A program made the position numbers and the translations under genes. The notes beneath the pieces were generated by a model. The model did not search any database. It saw only the letters and a list, made by a program, of their open reading frames with translations, and had not been told where the DNA came from. Below, piece by piece: positions 1-64,000 of a stretch of 64,000 nucleotides of DNA (its first letter is position 1; each line of letters opens with the position of its first letter). The DNA is taken from assembly GCF_012271765.1 (NCBI RefSeq), contig NZ_VRKO01000018.1, forward strand, positions 62,001-126,000. Direction: 5' to 3'. This DNA is from Erwinia rhapontici (GTDB lineage: Bacteria > Pseudomonadota > Gammaproteobacteria > Enterobacterales > Enterobacteriaceae).

Positions 1-319
1 GCAGTCGGACCCCAACAAGCACGCGCTGATGCAGCGAGTTCACCACATCGAGCACAGCGTAACAAACGCCTGGGCGCAGTTTGCCGTGCAGGCCTTTATC
101 ACGGGAACCTGAGGTTGCCCCGGCTTCAGTAGTGTTACGGAAATGCAGCAGTGTCAGGTCGGGGATGAGCGCAGTAACAAATGCCGCCATCGTGGTCGAC
201 TTACCTGCACCGTTCCCACCTGACAGCGTTGTCACCAATTCGTCGAGGTCAAAAGTACGGGCAAAAAAACCGTTCCAGTTAATCAGCGTCAGCGAGCGAA
301 ACTTTCCACGTTCAATCAT
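1..319 (-). CDS. mukB: MukB condensin ATPase, N-terminal part (cut by window edge)
   Basis: MukB is the SMC-like ATPase of the MukBEF condensin, which organises and helps segregate the chromosome. Only the first 106 codons are inside the window; the gene continues past base 1. The translation starts [20 protein letters not shown] and has a Walker A loop (GGNGAGKS, residues 34-41) where SMC-type ATP-binding heads carry it. The ATG at 319 directly abuts the mukE stop codon (322-320) with no gap, so translational coupling is likely. Last gene of the cmoM-mukF-mukE-mukB operon. Confidence 0.95.
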
Positions 320-1045
320 TTATTCTTCCTCCGCGCTGTCCGGCACACTGTTTTCAGTGTCACTTTCACCGTCTTCGCTTTCATCATTCAGCGCCAGGCC
401 ACCGTCAAGCTGCATCGCCTCACCGTCGCGGATCATCCGCAGCTGCGCTTCACGCGCATCGTCACCGCTGCGCACATCGGCGCCAAAGCGGAAGACGGAT
501 TCGGTGATACGGAATTTACTGCTGTCATTACCCATAAACCACACCATTCCCAGGCGACGCAGGCGATTAAGCGACGCGCGCATTTTCTCCTGAAGTTTCT
601 GGCGGTCAAGGTCTGAGCCGGTAGAACGCTGGTTAACCAGCTTCAGCAATTTGCTTTCATCGGCCAGCGACATCAACTCGTCGTGCAGTTCTTGCTGGGT
701 AAAGATCCCTTCATTGGCCAGACGTTCCGGGCTGAGGTAGAGATAACATAAGATTTTACCCACCATCATATCCAGCTCGGACAACACTGAACGCGGGATC
801 AGCGTGGTGGAACGTGGCCGCAGGTAGAAAAAACCTTCCGGCGCACGGATCAGCTCAACGTTGTAACGGGCATAGAACTCTTCCAGAAATTCCTGGTAGT
901 CCATCAGAAAGGCGTGTTGATCTAACTCTTCAATACCAATATGGCGCCCTGCGCGTAACTGGCTGTCCAGTGCCGGGAAAATCGGGTTGGCCAGTGCCTG
1001 CGCCAGTTTAACTGGCATCACTTGTTCAATATTTGTCGATGACAT
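320..1045 (-). CDS. mukE: MukE, condensin subunit (kite protein)
   Basis: MukE is the winged-helix accessory subunit that binds MukF and, through it, the MukB heads. The start is taken at ATG 1045, giving [20 protein letters not shown], which matches the family start. The frame stays open upstream to 1072, but that adds nine residues with no family counterpart. The 241-residue product ends in an acidic tail (DESEDGESD...). The start lies inside the end of mukF (20-base overlap) and the stop abuts mukB, so the three subunits are tightly coupled. Confidence 0.95.
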
Positions 1046-2348
1046 GTGCCTGCACCTTGGCTCCGTAATCATTAATCGCCTGCCATTTTGCAGCCAGGCC
1101 AGAGAAATCTGCTTCGGCCACGCCTAAGCGTACAGCCTGATCGACGACAATACGCGCCACGTCAAAGTGACGTACACGCGGGTATTGTGTCAGGTAATCA
1201 CGAATCACCGCCCCAAGATCCAGCGGCTTTTGCTGTGTCCTGTAGATGGCCAGTGCTTCTTCAATCATCGCCGCCAGCTGTTCACGGATAGCATTGAACT
1301 CTTCGTATTCCAGTTCAGAAGGCAGTTCGCCCGTCACTTCCTCACTGCGCAGCGTCAGTTCTTCATCACGCATATCGTACAGGCGGTCAGCATTGGCATA
1401 GGTCAGCGCCCAGGGCTGATCGAAGTAATTCTGTACCGACTGACGTAAACGCTGGGCAAAGACGCGGTTCTTATCCATATCAATCGCGGTACGGATAAAT
1501 TTATGCACGTGGCGGTCATAGCCGATCCACAGGTCAATCGCCTGCTGGCCCCAGCTGATAATGCGGTCGAGCTTGTTTTGCAGGTCATACACCAGCTTGT
1601 CGACGAAGCCGAGATCGGGGCTATTCATCGTGGCATCCTGGATGCGCAACAGATTGGCCTGTAGCTTATCGCCCGCAGCCTCCAGGGTATCCTGAAGTTC
1701 ACGCAGCGTACCGGACGTTTCGTTCAGCAACAGTTCACAGCTGGATATCGCCGCACGCCAGTCTTTGTTGAGTAACTGAGCAATATCATCTTTAACGCCC
1801 TGTTGTTGTTCATCCATGATGCGCTGGGTGATATCAATGCTGTCGAAGATCTCTGCCACCGAATATTTCAACGGAGCGAACACGTTGCGGTGCCAGTGAA
1901 ACTCGTCGCCATCTTCATCAGCAGCATCGGCGGCACGTTTTAGCTCACCCGCTACGATCGACAACTGCAAAGAGAGACGCAGGGTGGAGAATTCACGCTG
2001 GCGAATATAATAGTCGGTAATGCCGATGCCCAACGGCGTCAGACGATAGATCGCATTACCTTCTGCATGTTCGCTGGTAAAACGATTGAGCAAGCGCTGG
2101 CGCACCATATCGTTAATGGCATTGTTGGCACGTACCACGACAGTTTCGCTGGTCTGTTCGAAGCCTTCACTGACATGGCGGAAGGCATCAATCAGTTCGC
2201 CTTCACTCATTTCGCCATCCATGCGCTCCCCATTAAGGGTGGCAATCGCCAGCAAAAAAGCCAGACGTTCGGTTGGCAATGAGACGGAAAAATCATTTTT
2301 TCGCGCCCAGGCTACCAGCTCCGGTACAGTCTGGGAAAATTCACTCAT
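1026..2348 (-). CDS. mukF: MukF, condensin kleisin subunit
   Basis: MukF is the kleisin that bridges the MukB heads and dimerises through its N-terminal winged-helix region. At 440 residues it equals the E. coli protein, and it is recognisable throughout ([20 protein letters not shown] at the start, [15 protein letters not shown] at the end). The start overlaps the end of cmoM by 8 bases and its own end overlaps mukE, as in the usual enterobacterial operon. Confidence 0.97.
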
Positions 2349-3129
2349 AGTTCGTCTGCCTTATGGGTTTCCGCGCTGTAACGTGGATATAACGCCCTAA
2401 ACTTAAAAACGGCTCCTGGCGGCAGTATTGCTTTTCCAGGGCCAGAACCTCATCAAAACGATCGATCTGTTTGGTTTTATCACGCATGTAGTCGTGAAAA
2501 ACGCGGATGCCGGTTTTGTGCTCAATCGTAAAGCCACACTCTTGTAGCCAGCCATACACCTGTTCAGGATCCCTTGGGTAGTCCGGAGACAAGGTTTTCT
2601 TTTTACGTTTGGCCAACCCCGTTTGTAAATAGCCGAAGTTGCCGAGCACCATCGTCTGCATCAGCAAACCATTGAGGTTATAGAACATGAGCGACAGGAC
2701 ACCACCAGGCTTCAGTGCATCATACAACGCCGCCAGCACCTGCTGAGGTTCCGCCACCCATTCCAGCACCGCGTGAAACAATACCAGATCAACCGGTTTA
2801 TCCAAATGTTGACCGACCTGCTGAGCGCTAATTTGTTCGAATTGCATGTTACCGCTCACACCTTTTTCATCGGCGAGGCGGCGGGCACGGGACAACATCT
2901 CTTCGGAGACATCACAAAGCAGCACCTGATGACCCCGGGCTGCAATGCCACAGCCGGTTTGCCCTTCTCCGCCCCCTGCATCCAGCACAGATAAAGGACC
3001 GTCAGGGAACGATGTTAACAACGCATCAAGATCCTCCCAGAGAATGGCCTGGCGAATACGGCCTTTGGTGGTACCGTAAATATTCTGAGAAAATTTTTCT
3101 GCGATATCATCAAAGTTGCGATCCTGCAT
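2341..3129 (-). CDS. cmoM: tRNA 5-carboxymethoxyuridine methyltransferase CmoM (formerly SmtA)
   Basis: This is a SAM-dependent methyltransferase that methylates the cmo5U wobble nucleoside (U34) of certain tRNAs. The 262-residue protein has the class I SAM-binding loop near residue 50 ([12 protein letters not shown]), an acidic strand-2 residue and the [12 protein letters not shown] segment near residue 110. It is the first gene of the operon with mukFEB and overlaps mukF by 8 bases. It is divergent from elyC across a 234-base intergenic region that should hold both promoters. Confidence 0.93.
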
Positions 3130-3363
3130 ACAACGACTCCGGCATTCAGGGCTTTATTCTACGGGGTTACCCGGCTATTTCGAGCGGCGTTCAGACGTTA
3201 CACTGTGCTCATTCACGTCATTCAGCGAAGTGAAGGGAATGCGTCAGCGCGTCTGTAGCTTGAAAGATGCGGGGTATTTTGGCATACACTGGCAAATAAT
3301 GAACCTTTCAGTCATCGCTTCGTGATTGTGTGATGTTTTTTCGGACAAAAGGAACCCTTTTTG

Positions 3364-4152
3364 ATGTTTTTTGCACTGAAAAAAATTGTTGGCGGCCTGC
3401 TGCTTCCACTGCCAATGCTGCTGCTGGTGATGGCACTAGGGATTATCTTACTCTGGTTCAGCCGCTGGCAGAAAAGCGGCAAAACACTCATCTCCGTTGC
3501 CTGGGCTATTCTGTTGCTGATCAGCCTGCAACCTGTTGCTGACAGACTGCTGGCCCCCATCGAGAATAACTATCCCACCTGGCACAATCAGCACCCGGTG
3601 GAATATGTTGTGGTTCTCGGCGGTGGCTACACATGGAATCCGCAATGGGCACCCAGCTCAAATATGCTCAACAATAGCTTGCCACGCCTCACAGAGGGCA
3701 TTCGTATTTTACAGGCGAACCCAGGGGCAAAACTGATTGTGACCGGCGGACATGCGCAGGGCAACCCGATGAGTTCAGCAGCAGTGGCCTCACTCGTGGC
3801 ACAATCACTGGGCGTACCGCAAAGTGCGATTATTACGCTGGATAAACCCAGTGACACTGAGCAGGAAGCCCTGGAAGTTTCCCATATTGTCGGGCAGCGA
3901 CCATTTGCGCTGGTGACCTCCGCTAACCATCTGCCGCGGGCCATGATCTTCTTCCAGCGTCAGGGCCTGGCCCCCTGGCCTGCGCCTGCAAACCAGTTGG
4001 CAGTCACATCACCACTGAACTTCTGGGAGCGGGTTTTACCTTCATCATTCTGGCTGGGCCACAGCGAGCGCGCGATCTACGAAAGCCTGGGGCGTTTGTG
4101 GCAATGGCTGAAACCCGCCGCCAAACCGTCAGTCGAGCCAGGGAAGGAGTGA
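3364..4152 (+). CDS. elyC: ElyC (YcbC), envelope biogenesis factor, DUF218 family
   Basis: An inner-membrane protein linked in E. coli to peptidoglycan assembly and the lipid carrier pool at low temperature. The ATG at 3364 is preferred to the TTG one codon earlier. Residues 1-60 form two hydrophobic helices (LLLPLPMLLLVMALGIILLW, then a second segment). The DUF218 domain follows from about residue 80 (YVVVLGGGYTWNPQ, NSLPRLTEGI, TSANHLPRAM). Length (262) is normal. The 3-prime end overlaps the 3-prime end of convergent ycbJ by 24 bases. Confidence 0.93.
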   Translation: MFFALKKIVGGLLLPLPMLLLVMALGIILLWFSRWQKSGKTLISVAWAILLLISLQPVADRLLAPIENNYPTWHNQHPVEYVVVLGGGYTWNPQWAPSSNMLNNSLPRLTEGIRILQANPGAKLIVTGGHAQGNPMSSAAVASLVAQSLGVPQSAIITLDKPSDTEQEALEVSHIVGQRPFALVTSANHLPRAMIFFQRQGLAPWPAPANQLAVTSPLNFWERVLPSSFWLGHSERAIYESLGRLWQWLKPAAKPSVEPGKE

Positions 4153-5022
4153 CTGGCTGGCTGCCGTAAAACGCGCACGGTCAAACTGCGCGGTGTGAAT
4201 GAGCCGCGCAGTTTCCTCCCAAAGACTATAGAACCAACGGCGTGCAACAAACCCTTCCGCTACGGGGGCTCGCCGCAAGTATTCACTGACGATGCCGTCG
4301 CCTGCGCCGGATGCGCATAGCGGGAACAGTTCGAATTCTCGTGGTGCCCAAAGTATCGTACCGGGATTGATCATCGCCAGTAACTGATCCCCCCAGGCCT
4401 CTTTCATTATGCTGCTGAGCACCAGGTTGCCGTGGACCAGAACACAGGGATCGTCAAAATCTTTAAACAGTGCGTGCAGACTCTGACGGCTGCGATAAAG
4501 CACACGTCGGTCATCCATACTCAGCAATGCCGGTCGCAGGTAGTTGAGCGTCGCCCACAACACCTCCACTCGCTGCGCATACCAGGCGGGCCATCGGTTC
4601 TGCTGGGTGCTATCTACCGTTCCCACCAGCCCATGACTGTCGATACGATGCCAGCCGAGCATCCCTTCAACAATCTGTTCCTGCAGCTGCTGCCAGCGCT
4701 CGGGCGTACGCGTGGGCGCCTCAACGGAAACGCCACCAATACGCTCTATCAGTAAGACTTCATGCAGGGGCGGCTGCTGGCTGATCACCAAACCATATAC
4801 GGCAGGCACACGCACCTTCCCTTCACGCATCAGCATTGAGAGCTTATGCGCTTCCTGGGCTGCAATGCCCTTCATATTGAAGTATTTCGCCACTAACGGC
4901 AGTGAATGACCACTGTCATCGTAAAGAGTATAAAGACTGGCGTAAGGCTGCTGGCTGATACACTCCACCCGGCTGACGGGTTCGCCCAGTACCAGTGCCA
5001 GTTCAGATCGCAGTTGTTCCAT
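4129..5022 (-). CDS. ycbJ: YcbJ, aminoglycoside-phosphotransferase-fold protein, probable pseudokinase
   Basis: Same length (297) as E. coli YcbJ, with matching landmarks (SVEAPTRTPERW, LLAMINPGTILWAPREFELF, SLLPWLD). The fold family is choline kinase/aminoglycoside phosphotransferase. The usual catalytic HGD motif reads HGN here (residues 197-199), and the metal-binding DFG/D motif is replaced by INPG (218-221), so normal phosphotransfer is doubtful. K46 in VAKYF could be the nucleotide-contact lysine. Function is unknown. It is convergent with elyC and downstream of kdsB on the same strand. Confidence 0.9.
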   Translation of the reverse strand: MEQLRSELALVLGEPVSRVECISQQPYASLYTLYDDSGHSLPLVAKYFNMKGIAAQEAHKLSMLMREGKVRVPAVYGLVISQQPPLHEVLLIERIGGVSVEAPTRTPERWQQLQEQIVEGMLGWHRIDSHGLVGTVDSTQQNRWPAWYAQRVEVLWATLNYLRPALLSMDDRRVLYRSRQSLHALFKDFDDPCVLVHGNLVLSSIMKEAWGDQLLAMINPGTILWAPREFELFPLCASGAGDGIVSEYLRRAPVAEGFVARRWFYSLWEETARLIHTAQFDRARFTAASQSLLPWLD

Positions 5023-5110
5023 CTGCCCTCCTTATCAGGCAAGAGGTCTTATGATGGTGCGAATGGATGAGATTTGCTCCGAACTGGATCAAATTCGTCG
5101 TATAAAGTGC

Positions 5111-5130
5111 GGGGCCAGCACTGTGGCCCC
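5111..5130 (-). terminator. Candidate terminator after kdsB
   Basis: GGGGCCA and TGGCCCC pair perfectly over a 6-base loop just past the kdsB stop. On the minus strand it is followed by GCACTTTAT, only a weak U-tract. It may end the ycaR-kdsB transcript or leak into ycbJ. Confidence 0.35.
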
Positions 5131-5139
5131 GACGCGGAT

Positions 5140-5886
5140 TTACTGCATGGCTGCGCGAACGCGTAGCAAATCCTCTGGCGTATCAACACCCACGCTGGGA
5201 ATGGCTTTTGCCACATCAACATGGATTTTTTCGCCGTACCAAAGCACTCGCAACTGCTCCAGCAGCTCGATCTGCTCCAGCGGACTGGCTTCCCATCGGA
5301 CATAACGGCGGATAAATCCGGCACGATAACCGTAGATACCAATATGGCGCAGGAAGTGGTCACCGATAGTGTCATGGGAAGCCGCAAAGCGCTCACGATC
5401 CCACGGGATAGTGGCTCGTGAGAAGTACAGCGCATAACCGTTGGCATCACGTACCACCTTCACCGCATTCGGGTTAAAGGCTTCTTCCGCTGATTCAATC
5501 GGCACCGCCAGCGTTGCCATACCCGCAGTGCTGCTGGCCAGATTATCCGCCACCTGGCGAATAATAACCGGTGGGATCATGGGCTCATCACCCTGAACAT
5601 TAACAATCACCGTGTCATCCGGGAACTGGTAGTGATCAATTACTTCGGCAAGGCGTTCAGTGCCGGACTGATGGTCAGGACGGGTCATACAGACTTCACC
5701 ACCCGCAGCTTCAACCGCGCGTGCCACATCCTGATTATCCGTGGCTACAATTACCCGTTCAGCACCGGATTCCAGTGCACGTTCCATCACGTGAACCACC
5801 ATCGGTTTGCCGTGAATATCGACCAGGGGTTTACCCGGCAAACGGGTGGAAGCAAAGCGGGCAGGAATAATGGCAACAAAACTCAT
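5140..5886 (-). CDS. kdsB: 3-deoxy-manno-octulosonate cytidylyltransferase (CMP-KDO synthetase)
   Basis: Activates KDO with CTP to give CMP-KDO for the inner core of lipopolysaccharide; cytoplasmic. The 248-residue product has the nucleotidyltransferase N-terminus [16 protein letters not shown], and the motifs [22 protein letters not shown] and NVQGDEPMI, typical of KdsB. It overlaps the end of ycaR by 4 bases, and lies with lpxK and msbA in an envelope-lipid neighbourhood. Confidence 0.97.
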
Positions 5887-6065
5887 GGATGGCTCTCTTC
5901 AAGTGTCAATGCGCGTGCTTCAACTTCCAGCAGCACAGGAATACCGTCACGTACCGGATACGCCAGACCATCTGGTTTGCAGATGAGTTCCTGCTGCTCT
6001 TTGTTGTAGTACAACTTGCCATGACAGACCGGACAAGCAACGATTTCGAGTAGACGATGATCCAT
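5883..6065 (-). CDS. ycaR: YcaR, Trm112-like small protein
   Basis: A 60-residue protein of the UPF0434/Trm112 family. The start at 6065 gives [20 protein letters not shown]; an upstream in-frame ATG (6095) would add ten residues absent from the family. A CPVC pair at residues 11-14 plus ELICKPDG suggests a partial zinc-ribbon fold. Its role is not established. It overlaps kdsB by 4 bases and is probably co-transcribed with it. Confidence 0.9.
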
Positions 6066-6160
6066 AAATCCTCCGCGATAAATCCAATTTTGCAATGGGC
6101 TAAGAATACCATAGCTGTACTGGTGCAGTTACCCGCTCACCACGAAAAACATGCCCCGGA

Positions 6161-7369
6161 TTATATTTCCCAGCGAGTTGGCCAGCAGGAACCCATTGCG
6201 TCAGGGAGTTTATTGACCTCGATCATCTCCGCCCCCTGCCAGCGTGCAAATTTCGTCAGAGCACGCTGCACATCATCCACGAACTGCTGGCTGACGCGTG
6301 TGTGCCGCTCCAGCCATAATTGTTTGACCTCCAGCACTTTTGTTTTGCGCTGCATACGGGCATCCAGTCGTGCTTTTAACGCACCTCGATGCAAAACAGG
6401 CAGGACAAAGTATCCATACTGCCGTTTTTCCTCCGGGGTGTAACATTCCAGGCGATAGTCAAAATCAAACAGTTCAAGCGCGCGTTTGCGATCCCACACC
6501 AGTGGGTCAAATGGCGACAGAATAGCAGTATGAGTAGCGGCTTGCGGGTGAGCCAGTTGTGTAAACAGACTGTGATGGACATACATCGTGCCGAGATCTT
6601 CAACCTGTACCTCACGTACTGTTTCCTGCTCCAGCCAGCGATCGATGGCCTGGATAACTGGCGCCCGTTTCAGACGGTAATAATCTGCCAGCCAGGCCAG
6701 ACGAAAGATCCCCAGACTGCACGCACTGTTATCCAGCATACGCTGTACCGCTTCTGCTTCGGTGAGTGCATGCTGTGCATCATCCCAATCTGGCATCATC
6801 CGCTCACGCAGGTCATAAACGCGCTGAAACTGACGACGTTCACTGACCATCAACTCACCGGCGGTGAACAGATTTTCCAGGTGGCGCTTATGAGGTTTCC
6901 ACGCCCACCAACCAGGCTTCTGCCCTGCCGGAGCGGTAAAATCCGCCGAACGAACCGCGCCATTTTCACGGATATGTGCCAGCAAATGGGTGATATCCTG
7001 CTGATGCTCATCCATCCATGTCTGGCTGTACTTCCAGCCTAATGCTGAGGGGTTCAGCATGCGGTGACGCAGCAGAGGGTAATCCTCAATGGGAATAAAG
7101 CAGGCTTCATGCGCCCAATATTCAAACAGGTTTCGCTGTGCCAGCGCCTGCTCAAGCCAGATGTGCGGATACTCGCCGAGACGGCTGAATAGCACAAGGT
7201 AAGGGCTACGCGCCACCACATGGATGGTATCGATTTGCAGCAGTGACATTCGGCGTACCGCCGACAGTAGATCGTCAAACCGGGCTTTATGTGAAGGTGG
7301 CCGCAGCAGGCCCTGAGCCGCCAGCTGAAGCTGGCGCGCCTGAACAAGAGAAAGAGTTACCGCCGTCAT
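6161..7369 (-). CDS. ycaQ: YcaQ/AlkX-type DNA glycosylase (interstrand crosslink repair family)
   Basis: Member of the HTH_42 DNA glycosylase family, which in E. coli unhooks alkylated bases and interstrand crosslinks. At 402 residues it is close to the E. coli protein (410). Family landmarks are present: LLQIDTIHVVARSPYLVLFSRLG near residue 40, containing the Q-x-D catalytic motif of the AlkX branch, EYWAHEACFIP, WWAWKPHKRHLENLF and LSPFDPLVWDRKRA. It is transcribed alone, separated from lpxK by 62 bases and from ycaR by 95. Confidence 0.92.
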   Translation of the reverse strand: MTAVTLSLVQARQLQLAAQGLLRPPSHKARFDDLLSAVRRMSLLQIDTIHVVARSPYLVLFSRLGEYPHIWLEQALAQRNLFEYWAHEACFIPIEDYPLLRHRMLNPSALGWKYSQTWMDEHQQDITHLLAHIRENGAVRSADFTAPAGQKPGWWAWKPHKRHLENLFTAGELMVSERRQFQRVYDLRERMMPDWDDAQHALTEAEAVQRMLDNSACSLGIFRLAWLADYYRLKRAPVIQAIDRWLEQETVREVQVEDLGTMYVHHSLFTQLAHPQAATHTAILSPFDPLVWDRKRALELFDFDYRLECYTPEEKRQYGYFVLPVLHRGALKARLDARMQRKTKVLEVKQLWLERHTRVSQQFVDDVQRALTKFARWQGAEMIEVNKLPDAMGSCWPTRWEI

Positions 7370-7431
7370 GATGCCATCCGTAAAGTTCAGATGGCTTTAG
7401 TGTAGCGCGATGTGGAGAGTTGTGGACTGAA

Positions 7432-8412
7432 TTAACGTGGAATTAATGCACTGATTTTGTTCAGCAATACGATGGTCTGCTCATCGGGAAGCATGGCATC
7501 AACCGGTAAATACCACCAGCTGTCAGTGGCAAAAGCGCGCGCTTTGACCGCATCTTTCTCTGTCATCAACAGTGTCTGTCCTTCCGTTATCAGGGCATTC
7601 AGAGTAGCGGCAGTGTAATTCTGATGGTCAGCGAAAGAGACCTCTTTTTGGATCACAACCCCCTGCTGACGCAGCGTGTTGTAAAAACGTGGCGGATGGC
7701 CAATACCGGCCATTGCCACCACATTTTGCAGTTGTGCGGCCGGACGATGTTCCCCTGAACGCAGGTTTACCGCCTGGCCCGGCACCAGTTGCATCGACAG
7801 TTCACCCGGCTGTGCATGGCCACCGTTGGCGATGACGGCAGTCACACTTTTCAGGCGAGAAGCGCGTTCCCGCATGGGACCTGCGGGCAACCACCAGCCA
7901 TTACCAAAGCGACGTTCACCATCAACGACGACGATTTCAACATCACGCGCCAGAGCATAGTGCTGTAATCCATCATCAGTGATAATGACATCCACCCCGC
8001 CACCGCTCACCAACGCCTCTACGGCCTGACGGCGCTGGGGTGCGACCGCGACCGCCGCACCGGTACGCTGATAGATCAGAACCGGTTCATCACCGGCTTC
8101 ACGGGTAGTCGTCTCTTCGCCCAGCACCAGCGGATAGCTTTCTGCTTTACCACCATAACCACGAGACACCACCCCAACGCGAAAACCCCGCTGTTGCAGT
8201 GCCTGTACCAGCCAGATGACCACTGGCGTTTTACCATTCCCGCCGGCAGTAAGATTACCGACGATTACCACCGGAACGGGTGCACGCCACACTTTACGCC
8301 AGCCCCAGTAATAGCTAAGACGGAGCACATTACTGATCAGCCCGTATAACAGGCTGAAAGGCAACAACAACAGATAAAGCGCAGAGCGGCCGCTCCAGAT
8401 GCGTTCAATCAT
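7432..8412 (-). CDS. lpxK: Tetraacyldisaccharide 4'-kinase LpxK
   Basis: Phosphorylates the 4' position of the lipid A disaccharide precursor at the inner membrane. The 326-residue protein has a hydrophobic N-terminal segment ([20 protein letters not shown]) and the LpxK P-loop [12 protein letters not shown] near residue 52. [20 protein letters not shown] and [13 protein letters not shown] are further family motifs. Its start overlaps the msbA stop by 4 bases, the classic msbA-lpxK pair that couples lipid A synthesis to its export. Confidence 0.97.
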
Positions 8413-10157
8413 TGGCCAAATTGCATCTTATGCAGCTGCGCGTAAACACCACGTTCTGCCAGCAACATCTCGTGACTGCCACGCTCAACGATTTGACCAT
8501 CTTCAACCACTACAATCTCATCCGCTTTTTCAATCGTGGAAAGACGGTGGGCAATCACCAGCGAAGTCCGGTTCTTTTGCAGTTCGTCCAGGGCTGACTG
8601 AATAGCACGCTCAGATTCGGTATCCAGAGCCGAGGTGGCTTCATCCAGGATCAGAATCGGGCTGTCACGCAGCAGGGCACGGGCAATGGCAATACGCTGG
8701 CGCTGCCCCCCTGAGAGCAATACACCATTCTCACCAATCATCGTATCCAGGCCATTCTCCATCTTGCCGATAAAGTCCATGGCATGGGCCATCGTTGCCG
8801 CTTTCTCAATATCTTCGCGGCTGTACTGTTCCTCGCGCGCATAGGCAATATTATTGGCAATGGTGTCATTGAACAAATGCACATTTTGCGATACCAGCGC
8901 CACCTGATTACGCAGTGAGGCAAGGGTATATTCACGCAGGTCATGTCCATCCATCAGGACGGCCCCCTGCTGCACATCATAGAAACGGGTCAGCAGGCTC
9001 GCCAGCGTTGATTTACCTGAACCCGAGCGCCCGACCAGAGCCACCGTCTTACCCTCAGGGATCGTCAGATTGATATTTCGCAGGGCAGGCACTTCGCGAC
9101 CAGGATAGGTAAATGTTACCTCACGGAACTCAATGTCGCCCTTTGCCCGCTCAACTATGCGCTTACCGGTATCCACTTCCTGTTCGCTATCGAGAATGGA
9201 GAACAACGTCTGACAGGCAGCCATACCGCGCTGGAACTGAGCATTGACGTTAGTCAGTGATTTCAGCGGACGCATCAGGGCAATCATTGACGAGAACACC
9301 ACGGTGATCGTACCCGCCGTCAGGGTCTCCATCACACTCGGGAAGCTCGCGGCATACAGCACAAAGGCCAGTGCCAGCGAGGCGATCATCTGAATAATCG
9401 GGTCTGAAATAGAGGATGCTGAAACCAGTTTCATCCCCTGCTGACGCATGCGATTACTCACACGGTTAAAGCGCTCGCTTTCGATCTCCTGACCACCAAA
9501 GATCAGTACTTCTTTATGCCCTTTCAACATCTGTTCAGCGCTGGTCGTCACCTGGCCCATGGTGTTTTGCATATTTTTACTGATATTGCGGAAACGCTTT
9601 GAGACCGTACGAATAGCAAATGAAACGATCGGCGCCAGAACGATCAGGATCAGCGACAGCTGCCAGCTGTAGTAAAACATCAAGATAAACAGGCCGATAA
9701 TCGAAGCACCCTCACGCACCACAGTCACCAGGGCACCGGAAGAGGATGAGGCAACCTGTTCAGAATCATAGGTGATGCGCGATAGCAGCGTACCGGTAGA
9801 CTGCTGGTCGAAAAAGGCGACCGGCATGCCCATCATATGGCTGAACAGGCGGCGGCGCATGCCCATGACCACATTGCCAGACACCCAGGAAATACAGTAA
9901 CTGGAAACGTAGCTGGTAACGCCGCGAACGAGCATCAGACCCATTACGACAAGCGGCATCCATAGCAGTACGGCGTTGTTCGCTTTACCAAAACCATCAT
10001 CGAGTAAAGGCTTCAGCAGTGACAGCATGAGTGTATCGCCAGCCGCATTAAGAATCAGTGCGACTGCAGCCACAATCAATCCCGCCTTATATGGCACAAT
10101 CATTGGCCAGAGTCGACGGAAGGTCTGCCAGGTGGAGAGATCTTTATCCAGATGCAT
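8409..10157 (-). CDS. msbA: Lipid A/phospholipid ABC flippase MsbA
   Basis: Inner-membrane half-transporter that flips core-lipid A to the periplasmic leaflet and works as a homodimer. The 582 residues equal the E. coli length. There are six predicted membrane helices in the first ~320 residues, then the ATPase with Walker [10 protein letters not shown], signature [15 protein letters not shown], Walker [13 protein letters not shown] and H-loop IAHRLST. It lies 35 bases downstream of ycaI and overlaps lpxK by 4 bases. Confidence 0.98.
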
Positions 10158-10192
10158 TATTTAACCAGCTTTGAATGAAATAGCCGCTCATT

Positions 10193-12457
10193 CTACCTGG
10201 AATCCCTGACTACGCCAAACCACTGATGATACCAACGGTTCATTATTTGTTCTCTTAACCCCATAAGTTGCCAGTTATCAACAAAAAAATGGGCGCTGAT
10301 CTGTCCCGAAAGGGCCGTATCATGCCATTCGACGTGATTTTTATCGTAACGCTGGATAATCTTCGCAGCTGGTAGCCGCCAGGCACTGTAACGCGCGGCT
10401 GATGCGACCGCCGCTGTGGCGCCCACCGCGCGTAAGAAAGGTGGAGAAGAGGACGTTCTGCTACCGTGATGTGGAACTTGCAACAGATCCGCCGACAGGT
10501 TGGCACGCTGTTCTGCGACCAGTTTTAGCTCTGCCGGGGCCTCAATGTCTCCTGTCAGTAGCACTCGCCATTTTCCGTCCGTGATGGCGACGACACAGGA
10601 TTGGTTGTTCCCCTCACCTTTTTCCGCCTCGGGTGGCCAGAGAACGCTGAACTGAAGTTCCTGCCAGCGCCAGCGAGTACCTTGGCGACAGGGTAAGTGC
10701 CCCCTACGCGCCAGAGCGCTGCGTACACGCGCCGCCGGGAATGCAGCCTGCACCGTTTCCAGCCCGCCAATATGGTCAAGATGGCCGTGACTAATAATAA
10801 CATCGGTGACGTTTAATCCCTGCCAGTTGAGCCAGGGCAGGATCTGACTACGGGCAACATCCCCTCCTGGCCAGCGGTTACCGGTATCGTATAGCGTTGC
10901 CTCGCCGTTACGAGAGACAACGACGGCTAACCCATGGCCAACATCTAACATATCAACACGCCAATGCGGATGGGATCCTACTTCGCGCCAGCTACACAGC
11001 AAAAGAGCCGCACTAAACAGGCTGACAGGTGAGGTACGCCACCAGCCGAAACGCAGACTCAAAAGTATCAGCCAGCATAACAGGCTGGCAGCGCCCAACG
11101 TTTGGTCCAAAGGAAACCAGCCGCGAGGTAAATGTTGAAGAGGAATAAAAACCAGAGCCAGAGAGTGGTCAACCCATTGCCACAGTAGCGGGCTGACCCA
11201 CGGCAACGGATTGCACACGATCGCCACAAGAATCAAAGGCACTGTCAGCATCGTGATTAACGGCACTGCCCACAAATTTGCTACCAACGCGCTCAAGCTA
11301 AACCCATGAAACAGCATCGCTTGTAGTGGCATTAATAACAGTAGCATTCCAATTTGAAGATGCAGCAAACGCAAGAGCAACCAGCGTTTACCACGGTTAA
11401 AACGGCGAGGTAGAGGAAAAAAGTGAAACCACAGTAACAGACCCGCTACCGCCAGCGCTGACAGCCAAAGACTGTCAGAAAGTACGCTTAATGGATCAAA
11501 AAACAGGATCAAAGCGATGCACAGGCACCATACCTGCCAACTATGGCAGTGGATAAAACGCAAACGAAGCGTACTCCAGACCAGTAAAGACAGCATTGCC
11601 CGCAGCGCGGGGGGATTGCCACCGGATAACCAACAATAGGCTAATGCAATCATCAGGCTGCAATACATAGGCAATCGGTAGCCAATACACCAGGCAGGCA
11701 ACAGGAACTGAACACCACGCGATAATAACCAGCCGAAACTCGCGGCAAGGGCAATATGCATACCTGAAATCGCCATCAGATGTGCCGTGCCAGTTTCACG
11801 CAATAGCAGATTTGTTTCCCTGTCGACTTCCGCTCTTTCGCCAAAGGCCAGTGCAGAAATCAATGCCTGCCACGTCAGATGCCCATAGTTCTTTTGCGTT
11901 GCATTAATCACCCTGGCACGCCAGCTGCACTGTGAATCAATAACCTCTGTCGACACCACTCTGCCAGTGAGTGGCGTATGATTAGCCAGCGCAAAACGCT
12001 GTCGGTCAAATCCTCCTTCATTGAGCTGAGCATGCACTGGACGCAGAACAAGTTCCATGTTCCAGTGCTGTCCGGCGCAAAAGGCTATCTCCTGCGGCGG
12101 AACTTTCAAGGTGGCATAAATCGGAGGGAACAGAATCCTGTCTTTGTAGCGCAGCAGCCGTACTTTAACCATCTTCCCATCGGGTAGTACGTTTTCTACG
12201 ACAATTTCTGCTTTCAACTGCCCGTGCGTCAGCTGTTCTATTTGATCCAACATGACCCGCCCAGCACAGACTGCCCAGAGGAACAAGACTAATATCAGGG
12301 CGACCAATTTTGCACAACGCCATCCGGACAGCGCCATGAGAACAGCTGCGGACAAAACGGGCAGGTCGTAGACAGCAGCAGGAAGCTTAGACAGGAAACT
12401 CAGCGGTAGCGTTGCAGCAATGACACTCCATGCCAGCCGGTTCACAGTTATCAACAT
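10193..12457 (-). CDS. ycaI: ComEC/Rec2-family membrane protein YcaI
   Basis: Large polytopic protein of the ComEC/Rec2 family, whose members form DNA-uptake channels in competent bacteria; the role in enterobacteria is unclear. The start at ATG 12457 (754 residues, the E. coli length) is supported by a strong ribosome-binding site AGGGAGGTGTC; the frame is open 14 codons further. Order: N-terminal helices, a DUF4131-like domain, the Competence domain (TAHLMAISGMHIALAASFGW near residue 230) and a C-terminal metallo-beta-lactamase-like domain (SHGHLDHIGG, PHHGSRTSSS). Confidence 0.93.
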   Translation of the reverse strand: MLITVNRLAWSVIAATLPLSFLSKLPAAVYDLPVLSAAVLMALSGWRCAKLVALILVLFLWAVCAGRVMLDQIEQLTHGQLKAEIVVENVLPDGKMVKVRLLRYKDRILFPPIYATLKVPPQEIAFCAGQHWNMELVLRPVHAQLNEGGFDRQRFALANHTPLTGRVVSTEVIDSQCSWRARVINATQKNYGHLTWQALISALAFGERAEVDRETNLLLRETGTAHLMAISGMHIALAASFGWLLSRGVQFLLPAWCIGYRLPMYCSLMIALAYCWLSGGNPPALRAMLSLLVWSTLRLRFIHCHSWQVWCLCIALILFFDPLSVLSDSLWLSALAVAGLLLWFHFFPLPRRFNRGKRWLLLRLLHLQIGMLLLLMPLQAMLFHGFSLSALVANLWAVPLITMLTVPLILVAIVCNPLPWVSPLLWQWVDHSLALVFIPLQHLPRGWFPLDQTLGAASLLCWLILLSLRFGWWRTSPVSLFSAALLLCSWREVGSHPHWRVDMLDVGHGLAVVVSRNGEATLYDTGNRWPGGDVARSQILPWLNWQGLNVTDVIISHGHLDHIGGLETVQAAFPAARVRSALARRGHLPCRQGTRWRWQELQFSVLWPPEAEKGEGNNQSCVVAITDGKWRVLLTGDIEAPAELKLVAEQRANLSADLLQVPHHGSRTSSSPPFLRAVGATAAVASAARYSAWRLPAAKIIQRYDKNHVEWHDTALSGQISAHFFVDNWQLMGLREQIMNRWYHQWFGVVRDSR

Positions 12458-12616
12458 GACACCTCCCTGTATCAATGATGACCAGTGTGCAGCAATCACT
12501 CCTGAAAGTCATATCACCCGGAAAGGATGTGGAAAACACCTCGCAAACAATTTTCGCTATTTGCAAATGTCATCAAGATTTTATGCATAAACCAATGGTT
12601 TTATTTTGGGCAAAAA

Positions 12617-12640
12617 AAAACGACACCGGAGTGTCGTTTT
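12617..12640 (-). terminator. Rho-independent terminator of ihfB
   Basis: The inverted repeat AAAACGACAC/GTGTCGTTTT with a 4-base loop is followed on the minus strand by a run of Ts. It lies about 28 bases past the ihfB stop and should end the rpsA-ihfB transcript. Confidence 0.85.
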
Positions 12641-12667
12641 ATCGATTCATCGCAATACCCTAAGGTA

Positions 12668-12955
12668 TTAACCGCCGTAAATATTAGCGCGATCACGCAA
12701 CTCTTTACCTGGCTTGAAGTGTGGAACGTATTTACCTTCCAACTCCACTTTGTCACCCGTTTTCGGGTTACGGCCAGTACGAGGTGCACGATAGTGTAAA
12801 GAGAAGCTGCCAAATCCCCGGATTTCAATGCGTTCGCCATCTGACAACGTTGTTGCCATATGCTCAAGCATCTCTTTTACCGCATCCTCAACGACTTTCG
12901 CCGGAATATGAGAGTGCTGGCCGGCAAGTCTTTCAATCAGTTCTGACTTGGTCAT
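12668..12955 (-). CDS. ihfB: Integration host factor subunit beta
   Basis: DNA-bending nucleoid protein that works as a heterodimer with IhfA. At 95 residues it is one longer than E. coli. The HU/IHF fold is clear: [13 protein letters not shown], the [16 protein letters not shown] hinge, and the DNA-arm consensus [27 protein letters not shown]. It sits 80 bases downstream of rpsA on the same strand, the usual enterobacterial arrangement, and ends at its own terminator. Confidence 0.98.
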
Positions 12956-13006
12956 ATAACCTCCGGTTAATCCTTGTTAGGAAAAGTTCTGACAGTAACG
13001 ACGGTA

Positions 13007-13028
13007 CAGGGCAGCTTGCGCTGCCCTG
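13007..13028 (-). terminator. Hairpin between rpsA and ihfB
   Basis: CAGGGCAGC and GCTGCCCTG form a perfect 9-bp stem with a TTGC loop right after the rpsA stop. There is no U-tract, so it is more likely a partial terminator or mRNA-stabilising structure than a full stop before ihfB. Confidence 0.45.
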
Positions 13029-13035
13029 AAAGCGA

Positions 13036-14709
13036 TTACTCGCCTTTAGCTGCTTTGAAAGCTTCAGCCATTGCGCTAGAGAAGTTGCTTTCTTCCTGTT
13101 TGGTGTTAACAGTATTGATTGCTTCTTTCTCATCAGCCTGGTCTTTTGCACGAACAGACAGGCTAACAACGCGGTTTTTACGGTCTACACCGGTGAACTT
13201 AGCTTCAACATCGTCGCCAACGTTCAGAACCAGAGTTGCGTCTTCTACGCGGTCCAGCGATGCTTCAGAAGCACGCAGGTAACCTTCAACGCCGTCTGCC
13301 AATTCAACTGTAGCACCTTTAGCGTCAACTGCAGTCACTTTACCGTTAACAATTGCACCTTTCTTGTTCAGAGAGATGTAGTTGTTGAACGGATCTTCTG
13401 CCAGCTGCTTAACGCCCAGGGAGATACGCTCGCGCTCTGCGTCAACCTGCAGAACAACAGCAGCGATTTCGTCGCCTTTCTTGTATTCACGAACTGCTTC
13501 TTCTCCGGTAGCGTTCCAGGAGATGTCAGACAGGTGAACCAGGCCGTCGATGCCGCCGTCCAGGCCGATGAAGATACCAAAGTCAGTGATTGACTTAATT
13601 TTACCTTCAACACGGTCGCCCTTGTTGTGGGTTTCTGCAAACTGCTGCCATGGGTTAGATTTGCACTGCTTCAGACCCAGGGAGATACGACGACGTTCTT
13701 CGTCGATGTCCAGAACCATAACTTCAACAACATCACCAACGTTAACAACTTTAGATGGGTGAATGTTTTTGTTGGTCCAGTCCATTTCAGAAACGTGTAC
13801 CAAGCCTTCAACGCCTTCTTCGATTTCAACGAAGCAGCCGTAGTCGGTCAGGTTAGTTACACGACCAGTCAGCTTAGTGCCTTCTGGGTAACGTTTCGCG
13901 ATAGCAACCCATGGATCTTCGCCCAGCTGCTTCAGACCCAGAGAAACACGGGTACGCTCGCGGTCGAATTTCAGAACTTTAACGGTAATTTCATCGCCAA
14001 CATTCACGATTTCGCTTGGATGCTTAACGCGTTTCCATGCCATATCAGTGATGTGCAGCAGGCCATCAACGCCGCCCAGATCAACGAATGCACCGTAGTC
14101 AGTAAGGTTCTTAACGATACCTTTAACTTCCATGCCTTCCTGCAGGTTTTCCAGCAGCTGATCGCGCTCTGCGCTGTTTTCGGATTCGATAACCGCACGA
14201 CGTGAAACGACAACGTTGTTACGTTTCTGATCCAGCTTGATGACTTTGAACTCAAGCTCTTTGCCTTCCAGGTGCAGTGTATCGCGCACTGGACGAACGT
14301 CTACCAGTGAACCTGGCAGGAACGCACGAATGCCATTCAGCTCAACTGTGAAGCCACCTTTAACTTTGCCGTTGATAACACCGGTAACAGTTTCAGCATC
14401 TTCGTAAGCTTTTTCCAGTGTAATCCATGCTTCGTGACGTTTAGCTTTCTCACGAGACAGCAGAGTTTCACCGAAGCCGTCTTCCACTGCATCCAGCGCA
14501 ACGTCAACTTCGTCGCCTACCTGGATTTCCAGTTCGCCGGCTGCGTTCTTGAACTGCTCTGCAGGGATCGCAGATTCAGATTTCAGACCCGCATCAACCA
14601 GGACTACGTCTTTGTCGATAGAGACAACAACGCCACGAACGATGGAACCCGGACGGGTTTCGATTGTTTTTAGGGATTCTTCAAATAGTTCAGCAAAAGA
14701 TTCAGTCAT
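13036..14709 (-). CDS. rpsA: 30S ribosomal protein S1
   Basis: Binds mRNA on the 30S subunit and is essential for most initiation in Gram-negative bacteria. The 557-residue length is the family norm. The repeated S1/OB domains are visible through the repeated [18 protein letters not shown] motifs. Codon choice is strongly biased, as expected of a highly expressed gene. In E. coli S1 represses its own translation; the 153-base leader between cmk and rpsA is where such control would act. Confidence 0.99.
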
Positions 14710-14862
14710 ATTGATAATCTTCAGGATTCTTCAATTTAACGTCCACCTGACATCCTGCCGGGTGGGGTTGTTTCACATGCTCCATGACATCCATATCACA
14801 GAGTTAGATAAATCATTCTGCAAGCCGAAGCTCATGCAGAGGTCATTAAGCGTAGTTGATAT

Positions 14863-15546
14863 TTACGCCAGCGCGAGCTTCTCACGCGCATACTTTAATG
14901 CAATGTCGATAACCTGCTCGATCGACATCGTTGTCGAATCAAGCACTAACGCATCATCAGCCGGCACCAGTGGTGCAATGGCTCGATTACGATCTCGCTC
15001 ATCACGCTCTTTTATCTCAGATAAAAGGCGCTCAAAGTTAACACTAAAGCCCTTTTCCTGCAACTGTAGCATACGACGGTTAGCACGTTCTTCAGAGCTG
15101 GCATCAAGGAAAATTTTCACTGGTGCATCAGGGAAAACCACCGTGCCCATATCGCGACCATCGGCAATCAATCCCGGAAAATCCCGGAAACCACGCTGAC
15201 GACGCAGCAATGCTTCACGCACACGAGGGAATGCGGCCACTTTGGAGGCGGTGTTACTGACATCCTGAGTTCGGATTTCACCGGTAACATCTTCACCTTC
15301 CAGAATCACTTCCATTTCGCCGTTGTTAGAAACAAAACGCACATCAAGATGGGCGGCGATAGGAACCAAAGCTTCTTCAGAAGCCATATCCACCTGATGA
15401 TGCAGCGCAGCCAGGGCCAGAACGCGATAAATTGCACCGGAGTCCAACAGGTGCCACTGCAACGCCTCGGCCATCGCTTTACACAATGTACCTTTCCCTG
15501 CACCACTTGGGCCATCAATGGTGATCACTGGGGCTATTGCCATCAT
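14863..15546 (-). CDS. cmk: Cytidylate kinase
   Basis: Phosphorylates CMP and dCMP to the diphosphates in pyrimidine salvage and synthesis. The 227 residues equal E. coli. The P-loop GPSGAGKGT lies at residues 12-20, followed by [16 protein letters not shown] and the [13 protein letters not shown] motif. Two ATGs are adjacent at the start; the first sits 6 bases from an AGGAG site and is chosen. Upstream of rpsA as in E. coli, but the metallopeptidase gene ycaL that separates aroA and cmk in E. coli is missing. Confidence 0.97.
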
Positions 15547-15694
15547 GTCGTTCTCCTGTCGGTGGAATGCCTGGGCAACGGGTGCCCAGACAAATATCGA
15601 CGCGCATTATACCCCTCATGCATGAAGCTGCAACTGCGTTGGTTGCGCACCGTATTCTGTCATAGGCGGCACGCATTCCTGACGAAGATGCCCG

Positions 15695-16981
15695 TTACGC
15701 CAGTTGACTGATACGGGCGAGCTGTTCGAAGTAGTCGGGAAACGTTTTCGCCGTGCATTTTGGATCAAGAATGGTCACTGGCGTTGAGGAAAGAGCAACC
15801 AGGGAGAAACACATCGCCATACGATGATCGTTATAGGTTCCAATTTCAGCAAATTTAACCTGCGCGGGTGGTGTAATGCGAATGAAGTCATGGCCTTCTT
15901 CAACTTCAGCACCCACTTTACGCAGTTCAATGGCCATCGCCGCCAGACGGTCGGTCTCTTTCACACGCCAGTTATAGATATTGCGCATAACCGTTGTACC
16001 TTTCGCAAACAGGGCAGCTGTTGCAATGGTCATCGCAGCATCAGGGATATGATTCATATCCAGATCGATAGCATTAAGATCCCCACGCGTACAGGCAATA
16101 AAATCATCGCCCCACTCCACGCTGGCGCCCATTTTTTCCAGTACGTCGGCAAAACGAATATCGCCCTGCATACTGTTACGGCCAATACCGGTAACTTTCA
16201 CCGTTCCACCTTTGATTGCTGCCGCGGCAAGGAAATAAGACGCAGAGGATGCATCACCTTCAACCAGGTAGTCGCCGGGTGCCTGATACTGCTGCTGGCC
16301 ACGAATGTGGAACGCGCGGTAATCTTCATTCTCAACGTTAACGCCAAAAGTCGCCATCAGGTTGAGCGTGATATCGATATAGGGTTTTGATACCAAATCG
16401 CCTTTAATCACAATGCGAGTATCGTTTTCGGCTAACGGTGCGGCCATCAGCAACGCCGTCAGAAACTGACTGGAAACGCTACCATCGACGGCGACTTCGC
16501 CACCGCGGAACCCGCCTTTCAGGCGCAGCGGCGGGTAATCTTCCTGCTCAAGGTATTCGACATCGGCCCCCCCTTGACGTAAAGCATCAACCAGGTGGCC
16601 AATCGGACGTTCTTTCATGCGAGGCTCACCGGTCAGAACGATGTCGTTGCTGCCCAGGCACAGTGCCGCCGCCAGAGGGCGCATTGCCGTTCCGGCATTG
16701 CCAAGAAACAGTTCCAGCGCGCCTTCTGCCTGAAGTGCACCGCCCTGACCTTCGACTTCACACACCGTGCGATCGGCAGACAGTGTGAAATGAACACCCA
16801 ACGCCTGTAGTGCATTCAGCATATGGCGAACATCGTCGCTATCAAGCAGATTCGTCAGGCGGGTGGTGCCTTTTGCCAGTGCGGCAAGCAGCAGCGCGCG
16901 GTTAGACACACTCTTAGAGCCGGGAAGGTTAACGGTGCCATCGACCAGGGCGATAGGTTGTAACGTCAGGGAATCCTGCAT
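15695..16981 (-). CDS. aroA: 5-enolpyruvylshikimate-3-phosphate synthase
   Basis: Sixth step of the shikimate pathway to chorismate (EPSP synthase, the glyphosate target). The start at ATG 16981 gives [20 protein letters not shown] and 428 residues; the TTG six codons upstream lies in the GGAG ribosome-binding site. Signatures: [17 protein letters not shown] near residue 90 and the RVKETDRL and DHRMAM motifs. The sequence [10 protein letters not shown] is the glyphosate-sensitive class I form. It lies downstream of serC with a hairpin between them, as in the E. coli serC-aroA operon. Confidence 0.98.
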
Positions 16982-17011
16982 GTGAAACGTATTCTCCAAA
17001 ATAATTACAAT

Positions 17012-17037
17012 GAAACCCCGCTGGGCTGCGGGGTTTC
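17012..17037 (-). terminator. Intercistronic hairpin between serC and aroA
   Basis: GAAACCCCG and CGGGGTTTC pair over an 8-base loop and are followed on the minus strand by a broken T-rich stretch. In E. coli a partial terminator between serC and aroA sets their expression ratio; this hairpin probably does the same. Confidence 0.6.
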
Positions 17038-17070
17038 AGATTCAAAACTTACTGCCAATGCAGGCGTACC

Positions 17071-18156
17071 TTAGCCGTGGCGACGTTCGAAGTCGACCAT
17101 AAAATCGGTGAGCGTTTTCACGCCCTGCAACGGCATCGCATTGTAGATCGAAGCACGCATGCCGCCGACCACACGGTGGCCTTTCAGAGCATGCAGACCT
17201 GCTGCAAATGACTCTTCAAGGAACAGTTTGTCCAGTGTGGCATCAGCCAGTTGGAAGGGTACGTTCATACGTGAACGGTTAGCGGCTACCACATCGTTGC
17301 GATAGAAACTGCTGTTATCGATGGTGCCATACAGCAGATCGGCTTTTGCCTGGTTACGTTTATCCAGTTCCGCCACGCCGCCCTGCTCTTTCAGCCACTT
17401 AAACACCAAGCCGGACAGATACCAGGCAAAGGTCGGTGGCGTGTTGAACATAGATTCGTTATCCGCCAGGACCTTATAATCCAGGATGGAAGGCAATTCT
17501 TTACGCGCCTGACCCAACAGATCTTCACGCACAACGACCAGTGTTAACCCGGCAGGACCAATATTTTTCTGTGCGCCGGCATACAACACGCCGTAACGAC
17601 TAACATCGATCGGGGACGACAGAATCGTGGAAGAAAGATCGGCCACTACCACTTTATCACCAAAGTCCGGGGTTTCCGGGATCGCGATACCGTCGATCGT
17701 TTCGTTCGGGCAGTAATGAACGTAGGCAGCATCATCAGACAGTGCCCACTCGCTCATTGGTTTGATACCGCGCAGGCCATCAATCGTCGTTTTGGCATCG
17801 ATCACATTTGGCGTGCAGTATTTCTGAGCCTCTTTTACTGCGCTGGCTGCCCAATAACCGCCATCAACATAGTCCGCCGTAGCATGCTGCCCCAACAGAT
17901 TCATCGGGATGGCAGCAAACTGAGCGCGTGCACCGCCATGGCAGAATAAAACTTTATAGTTGGAGGGGATTTTCAGCAGATCACGAAAATCTTTTTCAGC
18001 CTCTTCCGCGACCTGAATAAATTCCTTACTACGGTGGCTGATCTCCATTACGGAGGTTCCTAAACCCTGCCAGTTGCAGAGTTCCTGTTCAGCGCGACGA
18101 AGTACTTCTACCGGCAACATAGCCGGGCCTGAGCTAAAATTGAAAACCTGACTCAT
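17071..18156 (-). CDS. serC: Phosphoserine/phosphohydroxythreonine aminotransferase
   Basis: PLP enzyme of serine synthesis, also used in pyridoxal phosphate synthesis. The 361 residues are near the family norm. The PLP lysine is K197 in [13 protein letters not shown], and [21 protein letters not shown] and [11 protein letters not shown] are conserved SerC segments. First gene of the serC-aroA pair; divergent from ycaO. Confidence 0.98.
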
Positions 18157-18465
18157 TTCCCCTCACCACTTTCAGATCAATCGGTTTTGATTCCTCTATC
18201 GGTTTTATCATTGCCACCCCGTTGCTGCAATGATTTATCAGGTCGACCGACCAGTTCACCGGCCTGTGCCGCAACAGCTTGTAGGGGAAATGCAACAGCA
18301 GACGATATTTTGTGAGGTGTTTTCCTGTTTGAAAAACAGACCCGTTATCTTTTCATCCTAAAATGGCATTCTTGCGTTCATGAAATTAATGATGTCGGAT
18401 AGCGATTCCGCCGGAAACCCCGTATCATTGCGCGCTTTCCGCACAATCAATAACGAGTGGGCAAA
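18157..18465. other. Intergenic region between divergent serC and ycaO
   Basis: 309 bases without a convincing gene. It must carry the serC promoter (minus) and the ycaO promoter (plus). A TGTGA half-site (within TTTTGTGAGGTG near 18310) is seen without a good second half, so I do not call a CRP site. No further strong structure is visible. Confidence 0.6.
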
Positions 18466-20223
18466 ATGACTCAAACTTATATCCCAGGCAAAGACGCCGC
18501 GTTGGAAGTTTCCATCGCACGCTTTCAGCAAAAACTGCAGGATCTTGGCTTCAACATCGAAGAAGCATCCTGGCTGAACCCGGTCCCGAATGTCTGGTCA
18601 GTTCATATCCGCGATCGCGACTGCCCGCTATGTTTTACCAATGGTAAAGGCGCGAGCAAAAAAGCGGCTCTGGCCTCTGCGCTGGGCGAATACTTTGAAC
18701 GCCTGTCCACCAACTATTTCTTCGCTGACTTCTGGTTAGGCGAGAAGATCGCTAACGGCGACTTCGTTCACTACCCTAACGAGAAGTGGTTCCCACTGCC
18801 GGAAGATGACCAATTGCCAGAAGGCATTCTGGATCCACGACTGCGTAAATTCTACGACCCGGAAAACGAAGTGAGCGCCAGCGAACTGGTTGACTTGCAG
18901 TCGGGCAATGCCGCACGCGGCATCTGTGGCCTGCCGTTTACCCGTCAGTCGGATCAGCAAACCGTTTACATCCCGATGAACATTATCGGCAACCTGTATG
19001 TATCAAACGGTATGTCTGCCGGTAATACCGCCAACGAAGCCCGCGTTCAGGGGCTGTCAGAGGTATTCGAGCGCTATATTAAAAACCGTATTATCGCGGA
19101 ATCAATCAGCCTGCCAGCCATTCCGCAAGACGTGTTAAATCGTTATCCAGGCGTTGTCGAAGCCATCGCCTCGCTGGAAGCAGAAGGTTTCCCAATCTTC
19201 TCTTACGACGCCTCACTGGGCGGTAAATATCCTGTTATCTGTGTGGTGCTGTTTAACCCTGCTAATGGCACGTGCTTCGCCTCCTTTGGTGCTCACCCTG
19301 ACTTTGGCGTAGCGCTTGAGCGTACCGTCACCGAACTGCTTCAAGGTCGTGGCCTCAAAGATTTGGATGTGTTCACACCGCCGACCTTCGACGATGAAGA
19401 AGTGGCGGAACACGCCAACCTGGAAACACACTTTATCGATTCCAGCGGTCTGATCTCGTGGGATATGTTTAAGGATGACGCCGATTATCCGTTTGTTGAC
19501 TGGAGCTTTAAAGGCAGCACTGAAGAAGAGTTCTCGACACTGATGGACATATTCAAGTCAGAAGATCAGGAAGTTTACATCGCGGACTATGAGCATCTGG
19601 ATGTGTACGCTTGCCGCATCATCGTGCCGGGCATGTCTGATATCTACCCGGCAGAAGACCTGCTGCTGGCGAACAACAGCATGGGTGCTTACCTGCGCGA
19701 TACACTACTCAGCCTGCCGGAAAGCAGCTGGGAAAAAGAAGACTATCTGTCTCTGCTGGAGCAGCTGGATGAAGACGGCCATGACGACTTCACCCGTGTA
19801 CGCGAACTGCTGGGCCTTGCAACGGGTAAAGATAACGGCTGGTACACACTGCGTATTGGTGAACTTAAGGCGATGTTAGCACTGGCAGCAGGCGATCTGG
19901 AACAGGCATTGATTTGGACGGAATGGACCATGGAGTTCAATCAGTCGATCTTCAGCGCCGAACGCGCCAACTACTATCGCTGCCTGCAAACACTGCTGTT
20001 ATTGAGCCAGGAAGAAGGTCGCGACCCTTTGCAGTATCATACGGCATTCGTCCGTATGTATGGGCAGGAAGCCGTAGACACAGCTTCAGCAGCTATCAGT
20101 GGTGAAGCGCCATTTTATGGTTTGCAGGCGGTTGATAACGATCTGAAAGCGTTCCCGGCACACCAATCTCTGCTGGCGGCTTATGAAAAACTTCAGGCGG
20201 CCAAACGTCTTTACTGGAAATAA
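18466..20223 (+). CDS. ycaO: YcaO, ribosomal protein S12 beta-methylthiolation accessory factor
   Basis: ATP-using YcaO-fold protein; in E. coli it is linked to RimO-dependent methylthiolation of S12. ATG 18466 is chosen; the GTG three codons upstream is not family-like. At 585 residues it matches E. coli closely. The YcaO domain covers about residues 45-380 (NGKGASKKAALASALGEYFE, GMSAGNTANEARVQGLSEVFER); a TPR-like C-terminal part follows. It precedes focA, as in E. coli with ycaP absent. Confidence 0.95.
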   Translation: MTQTYIPGKDAALEVSIARFQQKLQDLGFNIEEASWLNPVPNVWSVHIRDRDCPLCFTNGKGASKKAALASALGEYFERLSTNYFFADFWLGEKIANGDFVHYPNEKWFPLPEDDQLPEGILDPRLRKFYDPENEVSASELVDLQSGNAARGICGLPFTRQSDQQTVYIPMNIIGNLYVSNGMSAGNTANEARVQGLSEVFERYIKNRIIAESISLPAIPQDVLNRYPGVVEAIASLEAEGFPIFSYDASLGGKYPVICVVLFNPANGTCFASFGAHPDFGVALERTVTELLQGRGLKDLDVFTPPTFDDEEVAEHANLETHFIDSSGLISWDMFKDDADYPFVDWSFKGSTEEEFSTLMDIFKSEDQEVYIADYEHLDVYACRIIVPGMSDIYPAEDLLLANNSMGAYLRDTLLSLPESSWEKEDYLSLLEQLDEDGHDDFTRVRELLGLATGKDNGWYTLRIGELKAMLALAAGDLEQALIWTEWTMEFNQSIFSAERANYYRCLQTLLLLSQEEGRDPLQYHTAFVRMYGQEAVDTASAAISGEAPFYGLQAVDNDLKAFPAHQSLLAAYEKLQAAKRLYWK

Positions 20224-20309
20224 TTGACTATAAAAATAGCACCCGGTTAAAGGGGGTTATAAACAGACAAGATTATTTCACCGCAGCCGATCTCTATCTG
20301 CAGGTTAAT

Positions 20310-20340
20310 AAAAGGTAACAGCGCAGGCTGTTACCTTTTT
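20310..20340 (+). terminator. Terminator of ycaO
   Basis: AAAAGGTAACAGC and GCTGTTACCTTTT form a perfect 13-bp stem with a GCAG loop, flanked by A and T runs, so it can work in both directions. Confidence 0.82.
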
Positions 20341-20516
20341 AATTGTTACAACCTGGCTATATTTACTCTCGTTTATTCACCCACTCTTTCGCGAAACACA
20401 TCTGAGATTCAAATATTTTTTTAATAATTAAAAAAGTTTTATTTAAATAAAACAACAACTTAAACAATAAACCCATGATAAAAATAGGGTCTTATCCGCG
20501 AATTAGCCGGGCCTAT

Positions 20517-20530
20517 ATGATCCACATCAA
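20517..20530 (+). promoter_or_regulatory. FNR box of focA-pflB promoter
   Basis: ATGAT-CCAC-ATCAA differs from the FNR consensus TTGAT-N4-ATCAA by one base. A TAGACT -10 element lies at 20553-20558, so the box centre falls 41.5 bases before the expected start site near 20565, the class II activator spacing. This fits anaerobic induction of the operon, as known in E. coli. Confidence 0.75.
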
Positions 20531-20591
20531 ATTCTTTCCTATACTCCTTTGTTAGACTTTCCTCGCTGATTACTTTTGGGAGGACGTTAGT

Positions 20592-21449
20592 GTGAAAGCT
20601 GGCAACCCCTTTGATTTATTATTACCGTCAGAAATGGCGAAAGTTGCTGAAGATGCAGGTGTCTATAAAGCAACGAAACACCCCTTCACCACATTTTTTC
20701 TGGCAATTACCGCTGGAGTCTTCATTTCCATCGCCTTTGCTTTCTATATTACTGCGACAACGGGTACGGCTGCTGTCCCATGGGGGCTGGCAAAACTGGT
20801 TGGTGGTATCTGCTTTTCACTGGGTCTGATGTTGGTTGTGGTTTGCGGTGCTGACCTGTTTACTTCCACTGTTCTCACCGTGGTTGCTAAAGCCAGCGGT
20901 CGTATCAGTTGGGCGCAGCTCGCACGCAACTGGATTATCGTCTACGTCGGTAACTTTATCGGTGCCATCTTATTTGTCGCTCTGATTTGGTTTGCCGGGC
21001 AATACATGGCGGCCAACGGTGCCTGGGGACTGAATGTCCTGCAAACCGCTGACCACAAAATGCACCATACCTTCACTGAAGCAGTCTGCCTTGGCATTTT
21101 GGCGAATCTGATGGTGTGCATGGCAGTATGGATGAGTTACTCCGGTCGTAGTCTGATGGATAAAATGTTTGCCATGGTACTGCCGGTTGCGATGTTTGTT
21201 GCCAGTGGATTTGAGCACAGCATCGCCAACATGTTTCTCGTCCCGATGGCGATCATCATTAAAGACTTTGCGACTCCCGAATTCTGGCAAGCTACCGGAG
21301 CAAGTGCAGAGCAGTTTTCGCACCTCACCGTTGGCCATTTTATTACCGATAACCTGATCCCGGTTACCCTGGGCAATATCATCGGTGGTGGTTTGCTTGT
21401 TGGTTTAACTTACTGGGTAATTTATCTGCGTGATGGCGATCATCACTGA
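20592..21449 (+). CDS. focA: Formate channel FocA
   Basis: Pentameric inner-membrane channel that moves formate in and out during mixed-acid fermentation. The 285 residues and GTG start equal E. coli; an AGGA lies a few bases before the GTG. Six membrane helices of the formate/nitrite family are visible, with GADLFTSTVL, NLMVCMAVWMSYSGRSLMDK and the conserved FEHSIANMF containing the pore histidine. First gene of focA-pflB. Confidence 0.97.
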   Translation: MKAGNPFDLLLPSEMAKVAEDAGVYKATKHPFTTFFLAITAGVFISIAFAFYITATTGTAAVPWGLAKLVGGICFSLGLMLVVVCGADLFTSTVLTVVAKASGRISWAQLARNWIIVYVGNFIGAILFVALIWFAGQYMAANGAWGLNVLQTADHKMHHTFTEAVCLGILANLMVCMAVWMSYSGRSLMDKMFAMVLPVAMFVASGFEHSIANMFLVPMAIIIKDFATPEFWQATGASAEQFSHLTVGHFITDNLIPVTLGNIIGGGLLVGLTYWVIYLRDGDHH

Positions 21450-21538
21450 TTCACCCACTAACAGAATTTTGCAACCGTCGGTGTGATGTCACACGGCGGG
21501 AACGTACAACGAACTTCACGTTATAAGGTAGGTATCAA

Positions 21539-23821
21539 ATGACCGAGCTTAATCAAAAAATGGCGACTGCCTGGGAAAGCTTTGCACAGGGCGAATGGCA
21601 GACCAGCGTTAACGTCCGTGACTTCATCCAGAAAAACTACACACCGTATGAAGGCGACGAAGCGTTCCTGGCCGGTGCCACTGAGGCAACAACTGCCCTG
21701 TGGGACAAAGTGATGGAAGGCATCAAACAAGAAAACCGCACTCATGCACCGGTTGACTTTGATACCGACCTGCCATCAACCATTACCTCTCATGATGCCG
21801 GCTATATCAATAAAAGCCTGGAAAAAATCGTTGGTCTGCAGACAGAAGCTCCACTGAAACGCGCGCTGATCCCTTTCGGCGGAATTAAAATGGTTGAAGG
21901 TTCGTGCAAAGTGTATGGCCGCGAACTTGATCCTACCGTGAAAAAAATCTTCACCGAATACCGTAAAACCCATAACCAGGGTGTATTCGATGTCTACACT
22001 CCAGATATTATGCGCTGCCGTAAATCAGGTGTGCTGACGGGTCTGCCTGACGCATACGGTCGTGGCCGTATCATTGGTGACTACCGCCGTGTAGCGCTGT
22101 ACGGTATCGATGCATTGATGAAAGATAAATTCGCTCAGTTCACCTCACTGCAGAGCGATATGGAAAACGGTGTTAACCTGGAAGCGACAATTCGCCTGCG
22201 CGAAGAAATTGCCGACCAGCATCACGCACTCCAGCAGATTAAAGAGATGGCAGCAAAATATGGCTGTGATATCTCTGGTCCGGCTACCAATGCAAAAGAA
22301 GCGGTACAGTGGACCTACTTCGGTTACCTTGCTGCGGTGAAATCCCAGAACGGTGCAGCAATGTCCTTTGGTCGCGTATCGACCTTCCTGGATATCTACT
22401 TTGAACGCGACCTGAAAGCAGGCGTGATTAACGAGTTGGAAGCACAGGAACTGATCGACCACCTGGTGATGAAGCTGCGTATGGTACGTTTCCTGCGTAC
22501 TCCTGAATACGATGAACTGTTCTCAGGTGACCCAATCTGGGCGACAGAATCACTGGCAGGTATGGGCGTTGACGGCCGTACCATGGTGACTAAAAACACC
22601 TTCCGTTTCCTGAATACCCTTTACACCATGGGTCCTTCACCGGAACCAAACATGACCATTCTGTGGTCTGAAAAACTGCCACTGAACTTCAAAAAATACG
22701 CGGCAAAAGTGTCCATCGATACCTCTTCTCTGCAGTATGAGAATGATGATCTGATGCGCCCTGATTTTGACAATGATGATTACGCTATTGCCTGCTGCGT
22801 AAGCCCGATGATCGTCGGCAAACAAATGCAGTTCTTCGGTGCACGTGCCAACCTGGCGAAAACCATGCTGTATGCCATTAACGGCGGCGTGGATGAAAAA
22901 ATGAAAATGCAGGTTGGCCCAAAAGAAGCGCCAATGATGGATGAAGTGCTGGACTACGATAAAGTGATGAACCGTATGGATCACTTTATGGACTGGCTGG
23001 CAAAACAGTACGTCACTGCGCTGAATGTTATCCACTATATGCACGATAAATACAGCTATGAAGCGTCACTGATGGCACTGCATGACCGTGATGTTTACCG
23101 TACTATGGCTTGCGGTATCGCAGGTCTGTCCGTTGCGGCTGACTCCCTGTCTGCTATCAAATACGCCAAAGTATCCACCATTCGTGATGAAGATGGTCTG
23201 GCTGTAGACTTCAAAATCGAAGGTGAATACCCGCAGTTTGGTAACAACGATTCACGTGTGGATGACATTGCCTGCGACCTGGTTGAACGTTTCATGAAGA
23301 AAATTCAGAAACTGCAAACCTACCGTAATGCAGTGCCAACTCAATCCGTACTGACCATTACCTCTAACGTGGTGTATGGTAAGAAAACGGGTAATACCCC
23401 GGACGGACGTCGTGCTGGCGCACCATTCGGGCCAGGTGCAAACCCAATGCATGGTCGCGATCAGAAAGGTGCGGTTGCCTCTCTTACCTCGGTTGCAAAA
23501 CTGCCGTTTGCTTACGCGAAAGATGGTATCTCTTACACCTTCTCCATCGTGCCAAACGCACTGGGCAAAAATGACGACGTACGCAAAACCAACCTTGCGG
23601 GTCTGATGGATGGTTACTTCCATCACGAAGCCAGCATCGAAGGTGGTCAACACTTGAACGTCAATGTGATGAACCGTGAAATGCTACTAGAAGCAATGGA
23701 GAACCCGGAAAAATACCCGCAGCTCACCATTCGCGTATCAGGCTATGCAGTACGCTTCAACTCACTGACTAAAGAGCAGCAGCAGGACGTGATTACACGT
23801 ACCTTTACACAGTCTATGTAA
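21539..23821 (+). CDS. pflB: Pyruvate formate-lyase
   Basis: Glycyl-radical enzyme converting pyruvate and CoA to acetyl-CoA and formate without oxygen. The 760-residue length is standard. The two active-site cysteines are C419-C420 in [12 protein letters not shown], and the radical glycine is G735 in [12 protein letters not shown] (418/419 and 734 in E. coli numbering without Met). It is 89 bases after focA, with a GTGTGA-TG-TCACAC hairpin at 21481-21494 in the gap. Activated by PflA, encoded next. Confidence 0.99.
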
Positions 23822-23837
23822 GTCGCTGCGCTCTAAA

Positions 23838-23859
23838 CAGGCTCCCGTAAGGGGGCCTG
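23838..23859 (+). terminator. Hairpin after pflB
   Basis: CAGGCTCCC and GGGGGCCTG pair (one G-T wobble) over a GTAA loop shortly after the pflB stop. There is no U-tract. It probably stabilises or partly terminates the pflB message before pflA. Confidence 0.5.
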
Positions 23860-23957
23860 CTCACCACCAGCCGGTTTTGTCAGTCGCCTGATACGGACGC
23901 CTGCCAAAACAGACTTAACACAGCTAAAGACTGTGTCACCGTGGAGAATTCATCGCA

Positions 23958-24698
23958 ATGTCAGTACTCGGTCGCATCCACTCTTTTGAATCCTGCGGGA
24001 CCGTTGACGGCCCCGGCATCCGTTTTATCACCTTCTTCCAGGGCTGCCTGATGCGCTGCCTGTATTGCCATAACCGTGATACCTGGGATACGCACGGCGG
24101 CAAAGAAATCACCGTAGAAGAACTGATGAAAGACGTGGTGTCATATCGCCACTTCATGAATGCTTCTGGCGGTGGTGTTACCGCGTCAGGCGGGGAAGCT
24201 ATCCTGCAAGCCGAATTCGTACGTGACTGGTTCCGTGCCTGTAAAGCTGAAGGGATTAATACCTGCCTGGATACTAACGGTTTTGTTCGCCGCTATGACC
24301 CGGTGATTGACGAACTGCTCGACGTTACCGATCTGGTGATGCTCGACCTTAAGCAGATCAATGATGATGTCCACCAGATTCTGGTCGGCGTATCCAACCA
24401 CCGTACACTCGATTTTGCTCGTTATCTGTCCAAGCGTAACATTCGCACCTGGATCCGCTATGTTGTTGTGCCAGGCTATTCTGATGATGATGAATCGGCT
24501 CATCGTCTGGGTGAGTTCACACGCGATATGGGCAATGTTGAGAAAATCGAACTGCTGCCCTATCACGAACTGGGCAAACATAAGTGGGTGGCAATGGGGG
24601 AAGAGTACAAGCTGGACGGCGTTCATCCACCGAAAGCCGACACGATGGAACGGGTCAAAAGTATTCTCGAAAGCTACGGTCACTACGTGATGTATTAG
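23958..24698 (+). CDS. pflA: Pyruvate formate-lyase activating enzyme
   Basis: Radical-SAM enzyme that abstracts a hydrogen from the PflB glycine. The 246 residues match the E. coli length. The radical-SAM cluster motif C-x3-C-x2-C is at C30, C34 and C37 ([14 protein letters not shown]), followed by the GGE segment [15 protein letters not shown]. It has its own start region 136 bases after pflB and ends at a strong shared terminator. Confidence 0.98.
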
Positions 24699-24723
24699 CG
24701 GTTCGGACTCAATTTTAGTGATT

Positions 24724-24753
24724 AAAAAGGCTGGCCAGAAGGTCAGCCTTTTT
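24724..24753. terminator. Bidirectional terminator between pflA and ycaD
   Basis: AAAAAGGCTGGCC and GGTCAGCCTTTTT form a 13-bp stem (one wobble) with an AGAA loop between two convergent genes, so it can serve both. Confidence 0.82.
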
Positions 24754-24763
24754 AATGTCTGTT

Positions 24764-25918
24764 TTATGCGTGTGCCACAGGATTGACGTGGTGATCGGCC
24801 TTACGCAGCAACATCGCCAGATACACCATTGCGACCGCGGCAATCATTACAAACAGCAAGCGGTCTGAATAGCTTTGCATCAACATTGAGGTCATCGTCG
24901 GCCCCACCAGACTGCCAACGGTATAACTCAGCAGCAGCGCCTGATTCATCGCAACCAGTTCATGGTGGGCAACGGTTTCACACGCCCAGGACATCGCCAC
25001 TGGATAAAGAGTAAAGCCTGCACAGCCGAGAATAAACAAGGCAGGTGCCATCGCAGCATTACTCAGCATCGCCAGAGCGCCGAGGATCACCACAAACACC
25101 TGCACCCGCAACACCAAAAGGCGCCCATAACGATCGGCAAGACGGCCTACCGGCCACTGGCCAATAATACCGGCGCTCACCAGTAACGCCATCCAGTAAC
25201 CTACCGTTGAGTCACTCATCCCCTGATGCGAAAGGTAAAGCGGCATCAGACCATATAACGACCCCAGAACAATGCCTGAAATAATACAGCCATTGATACC
25301 AAGACGGGCATTACGGCGGCGCAGCATCGGCCACAGCCGCCCTGCAGGTGTTTCTTCGTCACCTTCCTGGCTGGCAGTGACACGACAAAAGACCAATGGC
25401 AGAACCGCAGCCAGTATCACACTGCTGACCCAGGGGAGAACGTGCATCAATTCAGTCGAGACTTTGCTGACCAGTAATTGCCCGATAACCGTGCCAATAT
25501 AATAAATGATCATATAGGCAGCCAGCAGTCGTCCACGGTTACGCAGCGTCCCGTTACACAGCAGCGCACTTTCCACCACAACCCAGATCAGCGCACAGCC
25601 AATACCGGCCACAAAGCGCCATAGTGTCCAGGACCAGAAGCCGGTACCCAGCGCCAGTGCCAGCGTTGCCAGAGCAAAGACCAGAGAGGCGAGATAGTAG
25701 CTACGGTTAAAGCCATAGCGTTTGATCACCCAACCCGCCATCAGCGTTCCCAGCAGGTTCCCGCAGTAATATGACGAGCTGACCATCCCCACCTGCCAGG
25801 TCGGCAGTGCATCATGCGTGAGCCAGAGCGGCACCAGCGTATTGAGCACAGCAATAGAGACTGTTAGCAGCAGCAAGCCGCACAGCAGCACCAAAACAGG
25901 ACGTGACCAGGTGGACAT
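24764..25918 (-). CDS. ycaD: YcaD, major facilitator superfamily transporter
   Basis: Putative 12-helix MFS transporter with unknown substrate. The start at ATG 25918 ([20 protein letters not shown]) gives 384 residues, near the E. coli length of 382; the frame is open 24 codons further but that extension is not family-like. Conserved parts: [57 protein letters not shown]. No clear Shine-Dalgarno precedes the ATG. Convergent with pflA. Confidence 0.88.
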
Positions 25919-26246
25919 AGTAGTTGGGGGACCGAAAACGAGGGAGATTTTGCGCGCATCATGCCACTGAGTAGACGATTGGAAAAGCACAATAAAAAGG
26001 CAATAGCACGATTTGTAGCTACGCGATTTAAAATTTTTATCTTCAATGGCTTAGAGCTGTTTAGCAGAGGACTGTCGACGGAATTATCTTATTGAATTCA
26101 CATGTAATAAGTCAGAATAGCATCACTATTATCCATCATTATTTTTGCTCAATCTCTGACAATAAAAAACCCGCCAGTGGCGGGTTTTTCAAAACACTGT
26201 TCAGGGCGACTTATCCTGCTGGTACAGCCTCGAACCTGTGCGTGGA
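25919..26246. other. Intergenic region between ycaD and serS
   Basis: 328 bases. The left part is upstream of ycaD and should hold its promoter; the right part carries the serS terminator. In E. coli dmsABC and ycaC lie between these genes; no remnant of either was seen. Confidence 0.6.
26165..26189 (-). terminator. Terminator of serS
   Basis: AAAAACCCGCC and GGCGGGTTTTT form a perfect 11-bp stem with a 3-base loop, 58 bases past the serS stop. Confidence 0.85.
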
Positions 26247-27629
<1,383 letters not shown>

Positions 27630-27635
27630 TCACTG

Positions 27636-28979
27636 TCAGCGGTAGCGTTTTGTCGGGCTATTTTGATCCTGTTCAATCAACCAGGCGAGCTTTTCACCAA
27701 TCTTCCCTTCCAGCCCACGCGTGGTCGGATGGTAATAGCGGGTTTGTGCCATTTGCGCCGGGAAATAGTCCTCACCTGCTGCATACGCGTTAGGTTCATC
27801 GTGGGCATAACGGTATTCCGCTCCCAGCCCCATTTCTTTCATCAGTTTGGTTGGCGCATTACGTAAATGTTCAGGAACATCATAATCCGGGCTTTCACGC
27901 GCATCACGCATGGCCGCTTTGAAAGCGTTATACACCGCGTTGCTTTTTGGCGCGCAGGCCAGGTAAACAATCGCCTGGGCGATCGCCCGCTCACCTTCTG
28001 CCGGGCCGACACGAGTAAAACAATCCCAGGCAGAGATCGCTACCTGCATGCCACGCGGATCCGCGTTGCCAACATCTTCGGAGGCGATAGCCAGCAAACG
28101 TCGCGCGACATACAGCGGATCACCGCCTGCGGTAATGATCCGTGCATACCAGTAAAGTGCCGCATCCGGGGCCGACCCCCGCACTGATTTGTGCAGCGCC
28201 GATATGAGATCGTAGAAACGGTCACCTTTATTATCAAAGCGTGCGCTACGCTCGCCAGACACTTCATTGAGCAACTGCGGCGTCAGTTCACGCTTGCCTT
28301 TGCTATTCACCTCAGCCATATCGGCCATCATTTCCAGCGTATTCAGCGCGCGGCGCGCATCGCCGTTGACCAGCTCAGCAATCATATTGCGGGTATTTTC
28401 AGGCAGGATGATGTTGTCATTACCATAGCCACGCTCACCGTCTTGCATCGCCTGGTTCAGCACGGCAGCAATGTCTTCCGTGGTCAGAGATTTCAACAGA
28501 TACACGCGGGCACGCGATAACAGCGCTGAATTCAGTTCGAATGAGGGATTTTCCGTTGTGGCACCGATAAAGGTAATGGTGCCATCTTCAATATGTGGCA
28601 GAAAAGCATCTTGCTGGCTTTTATTAAAACGGTGAACTTCATCAACAAACAGGATGGTACGCCGACCTGCATTGCGGTTTTGCCGCGCACGCTCAATCGC
28701 CTCACGGATCTCTTTCACCCCGGAGGTGACAGCGGAAATGCGCTCAACGTCAGCCTGTCCATAGTGACCGATAATTTCGGCCAGCGTGGTTTTCCCCGTC
28801 CCCGGCGGTCCCCATAGAATCATCGAGTGAAGATGACCCGCCTCAATAGCGCGCGGCAGCGGTTTACCCGCTGCCAGCAGATGCTGTTGGCCAATATACT
28901 CGGCCAGCGTACGTGGCCGCATACGCGCGGCCAGAGGCTGAAACTCATTACGGGAAAAGTCGAGGGACAGGTTACTCAC
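27636..28979 (-). CDS. rarA: Replication-associated recombination protein RarA (MgsA)
   Basis: AAA+ ATPase that acts at stalled replication forks. The 447 residues match the family. Walker A is GPPGTGKTT near residue 57, Walker B is [15 protein letters not shown], and sensor 1 is [19 protein letters not shown]. The MgsA C-terminal tetramerisation domain follows ([20 protein letters not shown]). It lies 7 bases after lolA and is probably co-transcribed with it. Confidence 0.97.
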
Positions 28980-28986
28980 GCAAACC

Positions 28987-29598
28987 TCACTGACGCTGGT
29001 CGTCCACAGTCACACCCTGAGGTGGCGTAAATTTGAACTTATCGGCACTGATGCTGCCATTTTGCTGGCTTTTCAGCGTATAGCTACTGCGCTGCCCATC
29101 CTGCTCTACCGCGCTGAACTGATTGATGGTGCCATTGGTCGCCACGTTGATGGTGAACTGCTTCAGGTTGCCATCAGCATTTTTTGGCGTCAGAGAGAAG
29201 TCATCCCCTTTTTGCGCAACGTTGTATTGCTTCCAGTCACTCGCCTGGTTACGTGCAATCAGCATAAAGGGGGTATTGCTGGTGGCATCTTTCACCCAGC
29301 TGGCGCTAACCTGCTCAACAAACGGATTGTAGAACCATAACGTTTTACCATCGGAAATCAGGGTGCTTTCATCCGGCGCTGTCATATGCCAGTTGAACAG
29401 GTTCGGACGCTGAACCCACATCTCACCTTCGCCATCCTGCACCGATGCACCGGTGCTGTCGGTTACTTTTTGACTAAACGTGGCATGGAAACTTTTCACC
29501 TTATCCAGGCGTTGCTGCAAATCGCCAGATGCATCAGCCCAGGCGGTAACCGAGGAAAAAGCAGCCAACACACAGCAGGAAATCATTAATTTTTTCAT
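28987..29598 (-). CDS. lolA: Outer-membrane lipoprotein carrier LolA
   Basis: Periplasmic chaperone that takes lipoproteins from LolCDE to LolB. The 203-residue precursor starts with a signal peptide ([21 protein letters not shown], probable cleavage before D). Family segments include [20 protein letters not shown] and [16 protein letters not shown]. It is followed closely by rarA. Lipoproteins in this window (YbjP, the hydrolase at 45603) would depend on it if sorted to the outer membrane. Confidence 0.97.
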
Positions 29599-29744
29599 TA
29601 CGGCATCCTTATTGAAACTCTTGTATCCCGTTCGGGTTAAGCGTGACGTGGATAACTTTAGCCAGGCGCTGATAACAACAACAGGAGAAAAAACTGAATC
29701 TCCCAGTCCGTACCCTACAAATATTGGGACTGCTGTCAGGAATT

Positions 29745-29773
29745 CAACGGGCCAGGCAGTGCCTGACCCGTTG
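29745..29773 (-). terminator. Hairpin after ftsK
   Basis: CAACGGG pairs with CCCGTTG and, after one mismatch, CAGGC pairs with GCCTG. It lies 23 bases past the ftsK stop, without a clear U-tract. Likely the end of the ftsK message. Confidence 0.5.
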
Positions 29774-29795
29774 ATGGTGAGCGAAACAAGAAGAC

Positions 29796-32700
29796 TTAAC
29801 GCTCATGCGGAGGTGGTGCCAGCACCTCGCGGTTCCCGTTATGCCCCGGTGACGAAACAATTCCCTGCGCTTCCATCTGTTCAATGATACGCGCAGCACG
29901 GTTATAACCGATACGGAATTGCCGCTGAACGCCGGAAATCGAGGCGCGACGCTTGTCGACAACGAACTCAACGGCCTGGTCGAACAACTGGTCCAGTTCT
30001 TCGTCACCGTCAACGCCACCCGCACCCGATTCAGTATCGTCGCCGCCGCTAAGGATACCTTCTTTATACTGAGGACGTTCGCGTGCCTTCCAGTCTTTCA
30101 CGACGGCATGCACTTCCTGGTCGCGAACAAAGGCACCATGGACTCGGACCGGAATAGAAGAGTTAGGTGCCAGATACAGCATGTCACCCATGCCCAGCAA
30201 AGATTCTGCACCCGACTGATCGAGAATGGTACGTGAGTCAATTTTACTGGATACCGTAAAGGCAATACGTGTCGGAATATTGGCCTTAATCAGACCGGTG
30301 ATCACATCCACAGAAGGTCGCTGTGTGGCCAGCACCAGATGAATCCCCGCCGCACGTGCTTTCTGTGCCAGACGTGCGATCAGCTCTTCCACTTTTTTGC
30401 CGACGGTCATGATCAGGTCTGCAAACTCATCCACCATCACCACGATATAAGGCTCTTTTTCCAGTACCGGTGGTGTCATATCCATGCTGTCGGTTGGCTT
30501 CCAGAACGGGTCAGGGATGGGACGCCCCATCGCCTCAGCCATATCCACCTTCTCGTTATAGCCCGCGATGTTACGCACACCCAGTGCCGACATCAGCTTG
30601 TAACGACGCTCCATCTCAACCACACACCAGCGCAACGCATTGGCCGCATCTTTCATGTCGGTGACCACATCGGTTAACAGATGTGGAATGCCTTCATACA
30701 CCGACAATTCGAGCATTTTCGGGTCGATCATAATAAAGCGCACTTCTTTTGGCGTGGCTTTATACAAGATACTGAGGATCATGGCATTAACGCCTACCGA
30801 CTTACCGGAACCGGTCGTACCGGCAACCAGCAAGTGAGGCATTTTGCCCAAATCGGCTACCACTGGATCGCCGGAAATATCTTTGCCCAGCACAATCGAC
30901 AACGGGGAGGGATTATCACGGAATGCCGGGCAATCCAGCACTTCTCGCAGATAAACCGTCTGGCGATTCAGATTAGGCAACTCCAGCCCCACATATGGAC
31001 GGCCAGGGATGACTTCCACCACACGCACGGCAACAGCTGACAATGAGCGAGCCAGATCCCGCGACAGGTTAGAGATACGCGCAGCTTTTACGCCCGGCGC
31101 CAAATCCAGCTCAAAGCGGGTGATAACCGGACCCGGTGAGTACCCAACCACCTCAGCCTTCACGCGATAGTCAGCCAGCCGCGCCTCAATCAAACGAGCG
31201 GTCTGCTCAAGCGCAAACTGGTCTACCGGTTCCGTTTCGGCTGGCGGCGACGCTAACAAATCGAGCGTTGGCAGCGGCGTGGTTGGTTTGTACGTTGGCT
31301 GCTCATGACGCATCAGGAACGGATGGATCAAACTGTCCATATCCGGTTCTTGCGGCTTCACTGGCTGGGCCGTCACAGGAGGTGCAGCAGCGGGTTGCCA
31401 GGCAGGAGAAGTCTGCGCAATGGGAGCCTGCGGTTGCGCCTCTTCGGGCTGTTGCCACTGTGACTGAACGGGGGCAACGGACTCTGTTTCCGGTGCTGCC
31501 GACAGCGTAAACAATGGCTCAGTCGGGCCGTCATTGACCAGATCGTCCATCGGTGAGAAATCGAAAGCACCGGAGGTATCAAGCGTAAAGGTTGGGCTTT
31601 GGCCTGACGTTTCGGCGGCATAACGCTGCTGCTGCTGTTCAGCAAACTGACGCGCCAGCGCCGCCTGTTGCAGTGCTTCTTCATCTTCAGCAGCAAACTC
31701 TTCGCCGTAACGCTGCTGTTCCCGTGCCAGGAACGCTTCACGTAGCTGTGCCTGTTCCGCATCATCCTGCTCGTCAGGCGTGACAGCCTGCCAGGCATCT
31801 CCTTCAGCAACCTCTGGCTGCAGGGACTCCTGCTCTTTGGCTTTTTCTTCCGCCATGCGCTGCGAAGGCAACTTAATGCCGTAAGAAGCCAATTCGCGGC
31901 GTGTCGGCAATTTTACTGGATTTGGGCGCGGCAGTTCAGGGCCGATACCCTGCTTAACCTGGGGATTAAGATCGTCGCCACTGGTTGCCGTAAAGCCCGG
32001 CATAAACGGCATATTACTGCTGGCTGACTGTGCAACAGCACCAAGCGCAGCTCCGGTTGCAGCAGCAGCTACTGAGGCTGGATGAGAGGCATGTGGTGTG
32101 GAGAAATCAAACGGCGAAGCCGCTGAGGTATCCTGCCAGTTGCCCATCTGCGGACCGTCTTCTTCATCAACCGGTAGCGAAGGCGCTGGCGTCCTGGCTT
32201 CTGCTGGCACTTCAAAACGATAGAGCGATGGTTGTGGCGGTGCCACTGGTGTGGAAACCTGCACCTCAGCCTGGGCTGCGTATTCCTGAGCAGGAGCAAT
32301 GACCGGCGCAACGGGGGCAATCGCAGATTGCTGCGCAGGAACCGAAACAACATCGCTGGATGTCGGTTTGGCCAGCAGCGGATCGTCCTGCTCGCCCTCC
32401 TCATCATCTGCGTGAACGGGCTGTGGTTTCGTCAGCAGTACGTCGTCGTGATCGTCAGCATGCATCGGTGCACTGCGTACCGCTACCGGCGCATCCACTT
32501 CATCTTCATCGTCTTCTTCATGCCATTTCTCATCAGCACGTGAGCGATTACTGGCGAAAGTCAGTACTCCCATCACCACGCCACCAATCTTCTCGGCAAT
32601 CGTCAGCCATGACCAGCCGGTATAGAGCGTCAGCCCCGCTGCCCAAATGCACAGCAGGGTTAGCGTGCCGCCCGGCCCGCTAAAATAGGGAGCCATCGCA

Positions 32701-33155
32701 TTGCTTAACAAGCTCCCAATCACACCACCCGACGCAAAATACCAAATATCGTCAGCATTCAATGCGGCCAGACCACAGGAAGTAACCACCAGCGCCAGCA
32801 CGCCAATCATGCGCAAACCAACGGCAAAATAGTCAATGTAATCCTGGAAGTGGCGTCGGCTGAACGTGATCCAGCACAGGCCTAAAATCACGGGAGGAAG
32901 CGCATAAGCCATCACGCCAAAGATGAAGAATAGCGTATCTGCAAGCCACGCCCCAACGCCACCACCGATGTTGTGGATAGGTTCGTGCCAGGCGGTTTGT
33001 GACCAACTGGGATCGGAAGGATTGAAGCTCACCAGCGCCACCATCAGATAAATGGCGAAAAGAGCAACAACAATTAATAGCGCTTCCAGCAGGCGACGCC
33101 CGCTGCTCAACGGTTCTAACGAAACGTCTTTATCTTCTGTGTATTCCTGGCTCAA
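29796..33155 (-). CDS. ftsK: DNA translocase FtsK
   Basis: Septum-bound DNA pump that clears the terminus and activates XerCD at dif. It has 1119 residues against 1329 in E. coli, the difference lying in the linker. Order: four membrane helices (about residues 20-190), a Pro/Gln/Glu/Ala-rich linker (about 200-660), the RecA-like motor with Walker A (TTGSGKS near residue 780) and Walker B ([11 protein letters not shown]), and the C-terminal gamma winged helix ([20 protein letters not shown]) that reads KOPS and touches XerD. Confidence 0.97.
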
Positions 33156-33192
33156 GAGTACTCTCCAGGTGCCTGTAAACTATGGAGGTAAC

Positions 33193-33214
33193 AGCGCCGG
33201 GCATGCCCGGCGCT
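33193..33214 (-). terminator. 22-base perfect palindrome between lrp and ftsK
   Basis: AGCGCCGGGCA followed by its exact reverse complement TGCCCGGCGCT. It sits 60 bases past the lrp stop and 38 before ftsK. As RNA it forms a very stable GC hairpin; there is no U-run. Probably the end of the lrp message, or a REP-like element. Confidence 0.5.
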
Positions 33215-33274
33215 GAACCTGTATGAATTCACAGGAGTGTACCGAAAACTAACAGGTTTTGCACCTGCCCTGTG

Positions 33275-33769
33275 TTACCGGGTTTTAATCACTAACCGGT
33301 TACTTTGTTTCACTTCTTCCATGACCACATAAGTACGGGTATCGTTCACACCCGGCAGACGTAGCAAGGTTTCGCCCAGCAATTTACGGTACGCAGACAT
33401 ATCTGGAACACGGGTTTTTAGCAGATAGTCAAAATCACCGGAAACGAGGTGACACTCTTGAGTTTCCTCAAGTTTTTGTACTGCGGCGTTAAACTGCTCA
33501 AACACATCAGGCGCACCACGATTCAGAGTAATCTCAACGAATACCAGAAGTGATGCATCCAGATAGTGCGGATTTAACTGAGCAGTGTAGCCGAGAATGA
33601 AGTTCTGTCGCTCCAGACGGCGAACGCGCTCAAGGCACGGCGTGGGTGATAGGCCTACGCGCTTGGAAAGCTCGACGTTAGAAATACGCCCATCTTTCTG
33701 CAGTTCATTCAGGATGTTGCGGTCAATTCTGTCGAGATCTTTACCCGGCCGTTTTTTATTGTCTACCAT
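33275..33769 (-). CDS. lrp: Leucine-responsive regulatory protein Lrp
   Basis: Global regulator of amino-acid metabolism, pili and transport; an octameric DNA-binding protein. The start at ATG 33769 gives MVDNKKRPGKDLDRIDRNIL and 164 residues, identical in length to E. coli and nearly identical in sequence (exceptions such as NFILGYTAQLN). The helix-turn-helix is ISNVELSKRVGLSPTPCLER; the RAM domain follows. The frame is open 85 codons further upstream, but this is leader DNA. Confidence 0.98.
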   Translation of the reverse strand: MVDNKKRPGKDLDRIDRNILNELQKDGRISNVELSKRVGLSPTPCLERVRRLERQNFILGYTAQLNPHYLDASLLVFVEITLNRGAPDVFEQFNAAVQKLEETQECHLVSGDFDYLLKTRVPDMSAYRKLLGETLLRLPGVNDTRTYVVMEEVKQSNRLVIKTR

Positions 33770-35258
<1,489 letters not shown>

Positions 35259-35287
35259 GTTGTTAAAACTCTGAGCTAATCTTGCCT

Positions 35288-35314
35288 AAGGCGACGAGCA
35301 ATTGTCGCCTTTTT
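35288..35314 (+). terminator. Terminator of trxB
   Basis: AAGGCGAC and GTCGCCTT pair over an 8-base loop and are followed by TTT, 29 bases past the trxB stop. Confidence 0.78.
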
Positions 35315-35405
35315 ATCCTCCGCATTGTAACATTGCCGCGCTTGACACCTATCTTCCTGGGGCCTTTGCCTCACTACTGTTTACGTCAGGGCAATACGGC
35401 AACAG

Positions 35406-37175
35406 ATGAATAAAACACGACAACAACAACTCACCCGCTGGCTGAAAAGTCAGAGTGTGCATGGCCATCGCTGGCTGCGCCTCTCATACCTGCTAGGCAC
35501 ATTGAGCGCCCTGCTGATCTTAGCCCAGGCCTGGTTTCTTGCCTCGCTGCTTCAGGCCCTGCTGATTGACCATCAGCCGCGTGATAGCCAGCTGCTGCAT
35601 TTTATTCTGCTACTGGCCTGCTTTGCGGGTCGTGCCTTTCTGGCATGGCTGCGCGAAAAGATCGGTTTCAAAACCGGCCAGGCTATCCGCCAGACCCTGC
35701 GCCGTCAGGTATTGAACCGTCTGTCTGATCTCGGGCCCGCCTGGATTCAGGGTAAACCCGCCGGGAGCTGGGCCACATTGCTGCTGGAACAGATTGAGGA
35801 GATGCAGGATTACTATGCGCGCTATTTGCCGCAGATGATGCTGGCGGGGATCATCCCATTGCTGGTACTGATCCTGCTGTTCCCGGTGAACTGGGCAGCC
35901 TCGCTGATCCTGCTGGCGACTGCACCATTGATCCCCTTATTTATGGCAATGGTGGGAATGGGTGCTGCCGATGCAAACCGCCGTAACTTTCAGGCACTGG
36001 CACGTCTGAGCGGTCAGTTCCTTGACCGTCTGCGCGGGCTGGAAACGTTACGTCTGTTTCACCGCGCACAGGCTGAAACCGCCACCATCGCAGAAGCGTC
36101 CGAGCAGTTCCGTCTGCGCACCATGGAAGTGCTGCGCATGGCGTTTCTGTCCTCGGCGGTGCTGGAGTTCTTCGCGTCAATCTCCATTGCCCTGATCGCG
36201 GTCTATTTCGGTTTCTCTTATCTTGGCGTCTTCAATTTTGGTCACTACAGCACCCCGGTTACCCTGTTTGCCGGGTTCCTCGTGCTGATACTCGCCCCTG
36301 AATTTTACCAGCCACTGCGTGACCTTGGGACTTACTACCATGCCAAGGCACAGGCGATTGGCGCCGCCGATGCGCTGCAAACCTTCCTTGAAGAGAGTGA
36401 GTCTGCCTCAGTTGAACGTGGATCGCTGACTCCGGACCTGAGTAATGGATTGAGTCTGGTGGCCCAGGATCTGGTCATCACTACGGCAGAAGGCACACCG
36501 CTTGCGGGTCCACTGAGTTTTACTTTACAACCGGGACAACGCGTGGCGCTGGTCGGGCAAAGCGGTGCGGGCAAAACTTCGCTGATGAATGTGCTGCTCG
36601 GCTACCTGCCCTATCGCGGTTCGCTGCTGATTAATGGCACAGAGCTGCGAGATATCGCTCTGCCGCACTGGCAGCTGCAGCTGGCCTGGGTGGGCCAAAA
36701 CCCGCACCTTCCCGCCGGTACACTGCGGCAGAACATTTTGCTGAGCGGTAATAGCGATGAAGCCCGTCTGCACCAGGTGCTGGCACTGGCTGGTGTGAAT
36801 GAATTCCTCTCACAGTTACCCGCGGGTCTTGACAGTGAAACCGGTGATCAGGCTGCGGGGCTTTCTGTTGGCCAGGCGCAGCGTGTTGCCGTTGCACGTG
36901 CGTTGATGAAGCCCTGCCAGCTGCTGCTGCTGGATGAACCTGATGCCAGCCTCGATGCGCACAGTGAACAGCATGTTAACCACGCGCTGTTACAGGCTTC
37001 TCATGCCCAGAGTACGCTGTTGATCACCCACCAGCTCGATCGCCTGGATCAGTGGGATGAAATCTGGCTGATGCGCAAAGGCGAAATTGTTCAGACAGGA
37101 AGCTGGGAGGCTCTGGCCCATCAACCAGGCCCATTTGCAGACCTGATGGCCCAGCGAGGAGGATCGCTCGAATGA
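35406..37175 (+). CDS. cydD: Heterodimeric ABC transporter CydDC, subunit CydD
   Basis: Inner-membrane ABC half-transporter that, with CydC, exports cysteine/glutathione or handles heme and is needed for cytochrome bd assembly. The 589 residues are standard. Membrane helices occupy the first ~320 residues; the ATPase has Walker A GQSGAGKTS near residue 385, signature LSVGQAQRVAVARAL and Walker B LLLLDEPDASLD. It overlaps cydC by 4 bases (ATGA). Confidence 0.97.
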   Translation: MNKTRQQQLTRWLKSQSVHGHRWLRLSYLLGTLSALLILAQAWFLASLLQALLIDHQPRDSQLLHFILLLACFAGRAFLAWLREKIGFKTGQAIRQTLRRQVLNRLSDLGPAWIQGKPAGSWATLLLEQIEEMQDYYARYLPQMMLAGIIPLLVLILLFPVNWAASLILLATAPLIPLFMAMVGMGAADANRRNFQALARLSGQFLDRLRGLETLRLFHRAQAETATIAEASEQFRLRTMEVLRMAFLSSAVLEFFASISIALIAVYFGFSYLGVFNFGHYSTPVTLFAGFLVLILAPEFYQPLRDLGTYYHAKAQAIGAADALQTFLEESESASVERGSLTPDLSNGLSLVAQDLVITTAEGTPLAGPLSFTLQPGQRVALVGQSGAGKTSLMNVLLGYLPYRGSLLINGTELRDIALPHWQLQLAWVGQNPHLPAGTLRQNILLSGNSDEARLHQVLALAGVNEFLSQLPAGLDSETGDQAAGLSVGQAQRVAVARALMKPCQLLLLDEPDASLDAHSEQHVNHALLQASHAQSTLLITHQLDRLDQWDEIWLMRKGEIVQTGSWEALAHQPGPFADLMAQRGGSLE

Positions 37176-38902
37176 AAACCCTGCTGCCGTTTTTAAGACT
37201 CTATCGTCGCCATATCCTGCGGTTACTGGCGGGCATTGTGCTGGCTGTGCTGACGCTACTGGCCAGTATCGGCCTGCTGACGCTGTCGGGCTGGTTCCTC
37301 GCCGCGACGTCTCTGGCGGGCGTCGCCGGGATCTACAGCTTTAACTATATGCTTCCTGCCGCCGGGGTTCGCGGCACGGCAATCAGCCGTACGGTGGCAC
37401 GCTACCTGGAGCGCCTGGTCAGCCACGACACTACCTTCCGTGTGCTTCAGCATCTGCGGGTATTCACCTTCAGCAAGCTGCTGCCGCTCTCTCCTGCCGG
37501 TATCGCCCGTTTCCGTGAAGGCGATTTGCTCAACCGTCTGGTGGCGGATGTGGATACGCTGGATCATCTCTATCTGCGTGTCATTTCACCGTTGGTGGGG
37601 GCGCTGGCCGTCATTGTGGTGGTGACGATCGGCCTGAGCTGGCTGGATACCAGTCTGGCACTGACCCTTGGCGCACTGATGCTGCTGACGCTGATTGTTA
37701 TCCCTCCTGTGTTTTACCGTGCCGGGCTGCCGGTAGGCGCTGATTTAACTCGCCTGCGTGGCGAATATCGCAGCGGCCTGACCCGCTGGCTTCAGGGGCA
37801 AGCCGAATTAAGTCTGTATGGGGCTGCCAGCCAGTTCCGCAGCACAATGAATGCCACCGAGCAGAACTGGCTGGCTGCGCAACAGCGTCAGGCGAGCCTG
37901 ACCGGGATGTCTCAGGGACTGGTGATGTTGATGGGTGGCATCGCCGTCACGCTGCTGTTGTGGTTAAGTGCTGTTGGCATCGGCGGCGATCCTTATCCTG
38001 GTGCTTACATTGCGCTGTTTGTCTTCTGTGCGCTGGCGGCCTTTGAAGCGCTGGCACCGGTCGGTACTGCATTCCAGCATCTCGGCCACGTTATCGCCTC
38101 AGCAAAACGCGTTTCACAGATTATCGAACAGCGACCGGCCGTTAACTTCACAGCGGAAAGTGGAACATTACAGAGTGCTGGTGCGGCGCTGAGCCTGAGT
38201 GATGTCAGCTTCCGTTACGGCGAAGGCCCGTACGCCCTTGCCGGGCTGACGCTTGAGATTGGCGCTGGCGAACATATCGCCCTGCTCGGTCGGACTGGCT
38301 GCGGCAAGTCCACGCTGTTGCAACTACTCACCCGCGCCTGGGATCCGCAACAAGGGACTATCCTGTTGAATGGTCAACCGCTGACTGACTGGAGTGAAGC
38401 CGATTTACGTGCCCGCACCAGCGTGGTCACCCAGCGTGTGCATCTGTTCAGCGCCAGCCTGCGTGACAATCTGCTGCTGGCCGCACCGGCATTCCGCGAT
38501 GAGCAGCTGTGTGATGCCCTTCATCAGGTCGGGCTGGAGACACTGCTGGATAATGATCAGGGACTCAATGCCTGGCTGGGTGAAGGCGGTCGTCAGCTTT
38601 CCGGTGGGGAGCTGCGCCGACTGGGTCTGGCGCGCGCGTTGCTGCACGGCGGCGATTTAATGTTACTGGATGAACCGACGGAAGGCCTGGATGCGGAAAC
38701 CGAACAGCAGATCCTGGCTTTGCTGCGCCAGGTCGCCCGCGGGAAAACCCTGATTATGGTGACGCACCGTCTGCGGGGTCTGGCACATTTCGATCGAATT
38801 TGTGTTATGGATAGCGGCCAGATTATTGAACAAGGCAATCACCAGGAATTAGTCTCAAAACAGGGCCGATACTGGACATTTCTGCAGCGCTTTGCGCTAT
38901 AG
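37172..38902 (+). CDS. cydC: Heterodimeric ABC transporter CydDC, subunit CydC
   Basis: Partner of CydD, with 576 residues (573 in E. coli). Six helices in the first ~310 residues, then the ATPase with Walker [10 protein letters not shown] near residue 372, signature [15 protein letters not shown], Walker [13 protein letters not shown] and H-loop MVTHRLRG. Translationally coupled to cydD; aat begins 32 bases later, so the three genes may share a transcript. Confidence 0.97.
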
Positions 38903-38934
38903 TCATTACCTCTCGTGCTGATGAGTATTGCCCG

Positions 38935-39627
38935 ATGCGCCTGATCCAGCTCTCACGTGAATCGCTTAATTTCCCGCCGCCAGAAATGGCGTTGCGGGAA
39001 CCCAATGGCCTGCTGGCAATGGGGGGAGACCTCAGTCCGCAGCGTTTGCTTAACGCTTATCATCGGGGCATTTTTCCGTGGTTTTCCCCTGGCGATCCTA
39101 TCCTCTGGTGGTCACCCGATCCGCGGGCAGTGCTGCTGCCTGAACATTTCCATCTCAGCCGCAGTATGAAACGCTTTCATCAAAAATCCCCTTATCAGGT
39201 CACACTGAACCAACAATTTCAGCAGGTGATAGAAGGCTGCGCCAGCGATCGTAATGAAGGAACCTGGATCACCCATGAGGTGAAACGCGCCTGGCAAAAG
39301 TTGCATGAGCTGGGACACGCACAGTCGATAGAAGTATGGCGTGGTGAAGACCTGGTCGGCGGTATGTACGGGCTGGAACTGGGGCAAATCTTTTGCGGTG
39401 AATCGATGTTCAGCCGCAGCGAGAATGCCTCCAAAACGGCATTGCTGGTCTTCAGTGAGTACTTTCAGCAACAGGGTGGCAAGTTAATCGACTGCCAGGT
39501 GCTTAATCCTCATACCCTCTCTCTGGGCGCGCAGGAAATTCCCCGCGCGGCCTACCTGCAATATGTCCATTCTCTGGCGCATCAGCCTCTTTCTGCTGAT
39601 TGCTGGCAGCCACGTCGGCTTTTTTAA
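38935..39627 (+). CDS. aat: Leucyl/phenylalanyl-tRNA-protein transferase
   Basis: Adds Leu or Phe to N-terminal Lys/Arg, making N-degrons for ClpS-ClpAP. The 230 residues match the family. Conserved parts: [44 protein letters not shown] and [17 protein letters not shown]. It functionally pairs with clpS and clpA, which lie beyond infA and the autotransporter cassette in this window. Confidence 0.97.
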
Positions 39628-40206
<579 letters not shown>

Positions 40207-40258
40207 GTGACCCATTCTGAGGTGCTGCCGCGTTAATCGCCAGCAGTACCGCTACGCC

Positions 40259-40288
40259 AAACCGGACTGCTTTCAGTCCGGTTTTTTT
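40259..40288 (+). terminator. Terminator of infA
   Basis: AAACCGGACTG and CAGTCCGGTTT form a perfect 11-bp stem with a CTTT loop and a T-run. An exact copy of the hairpin lies at 42989-43018. Confidence 0.87.
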
Positions 40289-40403
40289 ACGCCTGAAATA
40301 TAGTGATTCGTGCCCCTAAAGTGCCGTTGCCTCCTTGCCGATAAATCAGATAATTCTTAAAAAATGGGTACCTCAACCTTATAATTCTGATGGTGGCAAA
40401 TAA

Positions 40404-42863
40404 ATGATAAGAACGCTGCACTCTTTCCCTCTTAAACCGCTGGTTATTGCACTGGCGGCGGCTCAAAGTCTGACGTCTCTGGCACATGCCATCCCAACAC
40501 AGACTGAGCAGGTTGTTGACGCCAGTTATAGCTATACGACAACACTGAGCCCCACTACTGATATTCTGACGTTCACACCTGACGCCAACTTTTCCATCTC
40601 CAGCATTGCGGTAAATAACCAGCAGCATACCCAACGGGTGGATAATCAGGGCATTCTCAACTCGATTTACTCATCGACGCTGATGAACCAGGGGATCATC
40701 GACACCCTGCGCAATTCAGGTCAGCTCACTATTGGTTCCAACAGTGGAATGGTTTTATCGGGCGGCGCGATTTACAACACCAATAACGCCACCATTACTA
40801 ACCTGATTAACAGCGGTACCATCAGTACCAATGGTACGTCTATGCCGATGCCCGGTATGGGAGCTGCGGGGATTCAGAACAATGGAATCATTACGACACT
40901 GACTAATCAGGCGCTCGGCACTATTTCCAGCACTAATACGGCCATCTTCAATTCAGGTACCATTACCGAGCTGAACAACGAGGGCACCATTCGTCAGTTG
41001 GGTAATAGCAACATCTATATTGGAACGGCTATCACCAACTACGGCACGCTGACGACCCTTAATAACAGCGGTACTATCATCGGGAATGTCACCAGTTACT
41101 CCATGACCGACCTGGTGATAAACGGTGGGAACATCCGACGTGGCATACTGACCGGCATCACAAGTGATTCGATAATCTTACCAAACTCAACGCTCGGTAC
41201 ACTGGGCAGTTACAATGCTAATCTCGCTTTCCAGCAGGGCAAGCTTTGGTTGAATGATAATGTCGGGCTCGGCAGCAACGGTACACTGACCAATAGCGCT
41301 GACGTTCTGATTACCCAACCGGTAAACATTAATGGGAATTATCATCAAACTGCTGCGGCCGTCCTGAATATTGGTGTTACCGACTTTACAAACGCTAACG
41401 GCAGCACTCTCGATGTGGGCTACGGCCGCCTGAACGTGAATGGCAATGCACAGATAGACCCTGGGTCGTCCATTCGCTTAACCAGTACTGGCAGCAGCTA
41501 TGGTTTCGCCAGCGGCCAGCGCTATGTAGTGATCAATGCCACCACGGCCGATTATAATGCCGCCATGCTGCATTACAGCGCTGACACGTTTAATGGGACA
41601 GTGACAGGTGCAGCGATTAGCGACGAAGTCAATAATACCAATAACCTGGTCGTTTATCTGTCCGGCGGTAATAACAGCGGTGGCGGTAATAACAACGGTG
41701 GCGGCAATACGCCAAAGCCGGGTAAACCGCTTCCGACGACGGGCAATGCCATCTCGTCACTGAATGGTCTGTCGAGCTACAGCGGCATCTCTTCCCCTGC
41801 GCTGCTGAATCTGTTCAACGCCTCAAAAACCATCACCACGGAAGCGGAAGCCAACCGCATCGGCGAGCAGCTTTCGCCAGGCCAGAACAGCATGGCGTCC
41901 GCCGCCACCTCGGCCGCATCCATGGATGCCCTGGGCGTCGTTGGCACGCATCTGGACGGCCTGCGCATCACCCCGGGCGCCAGCGCACGCGGTATCGCCA
42001 CCGGTGATGACAGCCTCGACTGGGCCGCCTGGGGCAAACCGTTCTACGGCAGCGCGCGTCAGGGCATGGTCGATAACGTCAGCGGTTACCGCGCACATTA
42101 CGGCGGCCTGGTGCTGGGTGCCGACCGTCAGATTCTGGACAGCTGGCGTGCCGGTGCGGCGTTAAGCTACAGCCGCACCTCCGTTAAAGGCCAGGATAAC
42201 GTGAAAGGCAGCAGCAGCGACGTTGACGCATGGGGCGGCATTCTCTATGCCACCTACAGCGGCGAGCCGTGGTTCGTCAACCTCAGCACCAGCCTGACCC
42301 GCCAGTCTTATGACAGCCAGCGTCAGGTGGCCTTCGACGGCTTCAACGACAACGCCAGCGCGCACTTTACCGGGCAGCAGGTGGCACTGAAGTCGGAGGT
42401 CGGTTATCCGCTGGCATTAGGGGCTAACACCACACTGACCCCGCTGGCCAGCCTGAGCTACAGCTACCTGCATCAGGGCAGCTACCAGGAAAACAGCGAC
42501 AATGGCAGTGCGCTGGATGTCGACAGCGCGCACAGCCAGTCGGTCGAAAGCAGCCTCGGCGGTAAACTGGCGCACAGCTGGTCAACGCCTGCCGGCGACC
42601 TGTCTCCGTTTGTCCAGGTGATGTGGACCCATCAGTACGATCGCAGCCCGATGACCACTAACTCCGGTTTCAGCGCGGACAGCCTGGGGGAAACCCGCTT
42701 TACCTCACAGGGCGCCCGCCAGGCTGCAGACAGTGCGGATACCAGCGTTGGTGTTTCACTGGCCCATGCCGACGACCTGACGCTGGAAGCGCGGTACGAC
42801 CTGCAAACTGCACCGCAGTTCATGGGTCAGACCGTCAGCCTGCAAGTGCGTAAGCTGTTCTAA
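40404..42863 (+). CDS. Autotransporter (type Va) with beta-helix passenger, copy 1
   Basis: Predicted self-secreted outer-membrane protein of 819 residues. Signal peptide: MIRTLHSFPLKPLVIALAAA..LAHA, cleavage near residue 29. The passenger (about 30-420) has many short L-x-NSGTI-type repeats (LINSGTIST, LNNSGTIIG, FNSGTITELNNEG) expected of a right-handed beta-helix, with a C-terminal YHQTAAAVLNIGV..GRLNVNG segment. A Gly/Asn linker (SGGGNNNGGGN, about 423-434) joins it to the autotransporter barrel (about 545-819), which ends in the outer-membrane signature F (LQVRKLF). Substrate or adhesive role is unknown; no protease or lipase motif seen. It ends against a relic of the lipoprotein gene and a duplicate terminator. 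Confidence 0.88.
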   Translation: MIRTLHSFPLKPLVIALAAAQSLTSLAHAIPTQTEQVVDASYSYTTTLSPTTDILTFTPDANFSISSIAVNNQQHTQRVDNQGILNSIYSSTLMNQGIIDTLRNSGQLTIGSNSGMVLSGGAIYNTNNATITNLINSGTISTNGTSMPMPGMGAAGIQNNGIITTLTNQALGTISSTNTAIFNSGTITELNNEGTIRQLGNSNIYIGTAITNYGTLTTLNNSGTIIGNVTSYSMTDLVINGGNIRRGILTGITSDSIILPNSTLGTLGSYNANLAFQQGKLWLNDNVGLGSNGTLTNSADVLITQPVNINGNYHQTAAAVLNIGVTDFTNANGSTLDVGYGRLNVNGNAQIDPGSSIRLTSTGSSYGFASGQRYVVINATTADYNAAMLHYSADTFNGTVTGAAISDEVNNTNNLVVYLSGGNNSGGGNNNGGGNTPKPGKPLPTTGNAISSLNGLSSYSGISSPALLNLFNASKTITTEAEANRIGEQLSPGQNSMASAATSAASMDALGVVGTHLDGLRITPGASARGIATGDDSLDWAAWGKPFYGSARQGMVDNVSGYRAHYGGLVLGADRQILDSWRAGAALSYSRTSVKGQDNVKGSSSDVDAWGGILYATYSGEPWFVNLSTSLTRQSYDSQRQVAFDGFNDNASAHFTGQQVALKSEVGYPLALGANTTLTPLASLSYSYLHQGSYQENSDNGSALDVDSAHSQSVESSLGGKLAHSWSTPAGDLSPFVQVMWTHQYDRSPMTTNSGFSADSLGETRFTSQGARQAADSADTSVGVSLAHADDLTLEARYDLQTAPQFMGQTVSLQVRKLF

Positions 42864-42870
42864 GCCACGG

Positions 42871-42924
42871 GTGAAATTCATGCCCCCAGGCGTTGGATTA
42901 CTGCGGTGTAGTCTGCCGCAGTAA
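42871..42924 (+). pseudogene. Relic of the lipoprotein hydrolase gene start
   Basis: GTG-AAA-TTC followed by 14 more codons and TAA reads MKFMPPGVGLLRCSLPQ. It aligns with the first residues of the intact gene at 45603 (MKFTSRCVGLLWCSLLIG). The eight-base spacing after the autotransporter stop is the same. This marks the right end of the duplicated unit; a stop replaces the lipobox. Too short to be functional. Confidence 0.8.
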
Positions 42925-42927
42925 TCC
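42895..42927 (+). terminator. 12-bp perfect hairpin after autotransporter 1
   Basis: GGATTACTGCGG and CCGCAGTAATCC are exact reverse complements, 9 bases apart, inside and just past the relic. No U-tract, so a transcription stop here is uncertain; it may protect the message end. The intact lipoprotein gene lacks the right arm. Confidence 0.55.
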
Positions 42928-42988
42928 TGCTGCAAAAGTGGTGCCTCTGGCTTCTATACCGGGGCGCTGCCTGCAGTACCGCTACGCC

Positions 42989-43018
42989 AAACCGGACTGC
43001 TTTCAGTCCGGTTTTTTT
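42989..43018 (+). terminator. Duplicate of the infA terminator, between the autotransporters
   Basis: Same hairpin as 40259-40288 (AAACCGGACTG, CTTT loop, CAGTCCGGTTT, T-run) with no infA gene before it. It probably ends the transcript of autotransporter 1 and insulates copy 2. Confidence 0.85.
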
Positions 43019-43138
43019 ATGCCTGAAATATAGTGATTTGCACATCTAAAGTGCCTCTCAATGCTGCCGATAAATCAGATAATTCCTATAAAACGGACGG
43101 AGAAAACCGTCTTGTTAACTCTGATGGTGGCAAACACA

Positions 43139-45595
43139 ATGAATAAATCGCTGTATTCTTTCCCACTCAAGCCGCTGGTTGTTGCGCTGGCGGCGGCTCA
43201 ATGTTTTAACCTTGCTCACGCCGACCCGGCACAAACCGAAGAGATAATTAGTCACTCAGCTGTCATTAATCAGCTCACCGTCTCTACCGATATTCTGACG
43301 ATTGAGCCTGCGGCAACCTTGAGTTCAACTACCACATCCATGTCGTATCTTGCTACCGTAGCCAATATGAAAGATACCGATTTAGTGGATAATCAGGGCA
43401 GTATCTACAACGACTCCAAGCTTGCTTTCTATAACGGTGGCGGGGGAACGCTTTCCTCTCTGAAAAACTCAGGGGTAATGAACTCAACAGATTTCATTGC
43501 GCTGGAAAACGACAACACGATTGGTTCTCTGGTAAACAGCGGGCTAATCACCTCTGGCAACAACACATCAAGCACGTCGGATCCGATGTCAGGGATCGCT
43601 AACTTCGGTACGATCACTACGCTGACTAACACCGATACCGGTGAAATCATCGGGGGAACAAAAGCTATTTTTAACGTTGGCGTGATAACGACTCTGAATA
43701 ACGATGGTTATATTGGCGTGTATGGTAACGGGCTGAACTCATCTGATAGCATTGCCATTCTCAACAAAGGTACGATTGGCGCGATCAACAACAGCGGAAC
43801 CATCGCCGGTGACATTGTCAACAATACCAGTAATGCTCTGGTGATCAACGGGGGCGTAAATCGTCGCGGTTCGCTGATCGGTAGTAATCAGATGATTTAT
43901 TCATTCTCATTACCAACATCCTCACCGATTGGTGCGATAAACAGCACAGGGGCAGATGTGCGTTTCCAGACGGGACAGCTGCTGCTGAACGACAACGTGT
44001 ATCTGGGTGGCACTCATACCCTGACCAACAACGCTGATGTTCTGGTTAATGAGAGTCTGAAGGTCGACGGCAACTACCATCAGACCGCTAACGCGATCCT
44101 GCGTATTGGGGTTTCCGATGCCTCCCAGGCGCTGGGAAGCGCGCTGGATAGTGGCTATGGACGCCTGAACGTCAGAGGAAATGCGGTGATTGATGCAGGG
44201 TCTTCAATCAAATTACTCAATACAGGCAGCTATGGTTTTGCCGATGGTCAGCGCTATGTGGTGATCAAAGCCAGTACTGCCGATTATAATGCCAGCAAGC
44301 TGCACTACAGTGCTGACACGTTTAATGGCACAGTGACAGGTACAGCGATTAGCGACGAAGTCAGTAATACCGACAACCTGGTCGTCTATCTGTCCGGCGG
44401 TAATAACAGCGGTGGCGGTAATAACAACGGTGGTGGCAATACCCCAAGCACGGGCAGACCGCTTCCGACAACTGGCAATGCCATCTCGTCACTGAATGGT
44501 CTGTCGAGCTACAGCGGCATCTCCTCCCCTGCGCTGCTGAATCTCTTCAACGCCTCAAAAACCATCACCACGGAAGCAGAAGCCAACCGCATCGGCGAGC
44601 AGCTTTCGCCAGGCCAGAACAGCATGGCATCCGCCGCCACCTCGGCCGCATCCATGGATGCCCTGGGCGTCGTTGGCACGCATCTGGACGGCCTGCGCAT
44701 CACCCCGGGCGCCAGCGCACGTGGTGTCGCCACCGGTGACGACAGCCTCGACTGGGCAGCATGGGGCAAACCTTTCTACGGCAGCGCGCGTCAGGGCATG
44801 GTCGATAACGTCAGTGGTTACCGCGCCCATTACGGCGGCCTGGTGCTGGGTGCTGACCGTCAGATTCTGGATAGCTGGCGTGCCGGTGCGGCGTTAAGCT
44901 ACAGCCGCACCTCCGTTAAAGGCCAGGACAACGTCAAAGGCAGCAGCAGCGACGTTGACGCATGGGGCGGCATTCTTTATGCCACCTACAGCGGCGAGCC
45001 GTGGTTTGTTAACCTCAGCACCAGCCTGACCCGTCAGTCTTACGACAGCCAGCGTCAGGTGGCCTTCGACGGCTTCAACGACAACGCCAGCGCGCACTTT
45101 ACCGGGCAGCAGGTGGCACTGAAGTCGGAGGTCGGTTACCCGCTGGCATTAGGGGCTAACACCACCCTGACCCCGCTGGCCAGCCTGAGCTACAGCTACC
45201 TTCATCAGGGCAGCTATCAGGAAAATAGCGACAACGGCAGTGCGCTGGATGTCGACAGCGCCCACAGCCAGTCGGTCGAAAGCAGCCTCGGCGGTAAACT
45301 GGCGCACAGCTGGTCAACGCCTGCCGGCGACCTGTCTCCGTTTGTCCAGGTAATGTGGAGCCATCAGTACGATCGCAGCCCGATGACCACTAATTCCGGT
45401 TTCAGCGCGGACAGTCTGGGGGAAACCCGCTTTACCTCGCAGGGTGCCCGCCAGGCTGCAGACAGTGCAGATACCAGCGTCGGTGTTTCACTGGCTCATG
45501 CCGATGACCTGACCCTGGAAGCGCGTTACGACCTGCAAACTGCACCGCAGTTCATGGGTCAGACCGTCAGTCTGCAAGTGCGTAAGCTGTTCTAA
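43139..45595 (+). CDS. Autotransporter (type Va) with beta-helix passenger, copy 2
   Basis: Tandem paralogue of the preceding autotransporter, 818 residues from ATG 43139. An in-frame ATG at 43124 would add MVANT before the signal peptide (MNKSLYSFPLKPLVVALAAA..LAHA). The passenger keeps the plan (LVNSGLITS, LNNDGYIGV, INNSGTIAG) but its sequence differs over most of its length. Similarity rises from about residue 330, and from the PLPTTGN linker to the end (378 residues) only two residues differ from copy 1 (GIATG/GVATG, WTHQ/WSHQ). The stop is followed 7 bases later by the lipoprotein gene with no terminator between, so the two are probably co-transcribed. Confidence 0.88.
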   Translation: MNKSLYSFPLKPLVVALAAAQCFNLAHADPAQTEEIISHSAVINQLTVSTDILTIEPAATLSSTTTSMSYLATVANMKDTDLVDNQGSIYNDSKLAFYNGGGGTLSSLKNSGVMNSTDFIALENDNTIGSLVNSGLITSGNNTSSTSDPMSGIANFGTITTLTNTDTGEIIGGTKAIFNVGVITTLNNDGYIGVYGNGLNSSDSIAILNKGTIGAINNSGTIAGDIVNNTSNALVINGGVNRRGSLIGSNQMIYSFSLPTSSPIGAINSTGADVRFQTGQLLLNDNVYLGGTHTLTNNADVLVNESLKVDGNYHQTANAILRIGVSDASQALGSALDSGYGRLNVRGNAVIDAGSSIKLLNTGSYGFADGQRYVVIKASTADYNASKLHYSADTFNGTVTGTAISDEVSNTDNLVVYLSGGNNSGGGNNNGGGNTPSTGRPLPTTGNAISSLNGLSSYSGISSPALLNLFNASKTITTEAEANRIGEQLSPGQNSMASAATSAASMDALGVVGTHLDGLRITPGASARGVATGDDSLDWAAWGKPFYGSARQGMVDNVSGYRAHYGGLVLGADRQILDSWRAGAALSYSRTSVKGQDNVKGSSSDVDAWGGILYATYSGEPWFVNLSTSLTRQSYDSQRQVAFDGFNDNASAHFTGQQVALKSEVGYPLALGANTTLTPLASLSYSYLHQGSYQENSDNGSALDVDSAHSQSVESSLGGKLAHSWSTPAGDLSPFVQVMWSHQYDRSPMTTNSGFSADSLGETRFTSQGARQAADSADTSVGVSLAHADDLTLEARYDLQTAPQFMGQTVSLQVRKLF

Positions 45596-45602
45596 GCCAC
45601 GG

Positions 45603-46430
45603 GTGAAATTCACATCCCGTTGCGTTGGGTTACTGTGGTGCAGCCTGCTCATCGGTTGCGCCACCGATAACCGAGTTGTCACCGCCGACGCCATTGCGCG
45701 TGCGGCGGGTTTACAGCAGGGTGAAATCAACTCCGCCCCCTTTGTACTCAGCTGGTGGGGGCGCATTCGCGATCCTCAGCAGCCTGTGCATCTCTATATT
45801 GAAGGTGATGGTTTTGCCTGGGTCACTCCCAGTCAGCCCTCACGCGATCCCACCCCGTTTAACCCTACTGCGCTTAAACTTGCCGCTGCCGACCCTGCCC
45901 TGAATGTGGTCTATCTGGCACGTCCCTGCCAGTACATCCCAATGACGCGCAATCCCGTCTGTAACAAGAGCTGGTGGACCGACCGCCGCTTTGCTCCAGA
46001 GGTGATTAATGCAATGAATAATGCCATCACACAGATTGCCCGCCAGGCCCCCGGTCAGCCGCTCGTGCTGGTAGGCTACTCGGGTGGTGGTGCGGTGGCT
46101 GCGTTAGTCACGGCGCGGCGCCATGATGTGCAGTCGCTGCGCACGGTGGCGGGAAATCTCGATATGGATGAGGTGAACCGTCTGCATCAGGCCAGCCCGA
46201 TGCCACAGTCGCTGAATGCCAAAGACGTTGCCCCAAGGCTGTCAGGGCTGCCACAGATCCACTTCTCTGGCAGTGAGGATCGGGTGGTGCCGCACAGCGT
46301 GGCACAAGGCTATGCGGATGCCAGCCACTCTTCCTGCGTACAAATCGTTGAGGTTCCTGGGCTGACACACGGGGGTCATTGGGAAACGCACTGGACCGCC
46401 CTACTGGCGCAACAGCCCGCCTGTAAATAG
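45603..46430 (+). CDS. Putative lipoprotein alpha/beta hydrolase
   Basis: A 275-residue product from a GTG start. The start is fixed by the lipoprotein signal MKFTSRCVGLLWCSLLIGC, lipobox cysteine C19, followed by A-T-D (no +2 Asp, so outer-membrane sorting is expected). The alpha/beta hydrolase fold is suggested by the nucleophile elbow VLVGYSGGG (S160), GSEDRVVP (D226) and THGGHW (H256 or H259) in the right order for a Ser-Asp-His triad. Reaction and substrate are unknown. It begins 7 bases after autotransporter 2. It could act on envelope lipids, glycans or the secreted passenger; only co-transcription supports the link. Confidence 0.8.
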   Translation: MKFTSRCVGLLWCSLLIGCATDNRVVTADAIARAAGLQQGEINSAPFVLSWWGRIRDPQQPVHLYIEGDGFAWVTPSQPSRDPTPFNPTALKLAAADPALNVVYLARPCQYIPMTRNPVCNKSWWTDRRFAPEVINAMNNAITQIARQAPGQPLVLVGYSGGGAVAALVTARRHDVQSLRTVAGNLDMDEVNRLHQASPMPQSLNAKDVAPRLSGLPQIHFSGSEDRVVPHSVAQGYADASHSSCVQIVEVPGLTHGGHWETHWTALLAQQPACK

Positions 46431-46434
46431 ACAA

Positions 46435-46468
46435 AAAAAAGCCTGATGAATCATCATCAGGCTTTTTT
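46435..46468. terminator. Bidirectional terminator between the lipoprotein gene and clpA
   Basis: AAAAAAGCCTGATGA and TCATCAGGCTTTTTT form a perfect 15-bp stem with a 4-base loop, between convergent genes. Confidence 0.9.
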
Positions 46469-46488
46469 ATTCGCGCAGGTCCGGCAAA

Positions 46489-48765
46489 TTAATGCACGGT
46501 CCCCTCCGCTTTACGCTTCTGTGCACTCAGGAAGTGATAGGTCAGTTGGTTTTTATCTTTATCCAGCGCCACCGACACCGATCCCCCATCAACCAGTGAA
46601 CCAAACAGCAGCTCATTGGCTAACGGTTTCTTCAGGCTCTCCTGAACGGTACGGGCCATTGGGCGTGCGCCCATTGCCTTGTCGTAGCCTTTCTCTGCCA
46701 GCCAGTCACGGGCGTCATCACTGACTTCCAGCGAGACACCTTTCGCATCCAACTGGGCCTGGAGTTCGACGATAAACTTGTCGACAACCTGATGGATCAC
46801 GACCTGGTCGAGATGTTTGAACCAGATAATATTATCCAGACGGTTACGGAACTCTGGTGTGAAGATCTTTTTGATCTCTTCCATCGCATCGGTACTGTTG
46901 TCCTGCTGGATCAGGCCGATAGATTTACGTTCGGTTTCACGTACCCCGGCGTTCGTGGTCATCACGACCACCACATTACGGAAGTCCGCTTTACGGCCGT
47001 TATTATCCGTCAGCATGCCGTTATCCATCACCTGCAACAGCAGGTTGAAGACATCCGGATGCGCTTTCTCAATCTCATCCAGCAACACCACCGCATGCGG
47101 ATGTTTGATCACCGCATCGGTTAACAGGCCGCCCTGATCGAAACCAACATAGCCCGGAGGCGCACCAATCAGACGACTGACGGTGTGACGTTCCATATAC
47201 TCGGACATGTCAAAACGCAGCAGCTCAATACCCAACGCTTTCGCCAGCTGAACCGTTACCTCGGTTTTCCCAACACCGGTCGGGCCGGCAAACAGGAAGG
47301 AACCAACAGGTTTACGATCCTGGCCCAAACCTGCACGGCTCATTTTGATCGCTTCGGTCAGCACTTCAATGGCATTATCCTGGCCAAATACCAGCATCTT
47401 CAAGCGATCGCCGAGCGTTTTCAGTGAATCACGGTCGGAAGCCGACACGCTCTTCTCAGGAATACGGGCAATACGCGCCACCACCGTTTCGATATCCGAC
47501 ACGTTGACGGTTTTTTTGCGTTTGCTGACCGGCATCAGACGCGCACGGGCACCGGCTTCATCAATAACGTCAATCGCCTTATCGGGCAGATGACGGTCGT
47601 TGATGTATTTCACCGCCAGCTCCACCGCCGCACGCACCGCTTTTGCGGTGTAACGAACGTCGTGGTGCGCTTCGTACTTCGGCTTCAGACCATTGATGAT
47701 CTGCACCGTTTCCTCAACCGTTGGCTCAGTAATATCAATTTTCTGGAAGCGACGTGCCAGCGCACGATCTTTTTCGAAAATATTACTGAATTCCTGGTAA
47801 GTGGTAGAACCCATCACGCGAATTTTCCCACCCGACAGCAGCGGTTTAATCAGATTTGCGGCATCCACCTGGCCGCCTGATGCCGCGCCAGCACCAATAA
47901 TCGTATGAATTTCATCGATAAACAGAATGCTGCTGGTGTCCTGCTCAAGCTGTTTCAGTAACGCTTTAAAGCGTTTCTCAAAGTCACCACGGTATTTAGT
48001 GCCCGCCAGCAGAGAACCAATATCCAGTGAATAGATGGTGCAATCTTTCATCACTTCCGGCACATCACCCTGCACAATACGCCAGGCAAGACCTTCCGCA
48101 ATTGCCGTTTTACCGACCCCAGATTCGCCCACCAGCAGTGGATTATTTTTACGACGGCGGCAGAGAACCTGAACGGCGCGTTCCAGCTCTTTATCACGGC
48201 CGATCAGCGGGTCAATACCGCCAACACGAGCAAGCTGGTTAAGGTTGGTGGTGAAGTTTTCCATACGTTCCTCCCCGCCTGCTTGCTCTTCATTAACCGG
48301 ATTCTCAGCACCCGATGCCGGGCCTGGTTCATCTTTGCGTGTGCCGTGTGAGATGTAGTTCACCACATCAAGACGACTGACTTCATGTTTGCGCAGCAGA
48401 TAAGCAGCCTGCGACTCCTGCTCGCTAAAGATCGCGACCAGTACGTTAGCGCCCGCAACTTCGCTGCGGCCGGATGACTGCACGTGGAAAACAGCACGTT
48501 GCAGTACGCGTTGGAAACTTAGCGTCGGCTGTGTGTCGCGCTCTTCTTCGCTGACCGGCAAGACCGGGGTGGTTTGTTCAATGAAAGCTTCGAGCTCCTG
48601 CCGTAACGCGACAATATCCACCGTACAGGCTTCCAGTGCCTCTCTGGCCGACGGGTTACTGAGCAATGCCAGTAACAAATGCTCGACGGTCATAAACTCA
48701 TGTCGGTGCTCGCGCGCTCTGGCGAAAGCCATGTTTAAACTGAGTTCCAGTTCTTGATTGAGCAT
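46489..48765 (-). CDS. clpA: ATP-dependent Clp protease ATP-binding subunit ClpA
   Basis: Hexameric unfoldase feeding ClpP; degrades N-degron and other substrates. The start at ATG 48765 follows a strong GGGGGAGGTGCC site and gives 758 residues, the E. coli length. Order: Clp N-domain, AAA-1 (Walker [10 protein letters not shown], Walker [11 protein letters not shown]), AAA-2 (Walker [10 protein letters not shown], Walker [12 protein letters not shown]), and C-terminal domain. The IGL loop for ClpP docking appears as KSIGLIQQ. Downstream of clpS on the same strand. Confidence 0.98.
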
Positions 48766-48796
48766 AGGCACCTCCCCCACAAATAGATCGCCTTAT

Positions 48797-49117
48797 TCAG
48801 GCTTTTTCCAGCGTACAAAGCAACGGATGCTCATTTTCCCTGGCATACTTGTTCACATTAGCGACTTTAGTCTCTGCGACTTCAGCAGTAAACACACCGC
48901 ATATCGCCTTTCCCTGGTAGTGAACCGCGAGCATCAGTTGCGTTGCACGTTCAACATCATAAGAAAAGAACTTTTGCAGAACGTCAATAACAAATTCCAT
49001 AGGCGTATAATCGTCATTATTCAGAATAACTTTATACATCGAGGGTGGCTTGAGCTCCTCACGGACTTTATCGTCTGCAAGCTTTTCAAAATTAAGCCAA
49101 TCGTTAGTCTTTCCCAT
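48797..49117 (-). CDS. clpS: ClpS, N-degron adaptor of ClpA
   Basis: Adaptor that binds N-terminal Leu, Phe, Tyr and Trp and hands proteins to ClpAP. The 106 residues equal E. coli. Ligand-pocket segments are intact: [20 protein letters not shown] and [17 protein letters not shown]. It precedes clpA by 31 bases, forming the usual pair. Confidence 0.98.
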
Positions 49118-49438
49118 ACCTACCCAGTGTGATCAACATTGCTTACTTACGCCAGACTAACATCATTCATGTTAGGAATAACATGAGCACAATGTTGTAC
49201 AGCGCGGTTGAAATTGTGTACAGAAATCATCAATCGCGACCTTCATCACAAAATTCGCAATAGCGTTAACTGCTTCAAATTTTGATGATTTCATCCCCAT
49301 CATAACCGCCCGTTTGCTTGACCCTTGATGCCAATTCTCTACAGTACAAACACAGGCTGAATGAAGATTAACCAGCCGTCAGGTTTTTAAACCTGGACAC
49401 CTCACTCAATTTGAATGTCTTGCGAGGGATGTAGAAGC
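49118..49438. other. Intergenic region between divergent clpS and cspD
   Basis: 321 bases. A 7-bp inverted repeat (CTAACAT/ATGTTAG, 49157-49175) lies close to clpS and could be regulatory. The cspD promoter is at 49318-49345. macAB and ybjX, present beyond cspD in E. coli, are absent from this area. Confidence 0.55.
49318..49345 (+). promoter_or_regulatory. Predicted cspD promoter
   Basis: TTGACC (49318-49323) and TACAGT (49340-49345) are separated by 16 bases. The start site would be near 49352, giving a leader of roughly 87 bases, in keeping with the long leaders of csp genes. Confidence 0.5.
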
Positions 49439-49666
49439 ATGGAGACGGGTACTGTTAAGTGGTTTAATAACGCCAAAGGCTTCGGTTTCATCTGTCCGGT
49501 GGGCGGCGGCGAGGATATTTTCGCTCACTACTCAACGATTAAGATGGACGGTTACAGAACGCTGAAAGCCGGGCAACAAGTCCAGTTTGATTTGCATCAG
49601 GGCCCAAAAGGCAATCATGCCAGCCTCATCGTCCCTGTTGAAGAGGCCATCGCTATCAGCGCATGA
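49439..49666 (+). CDS. cspD: Cold-shock-like protein CspD
   Basis: Stationary-phase single-strand nucleic-acid binding protein that inhibits replication in E. coli. The start at ATG 49439 gives 75 residues (METGTVKWFNNAKGFGFICP), with the RNP-1 motif KGFGFICP and RNP-2-like DIFAHYS. The eight extra in-frame codons upstream are rejected. A GAGGG lies upstream of the ATG. Confidence 0.96.
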   Translation: METGTVKWFNNAKGFGFICPVGGGEDIFAHYSTIKMDGYRTLKAGQQVQFDLHQGPKGNHASLIVPVEEAIAISA

Positions 49667-49696
49667 CCCTTTACTCATTCTGTACAACCCTGCGAC

Positions 49697-49726
49697 AAAA
49701 TGCCAGCCAGTGATGCTGGCATTTTT
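49697..49726. terminator. Terminator of cspD
   Basis: AAAATGCCAGC and GCTGGCATTTT pair over a 7-base loop and are followed by Ts; the A-run on the other side lets it also act toward ybjD. Confidence 0.8.
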
Positions 49727-49812
49727 ATTGGGCGCTCTGCTCACTCTCCTAATATGGGTGGACAGATGCGTTTTTCAACCCAGGCAGAATGCCATGAACG
49801 GAAATAACGGCA

Positions 49813-51471
49813 TTAATCCGCTTTCCCTCGCGCCAGCCCCTGTACGCTGGCAAACATGTTACGCAGCAAAGGCGGTACTGACTCCGTTCCGCGTTCAGCG
49901 GCATCCATCGCCACTGAAATGGCCAGCTCCGGCTTGGAAGCGTGCTGGAGGGCCTTGCCAATAATTCGCCGCATATTCATCGGTACATTGGGAGGCAGCC
50001 TGGCGATACGATGATAGACCGCAGCAAAACCCGCTTTGTACAGGAAATGCTCCATATCCAGTGCGGGTAATTGCGTCAGGTGCTGGTGTTCGTCTGCCCG
50101 CGCCTGATCCAGCATACTGCGAGCCGTAGCAGCATATTTCTTTCCGGCATCATCGCCATCGGTGAGAACATGCCATTCAATGCCCATACGTTGAGCGAAT
50201 TTCAGCAACGGCTTTAACCCGGACTGGGCGAACTCAATCACCTTCACGCCTTCTGCCGCAAAATGATAACCGCACTGGCGCGCCAGCTCGTTCATCACCC
50301 ACACCTCTGTTTCACCTTCCACCAGTAACCAGCAGCGCGCAAACAGCGAAGACGGGCGGTTAAAACGAATGTGAAAAGCGATGCGTCGGCTGTCCTCAGC
50401 GCTCATGCCTGCGGGGCCAATACGCCACGCGGCTACGCGCTGTGGCTCGCGTACCAGGCGACACACCTGCTCCACCGGCACTTGCGACAGCAGTTCACCC
50501 GAGTTCGTGGTGACGATTTTTTGCAGGGGCAGCAGGGAGAGTAACTCCCAGGCCACTGCCAGCATGGTCGGGTGCAGGCGGGTTTCCGGGTCTTCCACCA
50601 GTAATAACGGCCGGGCCTGCGCATCCAACTGCTGCGCGCCACGCGCCTGAACCAGCAGGGCAAACATGCGCAACAGGATCAGTCGACGGCTGCGGTCGCC
50701 TTCGGCAATCAGGTGATTCATCTCCCGCAGATGACGCCAGCCACTGCCGGATTCACGCTGCTGGGGAGGGACACGGCTGGCCGGAAGAGAGGCCTGGGAC
50801 GACTGAAAAGAAAAATAGTGTTCCACCAGTTGTTGCAGGGTATTCAGCCCTTCGCGCAGTGCGGTATCCGTCAGATTTTGCGGGCAGATCGCCACGTCAC
50901 GCATCAGATCTTCCATCATACTTGTCAGTTCAGTCAGCGGCGCAGACGGTGCTGCATCGTGTGGCTGGCGTCGGCTGAAACGTGCATCGCGCAGGCGCAG
51001 CACGGGATGCAGGCGGATCAGTGCTGTTATCGCCTCCGTCGCCTGGTCGCCGCTAATGATGCTTTGTCCGCGAGCATCTCGAAACTGTCGGCGGGTTACT
51101 ATCTGTTCTTCGTCCAGCAGCCGCCCCTCGATACAGAGTTCAAGACGGCGCAATCCGCCTTCGCCTCGCCACCACAGGGAGGAAAGCGGCTGATACTGCA
51201 CCGCTTCCGCCTCACCCACCTCGCGTTCGCAAAACGTCAGTACGATCTGCACATCGCGTTCCCGACGATGCCGTTCACCCGGCAGGTAATGAAAATCATG
51301 CCGCCTGAACTGGTACAGATCCTGCTGAGGAGCCAGCAACAGCGTCAGCGCATCCAGCAGGCTGGATTTCCCCCAGGCATTTTCGCCAATCAGAACGTTG
51401 TTTCCTTCCAGCGGCAACGACAAGCGGTTGATGCCACGAAAGCCGACGATGGCCATTTTTTCCAGAATCAT
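49813..51471 (-). CDS. ybjD: OLD-family ATP-dependent nuclease YbjD
   Basis: At 552 residues the same length as E. coli YbjD. N-terminal SMC/ABC-like ATPase with Walker A GENAWGKSSL (residues 29-38) and the signature-containing region ending LLLVEDPETRLHP; C-terminal Toprim domain with WLLVEGETEVW and DGDDAGKKYAA, the catalytic acidic residues. OLD-family proteins include phage-defence and DNA-processing nucleases; the role of YbjD is not known. It is alone in its transcript. Confidence 0.93.
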   Translation of the reverse strand: MILEKMAIVGFRGINRLSLPLEGNNVLIGENAWGKSSLLDALTLLLAPQQDLYQFRRHDFHYLPGERHRRERDVQIVLTFCEREVGEAEAVQYQPLSSLWWRGEGGLRRLELCIEGRLLDEEQIVTRRQFRDARGQSIISGDQATEAITALIRLHPVLRLRDARFSRRQPHDAAPSAPLTELTSMMEDLMRDVAICPQNLTDTALREGLNTLQQLVEHYFSFQSSQASLPASRVPPQQRESGSGWRHLREMNHLIAEGDRSRRLILLRMFALLVQARGAQQLDAQARPLLLVEDPETRLHPTMLAVAWELLSLLPLQKIVTTNSGELLSQVPVEQVCRLVREPQRVAAWRIGPAGMSAEDSRRIAFHIRFNRPSSLFARCWLLVEGETEVWVMNELARQCGYHFAAEGVKVIEFAQSGLKPLLKFAQRMGIEWHVLTDGDDAGKKYAATARSMLDQARADEHQHLTQLPALDMEHFLYKAGFAAVYHRIARLPPNVPMNMRRIIGKALQHASKPELAISVAMDAAERGTESVPPLLRNMFASVQGLARGKAD

Positions 51472-51561
51472 CTTTGCCCCTTTTTGCTTTTGTATTGAGA
51501 ATGGTCGGCCTGCGTCGGTGGGTCAAGCCACGGAGAAAAAACGCTGTTTGCCGTTGCAGAA

Positions 51562-51575
51562 TTGCGCCAGATCAA
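51562..51575 (+). promoter_or_regulatory. Candidate FNR site upstream of hcp
   Basis: TTGCG-CCAG-ATCAA matches eight of ten FNR consensus positions. Its centre is about 71 bases before the predicted hcp start site, a class I activator position. Confidence 0.45.
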
Positions 51576-51603
51576 ACCAGGGCAGGTTAATCTTTACGGC
51601 TGC

Positions 51604-51632
51604 TTGTATCCCGGGCCGTAATCTCATACATA
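51604..51632 (+). promoter_or_regulatory. Predicted hcp promoter
   Basis: TTGTAT (51604-51609), a 17-base spacer and TACATA (51627-51632). The start site would be near 51639, inside the NsrR-type palindrome. Confidence 0.5.
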
Positions 51633-51655
51633 AAGATGCATATTAAATACATCTT
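51633..51655 (+). promoter_or_regulatory. NsrR-type operator of hcp-hcr
   Basis: A 23-base imperfect palindrome with arms AAGATGCAT and ATACATCTT, matching the NsrR operator pattern known from enterobacterial hmp and hcp (AAGATGCAT arms). It covers the predicted start site, which suits repression relieved by nitric oxide. Confidence 0.72.
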
Positions 51656-51670
51656 ATAAAAGGTGAGACC

Positions 51671-53323
51671 ATGTTCTGTATTCAATGTGAGCAAACAATG
51701 CGTACTCCGGTCGGCGACGGCTGTGCTTACGCGCAAGGTATGTGCGGTAAAACAGCGGAAACGTCCGATCTACAGGATCTGCTGGTGGCGGTGCTTCAGG
51801 GCTTGTCAGCCTGGGCACTTCAGGCACGCAGTCTGGGAATTATCGATCACGAAGTGGATAATTTCGCCCCGCGCGCGTTTTTCTCCACGCTGACTAACGT
51901 CAACTTTGATTCCGCGCGTATCGTGGATTATGCGTTTGAAGCGATCGCCCTGCGCGATCGTCTGCAACAGCGCTGCGTGCAGAGGGGGGGTAGCCTGCTT
52001 CTCGATCACCCGCTCGCCGCGCTCAACCTGGCAAGCCATGAAATTGCCGGGTTGCAGCAGCAGGCCGCACAGTTTGCACTGAACGAGGGTGGCGCGGATG
52101 CCGATACCCTCGGGTTGCGTCTGCTCTGTCTCTATGGACTAAAAGGGGCGGCAGCCTACATGGAGCATGCACACGTCCATAACCGCTTCGATAACGCGAT
52201 CTATGCTGAGTATCATCAGATCATGGCCTGGCTGGGGACAAACCCTTCTGCCACCAACGATCTGGTGGCCTGCGCCATGCAGATCGGCAAAATGAACTTC
52301 ACCATCATGGGGATGCTGGATGAAGCGCAAACGACGGTTTATGGCGATCCACAGCCCGTCACCGTCAATGTCCGCCCGGTGGCCGGCAAGGCGATCCTGA
52401 TTTCTGGTCACGACCTGAAAGACCTCCAGTTCCTGCTGGAGCAGACCGCCGGAAGAGGCATTAACGTTTTCACCCACGGCGAGATGTTACCTGCCCACGG
52501 CTACCCGGAACTCAAAAAATACCCGCATCTGGTGGGTAACTACGGCAGTGGCTGGCAGAACCAGCAAACGGAGTTTGCCCGCTTCCCAGGCCCGATAGTG
52601 ATGACCTCCAACTGCATTATTGACCCGCTGGTAGGCGATTATCAGCAGCGTATCTGGACACGCAGCATCGTCGGCTGGCCTGGCGTCAATCACCTGGAAG
52701 GTGACGATTTCTCTGCCGTCATCGACCAGGCAGAGAGTATGCCGGGCTTCCCCTGGAGTGAAATTCCTCATGAGATCACTGTCGGCTTCGGGCGTAAAGT
52801 GCTGCTGGATGCCTGTGACAGTATCATCGACCTGGTAAGCCGCCAGAAACTGCGCCATGTGTTCCTGGTGGGTGGCTGTGATGGCAGCCGTGACCAGCGT
52901 AGCTATTACACGGATATGGCGCTGGCGATCCCACAGGACTGCCTGGTGCTGACGCTGGCCTGCGGGAAATACCGCTTCAATAAACTGGAGTTTGGCCATA
53001 TCGAAGGGTTACCACGCCTGCTGGACGTGGGCCAGTGTAACGACAGCTACGCGGCCATTATGCTGGCGGTCAGACTGGCAGAAAAACTCAACTGCGGCGT
53101 CAACGACCTGCCGCTGTCACTGCTGCTTTCGTGGTTTGAACAAAAAGCCATTGTCGTACTGCTCACGCTGTTATCACTGGGGGTAAAAAACATTCGTACC
53201 GGCCCAACCTCCCCGGCATTCCTCACCGATAACCTGCTGGCACTGTTGCAAAAAGAGTTCGGTATGATCCCGGTTAGCAGCGTGGAAAACGATCTGGCCA
53301 CCATCCTCGGCAACGTGGAGTAA
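51671..53323 (+). CDS. hcp: Hydroxylamine reductase / NO reductase Hcp (hybrid-cluster protein)
   Basis: Fe-S enzyme carrying the hybrid cluster; in E. coli it removes nitric oxide at low oxygen. The 550 residues match the family. The N-terminal cluster ligands are C3, C6, C18 and C25 (C-x2-C-x11-C-x6-C). Hybrid-cluster segments are intact: [51 protein letters not shown] and [21 protein letters not shown] precedes the ATG. It is followed 3 bases later by hcr. Confidence 0.97.
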
Positions 53324-53326
53324 CTC

Positions 53327-54307
53327 ATGAATTCAACGATACTATGCCCCTGGCGCATGCAGGTTCACCATGTGCAGCAGGAAACCCCCGATGTCTGGAC
53401 GCTTGCGCTGATTAACCATGACTTCTATCGCTGGCAGGCGGGCCAGTTCGCGCTGGTGAAAATCGGTAACAGCGATGAAATGCGCGCATATACGCTGTCA
53501 TCCACCCCAGGACAAAGCCCGTTTATCACGCTCACCGTGCGGCAGATCGAACAGGGCAAAGGCTCGGGCTGGTTGACGCGAGATGTTCGCCCGGGAAACG
53601 ATATTTGGCTGTCCGATCCTCAGGGAGATTTCAGCTGTCAGCGCCATCCCGCCAGCCATTATCTCTTTCTGGCGGCAGGCTGCGGCATCACACCGATGAT
53701 GTCGATGTGCCGCTGGCTACATGCGCAGCGCCCGGCCTGCAATGTGCAACTACTGTACAGCGTTCGCTCACCGCAGGATGTCATTTTTGCCCATGAACTC
53801 AGCGCCATGCAGCCGTGGTTAACGTTGACGATTATCGCTGAAAATAGCGGCACGGAAGCGATGCTATCCGGCCGCCTTGATCGTATGCGCCTGGCCGCAC
53901 TGGTGCCTGATATGGTTCGGCGTACCGTGATGATCTGCGGACCCGAGGCCTATATGGCGAGCCTGCAACATGATGTGAAGGCACTGGGGGCAAAGACGAT
54001 TTTCACAGAACAGTTCACCCCGGTAGCCGATGTCGCCAAAGAAGAGACGCAGTTTACCCTGCGCAGCCCGATGCGCTTACAGGCTGACACCTTTCCGTCA
54101 GGCTGGTCACTGCTGGCCGCGATGGAACACCATAAACTCCCCGTTGCCGCTGCCTGTCGCTCGGGCGTGTGCGGCTGCTGTAAAACCCGCGTGACGGAAG
54201 GCCACTACCAAACCCGCAGCCAGCAGACACTTAGTGACACCGAGATTAGCCAGGGTTACGTACTGGCATGCAGCTGCTATCCAGAAAGCGATATCGTCCT
54301 CGCCTGA
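53327..54307 (+). CDS. hcr: NADH oxidoreductase Hcr, electron donor to Hcp
   Basis: FAD and [2Fe-2S] reductase that passes electrons from NADH to Hcp. The 326 residues: FAD domain (MRAYTLSSTPGQ near residue 55), NAD domain (FLAAGCGITPMMSM), and a C-terminal plant-type ferredoxin domain with the cluster cysteines in CRSGVCGCCKTRV and the last in LACSCYP. Same operon as hcp; ends at a strong hairpin. Confidence 0.96.
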   Translation: MNSTILCPWRMQVHHVQQETPDVWTLALINHDFYRWQAGQFALVKIGNSDEMRAYTLSSTPGQSPFITLTVRQIEQGKGSGWLTRDVRPGNDIWLSDPQGDFSCQRHPASHYLFLAAGCGITPMMSMCRWLHAQRPACNVQLLYSVRSPQDVIFAHELSAMQPWLTLTIIAENSGTEAMLSGRLDRMRLAALVPDMVRRTVMICGPEAYMASLQHDVKALGAKTIFTEQFTPVADVAKEETQFTLRSPMRLQADTFPSGWSLLAAMEHHKLPVAAACRSGVCGCCKTRVTEGHYQTRSQQTLSDTEISQGYVLACSCYPESDIVLA

Positions 54308-54322
54308 TCTCACGTTTGACTC

Positions 54323-54349
54323 CCGTGTGAAACCGCTTGTTTCACACGG
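54323..54349 (+). terminator. Hairpin after hcr
   Basis: CCGTGTGAAAC and GTTTCACACGG form a perfect 11-bp stem with a CGCTT loop, 15 bases past the hcr stop. No T-run follows. Likely the end or stabiliser of the hcp-hcr message. Confidence 0.55.
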
Positions 54350-54369
54350 TATCACCTGCCCGGCGCATC

Positions 54370-54376
54370 CTAAACT
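54370..54376 (+). promoter_or_regulatory. Possible sigma-S-type -10 of poxB
   Basis: CTAAACT, followed by AA, resembles the stationary-phase -10 CTATACT with the preferred leading C. E. coli poxB is RpoS-dependent. No -35 is needed for such promoters. Leader would be about 55 bases. Confidence 0.4.
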
Positions 54377-54438
54377 AAGCTTGTAACCGTGAACTTTATC
54401 TTCCCGTCAAAGGACATCCCCATCACTGAGGAGAACGC

Positions 54439-56160
54439 ATGAAGCAAACTGTTGCAGCCCTGGTCGCAAAAACACTGGAAAGTGCGGGCGTAAAACGTAT
54501 CTGGGGCGTCACGGGCGACTCACTGAACGGCTTGAGTGACAGCCTTAATCGTATGGGAACCATTCGCTGGATGCCCACGCGTCACGAAGAAGTGGCGGCG
54601 TTTGCCGCTGGCGCTGAAGCTCACCTTACTGGAGAACTGGCGGTCTGTGCCGGATCCTGTGGGCCCGGTAACCTGCATCTCATCAATGGTCTGTTCGACT
54701 GTCACCGCAACCACGTGCCGGTATTAGCGATTGCCGCACATATTCCGTCAGCGGAAATCGGCAGCAACTACTTTCAGGAAACACATCCACAAGAGTTGTT
54801 TCGTGAATGCAGCCACTACTGCGAACTGGTCTCTAACCCTGAGCAACTCCCTCAGGTGCTGGGGATTGCCATGCGTAAAGCGATCCTCAATAAAGGCGTT
54901 TCCGTGGTGGTGTTACCGGGGGATATTGCTCTCCAGCTGGCCCCGGAAACCGCCAGTGCCGACTGGTATCCTCCGCAGTTACCGCAGGTGCAGCCCGTTG
55001 CCGCTGAGCTGGAGAAACTAGCTGCTGCGCTCAATCAGGGCGGCAATATCACCCTGCTGTGCGGCAGCGGCTGTGCAGGCGCGCACAGCGAAGTGTTGGC
55101 ACTGGCTGAAACCCTGAAAGCCCCGGTGGTGCACGCCCTGCGCGGCAAAGAACATATCGAATACGATAATCCCTACGACGTGGGTATGACCGGATTAATC
55201 GGCTTCTCCTCCGGCTACCACGCAATGATGAATGCTGACACGCTGCTGATCCTCGGTAGCCAGTTCCCTTACCGGGTTTTTTATCCGGCCAATGCGAAAA
55301 TCATTCAGATCGATATCAATCCCGGCAGTCTGGGCAGCCACTGTGCGCTGGATATGGCGCTGGTCGGTGATGTCAAGGCCACGCTCACGGCCTTACTGCC
55401 ACAGCTCAGTGTGAAAACCGAACGCGGCTTCCTCGATCAGGCGCTGGAGCACTACGCCAAAGCGCGTAAAGAGCTGGATGCGCTGGCCACCGCTAACGAT
55501 AAACAACCGATCCATCCGCAGTATCTGGCACAGCAGATCAGTCGCTACGCCAGCGAAGATGCGATCTTCACATGTGATGTCGGCACCCCAACCGTCTGGG
55601 CAGCCCGTTATCTGAAAATGAACGGCAAACGCCGCCTGCTTGGATCATTCAGTCACGGTTCAATGGCCAATGCGATGCCGCAGGCCATTGGTGCCCAGGC
55701 CATAGATCCTGGCCGTCAAACCATCGCGCTGTGTGGTGACGGAGGATTCAGCATGTTGATGGGCGATTTCCTCTCACTGGCACAGCTAAAGTTGCCGGTC
55801 AAAATCGTGGTGTTTAACAACAGCGTATTGGGGTTTGTGGCAATGGAGATGAAGTCTGGCGGCTATCTCACCGACGGCACCGACCTGGAAAACCCCAACT
55901 TCGCGGCGATTGCTAACGCCTGCGGAGTGAAAGGCATTCGGGTTGAACAGGCATCGCAACTGGACGACGCCATACAACAGGCGCTGGCACATGATGGCCC
56001 GGCACTGATCGACGTGGTCACCGCCAAAGAGGAGCTGGCGATGCCGCCGCAAATCAAACTCGAACAGGCGAAAGGCTTCAGCCTGTATATGCTGCGCGCA
56101 ATTATTAATGGTCGCGGTGACGAAGTGGTTGATCTGGCAAAAACCAACTGGCTGCGGTAA
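54439..56160 (+). CDS. poxB: Pyruvate dehydrogenase (quinone), pyruvate oxidase
   Basis: Peripheral membrane flavoprotein that decarboxylates pyruvate to acetate and CO2, feeding electrons to ubiquinone. The 573 residues are one more than E. coli. Thiamine diphosphate-binding: catalytic E50 (RHEEVAAF) and the [22 protein letters not shown] motif near residue 433. The C-terminal lipid-binding peptide is recognisable ([18 protein letters not shown]). AGGAG precedes the ATG. Confidence 0.97.
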
Positions 56161-56180
56161 AAAAGAGTGAAGGCCTTTTC

Positions 56181-56203
56181 ACGGACGCTGCGGCGTCCGT
56201 TTT
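56181..56203 (+). terminator. Terminator of poxB
   Basis: ACGGACGC and GCGTCCGT form a perfect 8-bp stem with a TGCG loop followed by TTT, 20 bases past the stop and just before ltaE. Confidence 0.68.
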
Positions 56204-56225
56204 ACTGTTGACAGGAGAGTTGAGC

Positions 56226-57230
56226 GTGATTGACCTGCGTAGTGATACCGTGACCCGCCCCAGCCAGGCGATGCTGAATGCAATGATGTCGGCTGAAACC
56301 GGCGATGATGTTTATGGTGATGACCCCACCGTCAATCAACTGGAATCAGAGGCTGCTCGCCTGAGCGGCAAGGCCGCCGCCCTGTTCCTGCCCACAGGTA
56401 CCCAGGCGAATCTGGTCGCCCTGCTTTGCCACTGTCAGCGTGGTGAAGAGTATATCGTCGGTCAGCTGGCACATAACTACAAATACGAAGCAGGCGGCGC
56501 GGCAGTGCTGGGCAGCATACAGCCCCAGCCGATCCTTGCAGCCGCTGACGGATCGTTACCGCTGGATGTGGTGGCGCAGTTTATCAAACCCGATGATGTC
56601 CATTTCGCTATCACTCGCCTGTTAAGCCTGGAGAATACCCATAACGGCAAGGTGCTGCCGATTGCCTATCTGAAACAGGCGTGGGATTTTACCCGCGAAC
56701 GTCAACTGGCGCTGCATATCGATGGTGCACGTATTTTCAACGCGGCGGTGGCGCTGGACGTGCCGCTGGAGGCACTTGCACGCTATTGCGATACGCTGAC
56801 GATCTGCCTGTCTAAAGGGCTGGGAACGCCGGTAGGATCGCTGTTGTGCGGCAGTGAGGAATTTATTCATCGCGCTCGCCGCTGGCGGAAGATGACAGGC
56901 GGTGGCATGCGTCAGGCGGGAATTCTGGCCGCCGCCGGGCTGTATGCGCTGGAGCATAACGTCGCCCGCTTAAAAGATGACCACGACAATGCCGCCTGGC
57001 TGGCAGAGGCACTGCGTGGCATCGGCGTGGATGTCACCCGTCACGATACCAACATGGTGTTCCTGCGGCTGCCAGAAGCGCAGGTTGCCACGCTGGGGCC
57101 GTGGATGCGCGAACGCGGTATTCTCCTCAGCCCCGGGCCCGTGACGCGTCTGGTAACCCACCTGGATGCCGACCGTGATGCACTGCAACAGCTGGTCAGC
57201 CAGTGGCAGGCATTTTTAGCCGCGCAGTAA
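56226..57230 (+). CDS. ltaE: Low-specificity L-threonine aldolase
   Basis: PLP enzyme that splits threonine and allo-threonine to glycine and acetaldehyde. The GTG start at 56226 gives MIDLRSDTVTRP, the family N-terminus, with AGGAG 8 bases before; a TTG six codons upstream is less likely. The 334 residues are near E. coli. PLP lysine K197 in CLSKGLGTPVGSL. Convergent with amiD; the stops are 1 base apart. Confidence 0.95.
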   Translation: MIDLRSDTVTRPSQAMLNAMMSAETGDDVYGDDPTVNQLESEAARLSGKAAALFLPTGTQANLVALLCHCQRGEEYIVGQLAHNYKYEAGGAAVLGSIQPQPILAAADGSLPLDVVAQFIKPDDVHFAITRLLSLENTHNGKVLPIAYLKQAWDFTRERQLALHIDGARIFNAAVALDVPLEALARYCDTLTICLSKGLGTPVGSLLCGSEEFIHRARRWRKMTGGGMRQAGILAAAGLYALEHNVARLKDDHDNAAWLAEALRGIGVDVTRHDTNMVFLRLPEAQVATLGPWMRERGILLSPGPVTRLVTHLDADRDALQQLVSQWQAFLAAQ

Positions 57231-57231
57231 A

Positions 57232-58074
57232 TTAGTCAGAACCGTATTTCTCCAGTAACGCAGCGGCAATGGCTTCGGTTTCAGCATCGGCCACGCCGCT
57301 GTAATCTGACGGGCGAAAGTGCATTTGAAAGGCGGCGATCAACGCCTGCTGCTGATACGGTTTCATCTGCGGCGTCACCTCATAACCATAACGGGCTAAC
57401 AGATCCAGCAGGCGGGTTTTATCCACGCGCTGTGTCGGTGGGCGACCCGCCAGCCAGAATGTCACCCTTTCTGCATCAGGCCATGCACCAATACCCTGCC
57501 CGGCAAACCACTGCCAGGGAAACAGCGGGCCAGGGTCCTGTTTACGCAGCGGAGCAATATCACTGTGCGCCACCACGTCCTGTGGCTGAATACCGTAGCG
57601 CTGCACAATGTCACGCACCAGCGGCAACAGTGCATCCATCTGCGACTGTGGGAACGGCTGCCAGACCACAACGCCGCCCTCACGGTGCCAGCCCTGATTC
57701 TCCAGCTCAATACCGATGGAGGTATCATTCAGCCGGGTTGCGCCGCGCCAGAAACTCTCCCCGGCATGCCACGCCAGCATCGCCTCCGGCACCAGTCGCC
57801 ATACCAGCGGCTGACCATCATATTTCGGTGGCGTTGCCGGTAAAAGATAGTGAGCGCTTACCCGACGGTCGGTTAGCGTATTCAGTGAACGCGGGAAGTC
57901 CCCGGCCGTATAGTGGATCACCAGCACTTTGACGCGCGGGCGCGCACCGTAAGCTTCCTGCCGGGTATCCACCGTGTATCCCTGATGCGGTTGCAGCCCT
58001 TTCGGGGTAATAGAGGTATACAGAAAGACCGCCAGCAGCAGCAACAGCGGGCGAACGATAGACAACGGACGCAT
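57232..58074 (-). CDS. amiD: N-acetylmuramoyl-L-alanine amidase AmiD, without lipobox
   Basis: Zinc amidase that cleaves the muramic acid-L-Ala bond, including in anhydro-muropeptides. 280 residues. Amidase_2 domain about 45-205: first zinc histidine H54 in VLVIHYTAG, WHAGE, GIELENQGW, and HSDIAPLRKQDPGPLFPW with the second histidine; then a peptidoglycan-binding-like C-terminal domain (FQMHFRP). E. coli AmiD is an outer-membrane lipoprotein; here the N-terminus (LLLLLAVFLYTSITPKG) has no cysteine. It overlaps ybjQ (TGATG). Confidence 0.92.
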   Translation of the reverse strand: MRPLSIVRPLLLLLAVFLYTSITPKGLQPHQGYTVDTRQEAYGARPRVKVLVIHYTAGDFPRSLNTLTDRRVSAHYLLPATPPKYDGQPLVWRLVPEAMLAWHAGESFWRGATRLNDTSIGIELENQGWHREGGVVVWQPFPQSQMDALLPLVRDIVQRYGIQPQDVVAHSDIAPLRKQDPGPLFPWQWFAGQGIGAWPDAERVTFWLAGRPPTQRVDKTRLLDLLARYGYEVTPQMKPYQQQALIAAFQMHFRPSDYSGVADAETEAIAAALLEKYGSD

Positions 58075-58397
58075 CAGTGATGCAGTTTCACTGCGGTGCC
58101 ACTGACGCTGACCATCAGCATACTGCTGTCTTTGCCCACGGTTTCATAATCAATATCGATTCCGACAACGGCATCGGCCCCCAGTGCTTTCGCCTGTGCT
58201 TCCAGCTCGCTAAACGCTATCTGGCGCGCCTTACGCAGTTCTTTCTCATACGCCCCGGAACGGCCGCCGACGATGTCGCGGATGCCGGCAAAAAAGTCTT
58301 TAAAAATGTTGGCGCCAAGAATCGCCTCGCCGGTGACGACACCGCAATATTCAGTAATGGGCTGGCCTTCCAGCGTTGGCGTTGTGGAAAATTTCAT
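58074..58397 (-). CDS. ybjQ: YbjQ, UPF0145 family protein
   Basis: 107-residue protein of the UPF0145 (heavy-metal-binding-like) family, recognisable by [35 protein letters not shown] and [15 protein letters not shown]. Function is unknown; structures show a pentameric ring. A GGAG lies before the ATG. Upstream partner of amiD. Confidence 0.93.
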
Positions 58398-58497
58398 GTC
58401 GCTCTCCTTGTTCAGTGTTCACTTCGCTCTTGCAACTATACTCAGCGGCTATAATCAATGATAAAGCACACTCGCTGATAACAATAAGGAAATCAGA

Positions 58498-59028
58498 ATG
58501 AAATACCTACCCTTTGCTTCCGTGGTACCCCTTGCGCTGTTACTGAGTGCCTGTACTACCGTAGAACCTGCCTATAAGGACATTGGTACCCGGGTGGGGC
58601 CCTGTGCTGATGGTGGCCCGGACAGCGTAGCGCAGCAGTTCTACGATCTGCGTACACAACAACCTTCACCGGGATTGCCGGATGCTCAACTGCTGGCAAA
58701 GTACCGCCCGCTACTCAGTGATGCGCTCTATCAGTCTCTGATTAACGCACAAACGAAACCGAATAAAACCGCACTGCTGACGGGAGATATCTTCTCCAGT
58801 CAGAGCCAGGGTGCTACGGACGCCAGCGTGGCGGATGCTTCGACTATCCCGAATACCGATGCCCGTAACATCCCGTTGCGCGTCACGCTGAAACGGGGTG
58901 ATACAAGCTGGCAGGATGAAGTGCTGATGGTTCGTGAGGGCACCTGCTGGTCCGTCAGTGATGTGCGCTATCTGGGCCCTAATCCGCATCTTTCCGGCGG
59001 CTCACTCGTCCAACTGCTGCAAAAATAA
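58498..59028 (+). CDS. ybjP: YbjP lipoprotein
   Basis: 176-residue predicted lipoprotein; signal MKYLPFASVVPLALLLSAC with lipobox LSAC (C19), followed by TT, so outer-membrane sorting is expected. It matches E. coli YbjP in PAYKDIGTR, GGPDSVAQQFYDLR, ASTIPNTDARNIPLRV and SWQDEVLMVREGTCWSVSDVRYLG. Function unknown (DUF3828-like). AAGGA precedes the ATG. Confidence 0.93.
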   Translation: MKYLPFASVVPLALLLSACTTVEPAYKDIGTRVGPCADGGPDSVAQQFYDLRTQQPSPGLPDAQLLAKYRPLLSDALYQSLINAQTKPNKTALLTGDIFSSQSQGATDASVADASTIPNTDARNIPLRVTLKRGDTSWQDEVLMVREGTCWSVSDVRYLGPNPHLSGGSLVQLLQK

Positions 59029-59038
59029 GTCACGAATA

Positions 59039-59060
59039 CGTGCCGCTGGCTGGCGGCACG
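59039..59060 (+). terminator. Hairpin after ybjP
   Basis: CGTGCCGC and GCGGCACG form a perfect 8-bp stem over a 6-base loop, 10 bases past the ybjP stop, with only weak T-richness after it. It also marks the left edge of the AT-rich island. Confidence 0.42.
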
Positions 59061-59318
59061 ATGTTTAATGCCGTCTTTATCCCCATAGCATAATTCATAC
59101 GATCGCCTCCTGCCCCCTGATTTATAATCGTATTATTACTATTTCCAATCTAATTCATTGAACGTAAAATTCGCCGAGCAGATGGTTTATTCAGAAAGTC
59201 ACACTGGCGCAAAACAAACCAAGCAGGCAGGCACCAATGAAACACATTATAATTACTCAGTTAAAATAATAACAATGTCACTTCAACCTAATGAAAAAAA
59301 CACAAAAAAGGATGTAAA

Positions 59319-59969
59319 ATGAGTGATACAGAAAGAATTTCAAAACAAATAATAGCGTTAATGAAAACTGACAGCAAACCATTTTATATAAAATACACAA
59401 CCTTCGCTGGTAATATCGTCAAGGACTTCTCAAGAGATATCGGATATTCTTCTTATGAATACTTTGATACCGAAAACAGATGGATAAATAGATTGGATTC
59501 AGACAGGTTATTTAGACGAATTAAATTCGGTATTTCTAATGATGAGATAAGAAAAATAATAGTATTAGTTGTGGGCGAATTTACAAGAAACTCGAGAAAA
59601 CACGTCACAGACATTATCGCTGAACAAGCAGGAAAGGCTTCTGGGCGAATATTTATAAACAGCATTCTGCTTCAGGACATGGCATCTTACTTTACCAGTA
59701 AATTACTTCCCAAGATTATATTCAACGCAACATTCACACTGAGTGTTACAATAGCTGGAGCCAGAGCAAGATCTTTATATGTTTCGAGAAAATTAAAAAA
59801 CAAGTCACCTTCATTGTTTTATATGATGAGAAAAAAAGATGACCTCGACCTGTTTTATTTTCTTGTCGATGATTACCTGGAACCCTTTATTGACGCACTA
59901 TCAATAAAGGAAAATAATGAAGAGGAATTTCATGAGATAATAAAAAATATTTTAAGTGGAATTAACTAA
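59319..59969 (+). CDS. Unrecognised 216-residue protein in AT-rich island
   Basis: I do not recognise this protein. AAGGA 7 bases before ATG 59319 supports the start. No signal peptide. The first 75 residues are mixed and charged (FDTENRWINRLDSDRLFRRI); hydrophobic stretches lie at 79-87 (IRKIIVLVV) and about 110-150 (IFINSILLQDMASY, KIIFNATFTLSVTIAG), then basic (RARSLYVSRKLKNK) and acidic (KENNEEEFHEI) parts. The DNA is far more AT-rich than the neighbours: two sampled 60-base lines have 15 and 21 G+C, against 34 in a ybjP line. It probably arrived by transfer. A convergent small membrane-protein gene follows. Confidence 0.65.
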   Translation: MSDTERISKQIIALMKTDSKPFYIKYTTFAGNIVKDFSRDIGYSSYEYFDTENRWINRLDSDRLFRRIKFGISNDEIRKIIVLVVGEFTRNSRKHVTDIIAEQAGKASGRIFINSILLQDMASYFTSKLLPKIIFNATFTLSVTIAGARARSLYVSRKLKNKSPSLFYMMRKKDDLDLFYFLVDDYLEPFIDALSIKENNEEEFHEIIKNILSGIN

Positions 59970-60122
59970 ATGTCATTTTAATTAATTAGAAATTAGCATA
60001 TCTATTATCTTAAATCTATCAATTAGTGCCATCAAAGTTCGATAAAAAAACAACAACACCCAAAAAATTCATCAACGGCGTTAGCCCACTCCCTAACACC
60101 AATATTTTGAGAAAATATATTA

Positions 60123-60347
60123 TTACATTAACAATGATGTCTTTATTGAAAAATAAAGACAGCCTACTATAATCAGCAATATTAACAGGTGACCAATCAG
60201 ATCTCCTGAGTTAAAAGAATAGATACCACCATCCTCGACAATTCTTTTTATTGAAAAAATAGCGCTAACAAAAACAAAGCAAAAAAAAGCAAAAAAAAGA
60301 AAAGAGATAAAAACCATGAACATTTTAAAGTGCTTTTTTGAATCCAT
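60123..60347 (-). CDS. Small two-helix membrane protein (74 residues)
   Basis: Not recognised. Two predicted membrane helices: about 9-32 (FMVFISFLFFAFFCFVFVSA) and about 50-68 (LIGHLLILLIIVGCLYFS), joined by a short loop (KRIVEDGGIYSFNSGD), with a basic N-terminus (MDSKKHFK). AGGAG lies at 60357-60361, 9 bases before the ATG, the best support for translation. A perfect 10-bp inverted repeat with a 4-base loop (TGTCTTTATT/AATAAAGACA, 60138-60161) sits in its last codons. It is convergent with the 216-residue gene and equally AT-rich. Size and layout recall bacteriocin immunity proteins, but this is only an analogy. Confidence 0.55.
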   Translation of the reverse strand: MDSKKHFKMFMVFISFLFFAFFCFVFVSAIFSIKRIVEDGGIYSFNSGDLIGHLLILLIIVGCLYFSIKTSLLM

Positions 60348-61005
60348 TCAATATAACTCCTGTAAGTTATTCTCACCTTAATGATTTCGACATGCAAATA
60401 GCATATTACATGTAATCCACCTGATCCCGGAAGTGACGAACCGTCATGGTTTATCAGAAAAAATTGCATTTCGAAAAAATCATAATTGAAACAATAAATC
60501 ATTACTTTGCTTGAGATCCGATTCTATGAAAGCCATAAAAATACGACATCTGCAATCACGTGGATATTGTAACCGTAACTTTTAATTAGTTCAATGAGCG
60601 TAAATTATTATCATGATTAAATTTCTAGCCACAACCAGTAATCCCTGATTATCGCATGCATTCACGTTAAGAATTCGATGGCGTATTTTAATAATCAGAG
60701 GCATACCCTTCATACTTTAAGATGCAGATGCGTTTTCTACACCCATTCGCCCCAGCCACATAGTGATCTATGCTCATGAAGGTTCACGGGCTCGCCATCC
60801 TTCTGTAGCACAGTCATTGATCCGATCCCGCGCACATAATTGCATAACAGCCCCGATACATTTCAGTGAAAACCGTAACATCGCGCTATCTTGTGCTACT
60901 ATTTACTCACCCTGCCCGCATAAATAAATTTTAACGCACAATGATTGCATAACTATGCTGTCGACGTTAAGATTCGCGGCATCAATTGCTATTCACTTTT
61001 TGCGC
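60348..61005. other. Non-coding stretch between the AT-rich island and artP
   Basis: 658 bases without a convincing gene. The left half continues the AT-rich island. CTGATTAT (near 60646) and ATAATCAG (near 60692) are inverted with a long gap. The right end should hold the artP promoter; GCATAAATAAATTTTAA near 60920 is only a weak resemblance to an ArgR box. Confidence 0.5.
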
Positions 61006-61734
61006 ATGAGTATTCAACTAAACGGTATTAACTGCTACTACGGTGCCCACCAGGCGCTTTTTGACATTCAGCTGGCTTGCCCTCAGGGTGAGACGCTGGT
61101 ATTGCTGGGGCCAAGCGGTGCCGGGAAGAGCTCTCTCCTGCGTGTGTTAAACCTGCTGGAGATGCCGCGTTCCGGTACGCTGGAAATCGCTGGCAATCGC
61201 TTTGACTTCACAAAACCCCCTGGCGACGCGGCAATACGCGAACTGCGTCAAAACGTCGGCATGGTGTTCCAACAGTACAATCTCTGGCCTCACCTGACTG
61301 TCGTTCAGAACCTGATCGAAGCCCCCTGCCGCGTGCTGGGCTTAAGCAAAGCGCAGGCACATGAACGTGCTGCGAAACTGCTCGATCGCCTGCGTCTGAC
61401 GACCTTTGCCGACCGTTATCCTCTGCACCTGTCCGGTGGCCAGCAGCAGCGCGTAGCCATTGCTCGTGCTCTGATGATGGAACCGGCTGTGCTGCTGTTC
61501 GATGAACCCACCGCTGCACTGGACCCGGAAATCACCGCCCAGATCGTCAGCATCATTCGTGAACTGGCGCAGACCAATATCACCCAGGTGATCGTCACCC
61601 ATGAAGTGGAAGTGGCGCGTAAAACGGCCAGCCGCGTGGTGTATATGGAAAATGGCTATATTGTCGAACAGGGTGATGCCAGCCGCTTTACACAGCCGCA
61701 AACCGAGGCGTTTGCCCATTATCTTTCGCATTAA
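61006..61734 (+). CDS. artP: Arginine ABC transporter ATP-binding protein ArtP
   Basis: ATPase of the periplasmic arginine uptake system. The start at ATG 61006 ([20 protein letters not shown]) gives 242 residues, the E. coli length; the frame is open 17 codons further to 60955 but that part is not family-like. Walker [11 protein letters not shown]-loop [12 protein letters not shown], signature [15 protein letters not shown], Walker [12 protein letters not shown] and H-loop VTHEVEVA. The Shine-Dalgarno is weak. First gene of artPIQM. Confidence 0.97.
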
Positions 61735-61749
61735 TTGCAGGACATAACG

Positions 61750-62481
61750 ATGAAAAAAATTGTCATTGCCGCACTGTTAGCCGGTTGCAGCCTGAGCGCC
61801 AGCGCCACTCAAACCCTTCGTTTTGCTACTGAGGCGTCTTACCCTCCTTTCGAATTCGTGGATTCTGATAATAAGATCCAGGGGTTTGATGTCGATCTGG
61901 CCAACGCGCTGTGCCGCGAAATCGGTGCCGAATGTACCTTCACCAACCAGGCGTTCGACAGCCTGATCCCCAGTCTGAAATTCCGTCGTTTTGATGCGGT
62001 GATGGCCGGTATGGATATCACGCCTGAGCGTGAAAAACAGGTCCTGTTCACCAAAGCCTATTACGACAACTCTGCGCTGTTTATTATCCAGAAAGATAAA
62101 GTCAGCAGCGTAGATGCACTGAAAGGCAAACGCGTGGGTGTGCAGAACGGCACTACACACCAGAAATACCTGAGCGAAAAGCTGCCTGCTATTAACGTTG
62201 TGCCATACGACAGCTATCAGAACGCGATCCTCGACCTGAAAAATGGCCGTATCGATGCGGTATTTGGTGATACAGCGGTGGTCAACGAATGGCTGAAACA
62301 GAACCCAAATCTGACGCCAATGGGCGAGAAAGTGACGGATAAAGCCTACTTCGGCACCGGCCTCGGCATTGCCGTGCGTCAGGGTAATACCGAGCTTCAG
62401 AGCAAATTCGACGCGGCGCTGGACAAGGTGAAAGCCAACGGCACCTATAAGACTATCTACAGCAAGTGGTTTCAGCAGTAA
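61750..62481 (+). CDS. artI: Arginine transporter periplasmic binding protein ArtI
   Basis: Periplasmic solute-binding protein of family 3. The start at ATG 61750 gives 243 residues with signal peptide MKKIVIAALLAGCSLSASA. Binding-protein signatures: ATEASYPPFEFVDSDNKIQG, GFDVDLANALC, GMDITPEREKQVLFT, GVQNGTTHQKYL and DAVFGDTAVVNEWL. Position directly after artP makes it ArtI rather than the paralogue ArtJ. Confidence 0.94.
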   Translation: MKKIVIAALLAGCSLSASATQTLRFATEASYPPFEFVDSDNKIQGFDVDLANALCREIGAECTFTNQAFDSLIPSLKFRRFDAVMAGMDITPEREKQVLFTKAYYDNSALFIIQKDKVSSVDALKGKRVGVQNGTTHQKYLSEKLPAINVVPYDSYQNAILDLKNGRIDAVFGDTAVVNEWLKQNPNLTPMGEKVTDKAYFGTGLGIAVRQGNTELQSKFDAALDKVKANGTYKTIYSKWFQQ

Positions 62482-62484
62482 TTA

Positions 62485-63201
62485 ATGAGCGAACTTTATA
62501 CTCTCGCCAGCGCCGCCGGGATGACCGTCGGCCTGGCCGTTTGTGCACTGATTGCCGGTTTAATACTGGCGATGATTTTCGCCGTCTGGGAATCTGCGCG
62601 CTGGCGTCCCCTCGCCTGGCTGGGAACCGGACTGGTCACGCTGTTTCGCGGCCTGCCGGAAATCCTTGTGGTGCTGTTTATCTACTTCGGTGCCTCACAG
62701 TTGCTGCTGACGCTGTCGGACGGCTTCACCGTTAACCTGGGGTTCGTTCAAATCCCGGTTCAGGTCGCCATTGAGAATTTTGACGTCAGCCCGTTTCTTT
62801 GCGGGGTGATTGCGCTGGCTATCCTCTACTCCTCTTATGCATCACAAACCCTGCGCGGTGCGCTGAAAGCCGTACCGTCAGGCCAGTGGGAGTCAGGACA
62901 AGCGCTGGGAATGAAGAAGACCGCTATCTTCTTCCGCCTGATTATGCCGCAGATGTGGCGCCATGCGCTGCCCGGCCTCGGCAATCAGTGGTTAGTGCTG
63001 TTGAAAGATACCGCGCTGGTCTCCCTGATTAGCGTTAACGATATTATGTTGCAGACCAAAAGCATCGCGACCCGCACCCAGGAACCTTTTACCTGGTACG
63101 TTATCGCGGCGGGGATTTACCTGCTGATCACCCTGTTCAGCCAATTCGTCCTGAAACGCATTGAACTGCGCACCACACGCTTTGAGCGGGGAGACTGCTG
63201 A
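62485..63201 (+). CDS. artQ: Arginine ABC transporter permease ArtQ
   Basis: Inner-membrane permease, 238 residues, five predicted helices. The permease motif [21 protein letters not shown] (EAA loop that docks to ArtP) is near residue 138. It begins 3 bases after the artI stop and overlaps artM by 3 bases (TGATG). Confidence 0.96.
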
Positions 63202-63869
63202 TGTTGAGTTATTTCCCTGAACTGCTGAAAGGTTTGAATACCAGCCTGATGCTCACCGTAGCGTCACTGCTGCTGGCGTTGATTCTGGCCCTGGTGTTTA
63301 CCGTGATCCTGGCGTTAAAAGTCCCGGTTCTGAACCAGATGACTCGCGCCTATATCACCCTGTTTACCGGCACCCCACTGCTGGTGCAGATCTTCCTGAT
63401 CTACTACGGACCAGGACAGTTCCCGGCGATCCAGAATATTCACTGGTTATGGAGCCTGCTTTCACAACCCTGGTTGTGTGCGCTGCTGGCCCTGTCACTG
63501 AACAGCGCGGCCTATACCACACTGCTGTTCCACGGCGCGGTGCGTGCTATTCCTGCCGGGCAATGGCAGTCCTGTGCGGCGCTGGGCATGAACCGCCGCG
63601 ATCAACTGCGAATTTTGCTGCCGTATGCATTCAAACGTGCGCTCTCCTCATACTCCAATGAGGTGGTGCTGGTGTTTAAAAGTACCTCGCTGGCCTACAC
63701 CATTACGCTGATGGAAGTCATGGGTCACGGGCAAATGCTTTACGGACGCACCTACGATGTCAGCGTGTTTGCCGCCGCCGGGGTGATTTATCTGTGCGTA
63801 AACGGATTACTGACCCTGATGATGCGCATGATTGAGCGCCGGGCACTGGCGTTCGAACAGCGGAATTGA
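63201..63869 (+). CDS. artM: Arginine ABC transporter permease ArtM
   Basis: Second permease of the transporter, 222 residues with five predicted helices. EAA loop QWQSCAALGMNRRDQLRILLP near residue 120; TPLLVQIFLIYYG is the conserved second-helix region. Pairs with ArtQ and ArtP. Last gene of the operon inside the window. Confidence 0.96.
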   Translation: MLSYFPELLKGLNTSLMLTVASLLLALILALVFTVILALKVPVLNQMTRAYITLFTGTPLLVQIFLIYYGPGQFPAIQNIHWLWSLLSQPWLCALLALSLNSAAYTTLLFHGAVRAIPAGQWQSCAALGMNRRDQLRILLPYAFKRALSSYSNEVVLVFKSTSLAYTITLMEVMGHGQMLYGRTYDVSVFAAAGVIYLCVNGLLTLMMRMIERRALAFEQRN

Positions 63870-63878
63870 TGCTTACCG

Positions 63879-63908
63879 ATGCCCGACCCGCACCCGCGCC
63901 TCGGGCAT
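63879..63908 (+). terminator. Weak hairpin after artM
   Basis: ATGCCCGA and TCGGGCAT pair over a 14-base loop 10 bases past the artM stop. There is no T-run. The remaining bases to 64000 hold no gene but end in AAAGGAA, which could be the ribosome-binding site of the next gene (artJ follows artM in E. coli). Confidence 0.35.
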
Positions 63909-64000
63909 TCATGAAAAAAAAGCCTTCGTAGCTCTTTAATCAACGGATAACGAACAGCTTCTGTCGTCGATACTGGTCAGGACAATGAGACCTAAAGGAA

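What the first reader, a model, noticed from the sequence alone, without database searches (positions are those of the whole stretch)
40243..45650. Tandem duplication that captured the infA terminator and the start of a lipoprotein gene
Two adjacent copies of a unit of about 2730 bases are directly visible. Each begins with CAGTACCGCTACGCC and the infA-type terminator, continues through matching upstream DNA and an autotransporter gene, and ends in the first codons of the lipoprotein hydrolase gene. Copy 1 therefore ends in a relic (MKF....VGLL.CSL) and copy 2 in the intact gene. This explains why an infA terminator stands between two autotransporter genes and dates the duplication after the autotransporter-hydrolase pair had formed.
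Basis: seen in the sequence. Interest (0 to 1): 0.8.

Follow-up and report, generated by a model that had tools for sequence, protein, structure and literature searches.

The report
Duplicated autotransporter gene with swapped passengers
In an Erwinia genome a gene for a surface protein, together with its likely on-switch, the stop signal of the gene before it and the first codons of the gene after it, was copied head to tail, and the two copies now carry outer parts from different allele lineages, so the cell could show two versions of the same surface protein.

Summary
Unit 1 (40243-42917) and unit 2 (42973-45649) share a 47-nt identical block with the infA terminator, an upstream region, an autotransporter gene and the first codons of the lipoprotein-hydrolase gene. 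Copy 1 ends in a relic with a stop at codon 18; copy 2 runs into the intact gene. The predicted ancestral states exist. Of 30 Erwinia infA loci examined (of 37 genomes), clpA follows infA within 88-336 bp in 24; the other six carry the cassette, five once, only the window twice.

The beta-domains are 99.5% identical (dS 0.12-0.20, against about 1 to a near relative), but the passengers are 49% identical with dS saturated. Trees reject AT1 and AT2 as sister passengers, so one copy received, or was born with, a different allele.

The unit also carries a promoter matching the flagellar sigma-28 (FliA) consensus. In 37 Erwinia genomes this motif occurs only in the six carriers, once per cassette autotransporter. 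Six of seven other consensus-like sites in the own genome precede chemotaxis, YcgR or c-di-GMP genes. Predicted result: two separately terminated FliA-type units, only the second keeping the hydrolase. FliA dependence is untested.

The parts
39988..40206 (+). infA (translation initiation factor IF-1), left neighbour
   Evidence: Query: matched in 37 of 37 genus genomes; sequence
40243..42917 (+). Unit 1 of the tandem duplication (infA-side copy)
40243..40289 (+). 47-nt block identical in both units: infA downstream DNA plus the infA terminator (11-bp stem, T tract)
   Evidence: infA is followed by the same terminator type in the five single-copy relatives
40317..40344 (+). sigma-28-type promoter of AT1: TAAAGTGC-N12-GCCGATAA (spacer one base longer than in AT2 and the five relatives)
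40404..42863 (+). AT1, type Va autotransporter, 819 aa; beta-domain residues 542-799
   Evidence: Pfam PF03797 197.6 bits
42864..42917 (+). Relic: last matching stretch of unit 1, start of the hydrolase gene (GTG at 42871; its frame ends in a stop at 42922-42924)
42895..42927 (+). Perfect 12-bp inverted repeat with 9-nt loop; left arm is relic, right arm lies where hydrolase sequence would continue
   Evidence: (0 of 2000 shuffles reach 12 bp; largest 9)
42918..42972 (+). Junction DNA with no detectable homology to either edge (tested 42918-42970) or elsewhere in the genome
42973..45649 (+). Unit 2 of the tandem duplication
42989..43019 (+). Captured copy of the infA terminator between AT1 and AT2
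43047..43073 (+). sigma-28-type promoter of AT2: TAAAGTGC-N11-GCCGATAA
43139..45595 (+). AT2, type Va autotransporter, 818 aa from the conserved start (open frame runs back to 43061)
45603..46430 (+). Intact lipoprotein alpha/beta-hydrolase gene, GTG start with 7 nt between it and the AT2 stop
   Evidence: Pfam Hydrolase_4 35.4 bits over cut-off 27
46489..48780 (-). clpA, right neighbour (convergent)
   Evidence: its C-terminal part used as probe; gene name recalled

Best explanation
Erwinia ancestors had a cassette between infA and clpA: sigma-28-type promoter, autotransporter, lipoprotein alpha/beta-hydrolase. In the window's lineage, after it split from the E. sorbitola / E. persicina lineages, the DNA from about 36 nt behind the infA stop to about codon 16 of the hydrolase was duplicated in tandem. 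The join put a second infA terminator and a second sigma-28-type promoter between the two autotransporter genes and left a dead hydrolase start behind the first. Shown by sequence: both edges, the relic, the empty, single and tandem states, and the promoter motif. Inferred: AT1 is transcribed alone from its own FliA-type promoter and stops at the captured terminator, while AT2 and the hydrolase form a second, independently started transcript. The passengers of the two copies come from different, older allele lineages, so one passenger was replaced by recombination with another allele, or the duplication itself joined two alleles. Either way the genome now codes for two variants of one surface or secreted protein on a nearly constant secretion domain.
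For: Edges and relic. Three states of the locus: of 30 infA loci held (37 genomes), 24 have clpA 88-336 bp behind infA and 6 do not; 5 of those 6 have one autotransporter-hydrolase pair (in G013 the gene is split over two contigs). Age: AT1-AT2 beta dS 0.121, 0.170 and 0.204, against 0.80-1.22 for AT1-G020 and 1.03 for aat window-G020. The beta-domain DNA tree pairs AT1 with AT2, support 94. Passenger: 49.4% aa identity, dS 1.45 or more or undefined in four windows. AU test against AT1+AT2: p 2.5e-7 on proteins and 0.022 on DNA of species representatives; 1.5e-5 on the N-terminal variable part. Forcing AT1 together with all alleles of near-identical beta-domain is rejected too: 6.3e-4 and 3.3e-4. 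Proteins with beta-domains 98.6-100% identical to AT1 (P0002, P0003, P0006, P0007) carry other passengers. Promoter; consensus TAAAGTTT-n11-GCCGATAA seen in a passage of PMC2859248; fliA present.
Against: The 55 nt at the junction are unexplained, so the exact breakpoints and mechanism are not seen. Noncoding evidence is short: over the whole upstream flank the two copies match at 138/154, no better than G020 and G014 match each other (136/151); in the part with the promoter they match at 70/86 (15 gap columns), no closer than each is to G020 (71/85 and 75/91). AT1's promoter has a 12-nt spacer. No DNA of sister strains was available, so the order of duplication and passenger exchange is open. 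At protein level AT1's beta-domain equals that of allele P0006 (100%) and does not stand apart from all AT2-type alleles, which hints at exchange between the copies.
Confidence: 0.85

Rival explanations
1. Plain tandem duplication: both genes are copies of one gene and the passengers drifted apart by point mutation after the event.
For: Edges, relic and single-copy relatives.
Against: dS 0.12-0.20 in the beta-domain against saturation in the passenger of the same gene pair; AT1+AT2 as sister passengers rejected; the N-terminal variable part of AT2 groups with P0014, whose beta-domain is only 94-95% identical.
Confidence: 0.05
2. Allele addition (one of the two sub-cases left open in the best explanation): the second unit came in as DNA from another strain with another passenger and was joined beside the resident unit, so the passengers differed at birth.
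For: Several passenger lineages exist on nearly identical beta-domains; in the promoter part of the upstream DNA the two copies are no closer to each other than to G020.
Against: The 47-nt edge block is identical, and beta-domain and relic divergence fit one recent event; no donor sequence with a comparable junction was found, but the DNA around the other alleles could not be fetched.
Confidence: 0.35
3. Old pair: the tandem arrangement is older than the species, beta-domains and terminator block were homogenised by gene conversion, and relatives lost one copy.
For: Passengers are older than the species split; AT1's beta-domain is identical in protein to that of allele P0006.
Against: All five relatives with the cassette are single and would each, or in their ancestors, have had to lose a copy without trace. 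The relic matches the window's own hydrolase at 43/54, G020's at 37/54, G004's at 33/54 and G003's at 31/54; G014's gives 34/42 but with 24 gap columns, so this is weak.
Confidence: 0.1
4. Assembly artefact joining two dispersed genes.
For: The window genome is a draft of 19 contigs with a repeated beta-domain.
Against: The junction holds unique DNA and the two passengers differ; AT1's protein cluster has 9 member sequences on 10 contigs, the longest 5,248,860 bases; both flanks are syntenic with relatives.
Confidence: 0.02

Closest known systems
Antigen 43 (agn43/flu) of Escherichia coli, a self-associating type Va autotransporter (PMC10058404, passages seen)
   Same: Several copies per genome with different passenger classes on a conserved translocator; classes arise by domain shuffling within the passenger.
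   Different: Here the copies are head to tail at one chromosomal site with a visible relic and captured terminator, the promoter is of sigma-28 type, and a lipoprotein hydrolase follows. Membership of the Ag43 family was not tested and is not claimed.
FliA (sigma-28) promoters such as aer and trg of E. coli (PMC2859248, passages)
   Same: TAAAG in the -35 octamer, GCCGATAA in the -10 octamer, 11-nt spacer in AT2 and all five relatives; 14 of 16 consensus positions.
   Different: Precedes an autotransporter rather than a motility or chemotaxis gene; AT1's spacer is 12; activity untested.
AidA- and pertactin-like autotransporters EbC_25980 and EbC_37340 of Erwinia billingiae (PMC2897811, passages)
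   Same: Type V autotransporters of an epiphytic Erwinia, thought by those authors to act in adherence.
   Different: Not shown to be the same genes; the two passages seen mention no tandem pair and no sigma-28 control.

Membership tests
Type Va autotransporter | C-terminal autotransporter beta-barrel domain | tested here: met
   PF03797, 197.6 bits each; TIGR01414 97.7 and 96.9 bits over cut-off 16
Type Va autotransporter | N-terminal signal peptide | tested here: inconclusive
   Read by eye only in the translations; no predictor was run
Type Va autotransporter | Beta-helical passenger | not testable with these tools
FliA (sigma-28) promoter | Match to TAAAGTTT-n11-GCCGATAA | tested here: met
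   14 of 16 positions at 43047 with spacer 11 and at 40317 with spacer 12; the 12-nt spacer of AT1 departs from the consensus
FliA (sigma-28) promoter | Motif specific and conserved | tested here: met
   TAAAGTGC-N10-12-GCCGATAA in 6 of 37 genus genomes, 7 sites, one before each cassette autotransporter, reversed control 0 of 37; own genome, looser pattern, 9 sites against 1 control; family sample 2 of 149 genomes, reversed control also 2 of 149
FliA (sigma-28) promoter | Sigma factor present | tested here: met
   TIGR02479 279.3 bits over cut-off 189.6 at G000:C6:582590
FliA (sigma-28) promoter | Transcription depends on FliA | not testable with these tools
   Needs a reporter or RNA data
Tandem duplication | Homology beyond the coding sequence at both edges, with single-copy relatives | tested here: met
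Ag43 (self-associating autotransporters) | L-shaped self-associating passenger | not tested
   No structure or phenotype available
Lipoprotein alpha/beta-hydrolase | Hydrolase fold and lipobox | tested here: inconclusive
   Hydrolase_4 35.4 bits over cut-off 27; lipobox-like LIGC and GYSGG seen by eye; activity untested

The most novel reading that the evidence does not exclude
The infA-clpA cassette is a polymorphic surface-antigen system of the flagellar regulon: a sigma-28-driven autotransporter whose exposed N-terminal passenger segregates as old lineages shared between Erwinia species while the secretion domain stays constant. The tandem duplication turned one such locus into a two-allele locus that displays two variants at once, with a dedicated lipoprotein hydrolase kept only for the second.
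Probability: 0.45. Interest if true: 0.7.

Novelty: new variant of a known kind. Interest (0 to 1): 0.5.

Why it matters
It gives a three-step natural series (empty, single, tandem) for how a surface-protein gene doubles while bringing its own promoter and a borrowed terminator, and shows that passenger exchange can be separated in age from the duplication. If the sigma-28 reading holds, it adds an autotransporter to the set of genes made by motile cells, which would link surface antigen variation to motility in plant-associated bacteria and is testable with one promoter fusion.

Tried and rejected
Relic as an unrelated gene start: rejected, 0 of 1000 shuffles, and its GTG lies at the same distance behind the autotransporter stop as in copy 2. 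Terminator as part of an inserted element unrelated to infA: in the five single-copy relatives the same terminator type directly follows infA; the 12 cassette-free loci that one search printed in the infA orientation have a different terminator (the remaining loci were printed in the other orientation and do not show it), so the terminator may have arrived with the cassette long ago, but in the window it is the one behind infA. Junction DNA as decayed hydrolase or infA sequence: no support; elsewhere in the genome only 14-19-nt matches. Gene conversion of the beta-domain as a necessity: not needed, since beta dS (0.12-0.20) and the relic (43/54) fit one age, but not excluded. The AU test with AT1+AT2 alone is partly trivial, because AT2 shares residues beyond about 240 with other alleles of near-identical beta-domain; hence the tests on species representatives, on the N-terminal part, and with those alleles grouped. 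sigma-70 scan: 4 found against a mean of 4.5 in shuffles, uninformative. Sigma-28 motif before the non-infA autotransporters (C6, G005, G033): none at 11 or more of 16 positions except one at 11 before G033's. In the family sample (149 genomes) one genome besides the window's own matched, as did 2 for the reversed control; its site (G145) has no open frame over 80 codons with a usual start within 350 nt downstream and was left aside as chance. Literature on a FliA-driven autotransporter: searches (20 of 342 papers listed; 15 of 228; 15 of 18; 1 of 1) show no title that reports one; passages of PMC5493296 and PMC11599158 do not either. Seen as passages only: PMC2897811, PMC2859248, PMC10058404, PMC5493296, PMC11599158; all other papers as listings. 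The library holds open-licence papers only, so this is no proof of absence.
Full report
OBSERVATION. The alignment of 40101-42990 with 42831-45800 and the repeat search show two head-to-tail units with a spacing of about 2730 bases. Unit 1 starts at 40243 and its last match is at 42917. Unit 2 starts at 42973 and its last match is at 45649. The first 47 nt are identical and hold the terminator. The first 70 nt match at 66 of 70; the remaining upstream DNA at 70 of 86 with 15 gap columns. Behind the autotransporter stop, 43 of 54 positions match and 0 of 1000 shuffles score as well. The relic starts with GTG at the same distance behind the stop as the hydrolase does and ends in a stop at its codon 18. 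The terminator pattern occurs only at these two places in the window.

WHAT IS ON EITHER SIDE. All 37 genus genomes have infA; loci were held for 30 of them. In 24 of these 30, clpA's C-terminal part lies 88-336 bp behind infA; in 6 it is not within the locus. Regions fetched for five of the six show one autotransporter and one hydrolase between infA and clpA (G013 is split over two contigs inside a proline-threonine repeat). The sixth is the window. In a tree of the 1500 bp upstream of infA, four carriers (window, G013, G014, G020) are close and G003+G004 are apart, with non-carriers between, so the cassette was either lost or gained more than once.

CAPTURE. Both window copies have GCAGTACCGCTACGCC before the terminator, while all five relatives differ there (for example GCAGCACCTGTAATCC in G020). 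This is infA downstream DNA, so unit 2's left edge came from behind infA. The 12 cassette-free loci printed in the infA orientation have other infA terminators.

PASSENGER AND BARREL HAVE DIFFERENT HISTORIES. AT1 and AT2 are 49.4% identical in residues 35-395 and 99.5% in 450-819. Synonymous divergence is 0.121, 0.170 and 0.204 in three beta-domain windows, 0.221 in the linker, 0.764 in the signal-peptide part, and 1.45 or more, or undefined, in four passenger windows. For scale, AT1-G020 beta dS is 0.80-1.22 and aat dS window-G020 is 1.03. The barrel DNA tree pairs AT1 with AT2 (support 94); the passenger DNA tree does not, with weak supports (33-78 at the deep nodes). The AU test against AT1+AT2 gives 2.5e-7 on 19 protein rows and 0.022 on 7 DNA rows, and 1.5e-5 on the N-terminal variable part; forcing AT1 together with AT2, P0002, P0003, P0006 and P0007 gives 6.3e-4 and 3.3e-4. 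Four rows that repeat others in the passenger (P0001, P0004, P0005, P0008) were dropped before the protein trees; P0010, P0011 and P0012 lack the barrel and are absent from the barrel tree.

A POOL OF ALLELES. Protein searches with residues 1-430 (149 and 194 hits, the best 120 of each listed, 8000 candidates scored) gave P0002, P0003, P0006 and P0007, whose beta-domains are 98.6-100% identical to AT1's but whose passengers differ. In the N-terminal variable part AT2 groups with P0014 (support 100; beta-domain only 94-95%), P0003/6/7 with G003/G004 (71), P0002 with P0009 (78; beta-domain 95%), and AT1 has no close partner (54 for its nearest). Whether P0002-P0007 come from the window's species is inferred from the beta-domain only; P0003 is labelled Serratia proteamaculans by its source and P0010 and P0012 Pseudomonas graminis, which look like misnamed records. 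The AT1 cluster has 9 member sequences and the AT2 cluster 11.

CONTROL REGION. Upstream of each autotransporter lies TAAAGTGC-N-GCCGATAA: 40317-40344 with spacer 12, 43047-43073 with spacer 11. The published consensus is TAAAGTTT-n11-GCCGATAA (PMC2859248, passage). With spacers 10-12 the exact motif occurs in 6 of 37 genus genomes at 7 sites, one before each cassette autotransporter, and the reversed control gives 0. In a sample of 149 family genomes, of which two are of this genus, it occurs in 2, the window's own and one other; the reversed control also occurs in 2, so the other one is at chance level. A looser pattern gives 9 sites in the own genome (control 1). Of the 7 that are not here, 6 precede a YcgR, an EAL, an MHYT-GGDEF and three chemoreceptor genes and 1 lies inside a long frame. 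The genome has fliA. I therefore read AT1 and AT2-hydrolase as members of the FliA regulon; this is inference from sequence.

HOW IT WORKS. AT1: own promoter, one gene, stops at the captured terminator (inferred). AT2 and hydrolase: own promoter, two genes (inferred). The captured terminator keeps the two units apart (inferred). The longer spacer of AT1 may weaken it (inferred). Products: two autotransporters with nearly the same barrel and different exposed parts; an adhesive or antigenic role is a guess from the family.

OPEN. The 55 nt at the junction match nothing. A perfect 12-bp inverted repeat (42895-42927; 0 of 2000 shuffles; -26.4 kcal/mol for 42890-42935) has its left arm in the relic and its right arm in register with lost hydrolase sequence; a fold-back copying error during or after the duplication would make this, but it is unproven. 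The order of duplication and passenger exchange is open. No fold could be predicted.

VERDICT. The duplication, capture and relic are real and the ancestral state is found. As a duplication it is ordinary. What raises it is that the duplicated unit is a sigma-28-type autotransporter cassette with interchangeable passengers. Nearest known case: Ag43 of E. coli, with multiple copies and passenger shuffling (PMC10058404, passages).

Noticed in passing
window 45603-46430 and loci L004-L083: Genes for this lipoprotein hydrolase often stand near autotransporter genes in unrelated bacteria: 53 of 80 hydrolase loci (the best 80 of 109 found) hold an autotransporter beta-domain, 16 of 80 directly upstream on the same strand (-7 to 345 nt), three of these Erwinia, others Pseudomonas, Omnitrophota and Halomonas-type genomes. 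No separate control set was run.
   Followed up: partly
window 42895-42927: Perfect 12-bp inverted repeat with one arm made of relic sequence, as if copied back from itself.
   Followed up: partly
window 40317-40344: AT1's sigma-28-type promoter has a 12-nt spacer, whereas AT2 and the five relatives have 11.
   Followed up: no
G000:C6:33767-35953 (L003, L144): A third, more distant autotransporter in the same genome (47% identical to AT1), without the sigma-28 motif in 500 nt upstream; no hydrolase-like frame of 150 codons or more seen by eye behind it.
   Followed up: partly
L142, L143: Two other Erwinia genomes (G005, G033) carry an autotransporter followed by a hydrolase-like gene (Hydrolase_4 24.7 bits for G005's, under the cut-off of 27) at a different site, behind a LysR-like gene (named by eye), without a sigma-28 motif.
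   Followed up: partly
P0010, P0012: Two partial autotransporters labelled Pseudomonas graminis with different passengers break off at the same residue of the barrel, as a collapsed repeat in another two-copy genome would.
   Followed up: no
window 1-64000: No tRNA gene in the window; in E. coli serW lies between infA and clpA (recalled).
   Followed up: no
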